Source: Acidobacteriota bacterium (lineage in GTDB: Bacteria > Acidobacteriota > Terriglobia > 2-12-FULL-54-10). From it: a stretch of DNA of 39,268 nucleotides. The notes beneath the pieces are model-generated. The model worked only from the letters and a program-made list of their open reading frames with translations, was not told the DNA's origin and searched no databases. Positions 1 through 39,268 of this stretch are shown here, piece after piece. Both the position numbers and the translations under genes were made by a program. Positions within the stretch are counted from its first letter, which is position 1; each line of letters begins with the position of its first letter. The stretch is taken from NCBI GenBank assembly GCA_022567475.1, contig JADFGZ010000003.1, positions 1 through 39,268 of the forward strand, in the 5' to 3' direction.

Positions 1-10
1 GACCCCGTCA

Positions 11-24
11 AACCGTGCCCTGAC
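11..24. repeat. Edge copy of the 'cgtgccctgac' palindromic repeat
   Basis: The first bases of the window contain 'aaccgtgccctgac', the same end sequence as the elements at 10791-10937 and 32724-32894. Only one end lies inside the window, so the size of this copy cannot be judged. It sits just downstream of the stop codon of the minus-strand transporter gene. Confidence 0.55.
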
Positions 25-62
25 GAGAGCGTACTATGGAATACACAAACTCTGAAACAGGT

Positions 63-1541
63 CTAGCTCCGAAAGAACTCGATTCGGAATATCCTCGCCA
101 AGATCAGTAAGGCGGTCAGCCCGGTGAACACCGCCAGACTCCCCCAGGCACACCATGTCGCCACAGCGGATGGATAAAACCGTTTGTCCTCCTTGGGTAT
201 TACGGTGAAGCAATAGTACAGGTTCAAGAAGAACACAACGGGCGCGATGAAGAAGGCCAGCGCTGAGGCCACCAGGACCAGCCACACCGGCCTGGGCGCG
301 CCCGCGATGATCGATACGGCAGCGATCAGGGAGAACAACATCGTCGCGCGGTAGATGTTGTATTCCGAGTACCATCGGCTGCGATGCTCCGTTGTAAGCT
401 CGTCCCGGGCGATCCCGCGCAGCCGGGCCGTGCCCCGGAACAGATTCCGGCAGCACGCCCCAACCACCCGCGGCCAGCCGTCAAAGTAGTTGAACGCGGT
501 GGAAAAAGTCGCAGCGAACGCTCCCAAGAAAAATACGATCATCATCCAGGGACCCACGCTTGCGGTGAAGATCTTTGCGATCTCCCCCATCACCCCGGAT
601 CCCTCCACCGCGCTGGGGTGGAGCCAGACGGCGGCGAGGAAGAGAAAGACGCAGGCAATAAAAAAGGAGACGATGTGTCCGAGGCGGAAATCCCACAAGC
701 CGATCTGGAACCACCGCCGGCAGTATTCAAGAGCATGAGGAGGGACCCGCGAGGTATCCACCGCGAGGTCTTCTTTTTTGGAAGTCAGCGGGTCAAACGG
801 TTTGGCTGCTCCGCTCTTCTCCAGTTGTTCCCGGATTCTTCCCATTCCCACGCGCTTGGCCTTCCCCCACTCGGAAGCCTGTAGTGACACGTCCATCCCG
901 GTGGGCAGCAGGCCGAGAAACGCAGCAATCACCAGCCAGGAGCCCGGAGGCGCATCCAGCATGAAAAAATGTCCCATCGCCGACCAGGGCGCTGGCTCAA
1001 CCAGGTAAACGGCCAGGGTGGAAACAAAGAGTATCCCCGCCAGGATTTTGGTGACCGTTTCGATGGCCGCATACTTGCCGCGCAGGATGATGGCGACCGA
1101 GAGCATCCCCAGCAGGGAGCCATACACCGCCATGGGAACGTCCAGCCCCAGATATTCATTGAAGAGGAAGAAGAGCACGGCCGAGGCGGCAATGAGCCTG
1201 CCGGCCTGGCCCACAACGCATTGCAGCAAGGTCGTGCCCAGCACGTACCACAACGGCCAGCGCTTCCAGGCCGTGGCATAGGCGTCCAGCATGCTTTTCC
1301 CGGTGGCATGCGTGAACCGAAAGGCCATCTCGAAGCCGTAGTATTTGAATACGTAGGCGATGGGGATGCACCACAGCAAGGCGTACTCGAACCGTCCGCC
1401 CGCCACCGGCGCTGTGATCAGATGACTGGTCCCGATGCCGGTCATCATCAAGATCATGCCGGGGCCGAACTCCTTCGCCAAGCCCCGGAGGGTCAGCGTC
1501 GGGAGCACCAAATTTTGGAGAGCTTCTGGGTCTTTCGCCAT
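63..1541 (-). CDS. NRAMP-family-like membrane transporter with non-canonical metal site
   Basis: A 492-residue hydrophobic protein with roughly ten or more membrane segments. The N-terminal stretch beginning GPGMILMM aligns without gaps to TM1 of Nramp/MntH proton-coupled Mn/Fe transporters, ending in an AGGRFEYALLW block (canonical: AG..FGY.LLW). At the metal-binding DPGN position it reads GTSH. In the TM6 region the canonical MPH stretch is replaced by TGM within 'LLPTGMDVSLQ'. The fold call is therefore reasonable but manganese or iron transport is not supported; it may move another substrate. The ATG start has a 'taggaac' Shine-Dalgarno-like stretch upstream. It is the last gene of the minus-strand series, 63 bases after the ketopantoate reductase gene. 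A hydrophilic insertion (around residues 230-265) separates membrane segments. Confidence 0.72.
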   Translation of the reverse strand: MAKDPEALQNLVLPTLTLRGLAKEFGPGMILMMTGIGTSHLITAPVAGGRFEYALLWCIPIAYVFKYYGFEMAFRFTHATGKSMLDAYATAWKRWPLWYVLGTTLLQCVVGQAGRLIAASAVLFFLFNEYLGLDVPMAVYGSLLGMLSVAIILRGKYAAIETVTKILAGILFVSTLAVYLVEPAPWSAMGHFFMLDAPPGSWLVIAAFLGLLPTGMDVSLQASEWGKAKRVGMGRIREQLEKSGAAKPFDPLTSKKEDLAVDTSRVPPHALEYCRRWFQIGLWDFRLGHIVSFFIACVFLFLAAVWLHPSAVEGSGVMGEIAKIFTASVGPWMMIVFFLGAFAATFSTAFNYFDGWPRVVGACCRNLFRGTARLRGIARDELTTEHRSRWYSEYNIYRATMLFSLIAAVSIIAGAPRPVWLVLVASALAFFIAPVVFFLNLYYCFTVIPKEDKRFYPSAVATWCAWGSLAVFTGLTALLILARIFRIEFFRS

Positions 1542-1604
1542 GTGCGTTCCTAAAAGGATGCCTCGAAAAAGATGAAACGGAGCACAGTTTTGCTCACCCG
1601 GCGC

Positions 1605-2573
1605 TCACCCGGCAAGGCGGGCGCGCAGCTTGACGAGCGCCAGCACCACGTCGATCGTAGGCGTCGGCACGCTGACGAGCCGGCCCATCTCGGCCACGGC
1701 GGCGACGAGCGCGTCGATCTCCATTGGCCGTCCTTTTTCCAGGTCTTGCAGCATCGATGTTTTGTGCGCTCCCACATCGGCTGCCCAGCCGATGCGCGTC
1801 TCCACGTCCACCGTAAACTTCACGCCGAGCGCGGCCGCCACCGCTTCCGCCTCCACCATCATGTCGCGAATCACCCGGCGCGTTGCTGCCTCGCCCGTGA
1901 TCTGCTCCAGGGTGGCGAGCGTGAGAACGCTGACGGGATTGAAGGAGAGATTTCCCCACAGCTTGAGCCATATGTCGTCGCGGATTTTCTTTCGGACCGG
2001 AGCCTTGAAACCGGATTGGGTGAAAGCCTCGCTCAGCGCAACAATGCGCTCGGACCTGGAGCCGTCCGGCTCTCCCAGCATGAAGCGCTTGCCGTCGATG
2101 TGCTGCACGACGCCCGGCTCGACGATCTCGCAGGAGGGATAGACGACGCAGCCGATCGCCCGCTCCGGCCCCAGCGTATTCCGGATGCGCCCGCCCGGAT
2201 CGACGCTCTCTAAATGCCGGCCCTCCCAAGGACCGGGAAGCTTGAAGAAATACCACCAGGGGATGCCGTTCTGCGCGGTCACGACGGCGGTGCCGGGTCC
2301 CAGCAGCGGCGCCATCTTGTCCACGACCGCAGAAACAGAGTGGGACTTCAGGGTGAGGATGACGCAGTCTTGCGGGCCTGCCTCGGCGGGGTTGTCGGTG
2401 CAGTTCACCTGCGCAACTTTTTTCTCGCCGCCAATCAACAGCGTCAGGCCGTTCGCCCGCATCGCTTCCAGATGCGGTCCGCGGGCGATCAGCGTGACTT
2501 CCACTCCGCCCAGCGCCAGCTCGGCGCCCAGGTAGCCGCCGATGGCCCCGGCCCCGTAAATGCAGATTTTCAT
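1605..2573 (-). CDS. panE: 2-dehydropantoate 2-reductase (ketopantoate reductase family)
   Basis: 322 residues, the usual length for PanE/ApbA enzymes, which reduce 2-dehydropantoate to pantoate with NADPH in coenzyme A synthesis. The Rossmann motif GAGAIGG is at residues 7-13, the QNG motif at 101-103, and the catalytic-lysine region 'IWLKLWGNLSFNP' has K204, N208 and N212 as expected. The start overlaps the stop of the upstream acyl-CoA synthetase gene in an ATGA (2570-2573), which suggests translational coupling. The neighbourhood is catabolic rather than vitamin biosynthetic, and PanE-family paralogs often act on other 2-keto acids, so the substrate is uncertain although the family is clear. 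Confidence 0.85.
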   Translation of the reverse strand: MKICIYGAGAIGGYLGAELALGGVEVTLIARGPHLEAMRANGLTLLIGGEKKVAQVNCTDNPAEAGPQDCVILTLKSHSVSAVVDKMAPLLGPGTAVVTAQNGIPWWYFFKLPGPWEGRHLESVDPGGRIRNTLGPERAIGCVVYPSCEIVEPGVVQHIDGKRFMLGEPDGSRSERIVALSEAFTQSGFKAPVRKKIRDDIWLKLWGNLSFNPVSVLTLATLEQITGEAATRRVIRDMMVEAEAVAAALGVKFTVDVETRIGWAADVGAHKTSMLQDLEKGRPMEIDALVAAVAEMGRLVSVPTPTIDVVLALVKLRARLAG

Positions 2574-4105
2574 CTCTTGTTTCGAACCAGTCCCAGCTTT
2601 TCGGCCAGCCCGATGCGCTGCAGCTTGCCGGTAGGTCCTTTGGGTATCTCGCCGAGGAAGAGCACACGGCGGGGCACCTTGAAACCCGCCAGCCGCTGGG
2701 CCACAAATTCCCGTATCTCTTTTTCGGTGGCTGCCGCGCCCGGATGCAGGATGAGCGCTGCGGCTACGTCCTCTCCCAGCTTGTCATGGGGCATCGCGAA
2801 GGTCACGGCCTGGAGGACCGCGGGATGGTCCAGAAGTATTTCATCCACCTCGCGCGGCGATATTTTTTCGCCGCCCCGGTTGATTATCTCCTTCAAGCGG
2901 CCGGTCAGACGAAGATACCCCGCCTCGTCTATCGTTCCCTCATCGCCGGTGCGGAACCAGCCGTTTGTGAAACCCGCGGCGTTGGCCTCCGGATTGTTCT
3001 GATATCCCAGGGTGACGTTGGGTCCCCGGATCACCACCTCCCCGACGCTTCCTGACGGCAGGAGCCGCCCGTCCTTGTCCATGATCGAGACCTCCGGCCC
3101 TGCCGCCACACCCACCGAGCCCGGCTTGCGCTCGCGCGGGGGCAGAGGATTGCTGGTCATCTGGTGCGCCGCCTCCGTCATGCCATAGGACTCGATCACC
3201 GGGGCATGAAACGTTTCTTCCAAAGCCTGCATCACCCGGGGCGGCAAGGAAGCCGACGAGGAGCGGATCAATCGCAGGCGGGCGGCCTCGACAACTTCCC
3301 GGTTGCGCGCCGCACGCTCCAGAATGGTTTGATGCATGGTGGGCACCGCCGTATACCAGGACGGGGTGGCTTCCTGCAACCAGGAGAAAAACTTCAGCCC
3401 GTTGAAACCCGGCGTGCAGAAGACCGAAGCCCCTGCTCCGAGCGAGCTCAGCACCGCCGCGATCAAGCCGTGAATATGGAACAACGGCATCACGTTCAGG
3501 CAGCGGTCGCCGGGACCGAGCGCCAGGCTTCGGGCCACGCTGGCTGCCGAGGCGCAAATGTTTTGCTGGCTCAAGGGAACCAATTTAGGGCGTGAGGTGG
3601 TGCCCGAGGTGTGCAGCACAAGGGCAATGTCGCCCGATTCCGCCATTCCGCCCCGGGAAGGTCCATCACCCGCCGGGCTCCCGCTTATATCAAACAACCC
3701 GGAGGCGGCCCCGGAGGGGATGGTTAATTCGGCAACACGGATCCCGTGTTTGCGGGCCACGGCGCGAGCCGGCGTTTCGCTGCCCGCCTCCACGAGCAGA
3801 AGTTTTGCCTTGAGGTCGGAAAGGTAAAACTCGAACTCTTCCTCGCGATATGCCGGGTTCAGGGGAGCGGTCGTGGCTGCGGCGGCGACCGACAGAAAGG
3901 CGGTCGCCATTTCCGGACCGTTGGGCAGCACGATAGCTACCGGATCGTTTCGCCCGATACCCAGTTGGTTCAGTCTGCGAACCGTGCCGGCGACATGCTT
4001 CCGCAAACCGGCATAGGTCAGCGACGGGCGGCCGGGCGCGGCGATGGCTACCGCTTCGTCCGCTCCTGGTTGCAGCAGGTCTGTAACGGTTTTCGCTGCT
4101 GACAT
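2570..4105 (-). CDS. AMP-dependent acyl-CoA synthetase, oxalyl-CoA synthetase (AAE3/Pcs60)-like
   Basis: An ANL-superfamily adenylating enzyme of 511 residues that should activate a carboxylic acid to its CoA thioester with ATP. The ATP-binding motif HTSGTTSRPK is at about residues 165-174, the ESYGMTEA motif at 305-312, and the C-terminal PTGK lysine motif near residue 495. The segments 'YTAVPTMHQ' and 'IRSSSASLPP' resemble plant and yeast oxalate-CoA ligases, so a small dicarboxylate substrate is plausible. I chose ATG 4105 over the in-frame ATG 36 bases upstream because GGAG lies 9 bases before it and the extra 12 residues lack family similarity. It overlaps panE by four bases. A 12-bp tandem repeat lies about 95 bases upstream. 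Confidence 0.82.
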   Translation of the reverse strand: MSAAKTVTDLLQPGADEAVAIAAPGRPSLTYAGLRKHVAGTVRRLNQLGIGRNDPVAIVLPNGPEMATAFLSVAAAATTAPLNPAYREEEFEFYLSDLKAKLLLVEAGSETPARAVARKHGIRVAELTIPSGAASGLFDISGSPAGDGPSRGGMAESGDIALVLHTSGTTSRPKLVPLSQQNICASAASVARSLALGPGDRCLNVMPLFHIHGLIAAVLSSLGAGASVFCTPGFNGLKFFSWLQEATPSWYTAVPTMHQTILERAARNREVVEAARLRLIRSSSASLPPRVMQALEETFHAPVIESYGMTEAAHQMTSNPLPPRERKPGSVGVAAGPEVSIMDKDGRLLPSGSVGEVVIRGPNVTLGYQNNPEANAAGFTNGWFRTGDEGTIDEAGYLRLTGRLKEIINRGGEKISPREVDEILLDHPAVLQAVTFAMPHDKLGEDVAAALILHPGAAATEKEIREFVAQRLAGFKVPRRVLFLGEIPKGPTGKLQRIGLAEKLGLVRNKR

Positions 4106-4198
4106 AGTCGAGTGCTCCGCCGAACATTGCACATTGCGCATTCGGCTGCATAGGCAAAGGGCTTTGTACCACAGATCGTTTCCCTACTCTACAACAAA

Positions 4199-4222
4199 CC
4201 TGCAATACGGCCTGCAATACGG
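4199..4222. repeat. 12-bp tandem duplication upstream of the acyl-CoA synthetase
   Basis: Two perfect adjacent copies of 'cctgcaatacgg' lie between the stop of the dioxygenase gene and the start of the acyl-CoA synthetase gene. Spacing near one helical turn would suit paired operator half-sites, but replication slippage explains it equally well. Confidence 0.7.
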
Positions 4223-4254
4223 ATTGTTCGGGTCGGTTGCTCCTGGATTCACGC

Positions 4255-5340
4255 TTACTTCCGTCCCAAGGGAGTGGGCGTCAAGGGAGCCGCCGCCTGC
4301 TGCAAGGAATTCTCCGGCTCTTCCCGGTACAAACCCAGCGCCTGAAATACGGGAGTGTCGTTTACGGAGAACAGAATGGCTGCGTCCGTCTTCGAGCGGT
4401 TGATGTGCCGGTGCCAGCTCCAATTGGGGACGGCAAAAGAATCGTGCCGGTTCCATTCCAGCCGCTCGTCGCCCACTACGGTTTCGCCTTCTCCTCGCAC
4501 CACAAAATAAACGGCGCTGGAGATGTGCCGGTGAGCCTGCGTGCTCTCCCCCGGCCGCAACATCTGCACCCAGCATCCCAGCGTCGGCAGCGCGGGGCCA
4601 CCCGTCATGGGGTTCACATACTCCAGGGAGAGGCCATCATATGCGCTTCCTTCCAGGTGCGCCATTTTTTGGAGCAGCTTCTCCGTCTCGCTCCACGGAT
4701 AACGCAGCGGCGGTTGCCGGGCACCTGCCTGCTCCGGAACGTAGTCGCCCTCACCGGACCGCTTCGCCTGCTGGCGTTTTTCCCCGTACGGCTCGTAGAA
4801 CGTTGCGTTCAGCGCCGCAATCAGCGAGGCGTCGAGAACATCCAGCCAGATGATGTTTTCTCCGCTTTTGTTGTGATGATCGTGCCAACTCCACTGCGGG
4901 GTCAGAATCAAATCGTAGTTTTCCATGGGGCAGACCTCGCCGTCGACGACGGTGTATGCCTGCTTGCTCCCTGCGACCACAAAGCGAAGCGCTGCGATGG
5001 TATGCCGGTGAGCCCAGGCGATCTCCCCCGGCCTCACCATTTGCAGCCCCATGCGGATGGTGTGGGTGGCTCCTCCCCGCTCCAGCCCCGGGTTCATGAA
5101 GCCCAGGTGGCGACGGGCCGTGAAACTTTCCGGCAGCACATTGCACGCTTCCAGCAGCAGCGGATGGACTGCGGACCATTTCCAGACGTAAGGGCTCCCT
5201 GCCGGTTTCGGCCCGCCTATCGTTTGGACCAGCAGTTCATCGGCCTTCCACTGGCCGCGCATATGGTGCTTTGCTAATTCTGCGTCGAATTGTTCGAGGG
5301 ATTTCTTTTCGTCTGGCGGCACGGATGGATTTATAAGCAA
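4255..5340 (-). CDS. Gentisate 1,2-dioxygenase-like bicupin
   Basis: 361 residues with two cupin barrels, the arrangement of gentisate 1,2-dioxygenase, an Fe(II) enzyme that opens the ring of 2,5-dihydroxybenzoate to maleylpyruvate. The N-terminal cupin has the metal-binding pattern AHRH at 110-113 and WHDH at 152-155; the second cupin repeats it with AHRH at 269-272 and WHRH at 309-312. The segment 'DAELAKHHMRGQW' is typical of the family N-terminus, so the TTG at 5340 is the likely start although no good ribosome binding site is visible. A fumarylacetoacetase-family gene (27566) could act later in the same pathway but is far away. Salicylate or hydroxynaphthoate ring cleavage are alternatives. 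Confidence 0.85.
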   Translation of the reverse strand: MLINPSVPPDEKKSLEQFDAELAKHHMRGQWKADELLVQTIGGPKPAGSPYVWKWSAVHPLLLEACNVLPESFTARRHLGFMNPGLERGGATHTIRMGLQMVRPGEIAWAHRHTIAALRFVVAGSKQAYTVVDGEVCPMENYDLILTPQWSWHDHHNKSGENIIWLDVLDASLIAALNATFYEPYGEKRQQAKRSGEGDYVPEQAGARQPPLRYPWSETEKLLQKMAHLEGSAYDGLSLEYVNPMTGGPALPTLGCWVQMLRPGESTQAHRHISSAVYFVVRGEGETVVGDERLEWNRHDSFAVPNWSWHRHINRSKTDAAILFSVNDTPVFQALGLYREEPENSLQQAAAPLTPTPLGRK

Positions 5341-5397
5341 GGCGTTTTACACCAACTCTGAAATTCCGCTAACCGCGCGCAGACCTGCTCACGCGGT

Positions 5398-5952
5398 TCA
5401 GTTGCGACCGCCAACCGGCGCTTTCCAATCCGGCCGTGGGTCCGGAACAAATCCATTGCGATTCGGCATCCGGACCTTCGGCAGGCTCGCGGCGTCCATG
5501 ACATCGGTTTCTTGAATGATGCTATTTCGATACAGGAGAAAAGCGGTCAGGGCATATACCTGGTCCGGTGCGAGCGATCCAGGATTATCCACCGGCATAG
5601 CGCGGTTGATGTAATCCCAGATCGTCGTGGCAAATGGCCAGTAGCTTCCAACCGTCTTTACAGGCCGATTGGTGTTCAGTGTTCCCTGGCCTCCCACCAA
5701 GCGATTGAACGGCCCTTCCGTTCCCGTCTGCCCGTGGCACGCCGCACACCGTGCTGCGTAGATCGTGGCGCCTTCTTTCGCGGTTCCTTTTCCCGGCGGA
5801 AGTTCCTTACCCTCGGGTCCAATGGCGATGTCCCACGCCCGAATTTCTTCCGCGCTCGGCGTTCTGCCCAAGCCATAGGCGGGCGACTGCGCCTGCGCTG
5901 CGGCACAGACAGCCACAAAAACTGCCATGACCAAAAAATCAGACCAGCGCAT
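5398..5952 (-). CDS. Monoheme cytochrome c subunit of sulfite dehydrogenase (SoxD/SorB-like)
   Basis: A secreted cytochrome c of 184 residues. A signal peptide (about 1-22, ending AAAQAQ) is followed by one heme motif CAACH and a likely axial methionine in 'RAMPVDNPG'. The companion gene immediately upstream is the SoxC-like molybdoenzyme, overlapping by 14 bases, so this subunit should take electrons from sulfite oxidation in the periplasm. With one heme it resembles SorB or a short SoxD rather than the diheme Paracoccus SoxD. ATG 5952 was chosen because GGGAG lies 8 bases before it; a further in-frame ATG 18 bases upstream lacks this. The C-terminal 45 residues follow the cytochrome fold as a proline-rich tail. 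Confidence 0.85.
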   Translation of the reverse strand: MRWSDFLVMAVFVAVCAAAQAQSPAYGLGRTPSAEEIRAWDIAIGPEGKELPPGKGTAKEGATIYAARCAACHGQTGTEGPFNRLVGGQGTLNTNRPVKTVGSYWPFATTIWDYINRAMPVDNPGSLAPDQVYALTAFLLYRNSIIQETDVMDAASLPKVRMPNRNGFVPDPRPDWKAPVGGRN

Positions 5953-7159
5953 TTCGCACGCTCCCGTCACGGTTGATCTTCCAGGCTTGAATGTGGTTAT
6001 GGTGATAGTTGTAGTTGGTTCCCCGGACCCGGATCAGCTCGTCCACGGTCGGCTGAAACCCGCCCTGCTCATCGATGCAGCGGGACTGCACCACGGCCTC
6101 GCCGCCGTCCCATTTCCAGGCGAAGCGAAACCGGGTATGCGCGAATCGCAGCACCGGCTCCTGCAGTTGGGCGTCCTGCCAGTTTGCGCCGCCGTCGGTG
6201 GATACTTCCACCCTGCGGATTGCGCCCCTGCCGGACCAAGCCAGGCCCGTGATTTCGTAGAATCCGGGGCCCGGCAGATTCCCTCCGCCGGAAGGAAATG
6301 TGATGACTGATTTAGGGTCCATCTCAAAGGTGAACTGGCGCGCGCGGCCATCCGGCAGCAGGTCGGTGTAGCGGGAAGTTTCCTCTCTGGTCATGTAGGG
6401 CTGGTCCACCACCTGGATTTGCCGCAGCCACTTGATGCTGATGTTTCCTTCCCATCCGGGGATCAGCAGCCGTAACGGGTAGCCCTGCTCAGGACGAAGC
6501 GCCCCGCCGTTTTGCCCGTAGGCCACCAGAATGTCGTCCATGGCTTTGGTGAGCGGTATGCTCCGCGTCATTTTGGCTGCGTCGGCGCCCTCCGCAACCA
6601 GCCAGCTTGCCTCCCTTTGCACCCCCGCCTCTTGGAGCAACAGCGACAGCGGGACCCCCGTCCATTCGCTGCAACTGGTCATGCCGTGGGTTTGCTGGGC
6701 TGTCTCCGCGTTCCCCCGGCGCGGATTGCGGCTATTCCCCGAGCATTCGAGGAAATAGATCCGCGAGATGGAAGGCAGGCGCTCCAACTCCGCCACGGTA
6801 AAAATCAGCGGGCGATCCACCAGGCCGTGGATCAGGAGACGATGCCGACGGGGGTCGATCTCCGGGACACGGGCGTGGTGGCGTTCAAAATGAAGCATCG
6901 ACGGCGTGATAATTCCTTTTGAGTCTTGCAGCGGAGTCCGCGACGAAGTCACGCGGCCCGTGGAAGAATCAGACCATATGCGCGCCGAGGCTTCAAAACG
7001 TGATCGCTCGCCCATCGCGCTCACAAAGCCAGCCGAGCGATGGGCGGGGTTCTCGGGGCCGGGGCCGGGCGTTTGCCCGCTTGCAGATCGCACTGTCCCG
7101 GCGACCAATCCGGTTAGTATAGCGCCATCCTGCAAGAAACGCCGGCGGCTGGATTTCAT
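5939..7159 (-). CDS. soxC: Sulfite dehydrogenase molybdopterin subunit (SoxC-like)
   Basis: A periplasmic sulfite-oxidase-family molybdoenzyme of 406 residues. It begins with a twin-arginine signal (SRRRFLQDG), consistent with folded, cofactor-loaded export. The molybdenum-ligating cysteine lies in 'YFLECSGNS' (Cys139 counted from this start), followed by an oxidoreductase molybdopterin domain and a C-terminal dimerisation domain with 'EVSTDGGANWQDAQL'. It has no b-type heme domain, as expected for SoxC or SorA. ATG 7159 puts the Tat motif at residues 4-8; a GTG nine bases upstream is nearer to GGAGG and is an alternative. The cytochrome c gene overlaps its end. No other sox genes (XYZAB) are present, so stand-alone sulfite detoxification is likely. 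Confidence 0.9.
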   Translation of the reverse strand: MKSSRRRFLQDGAILTGLVAGTVRSASGQTPGPGPENPAHRSAGFVSAMGERSRFEASARIWSDSSTGRVTSSRTPLQDSKGIITPSMLHFERHHARVPEIDPRRHRLLIHGLVDRPLIFTVAELERLPSISRIYFLECSGNSRNPRRGNAETAQQTHGMTSCSEWTGVPLSLLLQEAGVQREASWLVAEGADAAKMTRSIPLTKAMDDILVAYGQNGGALRPEQGYPLRLLIPGWEGNISIKWLRQIQVVDQPYMTREETSRYTDLLPDGRARQFTFEMDPKSVITFPSGGGNLPGPGFYEITGLAWSGRGAIRRVEVSTDGGANWQDAQLQEPVLRFAHTRFRFAWKWDGGEAVVQSRCIDEQGGFQPTVDELIRVRGTNYNYHHNHIQAWKINRDGSVRNALV

Positions 7160-7213
7160 GGTGTTCACGTGTCCTCCGGTGATCGGTTGGTTAGGTTCGA
7201 GCACAAAAGACGA

Positions 7214-7249
7214 TTCGGGTCGCAATGCGGGTCACAATTCGGGTCAAGG
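7214..7249. repeat. Three 12-bp tandem repeats upstream of soxC
   Basis: On the minus strand three near-identical units in a row (TGACCCGAATTG, TGACCCGCATTG, CGACCCGAATCG) start about 55 bases before the soxC start. The exact 12-bp period and position between gene ends suggest an operator or a slippage-born tract. No convincing -10 box was found next to it. Confidence 0.65.
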
Positions 7250-7326
7250 AAATGAAATGTTGGAACTTTCCGCATTTTTTAGGCCGCCAACCCATCCAAG
7301 TTCTTCGAAGACTGTATCGGAAAAAA

Positions 7327-8169
7327 CTAAAAAATCTCCGGGAAATAAAACGTCAGCACCGCATTGAGCCGCATGTCGGCGACGATCAACTCTTTGTTCT
7401 TGGGGTCCAGCGCGATTCCGCGCGGCTTCTTGATGACGCTTCTATCTCCGGCGAGCTTCCAGCGCGCCGGAACGTCGCCGTCGTCGTAGATGCTCCAGAC
7501 ACCGATATAGACGCCCTCCGGCTCCAGCACCCCGTAGGAGTTCCCCGTCTGGGCCGCCACGATCCAGCCCTTGGGCGGATAGATCAGAATCTGGTTCATA
7601 TTGCCGATCTCCGCCTTCGGTCCCATGATGATTCTCTGGGGCTTGACGTTTCCGTTGTCGGTGCGGTTGAAGATCAGCAGCGCCCCCTGACCGTTGTTGT
7701 AGCTTCTGTGGGTTCCGGCCACGATGACGTTATGCACCGGGTCCACGGCGATCGCTTGCGCTCTGTAGAGCGTGGTGTCGGGGCCTTCGATGATCCGCAG
7801 CGGCGGCACGTCGCCGTTTCCCGTCCGCGGATACACCAAAATCTTTTCCCCGGCGGGGACGAAGATTTCATCGTGGACCGGATCGACGTCCAGGCGGTCC
7901 ACTCCGCCCGCCGCCGCGCCCGTTCCCTGCAACAGCGTATGTGGCCCCTGAATGATGCGAATCGGCGCTTCTTCTCCGTCGGCGCCTCCCCGGAAAACCA
8001 GGATCGCCTGGGCGAAAGGGTTCGGCACAATTATTTCATCGTGGACCGCGTCGTAGCGGATGTCGTGCATGGTGCGGGCCAGGCGGGTTGCCTGACCGGC
8101 CAGCAAGCGGGTGGGCTTCGCATTTTCCTCCGCCAGCCTGGCGAAGATCGCAATCTGCGGATGGGCCAC
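7327..8169 (-). CDS. C-terminal half of TGA-interrupted beta-propeller protein
   Basis: 280 codons that continue in the same reading frame directly after the TGA at 8170-8172. The sequence consists of beta-propeller blades of the type 'DPVHDEIFVP...ILVYPRTGNGDVPPLRIIEGP', identical in style to the upstream segment. The blade that begins 'YDSKREEILVPN' upstream of the TGA is completed here by 'PQIAIFARLAEENAKP', so this is not an independent gene. The GTG immediately after the TGA has no ribosome binding site at a useful distance. It ends with a clean 'LTFYFPEIF' and a stop about 167 bases before the soxC start, so readthrough product and soxC may be co-transcribed. Expression of this half depends on UGA being decoded. 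Confidence 0.7.
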   Translation of the reverse strand: MAHPQIAIFARLAEENAKPTRLLAGQATRLARTMHDIRYDAVHDEIIVPNPFAQAILVFRGGADGEEAPIRIIQGPHTLLQGTGAAAGGVDRLDVDPVHDEIFVPAGEKILVYPRTGNGDVPPLRIIEGPDTTLYRAQAIAVDPVHNVIVAGTHRSYNNGQGALLIFNRTDNGNVKPQRIIMGPKAEIGNMNQILIYPPKGWIVAAQTGNSYGVLEPEGVYIGVWSIYDDGDVPARWKLAGDRSVIKKPRGIALDPKNKELIVADMRLNAVLTFYFPEIF

Positions 8170-8172
8170 TCA
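8128..8172 (-). other. In-frame TGA with SECIS-like hairpin (candidate recoding site)
   Basis: TGA occupies 8172-8170 on the minus strand. In the RNA, the stretch from 8146 to 8128 can form an 8-bp stem (CUUCGCCA / UGGCGGAG, one G-U) with loop GGC. The first loop base is the 32nd nucleotide after the UGA and is a G, which satisfies the loose bacterial SECIS model (apical loop 16-37 nt away, G among its first two bases). The hairpin overlaps coding sequence, as bacterial SECIS elements do. A stop mutation or sequencing error gives the same reading frame pattern. Confidence 0.4.
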
Positions 8173-9552
8173 GTTGGGAACCAGAATCTCTTCCCGCTTG
8201 CTGTCATAGGCGGCAGCGCCGGGATTGCCGATGGCCAGGGCCATCTTTCCCTCCGGAGCGCTTCGGATGACGCGCAGCGGCGCCACGTTGCCGTTCGCCG
8301 AGCGGGGGAATACCACCGCGCGGTGGTTTCCCATGTTCGAGGCCCACAGCTCGTCGTTCTTCAAATCTACGAACACCCCGGTGGGATTTTTGAGCTGCGT
8401 TTGCGGACCTTTGACGACCCGGATGGGCGCTACGTTCCCGCCGTCGGTGCTGCGGAAAACCAGGATGGAGTCGCCCACGTCGTTGGCTACGTAAAGCTCT
8501 TGCCGCTCCTCGTCGATAAACATCGCCGACGGCCAGTTCAATTGAGTCTTGGGACCTTCGATCACCCGCAGCGGAGCGGTGTCGCCGCTGGCTCCGAGCG
8601 GATAAACCGTGATCGCGGGAGGCTCAAACCGCCCCGTCCAGGGAGGCTCGCTCAGCTTATGGTTGCCTTGATTGACGACGAACAGTAAGTTGTTTTTCGC
8701 GTCGACGGCGATCCCGTGAGGGTCCTCCAGTTGGGTCTGAGGCCCTTGCAACGTCCGCAGCGGCTTTTCCTCGCCGTCGGCCAGCTTCCGGTAAACCACC
8801 ACGGCGTTGATGTGCTCGACGGTGAGGAACAACTCCTGCGCGACCTCATTGACGGCGATCCCGTAGGTTCCATGCGGGGTGTGGAGCGCCCGTTTGGGCA
8901 CCGCGTTTCCGCTGGCCCCGCGAGCGAACACCGTCAAGGTATCCATGGTGTCGTTGTTCACCGAATAGACGTCGCCCGTCTTCTGGTCGACATACAGGCC
9001 GCAATTAAACTCAAGCTTCGTGTTCGGACCGGCAATCACTCGCTTCGGCTCGGTAAATGCGGCGTTCGGTGGAGTGTTGTCCAGCCGGTTGAACACCTTC
9101 AAGCCAAACAGGTTCTCATCCTGCATGTACACTTCATTAGAGTTGATATCCACGGCGATGGCGCTGTATGTCGGGTAGGTGTCCCGGATGACCCGCAGCG
9201 GCGCGCGTTCAATCTCGGTGGCGGTTCTTACACCATCCGGGGAGGTTTGGGCGGCTAGGCCCGAGGCAGGCTCCTGCCACAGAGCGGCGGTCAGGCTGGT
9301 GGATGCTGTCGCCGTGGCGCTGGCCGGCATCCATTCGCAGACGGCTCCCTCCATTTCGGGGAACGGTTGAATGGATACCAACTGCGGCCCTCCGGTCTGT
9401 GTCCGCCATGAGGAACGGTCCGTCGCAGATGCTCCCGAAAGGTTCCGCCCATTCGGCGATACGATCCACACGGCAATCAGAGCAATTGCGGCCAGCATGG
9501 CAACGGCGTTCCAACTGCTGCGCAACAACCTTCGGTGTGGCTGAACGCTCAT
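8170..9552 (-). CDS. Membrane-anchored beta-propeller protein, N-terminal part
   Basis: 460 codons up to an in-frame TGA. A hydrophobic anchor or signal (about residues 14-32) follows a short basic N-terminus; the rest is a series of roughly 50-residue blades with consensus GIAVD..N.EL.V.N, then I.VF.R...G...PLR.I.GP.T.L. Such repeats resemble NHL/SMP-30-like propellers of secreted acidobacterial proteins; no enzymatic motif was recognised. The ATG has a strong AGGAGG nine bases upstream. The last blade is cut after 'EILVPN' by TGA and resumes in frame in the following 280 codons, so the intact protein would be about 741 residues. It is transcribed first in the series that leads into soxC. 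Confidence 0.75.
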   Translation of the reverse strand: MSVQPHRRLLRSSWNAVAMLAAIALIAVWIVSPNGRNLSGASATDRSSWRTQTGGPQLVSIQPFPEMEGAVCEWMPASATATASTSLTAALWQEPASGLAAQTSPDGVRTATEIERAPLRVIRDTYPTYSAIAVDINSNEVYMQDENLFGLKVFNRLDNTPPNAAFTEPKRVIAGPNTKLEFNCGLYVDQKTGDVYSVNNDTMDTLTVFARGASGNAVPKRALHTPHGTYGIAVNEVAQELFLTVEHINAVVVYRKLADGEEKPLRTLQGPQTQLEDPHGIAVDAKNNLLFVVNQGNHKLSEPPWTGRFEPPAITVYPLGASGDTAPLRVIEGPKTQLNWPSAMFIDEERQELYVANDVGDSILVFRSTDGGNVAPIRVVKGPQTQLKNPTGVFVDLKNDELWASNMGNHRAVVFPRSANGNVAPLRVIRSAPEGKMALAIGNPGAAAYDSKREEILVPN

Positions 9553-9871
9553 ATCTTCCTACCTCCTAAAGTATCGAACTGGTCTCCTCACCCCGATTTT
9601 CCACCCTGGCTGGAGGGAACGCAAGATTGCGCCTTTATTTGTGGGTGGAATATACCCCAGCCCCTGGCCTGGTTCAACCCCTTTTCGGGCCGGATGTTGC
9701 CGCCCTCCAGAGCTAAACCGCCGGAGGGCTGGGCTCTGTCCGCAGAGGATTTGGTACAATTGCCCACCCGATTAGCTCCTGACTACTCGCATAAGATGCG
9801 GCAAGGCTTTTCGGGGATGGCCGGGCGTTGGAGTTGTGCCGGAGAAAAATCCAATCAGGGAGCATTGTTTT
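9553..9871. other. Divergent intergenic region
   Basis: 319 bases between the beta-propeller gene (minus) and the aldolase gene (plus). It holds the minus-strand ribosome binding site (AGGAGG at about 9561-9567), a short dyad CGCAA-GA-TTGCG at 9620-9631 that could be an operator, and a plus-strand extended -10 box. No small gene or RNA was recognised. Confidence 0.5.
9752..9760 (+). promoter_or_regulatory. Extended -10 promoter for the DapA-family gene
   Basis: 'tggtacaat' matches the extended -10 form TGn-TAnAAT and lies about 110 bases before the aldolase start. No clear -35 box is present, which extended -10 promoters can tolerate. A similar 'tggtataat' precedes the Nudix leader at 12812. 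Confidence 0.4.
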
Positions 9872-10789
9872 ATGGCTAGGACGGTCTGCGAAGGAATTTT
9901 AATTCCACTGATTACGCCCTTTGACCACAAGGGCGAGCTGGACGAGCCGGTTCTGCGCGAGCTGGTGGAATTCATGGTGAAAAGCGGCGTTCATGGGCTG
10001 TTTATTCTCGGCTCGGCCGGGCAGGGGCCCGTGATGACGGCGGCGCAACGGCGGCGGGCCGCCGAAGCGGTGTTGGACCAGGTAAAGGGCCGCATCCCGG
10101 TCATAACGCACGTGGGCTGCGCCGACACCGAAACCACGGTGGAGCTGGCCGTCCACGCCAAAAGCATCGGCTCGGCCGCCGTCGCCGTCCTGCCGCCTTT
10201 TTATTACAGCGACCACACCGACTACGATATTTTGGAACACTTCCGGGCCGTGGCTGCCGCGCTCGGGGAACACCCCTTGTTCCTCTACGATAATTCCCTC
10301 TACACGGGCATTCACATGACGGCGGAGACGGTGCGGCGGTACGTCGATGCGATCCCCACGATTTGCGGGCTCAAGGTATCGTTTATTGCGGTGGATGAAC
10401 TGTTGAACTACATTCACACCCTTCCGGCTGAGTTCGGCGTTTTTTCCGGGTCGATTTTTAATTTGTCCGCCGCCGCTCCTCTGGGACTCAACGGCTCGAT
10501 TCACCCGCCGACCAGCCTGTTCCCGGAGCTGTGCGTCGGCTTGTGGGACGCCATCCGGAACGAGCGCTGGAAGGAGACCTTTGAACATCAGCGCAAGCTC
10601 TACGGACTGGTCGCGGCCATGGCCAAAACGAAGGCGAATAGCAGGGCCGTGCTGGCTGCCATCGCCCGCTTGCGGGGGTTTGAAGTGAAACGATATCCGC
10701 GATGGAAGACCGAGGAGTTGGGCGCGGAACAGATCCAGTCGCTGAAAGCCGCCATAGAAAAAGCGGGGATTACCCTGCAGGCGGTTTAG
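9872..10789 (+). CDS. Dihydrodipicolinate synthase/N-acetylneuraminate lyase family aldolase
   Basis: 305 residues, a TIM-barrel class I aldolase of the DapA/NanA superfamily. Schiff-base lysine K168 sits in 'ICGLKVSF' and the catalytic tyrosine Y139 in 'LFLYDNSL'. The loop that is usually GTTGE (DapA) or GSTGE (NanA) reads GSAGQ at 47-51, so one of the two conserved hydroxyl residues is alanine; this argues against true DapA or NanA activity and for one of the many 2-keto acid aldolases or dehydratases of the superfamily. ATG 9872 is preceded by AGGGAG with a 9-base gap; an in-frame GTG at 9836 is less likely. It stands alone, transcribed away from the propeller gene, and no lysine or sialic acid genes are nearby. 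Confidence 0.82.
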   Translation: MARTVCEGILIPLITPFDHKGELDEPVLRELVEFMVKSGVHGLFILGSAGQGPVMTAAQRRRAAEAVLDQVKGRIPVITHVGCADTETTVELAVHAKSIGSAAVAVLPPFYYSDHTDYDILEHFRAVAAALGEHPLFLYDNSLYTGIHMTAETVRRYVDAIPTICGLKVSFIAVDELLNYIHTLPAEFGVFSGSIFNLSAAAPLGLNGSIHPPTSLFPELCVGLWDAIRNERWKETFEHQRKLYGLVAAMAKTKANSRAVLAAIARLRGFEVKRYPRWKTEELGAEQIQSLKAAIEKAGITLQAV

Positions 10790-10790
10790 G

Positions 10791-10937
10791 GCCGGTCTCA
10801 AAAATGTGTGACAAGACGCAACGGCAAATGTCGAAAGTTACCTCAGGGGCTGAAGCCCCTGTTTTTTCTGGCGTTTCTGCGGCACGGCTGAAGCCGTGCC
10901 CTGACGTTTCCAAAAATTGACCATTTTTGAGACCGGT
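10791..10937. mobile_element. 147-bp palindromic element with 15-bp terminal inverted repeats
   Basis: The ends 'ccggtctcaaaaatg' (10792-10806) and 'catttttgagaccgg' (10922-10936) are perfect inverted repeats. Inside are two strong palindromes: 'aggggctgaagcccct' near 10846-10860 and 'ggcacggctgaagccgtgcc' at 10881-10900, the latter followed by 'ctgac' as in the repeats at 11 and 32882. This is the architecture of a MITE- or REP-type non-autonomous element. It begins one base after the aldolase stop codon and could also act as a transcription barrier. No target-site duplication was recognised. Confidence 0.65.
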
Positions 10938-11021
10938 TCTAATCATGAGATTTGCTGATCCTCCGAGAGCAGCCCCCGGCGCGCGGGGATTGATCTCATT
11001 TCCAGAAATTGAGGTGCAGGC

Positions 11022-11720
11022 TTGTTGATTTTGTGGGTTCTCGCTTTTCTGCTTCCTCTAGGAGTCCTCGCGGCGATAGTCTGCTACGCCGTGGCGGCCC
11101 CCGCCTCCCAATGGCTGGGCAGGACACGGGTCCGCGGGAATCCTGCTGCGGGAACAATCGCGCTGACGTTTGACGACGGGCCCGGCGAAGCCACGCCGCT
11201 GATTCTGGAAATATTGCGCAAGGCGGACGTTCGCGCCACCTTCTTTCTGTGCGGCCAGAATGTGGAACGATTCCCCGAGCACGCGCGCCGTATTGCTGAG
11301 GAAGGGCATGAGATCGGCAACCATACTCACTCGCACCCCTATTTCCTGTGGAAGACCCCCGGAAAGATCGCCTGGGAAATCGACCGGGCGCAAGAGGTGA
11401 TCGTCTCACGAACCGGACACCGCCCCCGGCTGTTTCGCCCGCCCTACGGGCTTCGCTGGTTCGGGCTCTTCCCCATCCTCCACGGGCGCGAGCTGACTGC
11501 GGTTATGTGGTCCGTTTCCGGACGGGATTGTCGTTTGCCGGCCACAGGCATTGCAGACCACATCCTCCGCAAGGTGAATGGCGGGTCGATTATTCTCCTT
11601 CACGACGGCTGCCCTCCCGGCGAACGAGGCGACCGCAGACAAACAGCAGCGGCGCTCGAAGAAATCGTGCGGGCTCTGAGCGAACGCTATCGCTTTGTCA
11701 CCGTCTCGGAGATGTTTTGA
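11022..11720 (+). CDS. Polysaccharide deacetylase (NodB homology domain)
   Basis: 232 residues with an N-terminal membrane anchor or signal (about 1-26) and a NodB domain, the fold of metal-dependent chitin, peptidoglycan and xylan deacetylases. The five family motifs are readable: TFDDGP at 49-54 (catalytic Asp51, metal Asp52), HTHSHP at 101-106 (metal ligands His101 and His105), RPPYG at 139-143, a tryptophan segment 'VMWSVSGRDC', and 'ILLHDG' with His194. It should remove acetyl groups from a cell-envelope or extracellular polysaccharide. The TTG start is supported by GAGG seven bases upstream. It lies convergent to the LytTR gene with about 118 bases between them. Confidence 0.88.
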   Translation: MLILWVLAFLLPLGVLAAIVCYAVAAPASQWLGRTRVRGNPAAGTIALTFDDGPGEATPLILEILRKADVRATFFLCGQNVERFPEHARRIAEEGHEIGNHTHSHPYFLWKTPGKIAWEIDRAQEVIVSRTGHRPRLFRPPYGLRWFGLFPILHGRELTAVMWSVSGRDCRLPATGIADHILRKVNGGSIILLHDGCPPGERGDRRQTAAALEEIVRALSERYRFVTVSEMF

Positions 11721-11838
11721 AGGCGGCAGCGAACCGGAAGGCGGAGCGCGGAATTGCGGACTGGCGGACTGGAAGACCGGCGCGGTCTCAGGAGAGGCGT
11801 CTGTTTTCCTGCCAGACCGAGTGGGTTCCAAAGAAAAA

Positions 11839-12657
11839 CTACAGTTTTAACAGCTCTCTCAGACGCTTGGTTTGCGCGCGGCTGACGGGAATTTCCGTAT
11901 TCCTGCGGTCATCCATCTTCAGTTGGTAAGAGCTTTTGAACCAGGGAACCACTTCCTTGATGTGGTTGATGTTCACGAGGTAGGAGCGATGGACGCGCCA
12001 GAAGACGGCGGGGTCCAGGTTAGCCTGCAGGTCTTCAATCGTGCGGTAATTCGACTGCCCTTCCAACCCTCGCGTCACCATGCTGATGAGTCCGTCTTCG
12101 ATCGTTGCATAGATGAGTTCGCTGGCGTCGACCAGCAAGAGCCGGTTACTGCTGCGGACGAGCAATTTTGTCTGCTGGGGCGGTCGCACGCTCATCATGC
12201 GCATCATCTCTTCGAGCTTCGCTGCCGGGCTCGGCGGCGACTCCAGCACCCGGCGGACTTTCTGCAACGACTGCGTCAGCCGCGCCTTGTCGATCGGCTT
12301 CAGAAGATAGTCGATGGCGTTTAGCTCAAAAGCCTGGACGGCGTATTGATCGTAAGCGGTGACAAAAATCATATAAGGAACCGGAACTTTGCTTTTTTTG
12401 TCCAGGAGCTTGCGCACCAACTCCATGCCATCCAGCCCAGGCATGGCGACATCCAGAAACAGGACGTCCGGCTGGTGTTCTTTGATCAGCTGGTAGGCTT
12501 CCAGGCCGTTCTTGCCCTGGGCCACCAGGTGAACCTCCGGATGCGCTTTCAGCAGAAAGGCCAATTCTTCGCGGGCAAGCGGCTCGTCATCCACCAGTAT
12601 TGCGGAAATGGTCGCTGTCGCCGTAGCTGTAGCTGTAGCTGTGTGCTCTCCCTTCAT
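11839..12657 (-). CDS. LytTR-family response regulator (orphan)
   Basis: 272 residues: receiver domain followed by a LytTR DNA-binding domain (about 165-272), the AlgR/AgrA/LytR layout. The receiver has acidic pair D23-D24, phospho-acceptor D69 in 'LFLDVAMPG', threonine in 'FVTAYD' and lysine K120 in 'LLKPID', so it looks phosphorylatable. The DNA-binding half shows the family segments 'ATIEDGLISMV', 'FWRVHRSYLVNINHI' and 'IPVSRAQTKRLRELL'. No histidine kinase gene is adjacent, so its partner is elsewhere. Residues 6-16 are a Thr-Ala tract encoded by hexanucleotide repeats just before the first beta strand. The ATG has GGAGG-like 'gagggaaaggg' upstream. Confidence 0.9.
   Translation of the reverse strand: MKGEHTATATATATATISAILVDDEPLAREELAFLLKAHPEVHLVAQGKNGLEAYQLIKEHQPDVLFLDVAMPGLDGMELVRKLLDKKSKVPVPYMIFVTAYDQYAVQAFELNAIDYLLKPIDKARLTQSLQKVRRVLESPPSPAAKLEEMMRMMSVRPPQQTKLLVRSSNRLLLVDASELIYATIEDGLISMVTRGLEGQSNYRTIEDLQANLDPAVFWRVHRSYLVNINHIKEVVPWFKSSYQLKMDDRRNTEIPVSRAQTKRLRELLKL
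12612..12641. repeat. Hexanucleotide tract in the LytTR gene
   Basis: Three exact 'tagctg' units (12624-12641) and two degenerate ones encode (Thr-Ala) repeats at the extreme N-terminus of the response regulator. Because the unit is six bases, copy-number change would alter length but never the frame. Confidence 0.75.
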
Positions 12658-12811
12658 ATTCCCTTTCCCTCCTCAACGGATGACAGCAAGTATAGCAACA
12701 TCTCTCGATCCATCCAATGTTTTGCTTCCTCTGCATTGCTTCCTCCGCCGGTTTGCGGAAACGAGGAGTCGTGTCACCCCGCCCCGGCTCCCAGGCCGCA
12801 CGCGTTGCGCA

Positions 12812-12820
12812 TGGTATAAT
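12812..12820 (+). promoter_or_regulatory. Extended -10 promoter (TGGTATAAT)
   Basis: A perfect TATAAT at 12815-12820 preceded by TGG, the extended -10 form. Transcription would start near 12827, about 195 bases before the Nudix start codon. No strong -35 hexamer is visible. Confidence 0.55.
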
Positions 12821-12826
12821 GCGCCC

Positions 12827-12955
12827 CGGTGAGGCGAGGGCTGAAAGCTCCTTGTGGAAATGGGCAGGCTCCCTCACGGAGATTTGCGCCAGCACGATCG
12901 GCTGCTTGGACCCAGAAATTGGAGCTACGGTGCGAGAAGGCTCTCCGAGCTTTTT
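12827..12955 (+). ncRNA. Candidate structured leader or small RNA with attenuator-like 3' end
   Basis: The 365-base gap 12658-13022 holds no gene, but downstream of the extended -10 box several stems fit together: GUGAGG/CCUCAC (12829-12834 with 12872-12877) enclosing a bulged hairpin at 12837-12852, CGGAGA/UCUCCG (12877-12882 with 12942-12947), and UUGCGCC/GGUGCGA (12884-12890 with 12929-12935). An alternative hairpin AAGGCUC-UCC-GAGCUUU (12937-12953) ends in a T run and competes with the CGGAGA pairing. That is the layout of terminator and antiterminator. It matches no riboswitch class that I recognise. The stems could be chance in GC-rich DNA. Confidence 0.35.
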
Positions 12956-13022
12956 CTCCTGCCGGGGGCAAGCCGGGCGTGAGCGGCGAAGGGTTGGGCA
13001 ATAAAAACAGGGTGGCGAAGAG

Positions 13023-13556
13023 TTGACATTGGCCAGATGGCGCAGCTCGTCTCAAGTGATTTTCCGCGGCAAGGTCTTTTCCGTTCGCCGGCACTCCGTC
13101 GTCGAACCCGGAGGCGTGCCTGCCACAAGAGAACTGGTTCACCACGCCGGTTCCGCGGTCATTCTGCCGCGTTTCCGCGACGGGAGGATTATCTTGGTGC
13201 GCCAGTTTCGTTTGGCCGCCGGGGGTTCTCTTTGGGAGTTGCCCGCCGGCTCCCTCGAGAAAAATGAAAGCGCGCTGCATGCGGCCAAACGGGAGCTTGC
13301 AGAGGAAACCGGCCATGAGTCCTCGTCCTGGCGCAAGCTGGTGCAGTATTACCCCAGCCCGGGATTCCTTGACGAGAAGCTGACGCTTTTTCTGGCCCGG
13401 AACATTCGTCCAGGCCCGCCCTGCCCGGAATCCGATGAGCGAATCCTGGTTCGTTCCTTCCCTATGCCGGAGTTGCTGTCCATGATGCGAACGGGAAAGA
13501 TTCGAGACGGCAAGACGCTTCTTGGATTGCTCTACTTCCAGTGGCTCGCTTCTTGA
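13023..13556 (+). CDS. Nudix hydrolase, ADP-ribose pyrophosphatase-like
   Basis: 177 residues with a perfect Nudix box from G76 to G97 (G-x5-E-x7-REL-x-EE-x-G). The N-terminal strand region and the 'QFRLAAGGSLWELPAGSLE' segment resemble NudF/ADP-ribose diphosphatases, which split ADP-ribose and related nucleoside diphosphate sugars; 'YPSPGFLDEKLTLFLA' after the box is also typical of that subgroup. The start is taken as TTG 13023, for lack of an ATG before the conserved region; its ribosome binding site is weak. queF follows after 15 bases, so the two are probably one transcript. A possible structured leader lies upstream. Confidence 0.85.
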   Translation: MTLARWRSSSQVIFRGKVFSVRRHSVVEPGGVPATRELVHHAGSAVILPRFRDGRIILVRQFRLAAGGSLWELPAGSLEKNESALHAAKRELAEETGHESSSWRKLVQYYPSPGFLDEKLTLFLARNIRPGPPCPESDERILVRSFPMPELLSMMRTGKIRDGKTLLGLLYFQWLAS

Positions 13557-13571
13557 AAAGGGTCTTGAGAC

Positions 13572-13976
13572 ATGCCAGAATACACGCCAGGACACGCGCG
13601 TTCCGGGCTCGACGCTTCGCTTCCCCCGTTAGCCACCTGGCCCAACCAATTTTCCGGCTACGAGATCACCATTCAGATTCCGGAATACACCTCCATCTGT
13701 CCCAAGACGCGTCTGCCGGATTTCGGCGTCATTACCATCCGTTATATTCCCGGCCGGTTGTGCGTGGAATTAAAGTCCCTGAAGTATTACATCCTGGGGT
13801 ACCGGAACCTGGGCATCTTTTATGAAAACGCCGTGAACCGCATCCTGAAGGACTTGGTGAAGGCATGCAAACCGCTTCAGGCCACCGTCACAGGCGAATT
13901 CACGATTCGCGGCGGAATGAAAAGCGTGATCGAGGCCCGCTACCAGCGCAAACGCGCCTCCCGGAAAACCCGGTAG
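13572..13976 (+). CDS. queF: NADPH-dependent 7-cyano-7-deazaguanine reductase QueF (type I)
   Basis: 134 residues, the size of the short (type I, Bacillus-like) QueF. This enzyme reduces the nitrile preQ0 to the amine preQ1 with NADPH in queuosine biosynthesis. The catalytic cysteine C43 sits in 'EYTSICPKTRLPDFG', with D50 as the partner acid, and the QueF signature ELKSLKYY is at 66-73, followed by 'YRNLGIFYENAVNRI'. No other queuosine genes (queC, D, E) are in the window. It follows the Nudix gene by 15 bases and is convergent with the large exported-protein gene, with a 45-base gap. Confidence 0.93.
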   Translation: MPEYTPGHARSGLDASLPPLATWPNQFSGYEITIQIPEYTSICPKTRLPDFGVITIRYIPGRLCVELKSLKYYILGYRNLGIFYENAVNRILKDLVKACKPLQATVTGEFTIRGGMKSVIEARYQRKRASRKTR

Positions 13977-14021
13977 AAGAAACGCTCCCTGCACGCCCCC
14001 CGCGAGAACAGGTTCGCCGCT

Positions 14022-16055
14022 TTATTCGGCGGGCGCCTCGGCGATGGCGAACTGGACAGCGTTGCTGATGATGTCAAATTGGGTAACGGAACCGAAAATG
14101 ATGAGGTTCTGGGTGAGCGTCAATCTTGTATTGGGGTCGGGCGTTATGGAGTCCGGGACGAGGAAATTTACCTGGTAAAGGCCTACCGCGCCTTTCACCA
14201 GGCCCGCAAAGGTAACCAGGGCGGGGCTTCCGAAGGTAATGTTCAGGCTTTGCAGCAGCACGGTGAGGGTAGCGCCCTCCGATACGGAAGCCGTAAATGA
14301 AACGTTTGTTCCCAGGTCATTCTTGGCCCCCAATACAATTCTGAGGTTGGCAGTATCTGCGGTAGCCGAGACGTTGGGATCGTTGTTGATGAGGCCGGCC
14401 AGCCTGGTTACGACCGTCTCCGGAGTGTCCCCTTCCACGGTGGTGTAGGAATAGACAGTGCCGCTGAGCGTGACCGTCACGGTTTGGTCCGGTCCCGCAG
14501 TCCCTCCGATGAAGACGTCCCCCGGCACCGTGCCAGCAATATCACCCAGCGTAACACTGACATTATTAATCACGTTGGCAACACCGGGGGCCAAGTGGTC
14601 GCTGGGCGTAAACGCGGTCATGGTGATGCCCCCCGGCCCCGTGGCGGTGGCTGAAAATGAAATGTTCAGTCCTTCGTCAGGGTTCCTGAGTTGCAGGTTC
14701 ACCGCGAGATTGGCGAGGTCTGCGGTGGCGGAGACGTTCGGATCGTTGTTGACCAACTCGGCCAGCTTGCTGACGACCGTCTCCAAGGTATCCCCGGCGA
14801 CGGTTGTATAGGAAATGACGGTGGTGTTGCCGAGAACAATGTTCACGATATTGTCCGGCTCCACAGCGCCGCCTATGGTTATGGTTCCAGGCACCTGGGT
14901 AGCGGACCCGGTATCCACCGTGAGGAGGGTTGCCGAGGTCACAGAGGCCGTATAGATAATATTCAAGGCGTCGTCGGGATTCCTGAGATGCAGGTTGATG
15001 GTGAAAGCGCCAAGGTCCGCCGTGGCAAAGACGTTGGGATCGAAGTTGATCGATTCGGTCAACCGGAGCACGATCGTCTCTAATGTGTCCTCTGCAACGG
15101 GGGTGTAGGAAAAGACAGTGCCGCTGAGAGTGATCGTCACGGTTTGTTCCGGTGTCGGGATCCCTCCGAGGGTCACGCTTCCGGGGACCACCTCCTGAGC
15201 ATCCACATCCGCTGTAAGGGTGGAACCCAGCGGTACGGAGGCGCCATAGGTGATGTTCGTCCCTTCATCGCCGAAGACCCTTGCCCGCAAATTCACATTT
15301 GAATCAAGCGTGTCCGCAGAGGCAGTTACGTTGGGGTCGTTTTCGTTGATGAGATCGGTCAGTCCGTCCACGACGTCATCCAGAGTGTCCTCCTCCACCG
15401 TCGTATAGGAATGGTCCAGGCCATTCACCGTGATCGTGGCGGTTTGGCCCGTCCCGGCAATCCCTCCAATCGTAACGCTCCCCGACGCGCCGAACTGCGC
15501 TCCAGCGCCGTTTAACACCGGTTGATCCACCGTTCCCAAGCCGGTCGCAAAAACGATGAGCGCCTCCCCGGGTATGGCAGGCGATCCTTCCGTTACCGGC
15601 GAAAAGTCGGAGTGCACAACTACTCCAGCCCCCTCCCCGGTCCCCGACCGGGAAAAGATTCCGGGCGCGCCGTTCGCCAGCGCCACCGGAACAGCGGCGG
15701 AAACAACCGTTTCCGTGGGAGTCCGTTGCTCAATCACCATCGAGGCGCTGAAGCCCTCCAATTCCCAGGGGACCTGAACGTTAATCTGTCCCGGAGAGAC
15801 AAAAAACAGAGCGGCCTCCAGGCCATTGAACTTTACCTTGACGCCCCCCATCTCGTTCGGCAGGGGAAGCGAATCGGCTGCGGCCGTGGTGTCGGCCAAA
15901 TCGGCTCCGAAAATGGAGGCTATCCCGCCCCGCGCCACCGGCGGCTGCGGCAGAATTACGCCGCAGGCAGCCGTCTGCGGGTCGGTGGAAAAGCTGGCCG
16001 AGTTGACTACTCCTCTCGGCGCCACGAGCGGGCCCGGGCAGGAAGCCCAGGACAC
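14022..16055 (-). CDS. C-terminal part of a frameshifted exported protein: Solibacter C-terminal domain with inserted repeats
   Basis: This frame carries the rest of the propeller protein encoded at 15781-17334. From 'GVVNSASF' it matches the TIGR03437 domain of Solibacter proteins ('ASIFGADLAD', 'FFVSPGQINVQVPWEL', 'FATGLGTVD'). Instead of running straight to the domain end, it is interrupted by four repeats of about 100 residues and then resumes with 'VTFAGLVKGAVGLYQVNF', the expected final part. The GTG used by the open frame (16055) has no family support; the true entry is from the other frame near 16030-16038, where one base too many lies in a C/G run. The protein should be secreted. Its job is unknown. 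Confidence 0.7.
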   Translation of the reverse strand: MSWASCPGPLVAPRGVVNSASFSTDPQTAACGVILPQPPVARGGIASIFGADLADTTAAADSLPLPNEMGGVKVKFNGLEAALFFVSPGQINVQVPWELEGFSASMVIEQRTPTETVVSAAVPVALANGAPGIFSRSGTGEGAGVVVHSDFSPVTEGSPAIPGEALIVFATGLGTVDQPVLNGAGAQFGASGSVTIGGIAGTGQTATITVNGLDHSYTTVEEDTLDDVVDGLTDLINENDPNVTASADTLDSNVNLRARVFGDEGTNITYGASVPLGSTLTADVDAQEVVPGSVTLGGIPTPEQTVTITLSGTVFSYTPVAEDTLETIVLRLTESINFDPNVFATADLGAFTINLHLRNPDDALNIIYTASVTSATLLTVDTGSATQVPGTITIGGAVEPDNIVNIVLGNTTVISYTTVAGDTLETVVSKLAELVNNDPNVSATADLANLAVNLQLRNPDEGLNISFSATATGPGGITMTAFTPSDHLAPGVANVINNVSVTLGDIAGTVPGDVFIGGTAGPDQTVTVTLSGTVYSYTTVEGDTPETVVTRLAGLINNDPNVSATADTANLRIVLGAKNDLGTNVSFTASVSEGATLTVLLQSLNITFGSPALVTFAGLVKGAVGLYQVNFLVPDSITPDPNTRLTLTQNLIIFGSVTQFDIISNAVQFAIAEAPAE
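14230..15490 (-). repeat. Four tandem ~100-residue protein repeats inside the C-terminal domain
   Basis: The units share the pattern G.VTIGG....Q.VTITL.GT..SYT..E.DT.E.VV..L..LIN.DPNV.ATAD followed by L.LR....EG.NI.F.A.V. They start near 15490, 15186, 14893 and 14525 on the minus strand; the third is longer by an insertion. DNA identity remains visible between units, for example around 14441-14490 and 15099-15150, which points to fairly recent duplication. The motif recalls Ig-like or phage-tail-like beta repeats. Confidence 0.7.
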
Positions 16056-17334
16056 GGCGGTTGCTGCTGTCGCTCACATACAGCATCTCGCCGTCGCTGG
16101 CCACCGACATCGGCACGGCAAAATTCGAGGCCGCGCAGCTTTCCAGCAGCCCCAGGAAATCCTCCTGCCCCAGCACAATGTCCGCCGCCGCTCCGTTCTC
16201 GGTGGGAATCTGGTTGTAGATCAGGATGCGGTTATTGCCGGAATCGGCGATCAACAGGCGGGTGCCGTCGCTGACGGCGTAGCGCGGGAAGTTGAAAGAG
16301 GTTTCCGTATTGCCCGCAGCATTGCTGGTCATGTCGGGCTGGCCCAGCACCACGTCGGCGGTTGCCCCGTTCTGCGTGGGGATGTTGTTGTAGATCAGAA
16401 CTCGGTTATTTCCCAGGTCCGACACAATCAAACGCTGGCCGTCTGTGGTCGCGCTCATGGGATTGACCATCGTACCGGCATCCGGGGACAGTATCTGAGT
16501 AGTGTCAGACCCCAAAATTACATCGGCGCTGGCCCCGTTCTGCGCCGGAATCTGGTTAAAGATCAGGATACGGTTGTTCAGCGTGTCCGCAATGATCATG
16601 CGGACGCCGTCGCTAAAAACACTGTTGGGGCGGCGCAATTCATTGGGGGCCGACCCGAAGTTCGACGTATCGAAACCCTGCTGGCCCACCACGATGTCCG
16701 CCGCCGCCCCATTGGTTTCCGGAATCTGGTTGTAGATGAGGACGCGGTTGTTTCCCCACTCCGCCACAAAGAGACGGGTTCCGTCAGTCGCAACTCCCAC
16801 CGGCTGGTTCATGAGCTGGGCGCTGGTTCCGGGGTCGGTGGTATCAAAATCCAGTTGGCCCAGCACGACATCGGCGGCAGGCAACTCGGCTTGCGGCAGC
16901 CGGGCTTTGAGCGAACCTAAATCGTTGTAGATCAGAATGCGGTTGTGGTTGGGCGGAGCAAGATAGGAGCTGTCGGCCACAATGAGCTTGTTGCCCGCGA
17001 TGGCGATCCCGGAGATCGATCCCAGGTGCTTGCGGCCAAATTCTTTGACAAGGTCTCTGACAAAGTCTCTGTCGTCGTCGTCCAGGCTGCGGTTGCTGGG
17101 GCCGAAGCATTCCAAAATTGCCCCTCCATCTTCTTCTTCCGGTTCGACGAGTAATCTCGTGCAGAAGGAGATATCGGAGAAATTTCTCTGGCCCAAAACA
17201 AAAGACGCCGCCTGCGAGCTGACCAGACCTTCCGGAATTGGTTGCGATTGCGCAAACAGGTTTTCCGTCCAAGAGATGCTCAGCAGCAAACAGAGTAAGG
17301 CGACACTACCCCTGGTTATGAGAAGATATAGCAC
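15781..17334 (-). CDS. N-terminal part of frameshifted exported NHL-type beta-propeller protein
   Basis: A GTG-started frame with a signal peptide (about 1-29, ending 'ENLFAQ') and at least five propeller blades of the kind 'NNRVLIYNQIP..NGA.ADIVLGQ'. NHL-like blades of this type are common in secreted acidobacterial proteins. Family similarity stops at about residue 433 ('RRVLGFLPGP', near 16032); everything beyond is out of frame, while the continuation 'LVAPRGVVNSASF' is read in the next frame (14022-16055). The intact product would be about 1,100 residues. AGGAAAGG upstream of the GTG is a fair ribosome binding site. It is divergent from the 1,070-residue exported protein, with about 115 bases between them. 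Confidence 0.72.
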   Translation of the reverse strand: MLYLLITRGSVALLCLLLSISWTENLFAQSQPIPEGLVSSQAASFVLGQRNFSDISFCTRLLVEPEEEDGGAILECFGPSNRSLDDDDRDFVRDLVKEFGRKHLGSISGIAIAGNKLIVADSSYLAPPNHNRILIYNDLGSLKARLPQAELPAADVVLGQLDFDTTDPGTSAQLMNQPVGVATDGTRLFVAEWGNNRVLIYNQIPETNGAAADIVVGQQGFDTSNFGSAPNELRRPNSVFSDGVRMIIADTLNNRILIFNQIPAQNGASADVILGSDTTQILSPDAGTMVNPMSATTDGQRLIVSDLGNNRVLIYNNIPTQNGATADVVLGQPDMTSNAAGNTETSFNFPRYAVSDGTRLLIADSGNNRILIYNQIPTENGAAADIVLGQEDFLGLLESCAASNFAVPMSVASDGEMLYVSDSSNRRVLGFLPGPARGAERSSQLGQLFHRPADGCLRRNSAAAAGGAGRDSLHFRSRFGRHHGRSRFASPAERDGGRQGKVQWPGGRSVFCLSGTD

Positions 17335-17449
17335 TGCAACCTTTCCTGTCCCGGCATGGCTTCAAATGCTGGGTTCGTAATTTGCCAATGTCACTGACCG
17401 AATGGCCCTTAAACAGATATTTTAGTCAAAGACAGGCCTTCTGTGCAAC

Positions 17450-20400
17450 TTGAAAGCTTCCATGAGTCCTTCGGAGCAGGGTAAGCGGACCAGCACAGCC
17501 GGACTGCAAGGCCTGGTACGGTCTCATGCTAGAATAGGCGGAACGGACCGCTTCGGGGTTTCGGAATTGGGTTTCTCTAAAGGCCGCATCTTCTCTTCTT
17601 TTCTCCAGTCTTCTTTTCTCCAGCGCTTTTCCCTTTTATTTATTCTGGCGATTTCTGTGGCGCCGGACGCCTCTGCCGCCTCCGCCGGCGGGGACATGGT
17701 CTGCGGCACCTATCCGGGCCGCGTTCTTACGGAACTTGCGCTGCACCGCCAGTACTCCAACCAGCGCCGAAGCCTTGGCTTCCAGCCCCAGGCTTCCGCC
17801 CTCGCCGGACCGGCCGCATCTGTGGACGAGGGCCACATCGCCGTTTTGACGGACGATGGAACCCTGGTGACCCAACCCAATTCATTCGATCTTGACCAAA
17901 GGAGCCTGACGTTCGTTCCGGAGGCGCAAGGTTTTAGGGTTTTTGCCGGGCCCGGAGCCTTCGACCCGGACGCCGCCGCGAGCGGCGTTCTGTTAAATCC
18001 CCCGCCCGCCAGCAATCCCGCCAATATAGGCGATGACGGCGCCCGGCAGGTGGCCCTCGGCTTCTCCTTCCCTTACTTCGGAGAGCTGTACGGTGCTGTA
18101 TTCATCAACTCCGACGGGAACCTGACCTTCCTGGAAGGAGACACGGCCATCAACGAAAGAAGTCTGGCGCGGTTTCTGTCGGGTCCGCCACGGATCGCCC
18201 CTTACTTTGCGGACCTGGACCCTTCCGCCGCAGGCCAGTTGACTTACCTGTCATCGAACGATCGCTTTGTCGTCACATGGAGTGCGATCCCTGACTTTTC
18301 GACTTTCGGGCTGGGACCGCGGGAAACTTTCCAGGTGGTCCTCACGCCGGACGGCGGTATCCAGTTTTCCTACAGCGGCATCAACGGTCGGCAGGCGATT
18401 GCAGGGATCTCGCCCGGCGACTTCTCTGGTTTGCCGAACCTTCCCGACCTCAGCGAAACCAGCGCCGCTGCGATCCTGGAGGGACCCGCGGCGGAGATTT
18501 TTACTGATTCGACCCGGATCGACTTGGCTGCCATTGCCCAGCGTTTCTACCAGACACACGAGGACGTCTATGACTTCCTGATTGTGTTCACCAATTTTAA
18601 TTTCGACATGGACGGAGCGTTCGCTTTTGAAGTAAACATCGCGAACCAGATTACGGGCATTGGGGAAGTCTCCGTGCCGCCGGTCTTTAATTTTTCCAGC
18701 CAGTTCGGCAGCTCCCGTTTGCAGAGCGTGGTGAATATGGGGAATCTGATAAAGTATCCCATCGATCCATCCACTATCTTTCTGCGAGGAATCGATTCCA
18801 CGCTCAGCATCCTGGGGCAGGAGACCGGCCATCGTTTTTTGACCTACGTCGCCTTCGACGATCCTGAGGGCAGTTCCAACAGCACGGCGCTGTTGGGACG
18901 CGACCTGCAACATTGGAGTTTTCTTTTCAACTCCGAGGCCTCGGTAATGGAAGGAAATCGGATACGCGACAACAAAAACGGGACCTTCACCACCACAGGC
19001 GCGGTGGAGCAGTACAACGAAATCGACCAATACCTGATGGGTCTTCGGTCCGCTCAAGAAGTGGCTCCCACCTTCCTGGTAAAAGAGCCGGGCTTCTTCA
19101 TCAGCCCCACGCGCCCTCCGGAATTGAATGTGAGCTTTTCCGGCAGGCGGGCTGATGTCGTGATCCAGCAGATTATCGATGCCAACGGACCGCGCGTGCC
19201 CAACTCCGTCATCGCCCCGAAAAACTTTAATTTTGCGTTTCTTCTGATAGCACAGCAAGGTGCTTCTCCAAGCCCGGAACTGGTGGCGCAGTTGGATACG
19301 ATCCGTCAGCAGTGGGAACCATTCTTCGCCAGCGCCACTTCGTTCCTGGGCGCAGCCAGCACCGAACTGATTCGCGGCCTGCAGTTGACCCCCAGCCCGC
19401 TGGGCCTGTTTCCCGGAAACCAGGTGCAAGGGAAGCTCGAACTGCTGGCGCCGGCCACCTCTGATGTCACCGTCAGCCTGGCAAATTCCAACCCTGCGAC
19501 GGCCAGTTTTCCCTCCAGCGTGGTTATATCCAGCGGGGCCACTTTCTCCACTTTCCCAATCTCAGCCCTCAGTCCGGGCAGAGCCTTGGTGAGCGTTTCT
19601 GCTCCGGGTTTCGAAACCAGCACAACGGTAGTGGAAGTTCTTACGGGACCCACAGGTGCCAACTTTTCTCTTGCTGCCACGGCAGGTGATGGTCAGCTCG
19701 GCAGCCCGGGGAGCGCTTTGAGCCAGCCCCTGCAGGTGACGGTTCGAGATTCCAATCAAATCCCCTTCGCCGGAGTCCCCGTCGAATTTGCAGTGGAGCA
19801 GGGGGACGCCTCTCTCACGGCGGCCTCACCAAACACCGACGCGCAAGGAAATGCCTCTGTGACGGTTTTATTGGGAGCGGCGTCCGGTTCAATTACGGTC
19901 ACGGCCACCGTGCCCGCGACCCCATTGGCCGCCAGCTTTACGGTGTTTTCCGTAGGCACGGCCCTGGTCCCGCAGGCTGGAATTGTCAACGGAGCCAGTT
20001 TCGCTCCCGCATCCACTTCCTTGTCCCCCGGCTCTATCATCTCCATCTTCGGGACAAACTTGTCTGCCTCTACCGTTGCCGCCGAAGCTTTGCCCCTCCC
20101 AACCAGCTTGGCAAACACGACGGTAGAAATCGGCGGGATACAAGCTCCTCTCTTCTTTGTATCCCCGGCGCAGATCAACGCTCAAATCCCGTTCGAACTG
20201 AACGGCTCCCCCGTCTCCCTGACGGTTGACAACGGGGTATCTTCTTCGGCTCCGGTTTCTCTCACTCTCGATACCGTTCGTCCCGGAATATTCAGCGTGG
20301 ACTCCAGCGGCAGCGGGCCTGGCGCGATCACCCACCCTGGCAGCCAGCTTCCGGTGAGCGCTTCCTTGCCCGCCACAGCCGGAGAATTTGTGCAAATCTT

Positions 20401-20662
20401 CGCGACCGGATTGGGAAATGTGATGCCCAGCGTCCCCAGCGGACAGCCTGCGCCCTTCTTCACTCTTTCCCTTACAACTTCCCTGGTTGAAGTGACGATG
20501 AACGGAGTTCCGGCGGATGTCGATTTTGCGGGACTGGCTCCGGGATGGGTGGGACTTTATCAAGTCAACGCCCGCGTTCCCGAAGGAATTGCCGGGACAG
20601 TGGGAGTTGTTTTGGTTGTCGATGGCGTAGCCAGCAACACGGTCACCATAGAAGCCGAATAG
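17450..20662 (+). CDS. Large exported protein: metallopeptidase-like core, Big_1-like domain and Solibacter C-terminal domain
   Basis: 1,070 residues. After an unusually long N-terminus, a signal sequence lies around residues 55-80. The central region (about 380-640) resembles acidobacterial putative peptidases that carry a HExxH motif followed by 'ALLGRD..HWSF' and 'ASVMEGN'; here the motif is Q457-E-T-G-H461. Next come beta-sandwich regions, a Big_1-like domain around 'VTVRDSNQIPFAGVPVEFAV', and a complete TIGR03437 domain (about 840-1070). The start is uncertain: TTG 17450, ATG 17462 or TTG 17570 would all keep the signal peptide, and the first leaves an atypical extension. A secreted or surface-attached role is likely; catalysis is doubtful given the Gln. 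Confidence 0.75.
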   Translation: MKASMSPSEQGKRTSTAGLQGLVRSHARIGGTDRFGVSELGFSKGRIFSSFLQSSFLQRFSLLFILAISVAPDASAASAGGDMVCGTYPGRVLTELALHRQYSNQRRSLGFQPQASALAGPAASVDEGHIAVLTDDGTLVTQPNSFDLDQRSLTFVPEAQGFRVFAGPGAFDPDAAASGVLLNPPPASNPANIGDDGARQVALGFSFPYFGELYGAVFINSDGNLTFLEGDTAINERSLARFLSGPPRIAPYFADLDPSAAGQLTYLSSNDRFVVTWSAIPDFSTFGLGPRETFQVVLTPDGGIQFSYSGINGRQAIAGISPGDFSGLPNLPDLSETSAAAILEGPAAEIFTDSTRIDLAAIAQRFYQTHEDVYDFLIVFTNFNFDMDGAFAFEVNIANQITGIGEVSVPPVFNFSSQFGSSRLQSVVNMGNLIKYPIDPSTIFLRGIDSTLSILGQETGHRFLTYVAFDDPEGSSNSTALLGRDLQHWSFLFNSEASVMEGNRIRDNKNGTFTTTGAVEQYNEIDQYLMGLRSAQEVAPTFLVKEPGFFISPTRPPELNVSFSGRRADVVIQQIIDANGPRVPNSVIAPKNFNFAFLLIAQQGASPSPELVAQLDTIRQQWEPFFASATSFLGAASTELIRGLQLTPSPLGLFPGNQVQGKLELLAPATSDVTVSLANSNPATASFPSSVVISSGATFSTFPISALSPGRALVSVSAPGFETSTTVVEVLTGPTGANFSLAATAGDGQLGSPGSALSQPLQVTVRDSNQIPFAGVPVEFAVEQGDASLTAASPNTDAQGNASVTVLLGAASGSITVTATVPATPLAASFTVFSVGTALVPQAGIVNGASFAPASTSLSPGSIISIFGTNLSASTVAAEALPLPTSLANTTVEIGGIQAPLFFVSPAQINAQIPFELNGSPVSLTVDNGVSSSAPVSLTLDTVRPGIFSVDSSGSGPGAITHPGSQLPVSASLPATAGEFVQIFATGLGNVMPSVPSGQPAPFFTLSLTTSLVEVTMNGVPADVDFAGLAPGWVGLYQVNARVPEGIAGTVGVVLVVDGVASNTVTIEAE
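17594..17623. repeat. 15-bp perfect tandem duplication in a signal-peptide region
   Basis: Two adjacent copies of 'tcttcttttctccag' encode Ser-Ser-Phe-Leu-Gln twice, immediately before the hydrophobic core of the signal peptide of the 1,070-residue protein. Confidence 0.8.
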
Positions 20663-20705
20663 TCCAACCCATCGTTACGGTAGTGTCCTAAATCTCTGTT
20701 GCTGA

Positions 20706-21119
20706 TTGGATTTGTACTTATTAGACCGTTGCGACTTCGCGCAATTGGCAAAGGTATATGCCTCTCCCCGCGAAGGCGAAGTCAGATATCCACCGGCTGA
20801 CGTTGTAGGCGCGGTCCCATCCCCTGTCATGGGCAATCCCGATCCTGAGCGCACCTGCACGTCCCACGTGGAGCGGAACAACCTCACGATGAGAATGCAG
20901 CTTCGGCGACTCGCCCGCCTGCCGAATGCTTTCTCGAAGAAGTGGGAGAACCTGAAAGCGGTCTTGGCCCTCTATTTTGCGTGGTATAATTTCTGCCGGA
21001 TTCACGGATCAACCCGACTAACACCAGCAATGGCGGCTGGATCATACATAAGTACATGGAAAATAAGGGGGCTTGCTGTACCATACGCAATTCCCTTGAC
21101 AAGCCATTACGGAGTATAA
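20706..21119 (+). pseudogene. IS1-family-type transposase, C-terminal remnant
   Basis: From about codon 25 the reading frame matches the end of IS1-type DDE transposases: 'PSPVMGNPDPERTC', 'SHVERNNLTMRM', 'LPNAFSKKWENLK', 'YFAWYNFCRIHGSTRLTPAMA'. The final glutamate of the catalytic triad is probably the E of 'HVERNN'. The N-terminal two thirds, with the helix-turn-helix or zinc finger and the two catalytic aspartates, are missing, and the frame starts straight after the left inverted repeat. It should be inactive. A TTG at 20706 is the only formal start and has no role in an intact family member. Confidence 0.82.
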
Positions 21120-21123
21120 GATC

Positions 21124-21849
21124 ATGCAGATGACAAGATCAACTCGCCAGCAGCTTGCTGCTGGTTCAGAGGCCGCGCCTTCGGGCGCGGCCTCTGCTTT
21201 TTTGCGCACAATTGTTTACGTGGATGGGTTCAACCTCTACAACAGGCTCCTAAAAAATTCCCCGCATAAGTGGCTCGATCTGAAATCCCTCGCAAGCACT
21301 CTCCTGAATCCGAGCAACAAGATAACGGCGGTGAATTATTACACGTCTGGCGTATCTGGGAAGATAGACCCGTCTGTGCCAATCCGACAAAACTGTTACA
21401 TTAGGGCATTGGAGGGGCACATCCCAGGACTCCGCATCCATCGTGGAAAGTTCTATACAAAGTCCGCAATGAGGCCACGTTCAAGACGTCTTCCCAGTGG
21501 CAAATGGGATTACGTTGAAATTATGCATACTGCGGAAAAGGGTTCGGATGTTAATTTGGCAGCACATCTATTACGAGATGCATTTACAAATGCATTTGAT
21601 ACGGCCCTGGTCATTTCTCAGGACACAGACCTAACTGAGCCAGTCCGTATTGCGGTTCAGGATGGTAAGAAAGCAGTTGGGGTGGCCAGCCCAGAGAGAG
21701 TCGCAGAGGGCTTAAAAGAGGTGGCATCGTTCTCGCGACATATTCATAGAGGCATCCTTAAGCAGTGCCAAATGCCGAAATCCGTGACGGGTAAAAATGG
21801 ACAGCAAATTCACAAGCCCCCAGTCTGGGACAACCCATACGGATATTAG
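21124..21849 (+). CDS. NYN-domain (PIN-like) protein carried by the IS element
   Basis: 241 residues from ATG 21124, or 215 from TTG 21202. The NYN fold (PIN-like, metal-dependent RNase superfamily) is shown by 'TIVYVDGFNLYNRL' near the N-terminus, 'EKGSDVNLAAHLLRDA' and 'TALVISQDTDL', which supply the conserved acidic residues. The ATG has ACGGAG nine bases upstream, but the codons between it and the TTG encode a strong terminator-type hairpin and not NYN sequence; starting at the TTG gives the usual 'MRTIVYVDGFN' beginning. The gene lies within the inverted repeats of an IS1-like element, four bases after the transposase remnant. An RNA target or a toxin-like role cannot be judged from sequence. 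Confidence 0.8.
   Translation: MQMTRSTRQQLAAGSEAAPSGAASAFLRTIVYVDGFNLYNRLLKNSPHKWLDLKSLASTLLNPSNKITAVNYYTSGVSGKIDPSVPIRQNCYIRALEGHIPGLRIHRGKFYTKSAMRPRSRRLPSGKWDYVEIMHTAEKGSDVNLAAHLLRDAFTNAFDTALVISQDTDLTEPVRIAVQDGKKAVGVASPERVAEGLKEVASFSRHIHRGILKQCQMPKSVTGKNGQQIHKPPVWDNPYGY
21168..21203 (+). terminator. Strong intrinsic terminator inside the IS element
   Basis: AGAGGCCGCGCC (21168-21179) pairs perfectly with GGCGCGGCCTCT (21184-21195) around a TTCG tetraloop, followed by GC and six T. A second hairpin, CAGCAG-CTTG-CTGCTG, stands directly before it (21149-21164). It follows the transposase remnant by about 50 bases and lies in the first 27 codons of the NYN open frame. Confidence 0.85.
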
Positions 21850-22015
21850 CAACACAGATTTAGGACACTACCAATCGTTTCAAAGCCATTGACAATAGGG
21901 AAGAATCTGCGCAATCTCTTAGCGCGCGACTCTCTACAAATACAGGAAGGCTGGCGGCACAGGGCATCCCTCCTGCGCGGCAGCGGCAGCCTGACAGGAA
22001 ATGGAATGTCCCCGG

Positions 22016-22041
22016 CGAGGTGAGGTGACGAGGTGAGGTGA
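22016..22041. repeat. 13-bp tandem duplication containing the ribosome binding site
   Basis: Two perfect copies of 'cgaggtgaggtga' end one base before the ATG of the amidohydrolase gene, so the Shine-Dalgarno-like GAGGTGAGG is present twice. Confidence 0.8.
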
Positions 22042-22042
22042 A

Positions 22043-23977
22043 ATGAAAAGCATTGTCCTTTTGGGTAAATTGCTTCTGTTGGTCCTGATATTTCTTTCGC
22101 CGCCGGCGAGGGCGCAAGAACAAAGCGCCGCTGATTTGTCGGGAAAGCTGGAGCGGCTTCAGGCTTATCCGGAACTCATTGTGGTCAACGGCAAGATTTC
22201 CACCATGGACGAGCAACTGACCGAAGCCGCAGCCATGGCGGTGCGGAACAGCCGGATTCTGGCGCTGGGAACAAATGATGCGATCCGGTCACTGGCCGGT
22301 CCCAACACCCAGGTGCTGGACGCCAAGGGGCGGCGAGTGTTGCCGGGCCTGATTGACGGTCACACCCATCCGCATCTTTGGGCCGTGGAACACTGGCTGG
22401 GCGCGGAAGGGGATTTTGCAGCCAAGAAATACAACGACCCGCAACTGCAAATCTTCTACGCCAAAGGCAACGACCAAGCCACGGTGCTGCGCGAACTGGA
22501 GCGGATCGTCCAGGAAAGGACGCGCGTATTGGGGCCCGGCCAGTGGATTTGGGTCAGCCTGTTTGGAGGCGCGAGCCTGCCTGAATCGAGAAAGATCGTC
22601 TATCCTCTTTTTCCGAGGGTAGACTCCCGCTACGCAGAATCCGGAGCAACCGGGCCGCTGACACGACGGTTTCTGGATACGCTGGCCCCGGACAACCCGC
22701 TCATGGTGATGGTCGGGGAAGCCATTGGACCCGGCGCCAACAACACCAAAGCGAAACAGGAGATGGAAAAATATCTGGGGATCGAACGAGTGGGCTTGTA
22801 TGCGCGCACTGCGGTGACCTATGACATTCTTTTCCGTGGCCGGACCGACGAGAAGCAGGACTTTCTCCGGCGGGAGTTGCTCGAATGCATCGCGGCACAG
22901 GGCATCACCACCTTTGGAAACCATTACTACGGCTCGCCCTCCATCATGGAGACCTACAATCTGCTCTATCAGAGCGGGGAGATGCCGGTTCGGTGGGCAT
23001 GGTATCTAGGCGGTGGCGGCAAGGGATGGGGCAACGATGACGATCTCACCTTCTTCTACCAAAATATGGGGGACTTCCGGGGAATCGGGAACGATTTCAT
23101 ATGGAACGCCGGGGTCTCCAACGAAGGCTGGGAGTGGGGCCCCCAGGGCGAAGGCGGCATCGGCACCTGCACCACGGCCGTGCCCAATCCCAACAATCCG
23201 GTGGAGCTTTTCATGCCCTGCTCGGAGCCCAAGGCGGCTAATTTCGAGCAATACGGAGGCTACCGGAATGTGCGGGCGGCGCTCGAAGCCGGACTGCGGA
23301 TCGGATACTTGCACGTCTACAGCGACGGCTCGATGGACGCTTTGCTGCACATGATTGAGCAAGCGCTGGCCGGCGGCAAATTGACCTTGGAGCAGGTTCG
23401 GGCTGCGCGCATCAGCACCGAGCACAACCCGATACTGCGTCCCGACCAGGCTGAGAAGATGGCCCTGTATGGGATCATGCCCGGTTTCAACGGCTACCAA
23501 GTTCAGGGTGACATCAAAGGCGGAGCTTTTGTGAAAGCCTATGGCGAGCAATACATGCGCTGGCTGGCGCCGATGAAAAGCCTGGCGGACGCCGGCGTGC
23601 ATGTGGTCTTCAACACCGACGCGCACTTGCACAAGGTTCCTCCCGAATCGAAAGACATGGACTATCCGCCGCAATGGGACGGCAACATTTGGGGGTTTCT
23701 GGAGTTCTTTGCCACCCGCGTGATGCCTCACGACGGGATCACTTACAACCGGAGCGAGGCGCTGGACAAGACAACCCTGATGAAAGCGGCCACCATCTGG
23801 GCAGCCGAGCAGGTGTTGCGGGAAGATCACATCGGCTCGCTGGAGGTGGGCAAGCTGGCCGACTTCATCGTCATCGACAAAGACTATTTCTCTATTCCCG
23901 CAGACCAGATCGGCACCATTCAGACCTTGCTGACCGCTGTAGGCGGCAAGACGGTGTTCCAGTCTGCTGATTACTAG
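22043..23977 (+). CDS. Exported amidohydrolase (YtcJ-like, amidohydrolase_3 family)
   Basis: 644 residues with a signal peptide (about 1-24, ending PARAQ) and a metal-dependent amidohydrolase domain. The first metal motif is 'GLIDGHTHPH' (H107, H109); later ligand regions include 'GNHYYG', 'GYLHVYSDGSMDALLH' and 'HVVFNTDAHLHK', and the closing 'GSLEVGKLADFIVIDKDY' is typical of the superfamily. YtcJ-like proteins hydrolyse cyclic amides or N-acyl bonds; the substrate cannot be read. The ATG follows a duplicated GAGGTGAGGTGA. The threonylcarbamoyl-AMP synthase gene begins 10 bases after the stop. Being periplasmic is the main difference from most cytosolic members. Confidence 0.85.
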   Translation: MKSIVLLGKLLLLVLIFLSPPARAQEQSAADLSGKLERLQAYPELIVVNGKISTMDEQLTEAAAMAVRNSRILALGTNDAIRSLAGPNTQVLDAKGRRVLPGLIDGHTHPHLWAVEHWLGAEGDFAAKKYNDPQLQIFYAKGNDQATVLRELERIVQERTRVLGPGQWIWVSLFGGASLPESRKIVYPLFPRVDSRYAESGATGPLTRRFLDTLAPDNPLMVMVGEAIGPGANNTKAKQEMEKYLGIERVGLYARTAVTYDILFRGRTDEKQDFLRRELLECIAAQGITTFGNHYYGSPSIMETYNLLYQSGEMPVRWAWYLGGGGKGWGNDDDLTFFYQNMGDFRGIGNDFIWNAGVSNEGWEWGPQGEGGIGTCTTAVPNPNNPVELFMPCSEPKAANFEQYGGYRNVRAALEAGLRIGYLHVYSDGSMDALLHMIEQALAGGKLTLEQVRAARISTEHNPILRPDQAEKMALYGIMPGFNGYQVQGDIKGGAFVKAYGEQYMRWLAPMKSLADAGVHVVFNTDAHLHKVPPESKDMDYPPQWDGNIWGFLEFFATRVMPHDGITYNRSEALDKTTLMKAATIWAAEQVLREDHIGSLEVGKLADFIVIDKDYFSIPADQIGTIQTLLTAVGGKTVFQSADY

Positions 23978-23987
23978 AGATGCCAGC

Positions 23988-24650
23988 GTGGGAGAAATAC
24001 TTCAGATTCACAACCGCTCTCCGGAGCGCGCTCGCATTGTCCGCGCTGCGGAACTGGTGCGCCAGGGCCAGGTGATCGCCATCCCGACCGACACTTTCTA
24101 CGGGCTGGCCGCCAATCCGTTTGACCCCTCAGCCGTCCAGAAAATTTTCGCCATCAAGAACCGCCCAGAAAGCCAGCCGCTGCTGTTGCTCGTGGATTCT
24201 CTGGAGATGGCTGCTGATTTATCGGCAGCTCCGCCCCCCGAGTTCTACCGGCTGGCCGAGCGATTCTGGCCGGGACCTTTGACCATCGTCCTAGAGGCTT
24301 CTCCCAAGCTGCCTCCTCCGGTAACGGCCCATACCGGAAGGATCGGGCTTCGTCTGCCCTCCGCTCCCATTCCTGTTGCGTTGATCGAAGCGGCAGGTTG
24401 CCCGCTCACCGCCACCAGCGCCAATGTGGCGGGCGGGAAAGAATGCACCACCGCCCAGCAGGTAAACGACTCCCTGGGCAGCCAACTCCCCTTGATCGTC
24501 GATGGAGGCGACAGCCGGACGGCACAGCCTTCTACGGTTCTCGATCTTCGTCCGAACTCTTGGGAGATTCTCCGGGAAGGAGCTGTCGCAGAAAAGGAGA
24601 TCCAATCATTTTTTGCCGCCGCCAGGAGAAGTCAGACAGGCCCAAAATGA
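23988..24650 (+). CDS. L-threonylcarbamoyladenylate synthase (TsaC/Sua5 family)
   Basis: 220 residues with a single YrdC-type domain, so closer to TsaC/YrdC than to two-domain Sua5. It makes threonylcarbamoyl-AMP from threonine, bicarbonate and ATP, the first step of the essential t6A37 tRNA modification. Key segments are 'IPTDTFYGLAANPF' (33-44), 'KNRPESQPL' (57-65; K57 and R59 contact the nucleotide), 'FWPGPLTIVL' and 'TSAN' (143-146). The GTG start at 23988 gives the normal N-terminus; an ATG eight bases upstream is in another frame. It follows the amidohydrolase by 10 bases and ends at a bidirectional terminator. Confidence 0.92.
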   Translation: MGEILQIHNRSPERARIVRAAELVRQGQVIAIPTDTFYGLAANPFDPSAVQKIFAIKNRPESQPLLLLVDSLEMAADLSAAPPPEFYRLAERFWPGPLTIVLEASPKLPPPVTAHTGRIGLRLPSAPIPVALIEAAGCPLTATSANVAGGKECTTAQQVNDSLGSQLPLIVDGGDSRTAQPSTVLDLRPNSWEILREGAVAEKEIQSFFAAARRSQTGPK

Positions 24651-24653
24651 AAA

Positions 24654-24687
24654 AGCCCAGCATCTCTATTCTCAAGAGCGCTGGGCT
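24654..24687. terminator. Bidirectional terminator between tsaC-like and csp genes (first hairpin)
   Basis: AGCCCAGC (24654-24661) pairs with GCTGGGCT (24680-24687), flanked by an A run on the left and TGTTTTC on the right. It lies directly after the stop of the plus-strand gene and suits termination in both directions. Confidence 0.7.
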
Positions 24688-24693
24688 GTTTTC

Positions 24694-24711
24694 AAAAGCC
24701 GGTTGGCTTTT
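24694..24711. terminator. Second terminator hairpin, mainly for the csp gene
   Basis: AAAAGCC-GGTT-GGCTTTT is a perfect 7-bp hairpin 24 bases beyond the csp stop codon. Its A and T tracts make it functional in both orientations, and it forms a pair with the hairpin at 24654-24687. Confidence 0.7.
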
Positions 24712-24734
24712 AGTCGAAAGTTATACTGGTAAGG

Positions 24735-24941
24735 TTATACTTTGGTTACGTTTTCCGCCTGCGGACCCTTTTGGCCCTGAGTGACCTCGAACTCCACCAG
24801 ATCACCCTCTTGCAGAGTTTTGTAACCCTCTCCTTGAACGGCGGAATAGTGAACAAAAACGTCCGCCCCGTCGTCTTGGCCAATAAAGCCATAACCCTTG
24901 GTGTTGTTAAACCATTTTACTTTTCCGGTTGTGCGTTCCAA
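24735..24941 (-). CDS. Cold-shock domain protein (CspA family)
   Basis: 68 residues, the standard size of a single cold-shock domain. RNP1 is KGYGFI (15-20) and RNP2 is VFVHY (28-32), the single-stranded nucleic acid binding motifs, after the usual '[14 protein letters not shown]' start. Such proteins melt RNA structure and bind mRNA, with or without cold induction. The start is TTG with an excellent AAGGAGG ten bases upstream; no ATG is available. A consensus-like promoter about 165 bases upstream and a structured leader in between recall cspA regulation in enterobacteria. Confidence 0.95.
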
Positions 24942-25022
24942 TGTACTTTGCTCCTCCTTTTACAAAACCGTTGCGGGTTGAAACGACGGGAACCACTAAG
25001 CTGTGCGGGACCGTTTGGACCG

Positions 25023-25061
25023 AAAAAAAGCCACCTAACTGCTGACGCAGAAACGGTGGCT
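25023..25061 (-). terminator. Terminator-like hairpin in the csp leader
   Basis: On the minus strand AGCCACC (25061-25055) pairs with GGTGGCT (25035-25029) around an inner CUGC/GCAG hairpin, followed by a run of seven T. It lies between the csp promoter and the csp ribosome binding site. It may end transcripts from the upstream ligase gene, act as an attenuator in the csp leader, or both. Confidence 0.65.
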
Positions 25062-25112
25062 CTTAAACACTTATGTTTCGCGGTACGCCGACACCCAACA
25101 ACTCCGTAGGAT

Positions 25113-25141
25113 ATGGTACCCGCCGTTGTATTCCGTGTCAA
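25113..25141 (-). promoter_or_regulatory. Sigma-70-type promoter for the cold-shock gene
   Basis: A perfect TTGACA (25141-25136) is followed after exactly 17 bases by TACCAT (25118-25113). Start of transcription near 25106 would give a leader of about 165 nt before the TTG start codon. The rest of the 307-base gap 24942-25248 holds the leader hairpin and, beyond the promoter, three loose 'ttcaca' words of unknown meaning. Confidence 0.6.
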
Positions 25142-25248
25142 GTAAATATTCACACGGGGACAGTACGGCAAAGGGTGCATGGCGGAACAATGTAAGTTAT
25201 TCACATGAACAATTTAAGCTGTTCACATATAAGCAGTTGTGCTGGCAT

Positions 25249-26880
25249 TTAGGGTTTCTTGCCGGAAGTTGCCTGCAGGCGCAGTTTGAATCGCTGTATC
25301 TTTCCCGTGGCAGTTTTGGGCAGGTCCGGGACAAAATAAAAAGATTTGGGACACTTGTAGGGCGCCAAGTGTTGCTTGGCAAACTGCCGCAGTTCTTGTT
25401 CCATGGGAGCGCCGCCCTGCGAGCCGGTTTTCAACACCACATAGGCGATGGGCTTTTCGAGCCCTCCCGGATCGCGCTCCGGCACCACGGAGACCTCCGC
25501 GACATCCGGATGCTCCAGCAAGGTGCTCTCCACCTGAATGGGGGAAACCCAGATGCCGCCGGACTTGAACAGGTCGTCGGTGCGCCCGTGATAGGTGTAC
25601 CAGCCATCCGCATCGCGGGAATATTGGTCGCCCGTATGCAACCATTCCCCCACGAAGGTGCGCTTGCTGACCTCATGGTTGCGCCAGTAGAAAGACGCGA
25701 TGCTGGGTGATGAAACCCATAGCTCGCCCAGTTCCTCGCCGTCTGCCTCATTGCCCGCCTCATTCACCAAACGCGCTTTGTGTTCGGGGAGCATTTTGCC
25801 GCTGCTGCCGGGCTTCACCTGCTCGGGCCGGTTGGTGAGGAAGATGTAACCGAACTCCGTGCTCCCCACTCCGTCCAGAATCTGCAAGCCGGTCTTCTGA
25901 AGCCACTCCCGATAAATCGGGGCAGGCAGCGCCTCCCCGGCCGAGACGCACAGCCGCAAGCTGCTCAGCTTTTTAGGGTCCACGTTCTCCCGCAACATTT
26001 TGTTGTAGGCGGTTGGCACCGAAAAGAAAATTGTGGGATGGTACTGTTCCATCGCTGCAAGCACCAGACCCGGCTCCGGGCGGTCCGGCAGAAGCAGGGC
26101 GGCCCCCCCCACCCACAAAGGCATAAAAAAAGAGTTCGTCAGCCCGTAGGAAAAAAACAACCGGGCCACCGAAAAGCAGATGTCCTGCCGGGTCATTCCG
26201 ATCACATGCCGCGCATAAGGCTCTACGCAAAAAATATTGTCGCGGTGCAGATGCACGGCGGCCTTGGATTCTCCGGTAGAGCCGGAGGTGTAAACCCAGT
26301 GGCTGGGCTCGTTCTTGTGCGTAAGCGTGGCATCGAGTTCATCGGGCTGTGAAGAGATGATTTCCTGAAAGCCGTGTGCCCGTTCCATTCCCTTGCCACG
26401 GACGCCGACGATGGTGCAGTCAGGAAAACGTTCGAGGACGGATTCCAAGGGAGACAAAAACTCGGCTTCCCCCACCAGTATAGTGGCCCGGCTGTGGCGC
26501 AGATAGAACTCGTAGTCGGAAGGATGGGCGAAGGTGTTCAGAGGCACCGGCACGGCCCCCAGCTTCATAGCAGCCAAAAAGCAGGCAATGAACTCCGGCG
26601 AGTCTCGTAGCAACAGCAGGACACGCTGTTCCCGCTGCAAGCCCAGCGCGCGCAAAGCGTGCCCCACCTGGTTGGTGAGCCGGTAAAGCTGCCCATAGGT
26701 CAAATTCCCGGCTGGCCCCAGTAGCGCCGTCTGCGACTCCCTGCCCTCGGCCACGTGACGGTCCACAAGCGCCACAGCCATGTTGAACTGTTCCGGCAAC
26801 TCTTCCGGGCTTTTCACCGTCCGCAGGTCCTTCTCGCCCCAGGTGAGCCCGCTTTTCAGATGCTTCAAATGCCCCTTCAC
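25249..26880 (-). CDS. Benzoate-CoA ligase family protein
   Basis: 543 residues, an ANL adenylating enzyme. The N-terminal 'PEQFNMAVALVDRHV' and the ATP motif YTSGSTGESK (197-206) followed by 'AAVHLHRDN' are characteristic of benzoate-CoA and 4-hydroxybenzoate-CoA ligases rather than of fatty acyl-CoA synthetases. Later motifs are 'GVGSTEFGYIFL', 'GEWLHTGDQYSRDADG', 'GRTDDLFKSGGIWVSP' and the C-terminal 'TATGKIQRFKLR' with the catalytic lysine. It should activate an aromatic acid with ATP and CoA. The GTG start has AAAGGGG at a good distance. The FMN-barrel gene lies 44 bases upstream in the same direction. Confidence 0.87.
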   Translation of the reverse strand: MKGHLKHLKSGLTWGEKDLRTVKSPEELPEQFNMAVALVDRHVAEGRESQTALLGPAGNLTYGQLYRLTNQVGHALRALGLQREQRVLLLLRDSPEFIACFLAAMKLGAVPVPLNTFAHPSDYEFYLRHSRATILVGEAEFLSPLESVLERFPDCTIVGVRGKGMERAHGFQEIISSQPDELDATLTHKNEPSHWVYTSGSTGESKAAVHLHRDNIFCVEPYARHVIGMTRQDICFSVARLFFSYGLTNSFFMPLWVGGAALLLPDRPEPGLVLAAMEQYHPTIFFSVPTAYNKMLRENVDPKKLSSLRLCVSAGEALPAPIYREWLQKTGLQILDGVGSTEFGYIFLTNRPEQVKPGSSGKMLPEHKARLVNEAGNEADGEELGELWVSSPSIASFYWRNHEVSKRTFVGEWLHTGDQYSRDADGWYTYHGRTDDLFKSGGIWVSPIQVESTLLEHPDVAEVSVVPERDPGGLEKPIAYVVLKTGSQGGAPMEQELRQFAKQHLAPYKCPKSFYFVPDLPKTATGKIQRFKLRLQATSGKKP

Positions 26881-26924
26881 TCGATTTCCCCTTTGCCGCC
26901 CTTTTTGTGGCCCCGCTTGTGACC

Positions 26925-27428
26925 CTATGATTGGCCTTCTGATTCTCGGCGAAGGCCCGCCAATACTCGCCGTCCGCGTTCGATATAGGCGGCGTCCATC
27001 TGCGGATTCTCAAACCGTATGCCGGTGGTGATCCGCGCCGAGCCTTCATAGTCCAGCGCCTTGTCCTCCAGCACGGATTCAATCCGGACATTCACCTTGG
27101 ACATGCCCGGAAAGCCTTCCATGTCGCGGGACAATTCCGTGCCGGTTCCCTGGACATAGTAAGCCATGTTTTCATCCACCACCAGCAAGGTGACTTTGCC
27201 GTTGCTGCGGATATTGGCCGTCGTGGTGCTGTTGCTCCAGGGCGCCAGGCGGATGTTGGTGCGGTCGGGAGCGAGCACCTCCAGATAACTCAAGATGGCC
27301 GCGTAGGGCCAGCCCTTCCCGTCCACCGTCACCAGCACAATCACCTTGTTGAGGTTCGGCGAAAGGTTCTCCCCGTTCAGCAGATCAAACAGACGGTCCG
27401 GCAATTTCGGCTCCAGCCGTTTTGACAT
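26925..27428 (-). CDS. Pyridoxamine 5'-phosphate oxidase-like FMN-binding split-barrel protein
   Basis: 167 residues resembling the pyridoxamine-phosphate-oxidase-like split barrel: 'KVIVLVTVDGKGWPYAAILSY' forms the first strands, 'ANIRSNGKVTLLVV' and 'MAYYVQGTGTEL' the flavin-side strands. Members bind FMN, heme or F420, and many are poorly characterised; true PdxH motifs are not evident. The ATG is preceded by GGAGG five bases away. It precedes the benzoate-CoA ligase gene and probably shares its transcript, which hints at a role in aromatic metabolism or just chance order. Confidence 0.65.
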   Translation of the reverse strand: MSKRLEPKLPDRLFDLLNGENLSPNLNKVIVLVTVDGKGWPYAAILSYLEVLAPDRTNIRLAPWSNSTTTANIRSNGKVTLLVVDENMAYYVQGTGTELSRDMEGFPGMSKVNVRIESVLEDKALDYEGSARITTGIRFENPQMDAAYIERGRRVLAGLRRESEGQS

Positions 27429-27565
27429 AAAAACCTCCGGCTCTCTCTCGAACTGAATGGGTCACTATACGCCATGCCGCCGCATCTGGAAATACTCTAT
27501 AATGATTCCAAATAGAATGGCGATATCAACCGAAGCCTACAGGTTCGGATGGGGGGGGCAACGGA

Positions 27566-28609
27566 ATGCGCAAGTGCTTTTTTTCTCTGGTGATTGTTTT
27601 TGGGGTGATTGTTTTTGGATTGCTGCTGGGCTCTCCCGCCCAGGCCACCAAGCTGGTGACCTATTCCAGCGGGGGCGGGGGCGGAGACGAAGCGCGGGCA
27701 GGAGCCGTCGAGGGAAACTACGTCATCGATCTGAACCGCGGCTATGCCTTTTACCTGTCCGATAGCGGAGCAGGAAGTCCCGAAGCCGGTGACTCGCTGG
27801 TGCCGCCGGACCTTTTGCGCATACTCCAAGGCGGGGATGCGGCCCTGGAGGCTGTCCGCCAATGCCTGGAATATATCCGGCCCATGCTGGCGAATCCGGG
27901 CGGAGTCCGGCAGTTGAGAGCATCCGGCGCTTTGCATGACGCCGGCTCGGTGAAGCTGCTGACCCCGCTGCCCAACCCCCATCGCATCCTGGCCATCGGC
28001 TTGAACTACCGGGAACACATAGAAGAAGTGGGACGGGAGATGCCGAATGCATTGACGGTTTTTGCCAAGGCGTCCATGCCGATTGGACCGGGCGATCCCA
28101 TTCGCATCCCTAAAATTGTGAAGCAGCCGGACTACGAGGTGGAGCTGGCTTTTGTGATCGGCAAGCCCGCAAGCAACGTCAGCAAAGAAGATGCCCTGGA
28201 CTACGTCGCCGGTTATATGACCTTCAACGACGTGACTGCCCGTGCGATCCAGGACCGGACTTCGCAGTGGGTGCTGGGGAAAAGCGTGGACACCTTCGCC
28301 GCCGCCGGCCCCTATCTGGTCTTGAAGGACGAGATTCCCGATCCGCAAAATCTGGAATTGAAAACCTACATCGACGACGAGTTGTTGCAGAATTCCAACA
28401 CGGCAGACATGCTTTTTACCGTCGCCGACATCATCGCCGATATCACTCAGTTCTTGACGCTACAGCCGGGAACCATCATTGCCACCGGCACGCCCTCGGG
28501 CGTCGGATCGGGGCGCACCCCCCCGCGCTGGCTGCGTCCCGGCGATACAATCCGCGTGGAAGTGCAGGGGCTGGGGGTGCTGGAAAACCCGGTTGAGCAA
28601 GGGGACTAA
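27566..28609 (+). CDS. Fumarylacetoacetate hydrolase-family protein with a signal peptide
   Basis: 347 residues. The catalytic domain shows the family segments 'ILAIGLNYREHIEE', 'YEVELAFVIGK' (metal-binding glutamates), 'YMTFNDVTARAIQ', 'KSVDTFAAAGPYLV' and 'GTIIATGTPSGVGSGR'. Relatives cleave carbon-carbon bonds of acylpyruvates, for instance fumarylpyruvate in gentisate breakdown, which would suit the dioxygenase at 4255. Unusually, the protein begins with a clear export signal (about 1-28, ending SPAQA), whereas the family is normally cytosolic. The hydrophobic core contains a five-residue duplication. A run of eight G (27551-27558) lies where the ribosome binding site should be. A TATAAT at 27498-27503 may be its -10 box. 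Confidence 0.82.
   Translation: MRKCFFSLVIVFGVIVFGLLLGSPAQATKLVTYSSGGGGGDEARAGAVEGNYVIDLNRGYAFYLSDSGAGSPEAGDSLVPPDLLRILQGGDAALEAVRQCLEYIRPMLANPGGVRQLRASGALHDAGSVKLLTPLPNPHRILAIGLNYREHIEEVGREMPNALTVFAKASMPIGPGDPIRIPKIVKQPDYEVELAFVIGKPASNVSKEDALDYVAGYMTFNDVTARAIQDRTSQWVLGKSVDTFAAAGPYLVLKDEIPDPQNLELKTYIDDELLQNSNTADMLFTVADIIADITQFLTLQPGTIIATGTPSGVGSGRTPPRWLRPGDTIRVEVQGLGVLENPVEQGD
27589..27618. repeat. 15-bp perfect tandem duplication in a signal peptide
   Basis: Two adjacent copies of 'ggtgattgtttttgg' encode Val-Ile-Val-Phe-Gly twice in the hydrophobic core of the signal peptide of the fumarylacetoacetase-like protein. Confidence 0.85.
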
Positions 28610-28685
28610 ACAGCGGACCGGAGAATCGCCAATGCGAACGGCCCCTATGGATTGAGCACCGATGGAACCAAAGACCCAAAGCTGC

Positions 28686-28716
28686 TTGACATCGCCGTGC
28701 GAAAAGGGGGTACAAT
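28686..28716 (+). promoter_or_regulatory. Sigma-70-type promoter for the HesB/IscA-like gene
   Basis: TTGACA (28686-28691) and TACAAT (28711-28716) are separated by 19 bases, slightly longer than ideal. Transcription would begin about 75 bases before the start codon. Confidence 0.55.
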
Positions 28717-28795
28717 TAGTTTGGCGGGATATGCAGAGGGAAATCCTCTCTACACGCACTACAGCTAGAGTGAAGCGAATCAAGGAGGCATTTAG

Positions 28796-29131
28796 ATGGT
28801 ATCGTTAACCCCAGGAGCAGTGAGCAAGGTAAAAGAGATCATGAGCCAGCAAAAACCGAAGCCGGTGGGACTACGGCTTGGGATCGTCGGCGGAGGTTGC
28901 TCCGGATTTTCCTATTCGATGACCTTTGAAACCAATGCCAACGGAGACGACTTCAGCATGGACAAGATTTTTGAATTCGACGGAGTGAAAGTCTTCGTGG
29001 ACCAAGCCAGCTTGCTGTATCTCGACAATACCGAAGTTGACTTCACCGATTCCATCGAAGGCGTTGGGTTTAAGTTTTCCAACCCGAACGTGAAAAGCAC
29101 TTGCGGGTGCGGCAGCTCGTTCAGCGTCTAA
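28796..29131 (+). CDS. A-type iron-sulfur carrier (HesB/IscA/ErpA family)
   Basis: 111 residues with the three conserved cysteines C35 (in 'GGGCSGFSY'), C103 and C105 (in 'STCGCGSSF'), which hold a transient Fe-S cluster that is passed to client enzymes. The sequence is closest to ErpA/IscA-type carriers. AAGGAGG lies ahead of the ATG at normal distance and a good promoter stands upstream. Clients nearby include MoaA, the radical SAM protein at 31230 and others that need [4Fe-4S] clusters. An IscU-like scaffold is encoded at 36330. Confidence 0.92.
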   Translation: MVSLTPGAVSKVKEIMSQQKPKPVGLRLGIVGGGCSGFSYSMTFETNANGDDFSMDKIFEFDGVKVFVDQASLLYLDNTEVDFTDSIEGVGFKFSNPNVKSTCGCGSSFSV

Positions 29132-29212
29132 CCGGCTCAGCGGTCTGTCTGGCAAGAGTTATCCGGACTCCTCAGCCGCCTCCCTCGAAGCAGGTTCCCT
29201 GGCAGGACGATG

Positions 29213-29274
29213 GCCGCTTCGTCAACGCAAGCGGCGGCCCTAACGCCTTGGCCGCTTTCGCTAGAGTGCTAGCG
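29213..29274 (+). other. Two hairpins in the moaA leader
   Basis: In the 165 bases before moaA, GCCGCTT/AAGCGGC (29213-29219 with 29229-29235) and CGCTAG-AGTG-CTAGCG (29259-29274) form perfect stems. The second ends 22 bases before the start codon and could affect ribosome access. I could not fit the molybdenum-cofactor riboswitch to this region. Confidence 0.35.
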
Positions 29275-29296
29275 CGGAAGGACAAGAGGCGGGTGC

Positions 29297-30280
29297 ATGC
29301 CTTTCGATTCATACCAACGCGACATCAACTATCTCCGCATCTCCTTAACAGACCATTGTAATCTGCGGTGCGTGTACTGCATGCCGGTCAACGGCCTGCA
29401 TTTCCTTCCCCGAGAACATCTGCTGACCCCGGAGGAAATAGCCAGCGTAGTGCGCGCGGCTGTCTCGGTCGGGTTCCGCAAATTCCGGCTCACCGGAGGC
29501 GAGCCGACGCTGCGCCCGGACTTGCTGGACATTGTGCGGTTGATCGCCCAAACGGACGGGGCGGGAGAGTTGTCGATGACCACGAACGGCATACTGCTCC
29601 CCGGCCTGGCCAAGCCTCTGGCGGAAGCAGGCCTGCGGCGCGTCAACATCCATCTGGACACGCTCCGGCCCGAGCGGCTGGGCCAGATCATGCGCTGGGG
29701 CCGGCTGGAAGACATCTGGCGAGGCATCGAGGCCGCCGAGCAGGCCGGCCTGCGGCCGATCAAGCTGAACGCGGTAGTCGCCCGGGGACATAACGACATG
29801 GATGTAGCCGAGATGGCCGCTTTGACGATTGACCGGGACTGGCACATCCGGTTCGTCGAAATGATGCCTTTTGGCAACGGAGAATGCGACCGCGTCGCAA
29901 CAGATCAGTATGTCTCGAACGAAGAGACCCGCGCCCGGATCGAACAGAAATTGGGATTGCTGACGTCCATCGAGAGTGACTCTTCCGATGAGTCGAGCAA
30001 CCATAAACTGCCCGGCGCCCGGGGAGTGGTTGGTTTTATCAGCCCCGTCTCGGCGCCCTACTGCGGGAGCTGCAACCGCATGCGGTTGACGGCCGAGGGC
30101 AAGCTCCATCTCTGCCTGCTGAACGACGACGAGATGGACATCAAAAAACAGCTTCGCCAAGGCGGTCCCGATGCCGTCCGCGAGGTGCTCCGCAAGGCGG
30201 TCGAGCTCAAGCCGATGGGACACCGGCTTCCGGAAGGAATCTTCACGCAGAACCGCAGGATGTACCAGATTGGAGGCTGA
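29297..30280 (+). CDS. moaA: GTP 3',8-cyclase MoaA
   Basis: 327 residues, normal length. MoaA is a radical SAM enzyme with two [4Fe-4S] clusters that converts GTP to 3',8-cyclo-GTP, the first step of molybdopterin synthesis. The N-terminal cluster motif is C21-x3-C25-x2-C28 in 'CNLRCVYC'; the C-terminal substrate-side cluster is C256, C259 and C273 in 'YCGSCNRMRLTAEGKLHLC'. 'TGGEP' at 66-70 binds SAM, and the protein ends in the functionally important Gly-Gly. GAGG precedes the ATG by seven bases. Mo-enzyme genes in the window include soxC and, further on, xdhC and a MocA-like gene. No other moa genes are adjacent. Confidence 0.96.
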   Translation: MPFDSYQRDINYLRISLTDHCNLRCVYCMPVNGLHFLPREHLLTPEEIASVVRAAVSVGFRKFRLTGGEPTLRPDLLDIVRLIAQTDGAGELSMTTNGILLPGLAKPLAEAGLRRVNIHLDTLRPERLGQIMRWGRLEDIWRGIEAAEQAGLRPIKLNAVVARGHNDMDVAEMAALTIDRDWHIRFVEMMPFGNGECDRVATDQYVSNEETRARIEQKLGLLTSIESDSSDESSNHKLPGARGVVGFISPVSAPYCGSCNRMRLTAEGKLHLCLLNDDEMDIKKQLRQGGPDAVREVLRKAVELKPMGHRLPEGIFTQNRRMYQIGG

Positions 30281-30292
30281 GTTGAGCCTCCA
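30271..30292 (+). terminator. Hairpin at the moaA stop codon
   Basis: TGGAGGCT-GAGTTG-AGCCTCCA forms an 8-bp stem overlapping the last codons of moaA. There is no T run, so it is at best a weak or factor-dependent terminator or a stabilising 3' end. Confidence 0.3.
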
Positions 30293-30415
30293 GCAAACAC
30301 AAACAAAGAGGCGGCGCCCTCCTTCGCCCTCCCCGCCATTTCACCTCGCCCGCATGGAGTGCGCGTTGCAGTTTTTCCCCGGCTCTCTCTGGAGACAAAA
30401 ACTGGAGACGAAAAG

Positions 30416-31195
30416 ATGACGCCGGTCGCCCTGACCATCGCAGGGTCGGACCCATCCGGCGGGGCGGGCATTCAGGCGGACTTGAAAACGTTCCATCAGT
30501 ACGGTGTATACGGAACCAGCGTCCTGACTTTGCTGACGGTCCAGAACACCTGCCGCGTCAGTTCCGTCGAGCACCTGAGGCCGGACTTCGTTCTGGCGCA
30601 ACTGGATGCGGTGCTGGAGGACCTGCCTCCCCAAGCAGCCAAGACCGGCGCCCTCGGCACGCTGGAGATCATTGAGGCAATCGCGGAAAGAGCGGCTCAA
30701 TTCACCTTTCCCCTGGTGGTGGACCCGGTCATGATCAGCAAGCACGGAGCGCCGCTGATCCACGAAGACGCGCGGACCACCCTGGCCCGGAAACTGCTCC
30801 CGCACGCAACGCTGGTCACCCCGAATGTCCACGAGGCGATGGCGCTTTCGGGTCTTGAGTTCCGCGGCATGGATTCGCTGCATGAGGCGGCCAAAGCGAT
30901 TGCTGGATTGGGTCCACGGGCAGTCCTGGTGAAAGGCGGCCATCTGGTGGAGGAGGCCAGCGATGTTCTCTACATGGAGAACCGCTTCCAAATCTTTTCT
31001 GCAAAGCGCATCGCGACCTCGCATACGCACGGCACCGGCTGCACCTATTCGGCTGCGATCACCGCCGAGCTGGCCAAAGGAGCGGAGCTGATCCGCGCGG
31101 TGGAGGCTGCCAAGCGATACATCACCCGGGCCATTGAAACCAATCCCGCTCTCGGACACGGCTACGGGCCGGTGAATCACATGGCCCCGATCTGA
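30416..31195 (+). CDS. thiD: Hydroxymethylpyrimidine/phosphomethylpyrimidine kinase ThiD
   Basis: 259 residues from ATG 30416, preceded by GGAG eight bases away; an upstream in-frame extension to 30359 lacks similarity. ThiD phosphorylates HMP and HMP-phosphate in thiamine synthesis and salvage. The ribokinase-like fold is shown by 'IAGSDPSGGAGIQADLKTF' (8-26), 'DPVMISKHGAPLI', and the anion-hole motif 'HGTGCTYSAAI' (205-215) with catalytic cysteine. No other thi genes and no TPP riboswitch were seen. The radical SAM gene starts 34 bases after it in the same direction, so they may share a transcript. Confidence 0.94.
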   Translation: MTPVALTIAGSDPSGGAGIQADLKTFHQYGVYGTSVLTLLTVQNTCRVSSVEHLRPDFVLAQLDAVLEDLPPQAAKTGALGTLEIIEAIAERAAQFTFPLVVDPVMISKHGAPLIHEDARTTLARKLLPHATLVTPNVHEAMALSGLEFRGMDSLHEAAKAIAGLGPRAVLVKGGHLVEEASDVLYMENRFQIFSAKRIATSHTHGTGCTYSAAITAELAKGAELIRAVEAAKRYITRAIETNPALGHGYGPVNHMAPI

Positions 31196-31229
31196 CCCGA
31201 TTTATTTTTCTATGAGAAAATAGCGCAGT

Positions 31230-32639
31230 ATGAACGTTGTTCTTCTATCAACCTATGAACTGGGCCGGCAACCGTTTGGGCTGGCCTCGCCGGCGGCATG
31301 GCTGCGGGAGGCTGGCGCCACGGTCACCTGTTTGGACCTCTCCCGCACCGCCTTCGAGGAGGAACCGATCCGCTCGGCGGACCTGGTGGGTTTCTACGTT
31401 CCCATGCACACGGCCACCCGCATCGCCACGCTTCTGGCCGGACGAGTGAGGAAGTTGAACCCTCGGGCGCATCTGTGTTTCTTCGGCCTTTATGCTCCCG
31501 TCAACGAGAGCTTCCTGCGAAAGCTGGGAGCCGAGACGATCCTCGGCGGCGAGTTTGAAGCGGGACTGCTGGCACTCGTCGAAAGGTTGCAGACAACAAA
31601 CCAACAGACTGCCGGGCTCCCGCAGCACGAGCCGGTGATTTCAACCGCACGGCAACGGTTCCGTGTCCCGGACCGCAGTGGACTCCCCGCCCTGCGAGAC
31701 TATGCAAAACTCGATTGGGGCAACGGCGAACAGCGCGTGGTCGGGTACACGGAAGCGAGCCGGGGCTGCAAGCACCTTTGCCGCCACTGCCCGGTTGTGC
31801 CGGTCTATCAGGGCCGTTTCCGCGTTGTCCAGCGAGAAGTGGTGATCGAGGACATCCGGAGGCAGGTGGCGGCGGGAGCCTCGCACATCACCTTCGGCGA
31901 CCCGGACTTCTTCAACGGGGTCGGGCACTCCCTGGCGATTGTGGATGAACTTCACCGCGCCCACCCGCACCTCACCTACGATGCCACGATCAAGATCGAG
32001 CATCTGCTCCAGCATGCGCGGCACTTGAGAACGCTCCGCGACACCGGATGCCTGTTTGTGACGAGCGCGGTGGAAGCTGTCGATGACCGCGTGCTGCGCC
32101 TTCTGGACAAAGGCCACACGCGGGAAGACTTTGTGCAAGTGGTCAAGCTGGTTCGCAATGCGGGGCTGCATCTCTCGCCCACCTTTGTAACCTTTACGCC
32201 GTGGACATCGCTGGAAGGTTACCTGGATATGCTTTCGCTGATGGCCGAACTGGACTTGGCGGAGAGTATCGCCCCCATCCAGTTGGCCATTCGCTTGCTG
32301 ATCCCCGCCGGCTCAAGGCTCCTGGAACTGCCTGAAATGCGCGCACAGGTCGGAGAATTCGATGAGGGAGCGCTGAGTTATCCGTGGATACATCACGATG
32401 CCCGGGTGGAACAGTTGTTTCAGGATGTCCGCGAGACCGTGGGCCGGACGGAAGCTCTCGGCCAAACCCGCAGCGAAATCTTTTTCCAAGTTTGGGAGAT
32501 GGCCGAGCGCGCGGCTGGAAAGAAGGGCGCGGCCACTTTCAGGATGGAACCGCTCCCCGCACGGGCGACGATTCCCTACATCAACGAGCCCTGGTTCTGC
32601 TGAGCGGAGCCTACCGCAGAGCAGTTTGCTCTGGTTTAG
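31230..32639 (+). CDS. CUAEP-tail radical SAM selenoprotein (B12-binding-like N-terminus)
   Basis: Read through the TGA at 32601-32603 this is a 469-residue protein. Residues 1-120 resemble a B12-binding domain but lack the DxHxxG cobalamin ligand motif. The radical SAM cluster motif is C180-x3-C184-x2-C187 in 'SRGCKHLCRHCP'. The C-terminus reads 'INEPWFC', then TGA, then AEPTAEQFALV and TAG. A Cys-Sec-Ala-Glu-Pro tail is the hallmark of the CUAEP/CCAEP-tail radical SAM family, where Sec or Cys occupies the position. A hairpin at 32617-32633 fits a bacterial SECIS. A conventional gene caller would stop at 32603 and lose the tail. Start ATG 31230 has a weak ribosome binding site. Its substrate is unknown; an ATP-grasp gene follows. 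Confidence 0.88.
32601..32633 (+). other. Selenocysteine UGA codon and SECIS-like hairpin
   Basis: TGA at 32601-32603 is followed by a perfect 7-bp stem CAGAGCA/TGCTCTG (32617-32623 with 32627-32633) with loop GTT. The loop starts 21 nucleotides after the UGA with a G, satisfying the bacterial SECIS model, and sits inside the coding extension. Confidence 0.82.
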
Positions 32640-32659
32640 ACCATGTGCGGAAGACAGAA

Positions 32660-32680
32660 GTCAGGAGTCAGGAGTCAGAA
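32660..32680. repeat. Three tandem heptamers
   Basis: 'gtcagga', 'gtcagga', 'gtcagaa' in a row, 21 bases after the selenoprotein stop codon. Related 'gtgac' words occur 270 bases further on. Confidence 0.7.
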
Positions 32681-32723
32681 GAGGACAGTAACAAAAAGCG
32701 GTTTTACAACCTGCTTTAAGGTA

Positions 32724-32894
32724 TTGTCAGGGCACGGTTTCAACCGTGCCGAAGATGCAGTGCAATAAACACGGCTTCAGCCGCTGAGGTATGAAGCGGA
32801 CCTTCGATTCGCTGCGTTTGATAAGCCACCTCAGGCGCTAAAGCGCTTCTTGGAGAGGAACTGCAACGGCAGGACTAAAGTCGTGCCCTGACAA
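32724..32894. mobile_element. 171-bp palindromic element with 13-bp terminal inverted repeats
   Basis: 'ttgtcagggcacg' (32724-32736) and 'cgtgccctgacaa' (32882-32894) are perfect inverted repeats. The left end is itself part of the palindrome ggcacggtt-tc-aaccgtgcc (32731-32750), and the interior has 'aggcgctaaagcgctt' near 32832. Its core words are shared with the elements at 11-24 and 10791-10937. No coding capacity; a MITE- or REP-like element. Confidence 0.62.
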
Positions 32895-33056
32895 AACAAG
32901 GATAATTTTGAAGCAACTTTTAGTGACCAGTTGGCAGTGACCTGTCTCGTCATTTAACAGTTGTCACTCATCACTTGTCACTTATAAGTCCCTTCTCCAC
33001 TTGCATGGTAAATCGATCCCGGTAAAACTCTTTAGTCAAGCTCCTCCAGAAAAACA

Positions 33057-34331
33057 GTGCAGAAAAACCGTCTTTTATTGCTGTTCACCACCACCGGCTA
33101 TCAGGCCGCCACATTTAAGGAGGCCGCCGAAAAGCTCGGCATCGCCGTCGTGGCGGGCAGCGACCGCTGCCATGTATTGGAAGACCCCTGGCGGGACGGC
33201 GCTATTCCATTACGATTTGAAGAGCCCACTGCTTCTGTGGAATCTATTGTGCAATACGCTAGCCATCACAGGCTGGACGCAGTCCTCCCGGTTGGCGACA
33301 AACCCACCCTCACCGCCGCGATGGCCTGCCAGACGCTCGGTTTGTTGCACAACTCTCCCGCAGCCGTTCGGGCCTGTCGCGACAAGTATCAGTTCCGCCA
33401 GCTTCTCCAGTCCGCAGGGGTGGATGGCCCCGCCTTCTGCCGGTTTCCCGCGCAAAACGATCCTCCCTCCACTCCACCGGGGGTGGCATTTCCCTGCGTC
33501 CTGAAACCGTTGTCGCTCTCGGCCAGCCGGGGAGTGATCCGGGCGGACAACACAGAGCAATTCACCGCCGCATTCCGGAAAATCCAGGCGTTGCTCAAAA
33601 CGCCGGATATCCGAAGGACAAAAGACGAGGCAATCGAGTGGATACTAGCCGAAAGCTACCTGGAAGGGCCGGAAGTGGCCTTGGAGGGGATTCTCGACCG
33701 GGGCGCTTTGCAGGTCCTGGCCCTGTTTGACAAGCCGGACCCGCTGGAAGGCCCCTATTTTGAGGAGACGATCTACACGACTCCTTCCCGATTACCCGAA
33801 GCCACCCAGCATCAGATCATACGGTGCACAGAGCAAGCCATCGCGGCGGTGGGACTATCCCACGGGCCGATTCATGCCGAGCTGCGGCTGACGCCACAGG
33901 GTCCCCGGATTCTGGAAGTGGCAGCGCGCTCAATTGGCGGCCTCTGCTCCCGTTCGCTGCGGTTTGATGCGGGCATGTCACTTGAAGAGTTGATTATTCG
34001 CCATGCCCTGAAGCTGCCCATCGGCTCGGTACGCCGCGAGGCAGCCGCCTCCGGGGTGATGATGATTCCTGTTCCCGCAGCGGGAGTGCTGCTGGAGGTG
34101 AGGGGCCAAGAGAAGGCGCTCGAAACTCCGGGCATCGAGGAGATCCGCATTACGGCCAAAATACAGCAGACTCTGGTTCCCTGGCCGGAGGGTTCCAGCT
34201 ACCTGGGATTTATTTTCGCGCGCGCGGCTTCGTCTTCTTCCCCGGCGGCGGAGGAGGTTGAGGCCGCCTTGAGAACTGCCCACAGCAAGTTGCAATTTGT
34301 GATTTCCCCTGCCCTGCCCGTGGTGCGCTAG
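33057..34331 (+). CDS. ATP-grasp domain protein (carboxylate-amine ligase type)
   Basis: 424 residues. An N-terminal Rossmann-like part ('RLLLLFTTTGYQ', 'AVLPVGDKPTLTAAM') is followed by an ATP-grasp fold with 'KYQFRQLLQSAGVDGP', 'FPCVLKPLSLSASRGVI', 'EWILAESYLEGPEVALEG' and the metal-binding 'AELRLTPQGPRILEVAARSIGG'. Such enzymes activate a carboxylate as acyl-phosphate and join it to an amine, as in BacD/PurK-like dipeptide ligases. The GTG start has little ribosome binding site. It follows the selenoprotein radical SAM gene across a repeat-filled gap, so a functional link is possible but not shown. The substrate is unknown. Confidence 0.82.
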   Translation: MQKNRLLLLFTTTGYQAATFKEAAEKLGIAVVAGSDRCHVLEDPWRDGAIPLRFEEPTASVESIVQYASHHRLDAVLPVGDKPTLTAAMACQTLGLLHNSPAAVRACRDKYQFRQLLQSAGVDGPAFCRFPAQNDPPSTPPGVAFPCVLKPLSLSASRGVIRADNTEQFTAAFRKIQALLKTPDIRRTKDEAIEWILAESYLEGPEVALEGILDRGALQVLALFDKPDPLEGPYFEETIYTTPSRLPEATQHQIIRCTEQAIAAVGLSHGPIHAELRLTPQGPRILEVAARSIGGLCSRSLRFDAGMSLEELIIRHALKLPIGSVRREAAASGVMMIPVPAAGVLLEVRGQEKALETPGIEEIRITAKIQQTLVPWPEGSSYLGFIFARAASSSSPAAEEVEAALRTAHSKLQFVISPALPVVR

Positions 34332-34359
34332 GCGCGGCAGGACATTTCCCGGACGGGAT

Positions 34360-34641
34360 TTACTGCTTGGTCTGCTCAGGGACATAACCCGGAGGAAGCG
34401 CGGCGCCTTCGCCGAAAAAGTAATCCTCCATCTGCTGACGAACGATCTTTTGCGCCTCGCGCTCCACCAGGTTGAGCCGGTATTCGTTGACGACCATCTT
34501 CAGGTGCTCCAGCCACATTTTCCAGGCGTCCGCCGAGACATTCTCGTAGATGCGCTTGCCGAGATCGTTGTTGAAGGGAGGCTCCTCCAGGCCGGGAAGC
34601 TCACGCTGAAACTTGACGCATTTCACCATTTTTGGTGCCAT
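34360..34641 (-). CDS. YggX-family Fe(2+)-trafficking/oxidative damage protection protein
   Basis: 93 residues from ATG 34641, where AGGGAGG stands close upstream; a longer in-frame reading to 34704 adds a hydrophobic stretch with no family counterpart. The body matches YggX: 'MVKCVKFQRELPGLEEPPF', 'LGKRIYENVSADAWKMWLEH', 'MVVNEYRLNLVEREAQKIV' and 'QMEDYFFGEGA', including the single conserved N-terminal cysteine. YggX protects Fe-S proteins from oxidants and helps in iron handling. It is convergent with the ATP-grasp gene and lies among Fe-S and Mo-cofactor genes, which fits that role. Confidence 0.92.
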   Translation of the reverse strand: MAPKMVKCVKFQRELPGLEEPPFNNDLGKRIYENVSADAWKMWLEHLKMVVNEYRLNLVEREAQKIVRQQMEDYFFGEGAALPPGYVPEQTKQ

Positions 34642-34853
34642 TTTTCCTCCCTTTGTCGCGGCTCTTGCTGCCACCGAAGCGGCCAAACACACGGTCAGAC
34701 ACACCGTGATGATGCGGATGATGCGCAGGATATGCTCATCCCGCGAACAATCAGCCTACGAGCATTCTCCGCACCTTGTCAACGTTTAAGTATTTTTCGG
34801 AAAAAAGGAGAGAAGTTGAAAACCTCCTCGCCACTGCGATAACATAGCTGTAC

Positions 34854-35669
34854 ATGGATATATATGAGGAAATTACGCGACTGCGGAATTCTGGGATCAA
34901 GGCGGCCCTGGCTACCATAGTCAACGTCCGCGGCTCGATTCCCAGTTTTGAGTCCGCAAAGCTTTTGGTCCGCGAGGACGGCTCAATCGTAGGCACGGTG
35001 GGCGGAGGCTGCGTGGAGGCCGAGGTGTGGGCTGCCGCCCGCCAGGTGATCCAGGAAGAGAAGCCCCGCAAGCTGACTTTTGATCTGAACAACGATCCCT
35101 CCTACGACACCGGGCTGCTCTGTGGCGGGACCGTGGAGGTCTTTGTGGAGCCTATTCTTCCCACCCCGTTCCTGTACATTTTCGGAGCGGGCCACGTCTC
35201 CCTCAGCCTGTCCAAAGTGGCAACCGTCGCCGGGTTCAGCACGATCATCGTTGACGACCGCGACACCTACGCCAACCGGGAGCGGTTCCCCGAGGCGGCG
35301 GAGATTTACGCCGATGATTACGAGAAAGTTTTCGACCGGCTGCTTCCCAACAGCTCCTCCTTCCTGATCGCCGTCACCCGTGGACATCGCGACGACATGC
35401 GGGTGCTGCGCTGGGCCGTGGGGACGGCGACCCGCTACGTGGGCATGATCGGCAGCAAGCGCAAGGTTCTGGAGATCGTCAAACACTTGGAGCAGGAAGG
35501 AATCCCGCGGTCGCAGTTCGGGCGGGTGCACGCCCCGGTGGGCTTGGCAATCGGCGCCGTCACTCCGGAAGAGATAGCCGTCAGCGTTGTGGCCGAGATG
35601 ATCGCCGTGCGCCGCAACGCCCTCCAGGACGCCAAACCCCATCCCAAGTCGATCCTGGCAATCTCCTGA
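34854..35669 (+). CDS. XdhC/CoxI family molybdoenzyme maturation protein
   Basis: 271 residues. An N-terminal XdhC_CoxI segment includes 'TVGGGCVEAEVW' (48-59) and 'DTGLLCGGTVEVFVEP' (85-100), followed by a Rossmann-like domain starting 'YIFGAGHVSLSL' (108-119) and ending 'IGAVTPEEIAVSVVAEMIAV'. XdhC binds molybdenum cofactor, helps its sulfuration and delivers it to xanthine-dehydrogenase-family enzymes. The MocA-like gene follows after four bases, so the pair is clearly co-transcribed; together they suggest cofactor maturation (possibly the cytosine dinucleotide form) for a molybdenum hydroxylase that is not encoded in this window. No clear ribosome binding site precedes the ATG. Confidence 0.9.
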   Translation: MDIYEEITRLRNSGIKAALATIVNVRGSIPSFESAKLLVREDGSIVGTVGGGCVEAEVWAAARQVIQEEKPRKLTFDLNNDPSYDTGLLCGGTVEVFVEPILPTPFLYIFGAGHVSLSLSKVATVAGFSTIIVDDRDTYANRERFPEAAEIYADDYEKVFDRLLPNSSSFLIAVTRGHRDDMRVLRWAVGTATRYVGMIGSKRKVLEIVKHLEQEGIPRSQFGRVHAPVGLAIGAVTPEEIAVSVVAEMIAVRRNALQDAKPHPKSILAIS

Positions 35670-35673
35670 CGCG

Positions 35674-36318
35674 GTGGAACCCGTGCCTCTTCCCGAACCC
35701 TCCTCCAAAGCTGTAGCGGGAATCATCCTGGCCGCCGGTGAATCGAGGCGCATGGGGCGCGACAAAGCCCTGTTGCCTTTGGGGCAACGGAGCTTTTTGG
35801 GGCATTTGGCCGGGGCGCTGCAAGGAGAGGTTTCTCCGCTCCTGGTGGTTCTCGGACACCACGCGCAGGAGATCGAACGCCAAATCCCTCCTGCCGATGC
35901 CCTCGTCGTCCTGCAAAATCCGAACTATTCGCTGGGGCAATTGAGCTCTTTGCAGGTGGCGTTGCGGCATATCGAAAATCAACCGGTGGCGGGGGCTCTG
36001 GTATGTCTGGTGGACCATCCGGCCATCTCCAAGGAAGTAGTCCGGTTGCTGCTGGAACGATTTGCGAAAACACAGGCGCCGATTCTGATCCCCACCTGCC
36101 GGGGCCGCCGAGGACATCCGGTGCTGTTTGCCCGCCGGTTGTTCCAGGAATTGCTGGACGCGCCGCTGGAGGAGGGAGCGCGGTCGGTGGTCCGGAAACA
36201 TGCTGCGGAGGTGGAGCTGGCGGAAACCGGCGAGGAAGGAATTTTATTGGATATTGACAAGCCGGAGGACTATCAAGCGTTGCTGGCGCGGAGGGAGATG
36301 CTCACTGAATCCGGCTGA
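35674..36318 (+). CDS. MocA/MobA-like molybdenum cofactor nucleotidyltransferase
   Basis: 214 residues. The N-terminal signature 'GIILAAGESRRMGRDKALL' (16-34) is the nucleotide-binding loop of NTP transferases of the MobA/MocA group; 'VCLVDHPAI' holds the catalytic metal-binding aspartate. MocA adds CMP to molybdopterin to make the cytosine dinucleotide cofactor used by the xanthine dehydrogenase family; pairing with xdhC four bases upstream supports this over MobA (GMP). The start is GTG 35674. It ends 11 bases before the convergent IscU-like gene. Confidence 0.86.
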   Translation: MEPVPLPEPSSKAVAGIILAAGESRRMGRDKALLPLGQRSFLGHLAGALQGEVSPLLVVLGHHAQEIERQIPPADALVVLQNPNYSLGQLSSLQVALRHIENQPVAGALVCLVDHPAISKEVVRLLLERFAKTQAPILIPTCRGRRGHPVLFARRLFQELLDAPLEEGARSVVRKHAAEVELAETGEEGILLDIDKPEDYQALLARREMLTESG

Positions 36319-36329
36319 CTTGATCCGGC

Positions 36330-36686
36330 TCACTGGAGTTGGCGAAGCGCCTCGCGCAAAGCGTCTTCCGCCAGGACGCCGGCATGCCCGCTCGCAGGCG
36401 GCAACCCGCCGAGTCCGGCGCTGAGGTCGGCGGCTGACAGCTTTTTTGCTTCCTCCAGCGATTTTCCTTTGATGAGTTCGGTGAGCAGCGACCCGCAGGC
36501 GATGGACGCCACACAGCCACGGGTTTTGAAGCGGACATCCCGGAGATGCCCCTGCCCGGCCAGCAGGGAGAGTTGCATGATGTCTCCGCAGGCCGGGTTG
36601 CTGACCTCCACCGTCACGGCGGGGGACGGAAGCTCCCCCACGTTTCGAGGATTCTGGAAGTGGTCGAGCAGCAAATCGCTGTACAC
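36330..36686 (-). CDS. IscU/NifU-like scaffold protein lacking the third cysteine
   Basis: 118 residues with the IscU/NifU N-terminal fold: 'YSDLLLDHFQNPRNVGEL', 'NPACGD' (C33, D35), 'RFKTRGCVASIACGS' (C58, C64). The C-terminal motif that normally reads HC..LA.DA is 'GHAGVLAEDAL', so H101 is present but the third cluster cysteine (C106 in E. coli IscU) is A102. That residue is important for sulfur acceptance and cluster assembly, so the protein may be a specialised or degenerate scaffold. The GTG start has GGAGG close upstream, inside a 14-bp triplicated sequence. No cysteine desulfurase gene is adjacent. Confidence 0.88.
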   Translation of the reverse strand: MYSDLLLDHFQNPRNVGELPSPAVTVEVSNPACGDIMQLSLLAGQGHLRDVRFKTRGCVASIACGSLLTELIKGKSLEEAKKLSAADLSAGLGGLPPASGHAGVLAEDALREALRQLQ

Positions 36687-36693
36687 AAAGCCT

Positions 36694-36735
36694 CCACTAA
36701 TCTCAGACCAGTAATCTCAGACCAGTAATCTCAGA
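36694..36735. repeat. Three 14-bp tandem repeats upstream of the IscU-like gene
   Basis: On the minus strand TCTGAGATTACTGG occurs twice and TCTGAGATTAGTGG once, back to back; the last G of the third copy begins the ribosome binding site GGAGG. The rest of the gap up to 36928 holds a hairpin GTTCG/CGAAC near 36892-36911 and nothing else recognisable. Confidence 0.8.
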
Positions 36736-36928
36736 AAAAAATTGCTTCGCGCCCAGCCCGCAGTGTTCGATTCCAGCTTGCTTGGGTCGGACATACTAGC
36801 GTAGCGGAGAACAGACATCGGCTCAAGACAGATTGGACCGGGAGGCTGCTAGCAACCCTGGTGGTGTTCCACTGTAAGCGGGGAATGGGAGGACGTTCGA
36901 TGCAAACGAACCCGGCTCGGTGAGAGGC

Positions 36929-37909
36929 TTAATCCGGAGACCTCCTCCGTTGCTGATTCGCGCTATCCGTTCCTTCCCCCGCAGTCGGTGAGGCAGGTGA
37001 TTTGGAAGAAGGAGACGGCTCGACGTGAACCAGCACATCGGCTATCCACTCCAACTTCTGGCGGACATGGATGCGAACCTGGGTTGCAATCTCATGAGAT
37101 GCCCGCACTGTAATGTCTGGGTCCACTTCCAGATGCAAATCGACGTGGTATTGTAACCCCGTCTTTCGAGCGTAACATTTCTCGACCCCGCGCACATTCG
37201 GAACACTCAGGGCTGCCCTTCTGATGTTGACCATCAACTCCTCATTCGGCATGGTATCCACCAACTGCAAAGAGGCATCGCGGATCACGCGAAGGCCCGT
37301 GAAGATCACGATGACGCCCACCGCAAAACCTCCGTAATGGTCGGCCGCCAGGAAGTGCTCCGGGTCGTAGAGCGTGAGCCCTAAGGCGACAAGTGCCGCA
37401 AGTCCGGAGAGGATATCCACGGCATCGTTCCAGGCATCCGCGACGAGTCCCACACTGCGGATGCGCCGCCCGTGCCGAAATTTGAATGCCGACAAGAAGC
37501 TTTTGATGACAATCGCGGCGAGCAGAGGCCAGACCCCAAACATCGCTGGAGGCGGATGGATTTCACTGACCCTTTGCAAAGACCGAACACAGATTCCCAA
37601 GCCGGCGGCAGCTAAGATTAATCCAACGATTAAGCCGGCCAGCAATTCAAAACGCCCGTGGCCGTACGGATGATCCGCATCAGGAGGTTTGGATGCAACT
37701 ATCAATCCAAACAAAACCGTGGCTGAGGCTATCACATCGCCTGCGAATTCGACTCCCACTGCAACCACCGAAGTCGAGCGGGCCATTACTCCAAACAGCA
37801 CGTTTGCGATCGCGAGCAAACTGCTGGCAAGGACGCTCACCAGCGCAAGGCGTCTAGCGACGCGCAGTCTTGAAGCTGTAGAGGTGGAATCTAACTTCCC
37901 AAGCGACAA
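36929..37909 (-). CDS. Cation diffusion facilitator (CDF) family transporter
   Basis: 326 residues: six membrane segments in the first 230 residues, then a cytosolic ferredoxin-like domain ('MPNEELMVNIRRAALSVPNVRGV', 'QYHVDLHLEVDPDITVRASHEIA'). The family exports Zn, Mn, Fe, Co or Cd in exchange for protons; 'HPYGHGRFE' (80-88) is the usual loop signature. The transport site in TM2 and TM5, commonly D/H-x3-D with H-x3-D, reads E54-x3-D58 and N161-x3-D165. This may shift metal preference away from zinc. The start is TTG 37909 with a weak ribosome binding site. The C-terminal 25 residues are low-complexity Ser/Pro and basic. Confidence 0.88.
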   Translation of the reverse strand: MSLGKLDSTSTASRLRVARRLALVSVLASSLLAIANVLFGVMARSTSVVAVGVEFAGDVIASATVLFGLIVASKPPDADHPYGHGRFELLAGLIVGLILAAAGLGICVRSLQRVSEIHPPPAMFGVWPLLAAIVIKSFLSAFKFRHGRRIRSVGLVADAWNDAVDILSGLAALVALGLTLYDPEHFLAADHYGGFAVGVIVIFTGLRVIRDASLQLVDTMPNEELMVNIRRAALSVPNVRGVEKCYARKTGLQYHVDLHLEVDPDITVRASHEIATQVRIHVRQKLEWIADVLVHVEPSPSSKSPASPTAGEGTDSANQQRRRSPD

Positions 37910-38147
37910 TTTTCCAACCCTTACCTGAAATGTGCGTTCCCAATATCAGCCAAGCCTCTGCTTTAAGCTGTAGCCGCGTACGTTCATTATCATTTTGTCA
38001 CGGTATGTATATCAGGACCAAGCGGTCTCACGATGGTGCCCCGTGGCAAGCTATGTTACTGTCTAATCCGCTGCTACTGGAAGGAGGTGGATATCCTGCG
38101 GAATCTGGCAGCGATCACTTCAGACCTCCTATCGGTCTGTTCTGAAC

Positions 38148-38573
38148 ATGAGAAAAACTGTAGTGGCAGCGCTGTTGCTTCAGAGGGACCGGCTCCTGAT
38201 TTGCCAGAGACCGGCACTGGATGCTTTCCCCGGCAAGTGGGAGTTTCCGGGGGGCAAGACCGAAGCTGGAGAAAATCTCCAGACAGCCCTGCGCCGGGAA
38301 TTGCAGGAGGAGCTGGGAATTGTTGCCGAAATCGGAGAGGAGATATGGCGAACGGAGCACCAATATCCGGGCCATGCCGCTGTACTTTTATACTTTTTTG
38401 CGGTCTCCCAATACCAAGGGACCGCAGAGAATCGTGTCTTCCAGCAAATCTGCTGGGCCGACCGGCAGCAGTTGCCGGGGTATGATTTTTTGGAGGCCGA
38501 CCGGCCACTGGTCCGCAAAATCGCCGCAGGGGAAATTCAGATACCGCCTGCGAAAATTCTGGCTGGCCCGTAA
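38148..38573 (+). CDS. MutT-like Nudix hydrolase (8-oxo-dGTP diphosphatase type)
   Basis: 141 residues, MutT size. The Nudix box is perfect (G36-x5-E42-x7-R50-E51-L52-x-E54-E55-x-G57) and is preceded by 'QRPALDAFPGKWEFPGGK', the segment typical of MutT enzymes that sanitise 8-oxo-dGTP; 'LLYFFAV' and 'QICWADRQQLPGYDFLEADRPLV' are also family-like. It lies 65 bases upstream of a small monooxygenase gene on the same strand. The ATG has no strong ribosome binding site. The 238-base gap before it (37910-38147) shows no recognised gene. Confidence 0.9.
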   Translation: MRKTVVAALLLQRDRLLICQRPALDAFPGKWEFPGGKTEAGENLQTALRRELQEELGIVAEIGEEIWRTEHQYPGHAAVLLYFFAVSQYQGTAENRVFQQICWADRQQLPGYDFLEADRPLVRKIAAGEIQIPPAKILAGP

Positions 38574-38638
38574 TTTCATGGAGCGAATTCCGGCCCGCGA
38601 GAAGGAAAACTTTTTAATAGTGAGAGAGGAGATAACCG

Positions 38639-38959
38639 ATGATTGTGGTGTGCAACCGAATTCCTGTGGCCAAGGGCCAAGAGGCGGAGTTTGAGAAGCT
38701 GTTCCTGGAACGGGACGACTCGAAGCGCAAGCATCCCGTGGGCAAATCCCCCGGGTTCATCCGCAACGATGTTCTGCGTCCGATTCAGGGGGAGACTTAC
38801 GTTGTGATGGCGTATTGGGAGTCGCGCGAGCACTTCGACGCCTGGACCAACAGCGAATCTTTCAAAGAAGCGCACGGAGGGCGCTCCCGCCCGGAAATCT
38901 TCGCCGGAAAACCGAACCTGGAAATCCACGAAGTGATTAAAACTGTCACGGCATCGTAA
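38639..38959 (+). CDS. Antibiotic biosynthesis monooxygenase (ABM) domain protein, IsdG/HmoB-like
   Basis: 106 residues forming one dimeric alpha-beta ABM domain: 'MIVVCNRIPVAKGQEAEFEKLFLER', 'PGFIRNDVLRPIQGETYVVMAYWESREHFDAWTNSESFKEAH'. The 'W.S..HF..W..S..F..AH' pattern resembles heme-degrading monooxygenases of the IsdG/HmoB group, which release iron from heme; ABM proteins with other or unknown roles look similar. GAGAGGAG stands at good distance before the ATG. It follows mutT and is convergent with the TPR gene; a short AGGGTT-TG-AACCCT hairpin lies at 38994-39007 between them. Confidence 0.83.
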   Translation: MIVVCNRIPVAKGQEAEFEKLFLERDDSKRKHPVGKSPGFIRNDVLRPIQGETYVVMAYWESREHFDAWTNSESFKEAHGGRSRPEIFAGKPNLEIHEVIKTVTAS

Positions 38960-39056
38960 AGTGACGGTGGAAATGAACACGCGGTAAGGCTCTAGGGTTT
39001 GAACCCTGTTACTTAGCCCATTATTTGGATAGTGCAGACGGGGGCTGGAGAAATCA

Positions 39057-39268
39057 CTACAGGCCGGGCGTTTGGGAACTGAGTCGTCTGGCTTCCTGGG
39101 CGTTCATTTCCTCGATCTGCGCCAGGGTGTCCTTCATCTTTCCGGCGAATTGTCCTTCGGGCGACTCTTCCAGGTAGGTTTGTATTTCAACAGCCGCCTG
39201 CGGATAGTCTTCTCTTTGCAGATAGATTTCAGCCAGCAGGGCATGAACTTGCGGGATGTCTGCGTGCG
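39057..39268 (-). CDS. C-terminal end of a tetratricopeptide repeat protein (partial)
   Basis: The last 70 codons of a minus-strand gene that begins beyond the window. 'VHALLAEIYLQREDYPQAAVEIQTYLEESPEG' is a typical TPR helix pair, followed by a short helical tail 'AGKMKDTLAQIEEMNAQEA' and a TAG stop at 39057-39059. The role cannot be judged from this fragment. Confidence 0.7.
   Translation of the reverse strand, partial: HADIPQVHALLAEIYLQREDYPQAAVEIQTYLEESPEGQFAGKMKDTLAQIEEMNAQEARRLSSQTPGL

What the first reader, a model, noticed from the sequence alone, without database searches (positions are those of the whole stretch)
31230..32639. Radical SAM selenoprotein whose true end lies beyond the TGA
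The frame continues after the TGA as Ala-Glu-Pro-Thr and stops 11 codons later at TAG. The tail Cys-Sec-Ala-Glu-Pro is the defining feature of the CUAEP/CCAEP-tail radical SAM family, and a 7-bp hairpin with a G-starting loop lies 21 nt after the UGA. Cys-Sec pairs are usually redox-active, so this is a radical enzyme with a selenenylsulfide-capable C-terminal tail and no known substrate.
Basis: partly seen in the sequence, partly recalled or inferred. Interest (0 to 1): 0.82.

Follow-up and report, generated by a model that had tools for sequence, protein, structure and literature searches.

The report
Selenium-tailed radical enzyme, ArsL-like pathway
This gene really encodes a selenium-containing radical enzyme that reads through a stop codon; it belongs to a named but functionally uncharacterised family, and its closest relative (the enzyme that joins carbon to arsenic) and an almost inseparable partner gene for joining amino acids suggest that it makes an unusual amino acid that is then built into a small peptide.

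Summary
The 31230-32603 ORF continues through TGA (32601-32603) to TAG at 32637-32639 and ends Cys-Sec-Ala-Glu-Pro. The read-through product matches NCBIfam NF040546 (CUAEP/CCAEP-tail radical SAM (seleno)protein) over 1-467/468 at 627 bits (cut-off 500). The same genome holds tRNA-Sec, SelA, SelB and a SelD with its own in-frame TGA. The hairpin after the UGA is a conserved, compensating SECIS stem; most Cys-tailed relatives have lost it. The "selenenylsulfide redox tail" is not specifically supported. The sister family is ArsL (293 bits; [quoted passage not shown] A methionine-ligase-like ATP-grasp dipeptide ligase (33057-34331) follows; it occurs in 63 of 65 CUAEP-positive genomes of a phylum sample and 4 of 331 others. 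Elsewhere CUAEP genes sit beside NRPS modules, a PLP decarboxylase, ArsP/SaoE-like and SaoD-family genes, or an HgcAB-like protein. Best model: an ACP-transferring enzyme holding a thiophilic acceptor X on Cys-Sec makes a 2-amino-4-X-butanoate, which the ligase couples to an amino acid. X is unknown. New member of a known, functionless family; the pathway is inferred.

The parts
31230..32639 (+). CUAEP-tail radical SAM selenoprotein, 469 residues with Sec458
   Evidence: NF040546 627 bits, cut-off 500, profile 1-467/468; Pfam Radical_SAM; translation
31767..31790 (+). CX3CX2C motif (Cys180, 184, 187) for the SAM-binding [4Fe-4S] cluster
   Evidence: invariant in 58 of 58 relatives
32598..32612 (+). 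codons of the tail Cys-Sec-Ala-Glu-Pro; the TGA is 32601-32603
   Evidence: C457, position 458 (Sec or Cys), E460 and P461 invariant in 58 relatives
32617..32633 (+). SECIS stem-loop (consensus arms 32617-32622 with 32628-32633, loop AGTTT; one further A-T pair possible in the window)
   Evidence: compensating changes, 0/500 shuffles as high; mostly absent from Cys genes
33057..34331 (+). partner gene: ATP-grasp L-amino-acid (dipeptide) ligase
   Evidence: ATP-grasp_4, LAL_C2, ATPgrasp_N over Pfam cut-offs; best solved relative L-amino acid ligase BL00235, 3vot, E 2e-68; co-occurs in 63 of 65 CUAEP genomes
32721..32897 (.). repeated palindromic element between the two genes; not part of the mechanism
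   Evidence: 31-nt inverted arms, 77% complementary; partial or full copies in many contigs of the same genome

Best explanation
Shown by sequence: a selenoprotein of family NF040546 whose UGA is decoded as Sec by a downstream SECIS stem, closest to the ArsL family over its whole length, and genetically tied to an ATP-grasp L-amino-acid ligase. [quoted passage not shown] The flexible C-terminal Cys-Sec tail presents a bound thiophilic acceptor X (arsenic, selenium or another metalloid or metal) to that radical. The product is an amino acid, 2-amino-4-X-butanoate, which the neighbouring ligase joins to a second amino acid to give a dipeptide. In some lineages an NRPS module or other amino-acid enzyme lies next to the gene instead. 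Steps not shown: SAM regiochemistry, identity of X, tail function, ligase substrates.
For: Sister family: NF040542 ArsL scores 293 bits over residues 4-402, the next family only 54.6; 53 columns are invariant in both CUAEP and ArsL samples, including E-x-G-x-Q-P, RGC-x-H-x-C-x2-C, G-x2-H-x2-F-x-D-x-D, A-x-E, PW, Q-x3-RL-x4-S-x-LL, and both end in an adjacent Cys pair. In ArsL, expression of arsL in E. coli turns As(III) into hydroxyarsinothricin, and ACP transfer is proposed as the mechanism (PMC8552651). An amino-acid product fits the neighbours: L-amino-acid ligase in 63 of 65 CUAEP genomes against 4 of 331 others, 45 of 62 on the same contig; its best solved relative is BL00235, known to me as a methionine-selective dipeptide ligase, and methionine is itself an ACP-S compound; NRPS A-PCP beside the gene in Virgisporangium L115; NRPS modules in the clusters of L060 and L063; a PLP amino-acid decarboxylase next to it in Actinopolyspora L127. 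RCCLKC-type plasmid loci also carry an ATP-grasp ligase of the same broad family. Metal(loid) hints: ArsP_1 permease and SaoD/DsrE-family gene in L127, SaoD/DsrE-family in L118, HgcAB-like plus CpaM in L060 and L063. The model gives the tail residues 451-460 a mean pLDDT of 85 after a linker of 62-68, as expected of a docked tail on a flexible arm.
Against: Arsenic genes are not generally near CUAEP genes: in about 100 loci an arsM query hit none and an arsC query two, neither adjacent, whereas ArsL sits in ars operons. The ArsL model's own cut-off (450) is not met and the RCCLKC tail is absent. The HgcAB-like link is limited to two clusters; genome-wide the two families do not co-occur above chance (2 of 14 HgcAB-like genomes). 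The ATP-grasp enzymes of the two systems are only about 25-29% identical, so shared pathway logic rather than orthology. No model coordinates were available to measure the distance from the tail to the cluster.
Confidence: 0.5

Rival explanations
1. Redox-tail reading: the enzyme makes an ordinary 5'-deoxyadenosyl radical, and the Cys-Sec pair is a selenenylsulfide that re-reduces the enzyme, a disulfide substrate or a thiyl intermediate.
For: Vicinal Cys-Sec at a C-terminal tail is known from thioredoxin reductases (my own knowledge); Sec and Cys interchange at least several times on the tree (14 changes, 6 forced by well-supported branches), which suits a redox or a ligand role.
Against: The sister family with a Cys-Cys tail acts on arsenic; no reductase or thioredoxin-like gene is a common neighbour; adjacent-CU selenoproteins in bacteria are often metal-binding (PMC13188914).
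Confidence: 0.2
2. ArsL-like protein with a changed job: the ArsL kinship shows only fold and SAM binding, and CUAEP does different chemistry (for example C-S bond formation, dehydrogenation or peptide modification) with the ATP-grasp protein adding an amino acid to that other product.
For: Radical SAM subfamilies can change reaction at about 32% identity; the model's nearest solved folds are AprD4, TsrM and OxsB, which catalyse diverse reactions; ars operons are absent.
Against: 53 shared invariant columns and the matching tail position; the next family is far weaker; amino-acid-handling partners in several independent contexts.
Confidence: 0.25
3. The TGA is an ordinary stop and the downstream CUAEP reading is chance or a decayed remnant.
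For: An ORF caller stops there.
Against: Compensating SECIS stem, invariance of C-[U/C]-x-E-P beyond the stop across many phyla, complete Sec machinery.
Confidence: 0.02

Closest known systems
NF040546, CUAEP/CCAEP-tail radical SAM (seleno)protein (NCBIfam equivalog)
   Same: Whole length, CX3CX2C, tail, Sec at the expected place, score over cut-off.
   Different: Nothing found; it is an ordinary Sec-type member. The family's function is not stated.
ArsL, arsinothricin biosynthesis radical SAM enzyme (NF040542, RCCLKC tail)
   Same: Homologous over about 400 residues, shared active-site motifs, C-terminal adjacent Cys pair, ATP-grasp gene nearby in several RCCLKC plasmid loci.
   Different: Below the ArsL cut-off; tail CUAEP after about 60 extra residues instead of RCCLKC; no ars operon, no arsM nearby in the loci tested.
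L-amino acid ligases BL00235 and BacD (for the partner gene)
   Same: ATP-grasp_4 and LAL_C2 domains; E 2e-68 to 3vot, 1e-32 to BacD.
   Different: A separate conserved family with its own motif FDKPDPLEGPYFEETIYVTPSR...IGGLC; substrates unknown.
SAO (Sec-assisted organometallic) selenoproteins, e.g. SaoL, SaoC, HgcA
   Same: Adjacent Cys-Sec or Cys-Cys; SaoD/DsrE-family and SaoE/ArsP-like neighbours in a few CUAEP loci (PMC13188914).
   Different: No SAO operon at the window; different folds.

Membership tests
NF040546 CUAEP/CCAEP-tail radical SAM (seleno)protein | Score over the curated cut-off of 500 bits | tested here: met
   627.3 bits with TGA read through; 620.6 bits in the genome search
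NF040546 CUAEP/CCAEP-tail radical SAM (seleno)protein | Full-length coverage including the C-terminal tail C-[U/C]-A-E-P | tested here: met
   profile 1-467/468; tail invariant in 58 relatives except A459 at 90% or more
NF040546 CUAEP/CCAEP-tail radical SAM (seleno)protein | Radical SAM CX3CX2C motif | tested here: met
   Cys180-184-187, 58/58
Bacterial selenoprotein | tRNA-Sec, SelA, SelB, SelD in the genome | tested here: met
   all four over their cut-offs
Bacterial selenoprotein | SECIS stem-loop just after the UGA with covariation | tested here: met
Bacterial selenoprotein | Selenium actually incorporated | not testable with these tools
   needs 75Se labelling or mass spectrometry
ArsL (NF040542) | Score over the curated cut-off of 450 bits | tested here: not met
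   292.8 bits
ArsL (NF040542) | RCCLKC C-terminal tail | tested here: not met
   tail is CUAEPTAEQFALV
ArsL (NF040542) | Location in an ars operon with arsM | tested here: not met
   window neighbours and about 100 related loci
ArsL (NF040542) | ACP transfer from SAM to As(III) | not testable with these tools
   needs an in vitro assay
Cobalamin-binding radical SAM enzymes | DxHxxG cobalamin-binding motif | tested here: not met
   motif absent, although the fold resembles B12-binding radical SAM proteins
L-amino acid ligase (partner gene) | ATP-grasp_4 plus LAL_C2 domains over Pfam cut-offs | tested here: met
   105.9 bits (27) and 42.9 bits (29.4)

The most novel reading that the evidence does not exclude
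CUAEP radical SAM enzyme and its ATP-grasp partner are a widespread, undescribed two-gene pathway for a dipeptide carrying a carbon-metalloid (As, Se, Te or similar) amino acid, an arsinothricin-like logic that uses selenocysteine in the enzyme to hold the metalloid, found in uncultured soil, groundwater and sediment bacteria of many phyla.
Probability: 0.25. Interest if true: 0.85.

Novelty: new member of a known kind. Interest (0 to 1): 0.58.

Why it matters
The protein itself is one more member of a family that NCBI has named but for which no function was found. What is useful is the set of clues assembled here: whole-length kinship to ArsL, one of the very few radical SAM enzymes thought to transfer the ACP group, a Cys-Sec tail in place of ArsL's Cys-Cys tail, and a dipeptide ligase that is present almost only where CUAEP is. 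They turn 'unknown radical SAM selenoprotein' into a short list of assays: does SAM give methylthioadenosine, which element binds the tail, which dipeptide comes out. If true, organometalloid amino-acid chemistry would be common in uncultured bacteria rather than confined to a few ars operons, and selenium would have a role as a metalloid ligand in catalysis.

Tried and rejected
Rfam scan of the window: nothing over gathering scores, so the SECIS was tested by covariation instead. Plain minimum-energy folding of the window's 60 nt prefers a different outer fold, although the inner stem is kept; covariation was trusted rather than one energy. The 4-nt-loop class of SECIS stems (GGGACC-AGTT-GGTCCC) was left out of the pair count because it sits in another register. 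Arsenic as the certain acceptor: rejected as unproven, because ars genes are not regular neighbours. HgcAB-like protein as a general partner: rejected; only two clusters, and no genome-level co-occurrence in the phylum sample. In-frame TGA in the ATP-grasp gene as a second selenoprotein: the one case checked (G177) is a normal stop at the C-terminus. Cys274 (57/58 conserved) as a third ligand: kept only as a remark, since it lies at the N-terminal end of a barrel strand and ArsL lacks it. Literature: no paper in the open library contains CUAEP or RCCLKC; the four hits with CCAEP inside a word that I could judge by title are unrelated, and so is the fifth; the 2026 review of prokaryotic selenoproteins does not name NF040546; Haft and Gwadz 2023 and Haft and Tolstoy 2025 are not held and could not be read.

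Full report
CHECK. The ORF at 31230-32603 ends in TGA; the frame stays open for 11 more codons to TAG at 32637-32639, giving 469 residues with position 458 as the TGA codon and the tail WFC-U-AEPTAEQFALV. NCBIfam NF040546, the CUAEP/CCAEP-tail radical SAM (seleno)protein family, matches from 1 to 467 of 468 positions with 627 bits against a cut-off of 500. The genome that holds the window (4.17 Mb in 432 contigs, 83% complete) has a tRNA-Sec (72.8 bits; anticodon tca), SelB, SelA and SelD, each over its family's cut-off, and SelD itself has an in-frame TGA.

SECIS. In the window the 17 nt at 32617-32633 fold as CAGAGCA-GTT-TGCTCTG; in the family the common register is a 6-bp stem with a 5-nt loop AGTTN. 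On 49 distinct Sec genes (ungapped, the 4-nt-loop class left out) 94.6% of the pair cells are paired, 50 cells are changed on both sides against 13.7 expected from shuffles, 0 of 500 shuffles as high, and no slid version comes near. Sequences such as GAGGGTC-AGTTG-GACCCTC, GAGGAGC-AGTTG-GCTCCTC and CGGGGC-AGTTG-GCCCCG show the compensation directly. The same stretch codes for the conserved Glu-Gln of the tail, so protein constraint alone must be considered; but Cys-tailed homologues keep the amino acids and not the stem (6 or more pairs in 3 of 24 against 65 of 78 Sec genes; mean z of folding energy +0.1 against -1.7).

FAMILY. 61 of 396 genomes of the window's phylum have a member over the cut-off, 46 of them with an in-frame TGA (my count). 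Eighty named relatives come from Acidobacteriota, Methylomirabilota/NC10, Chloroflexi, Gemmatimonadota, Latescibacterota, Calditrichota, Planctomycetota, Nitrospira, SAR324, Proteobacteria and Actinomycetota, mostly metagenome-assembled genomes; tails are Sec in 54, Cys in 20 and unread in 6. On a tree built without the tail, Sec and Cys change places 14 times, at least 6 of them forced by well-supported branches. Only the cluster cysteines C180, C184, C187, the tail pair 457/458, and nearly always C274 are conserved. The DxHxxG cobalamin motif is absent.

NEAREST FAMILY. The second-best NCBIfam model is ArsL (NF040542) with 293 bits over residues 4-402; the third has 54.6. Aligned with four ArsL/RCCLKC proteins, 53 columns are invariant in both sets, spread over both domains, and the ArsL tail RCCLKC falls on the CUAEP tail, each with an adjacent Cys-Cys or Cys-Sec. 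CUAEP has about 60 additional residues (helix and linker) before the tail. Rooted between them, the two families are separate with full support. ArsL is required for making hydroxyarsinothricin from As(III) and SAM in E. coli, and the ACP radical mechanism is proposed for it (PMC8552651); a 2024 preprint on C-As bond formation by this enzyme is cited in PMC11048331 but was not held. By its own cut-off and tail, CUAEP is not an ArsL.

PARTNER. The next gene, 33057-34331, is an ATP-grasp protein with the L-amino acid ligase C-terminal domain. Homologues 44-59% identical to it lie next to CUAEP genes in many phyla, usually immediately downstream, sometimes convergent or upstream. In the 396-genome sample it is found (E at most 1e-90) in 63 of 65 genomes with CUAEP (counting four fragmentary ones) and in 4 of 331 without, Fisher p about 1e-65; in 45 of 62 genomes both lie on one contig. 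Genomes are related, so the p value overstates independence, but the pattern spans many families. The best solved relative is the L-amino acid ligase BL00235 (3vot), E 2e-68, before BacD. From my own knowledge BL00235 prefers methionine as its first substrate, which is an ACP-S-CH3 amino acid, the shape expected of an ACP-X product.

OTHER CONTEXTS. Virgisporangium (L115, Cys tail): TauD oxygenase, CUAEP, NRPS A-PCP, CmlA-type diiron hydroxylase. Pyrinomonadaceae (L060) and Terriglobia (L063): CUAEP, DUF169, CpaM methyltransferase, HgcAB-like fusion protein, with NRPS modules nearby; L060 also has a capreomycidine-synthase-like PLP enzyme. Actinopolyspora (L127, Cys tail): CUAEP, PLP decarboxylase, ArsP_1/SO_0444/SaoE-like permease (below the family cut-offs for SaoE and SO_0444), SaoD/DsrE-family protein; the last also in Methylocapsa L118. 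NfuA-like Fe-S carrier genes stand directly upstream in 12 loci. DUF169 is adjacent in 7. ArsL-type plasmid loci carry an ATP-grasp ligase too, 25-29% identical in its best local matches. These are the grounds for an amino-acid product and for a metal(loid) acceptor; the first is the stronger.

LIMITS. arsM, arsB, arsR, arsQ and arsN1 queries found nothing near CUAEP genes and arsC only two distant cases, so arsenic itself is not favoured by context. HgcAB-like proteins are in 14 of the 396 genomes, two of which have CUAEP, as chance would give, and those loci show no CUAEP gene beside them.

STRUCTURE. AlphaFold2 on 58 relatives gave mean pLDDT 93.1 and pTM 0.91; a low-confidence linker (431-450, 62-68) is followed by the tail block 451-460 at 85, which suggests that the tail docks on the body. 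Nearest solved folds are AprD4, TsrM, OxsB and MgmA.

CONCLUSION. Certain: a selenoprotein of NF040546 with a true end at 32639. Likely: functionally coupled to the ligase. Moderately likely (0.5): ArsL-type ACP transfer to an acceptor held by Cys-Sec, followed by dipeptide formation. Unknown: the acceptor. The window's phylum is probably Acidobacteriota, judged from its relatives; it was not tested by itself.

Noticed in passing
window 32721-32897: A palindromic element of about 170-180 bp with 31-nt inverted arms lies between the radical SAM and ligase genes and has 60-odd matching pieces in the same genome; it explains why the gap is 418 bp here and usually under 100 bp elsewhere.
   Followed up: partly
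G000:C138:2570-3508 (L018): The genome's SelD has an in-frame TGA inside the match, so it is probably itself a selenoprotein.
   Followed up: no
L060 5095-17410 and L063 7992-16905: CUAEP radical SAM, DUF169, CpaM and an HgcAB-like fusion protein in one row beside NRPS modules: possible organometal-containing peptide clusters.
   Followed up: partly
L127 8001-12140 (Actinopolyspora xinjiangensis): CUAEP (Cys form), PLP decarboxylase, ArsP_1 permease and SaoD/DsrE-family gene in a row in a cultured species, a practical test organism.
   Followed up: partly
L154, L155, L156 (Alicyclobacillus, Priestia, Klebsiella plasmids): RCCLKC-type loci contain an ATP-grasp ligase gene next to arsM or ArsR-type genes, suggesting that arsinothricin-type amino acids may be built into peptides.
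   Followed up: partly
window 28796-29131, 34360-34704, 36330-36686: ErpA/IscA-like, Fe(2+)-trafficking (YggX-like) and NifU_N proteins surround the gene; the YggX-like gene recurs near CUAEP in 31 of 81 loci.
   Followed up: partly
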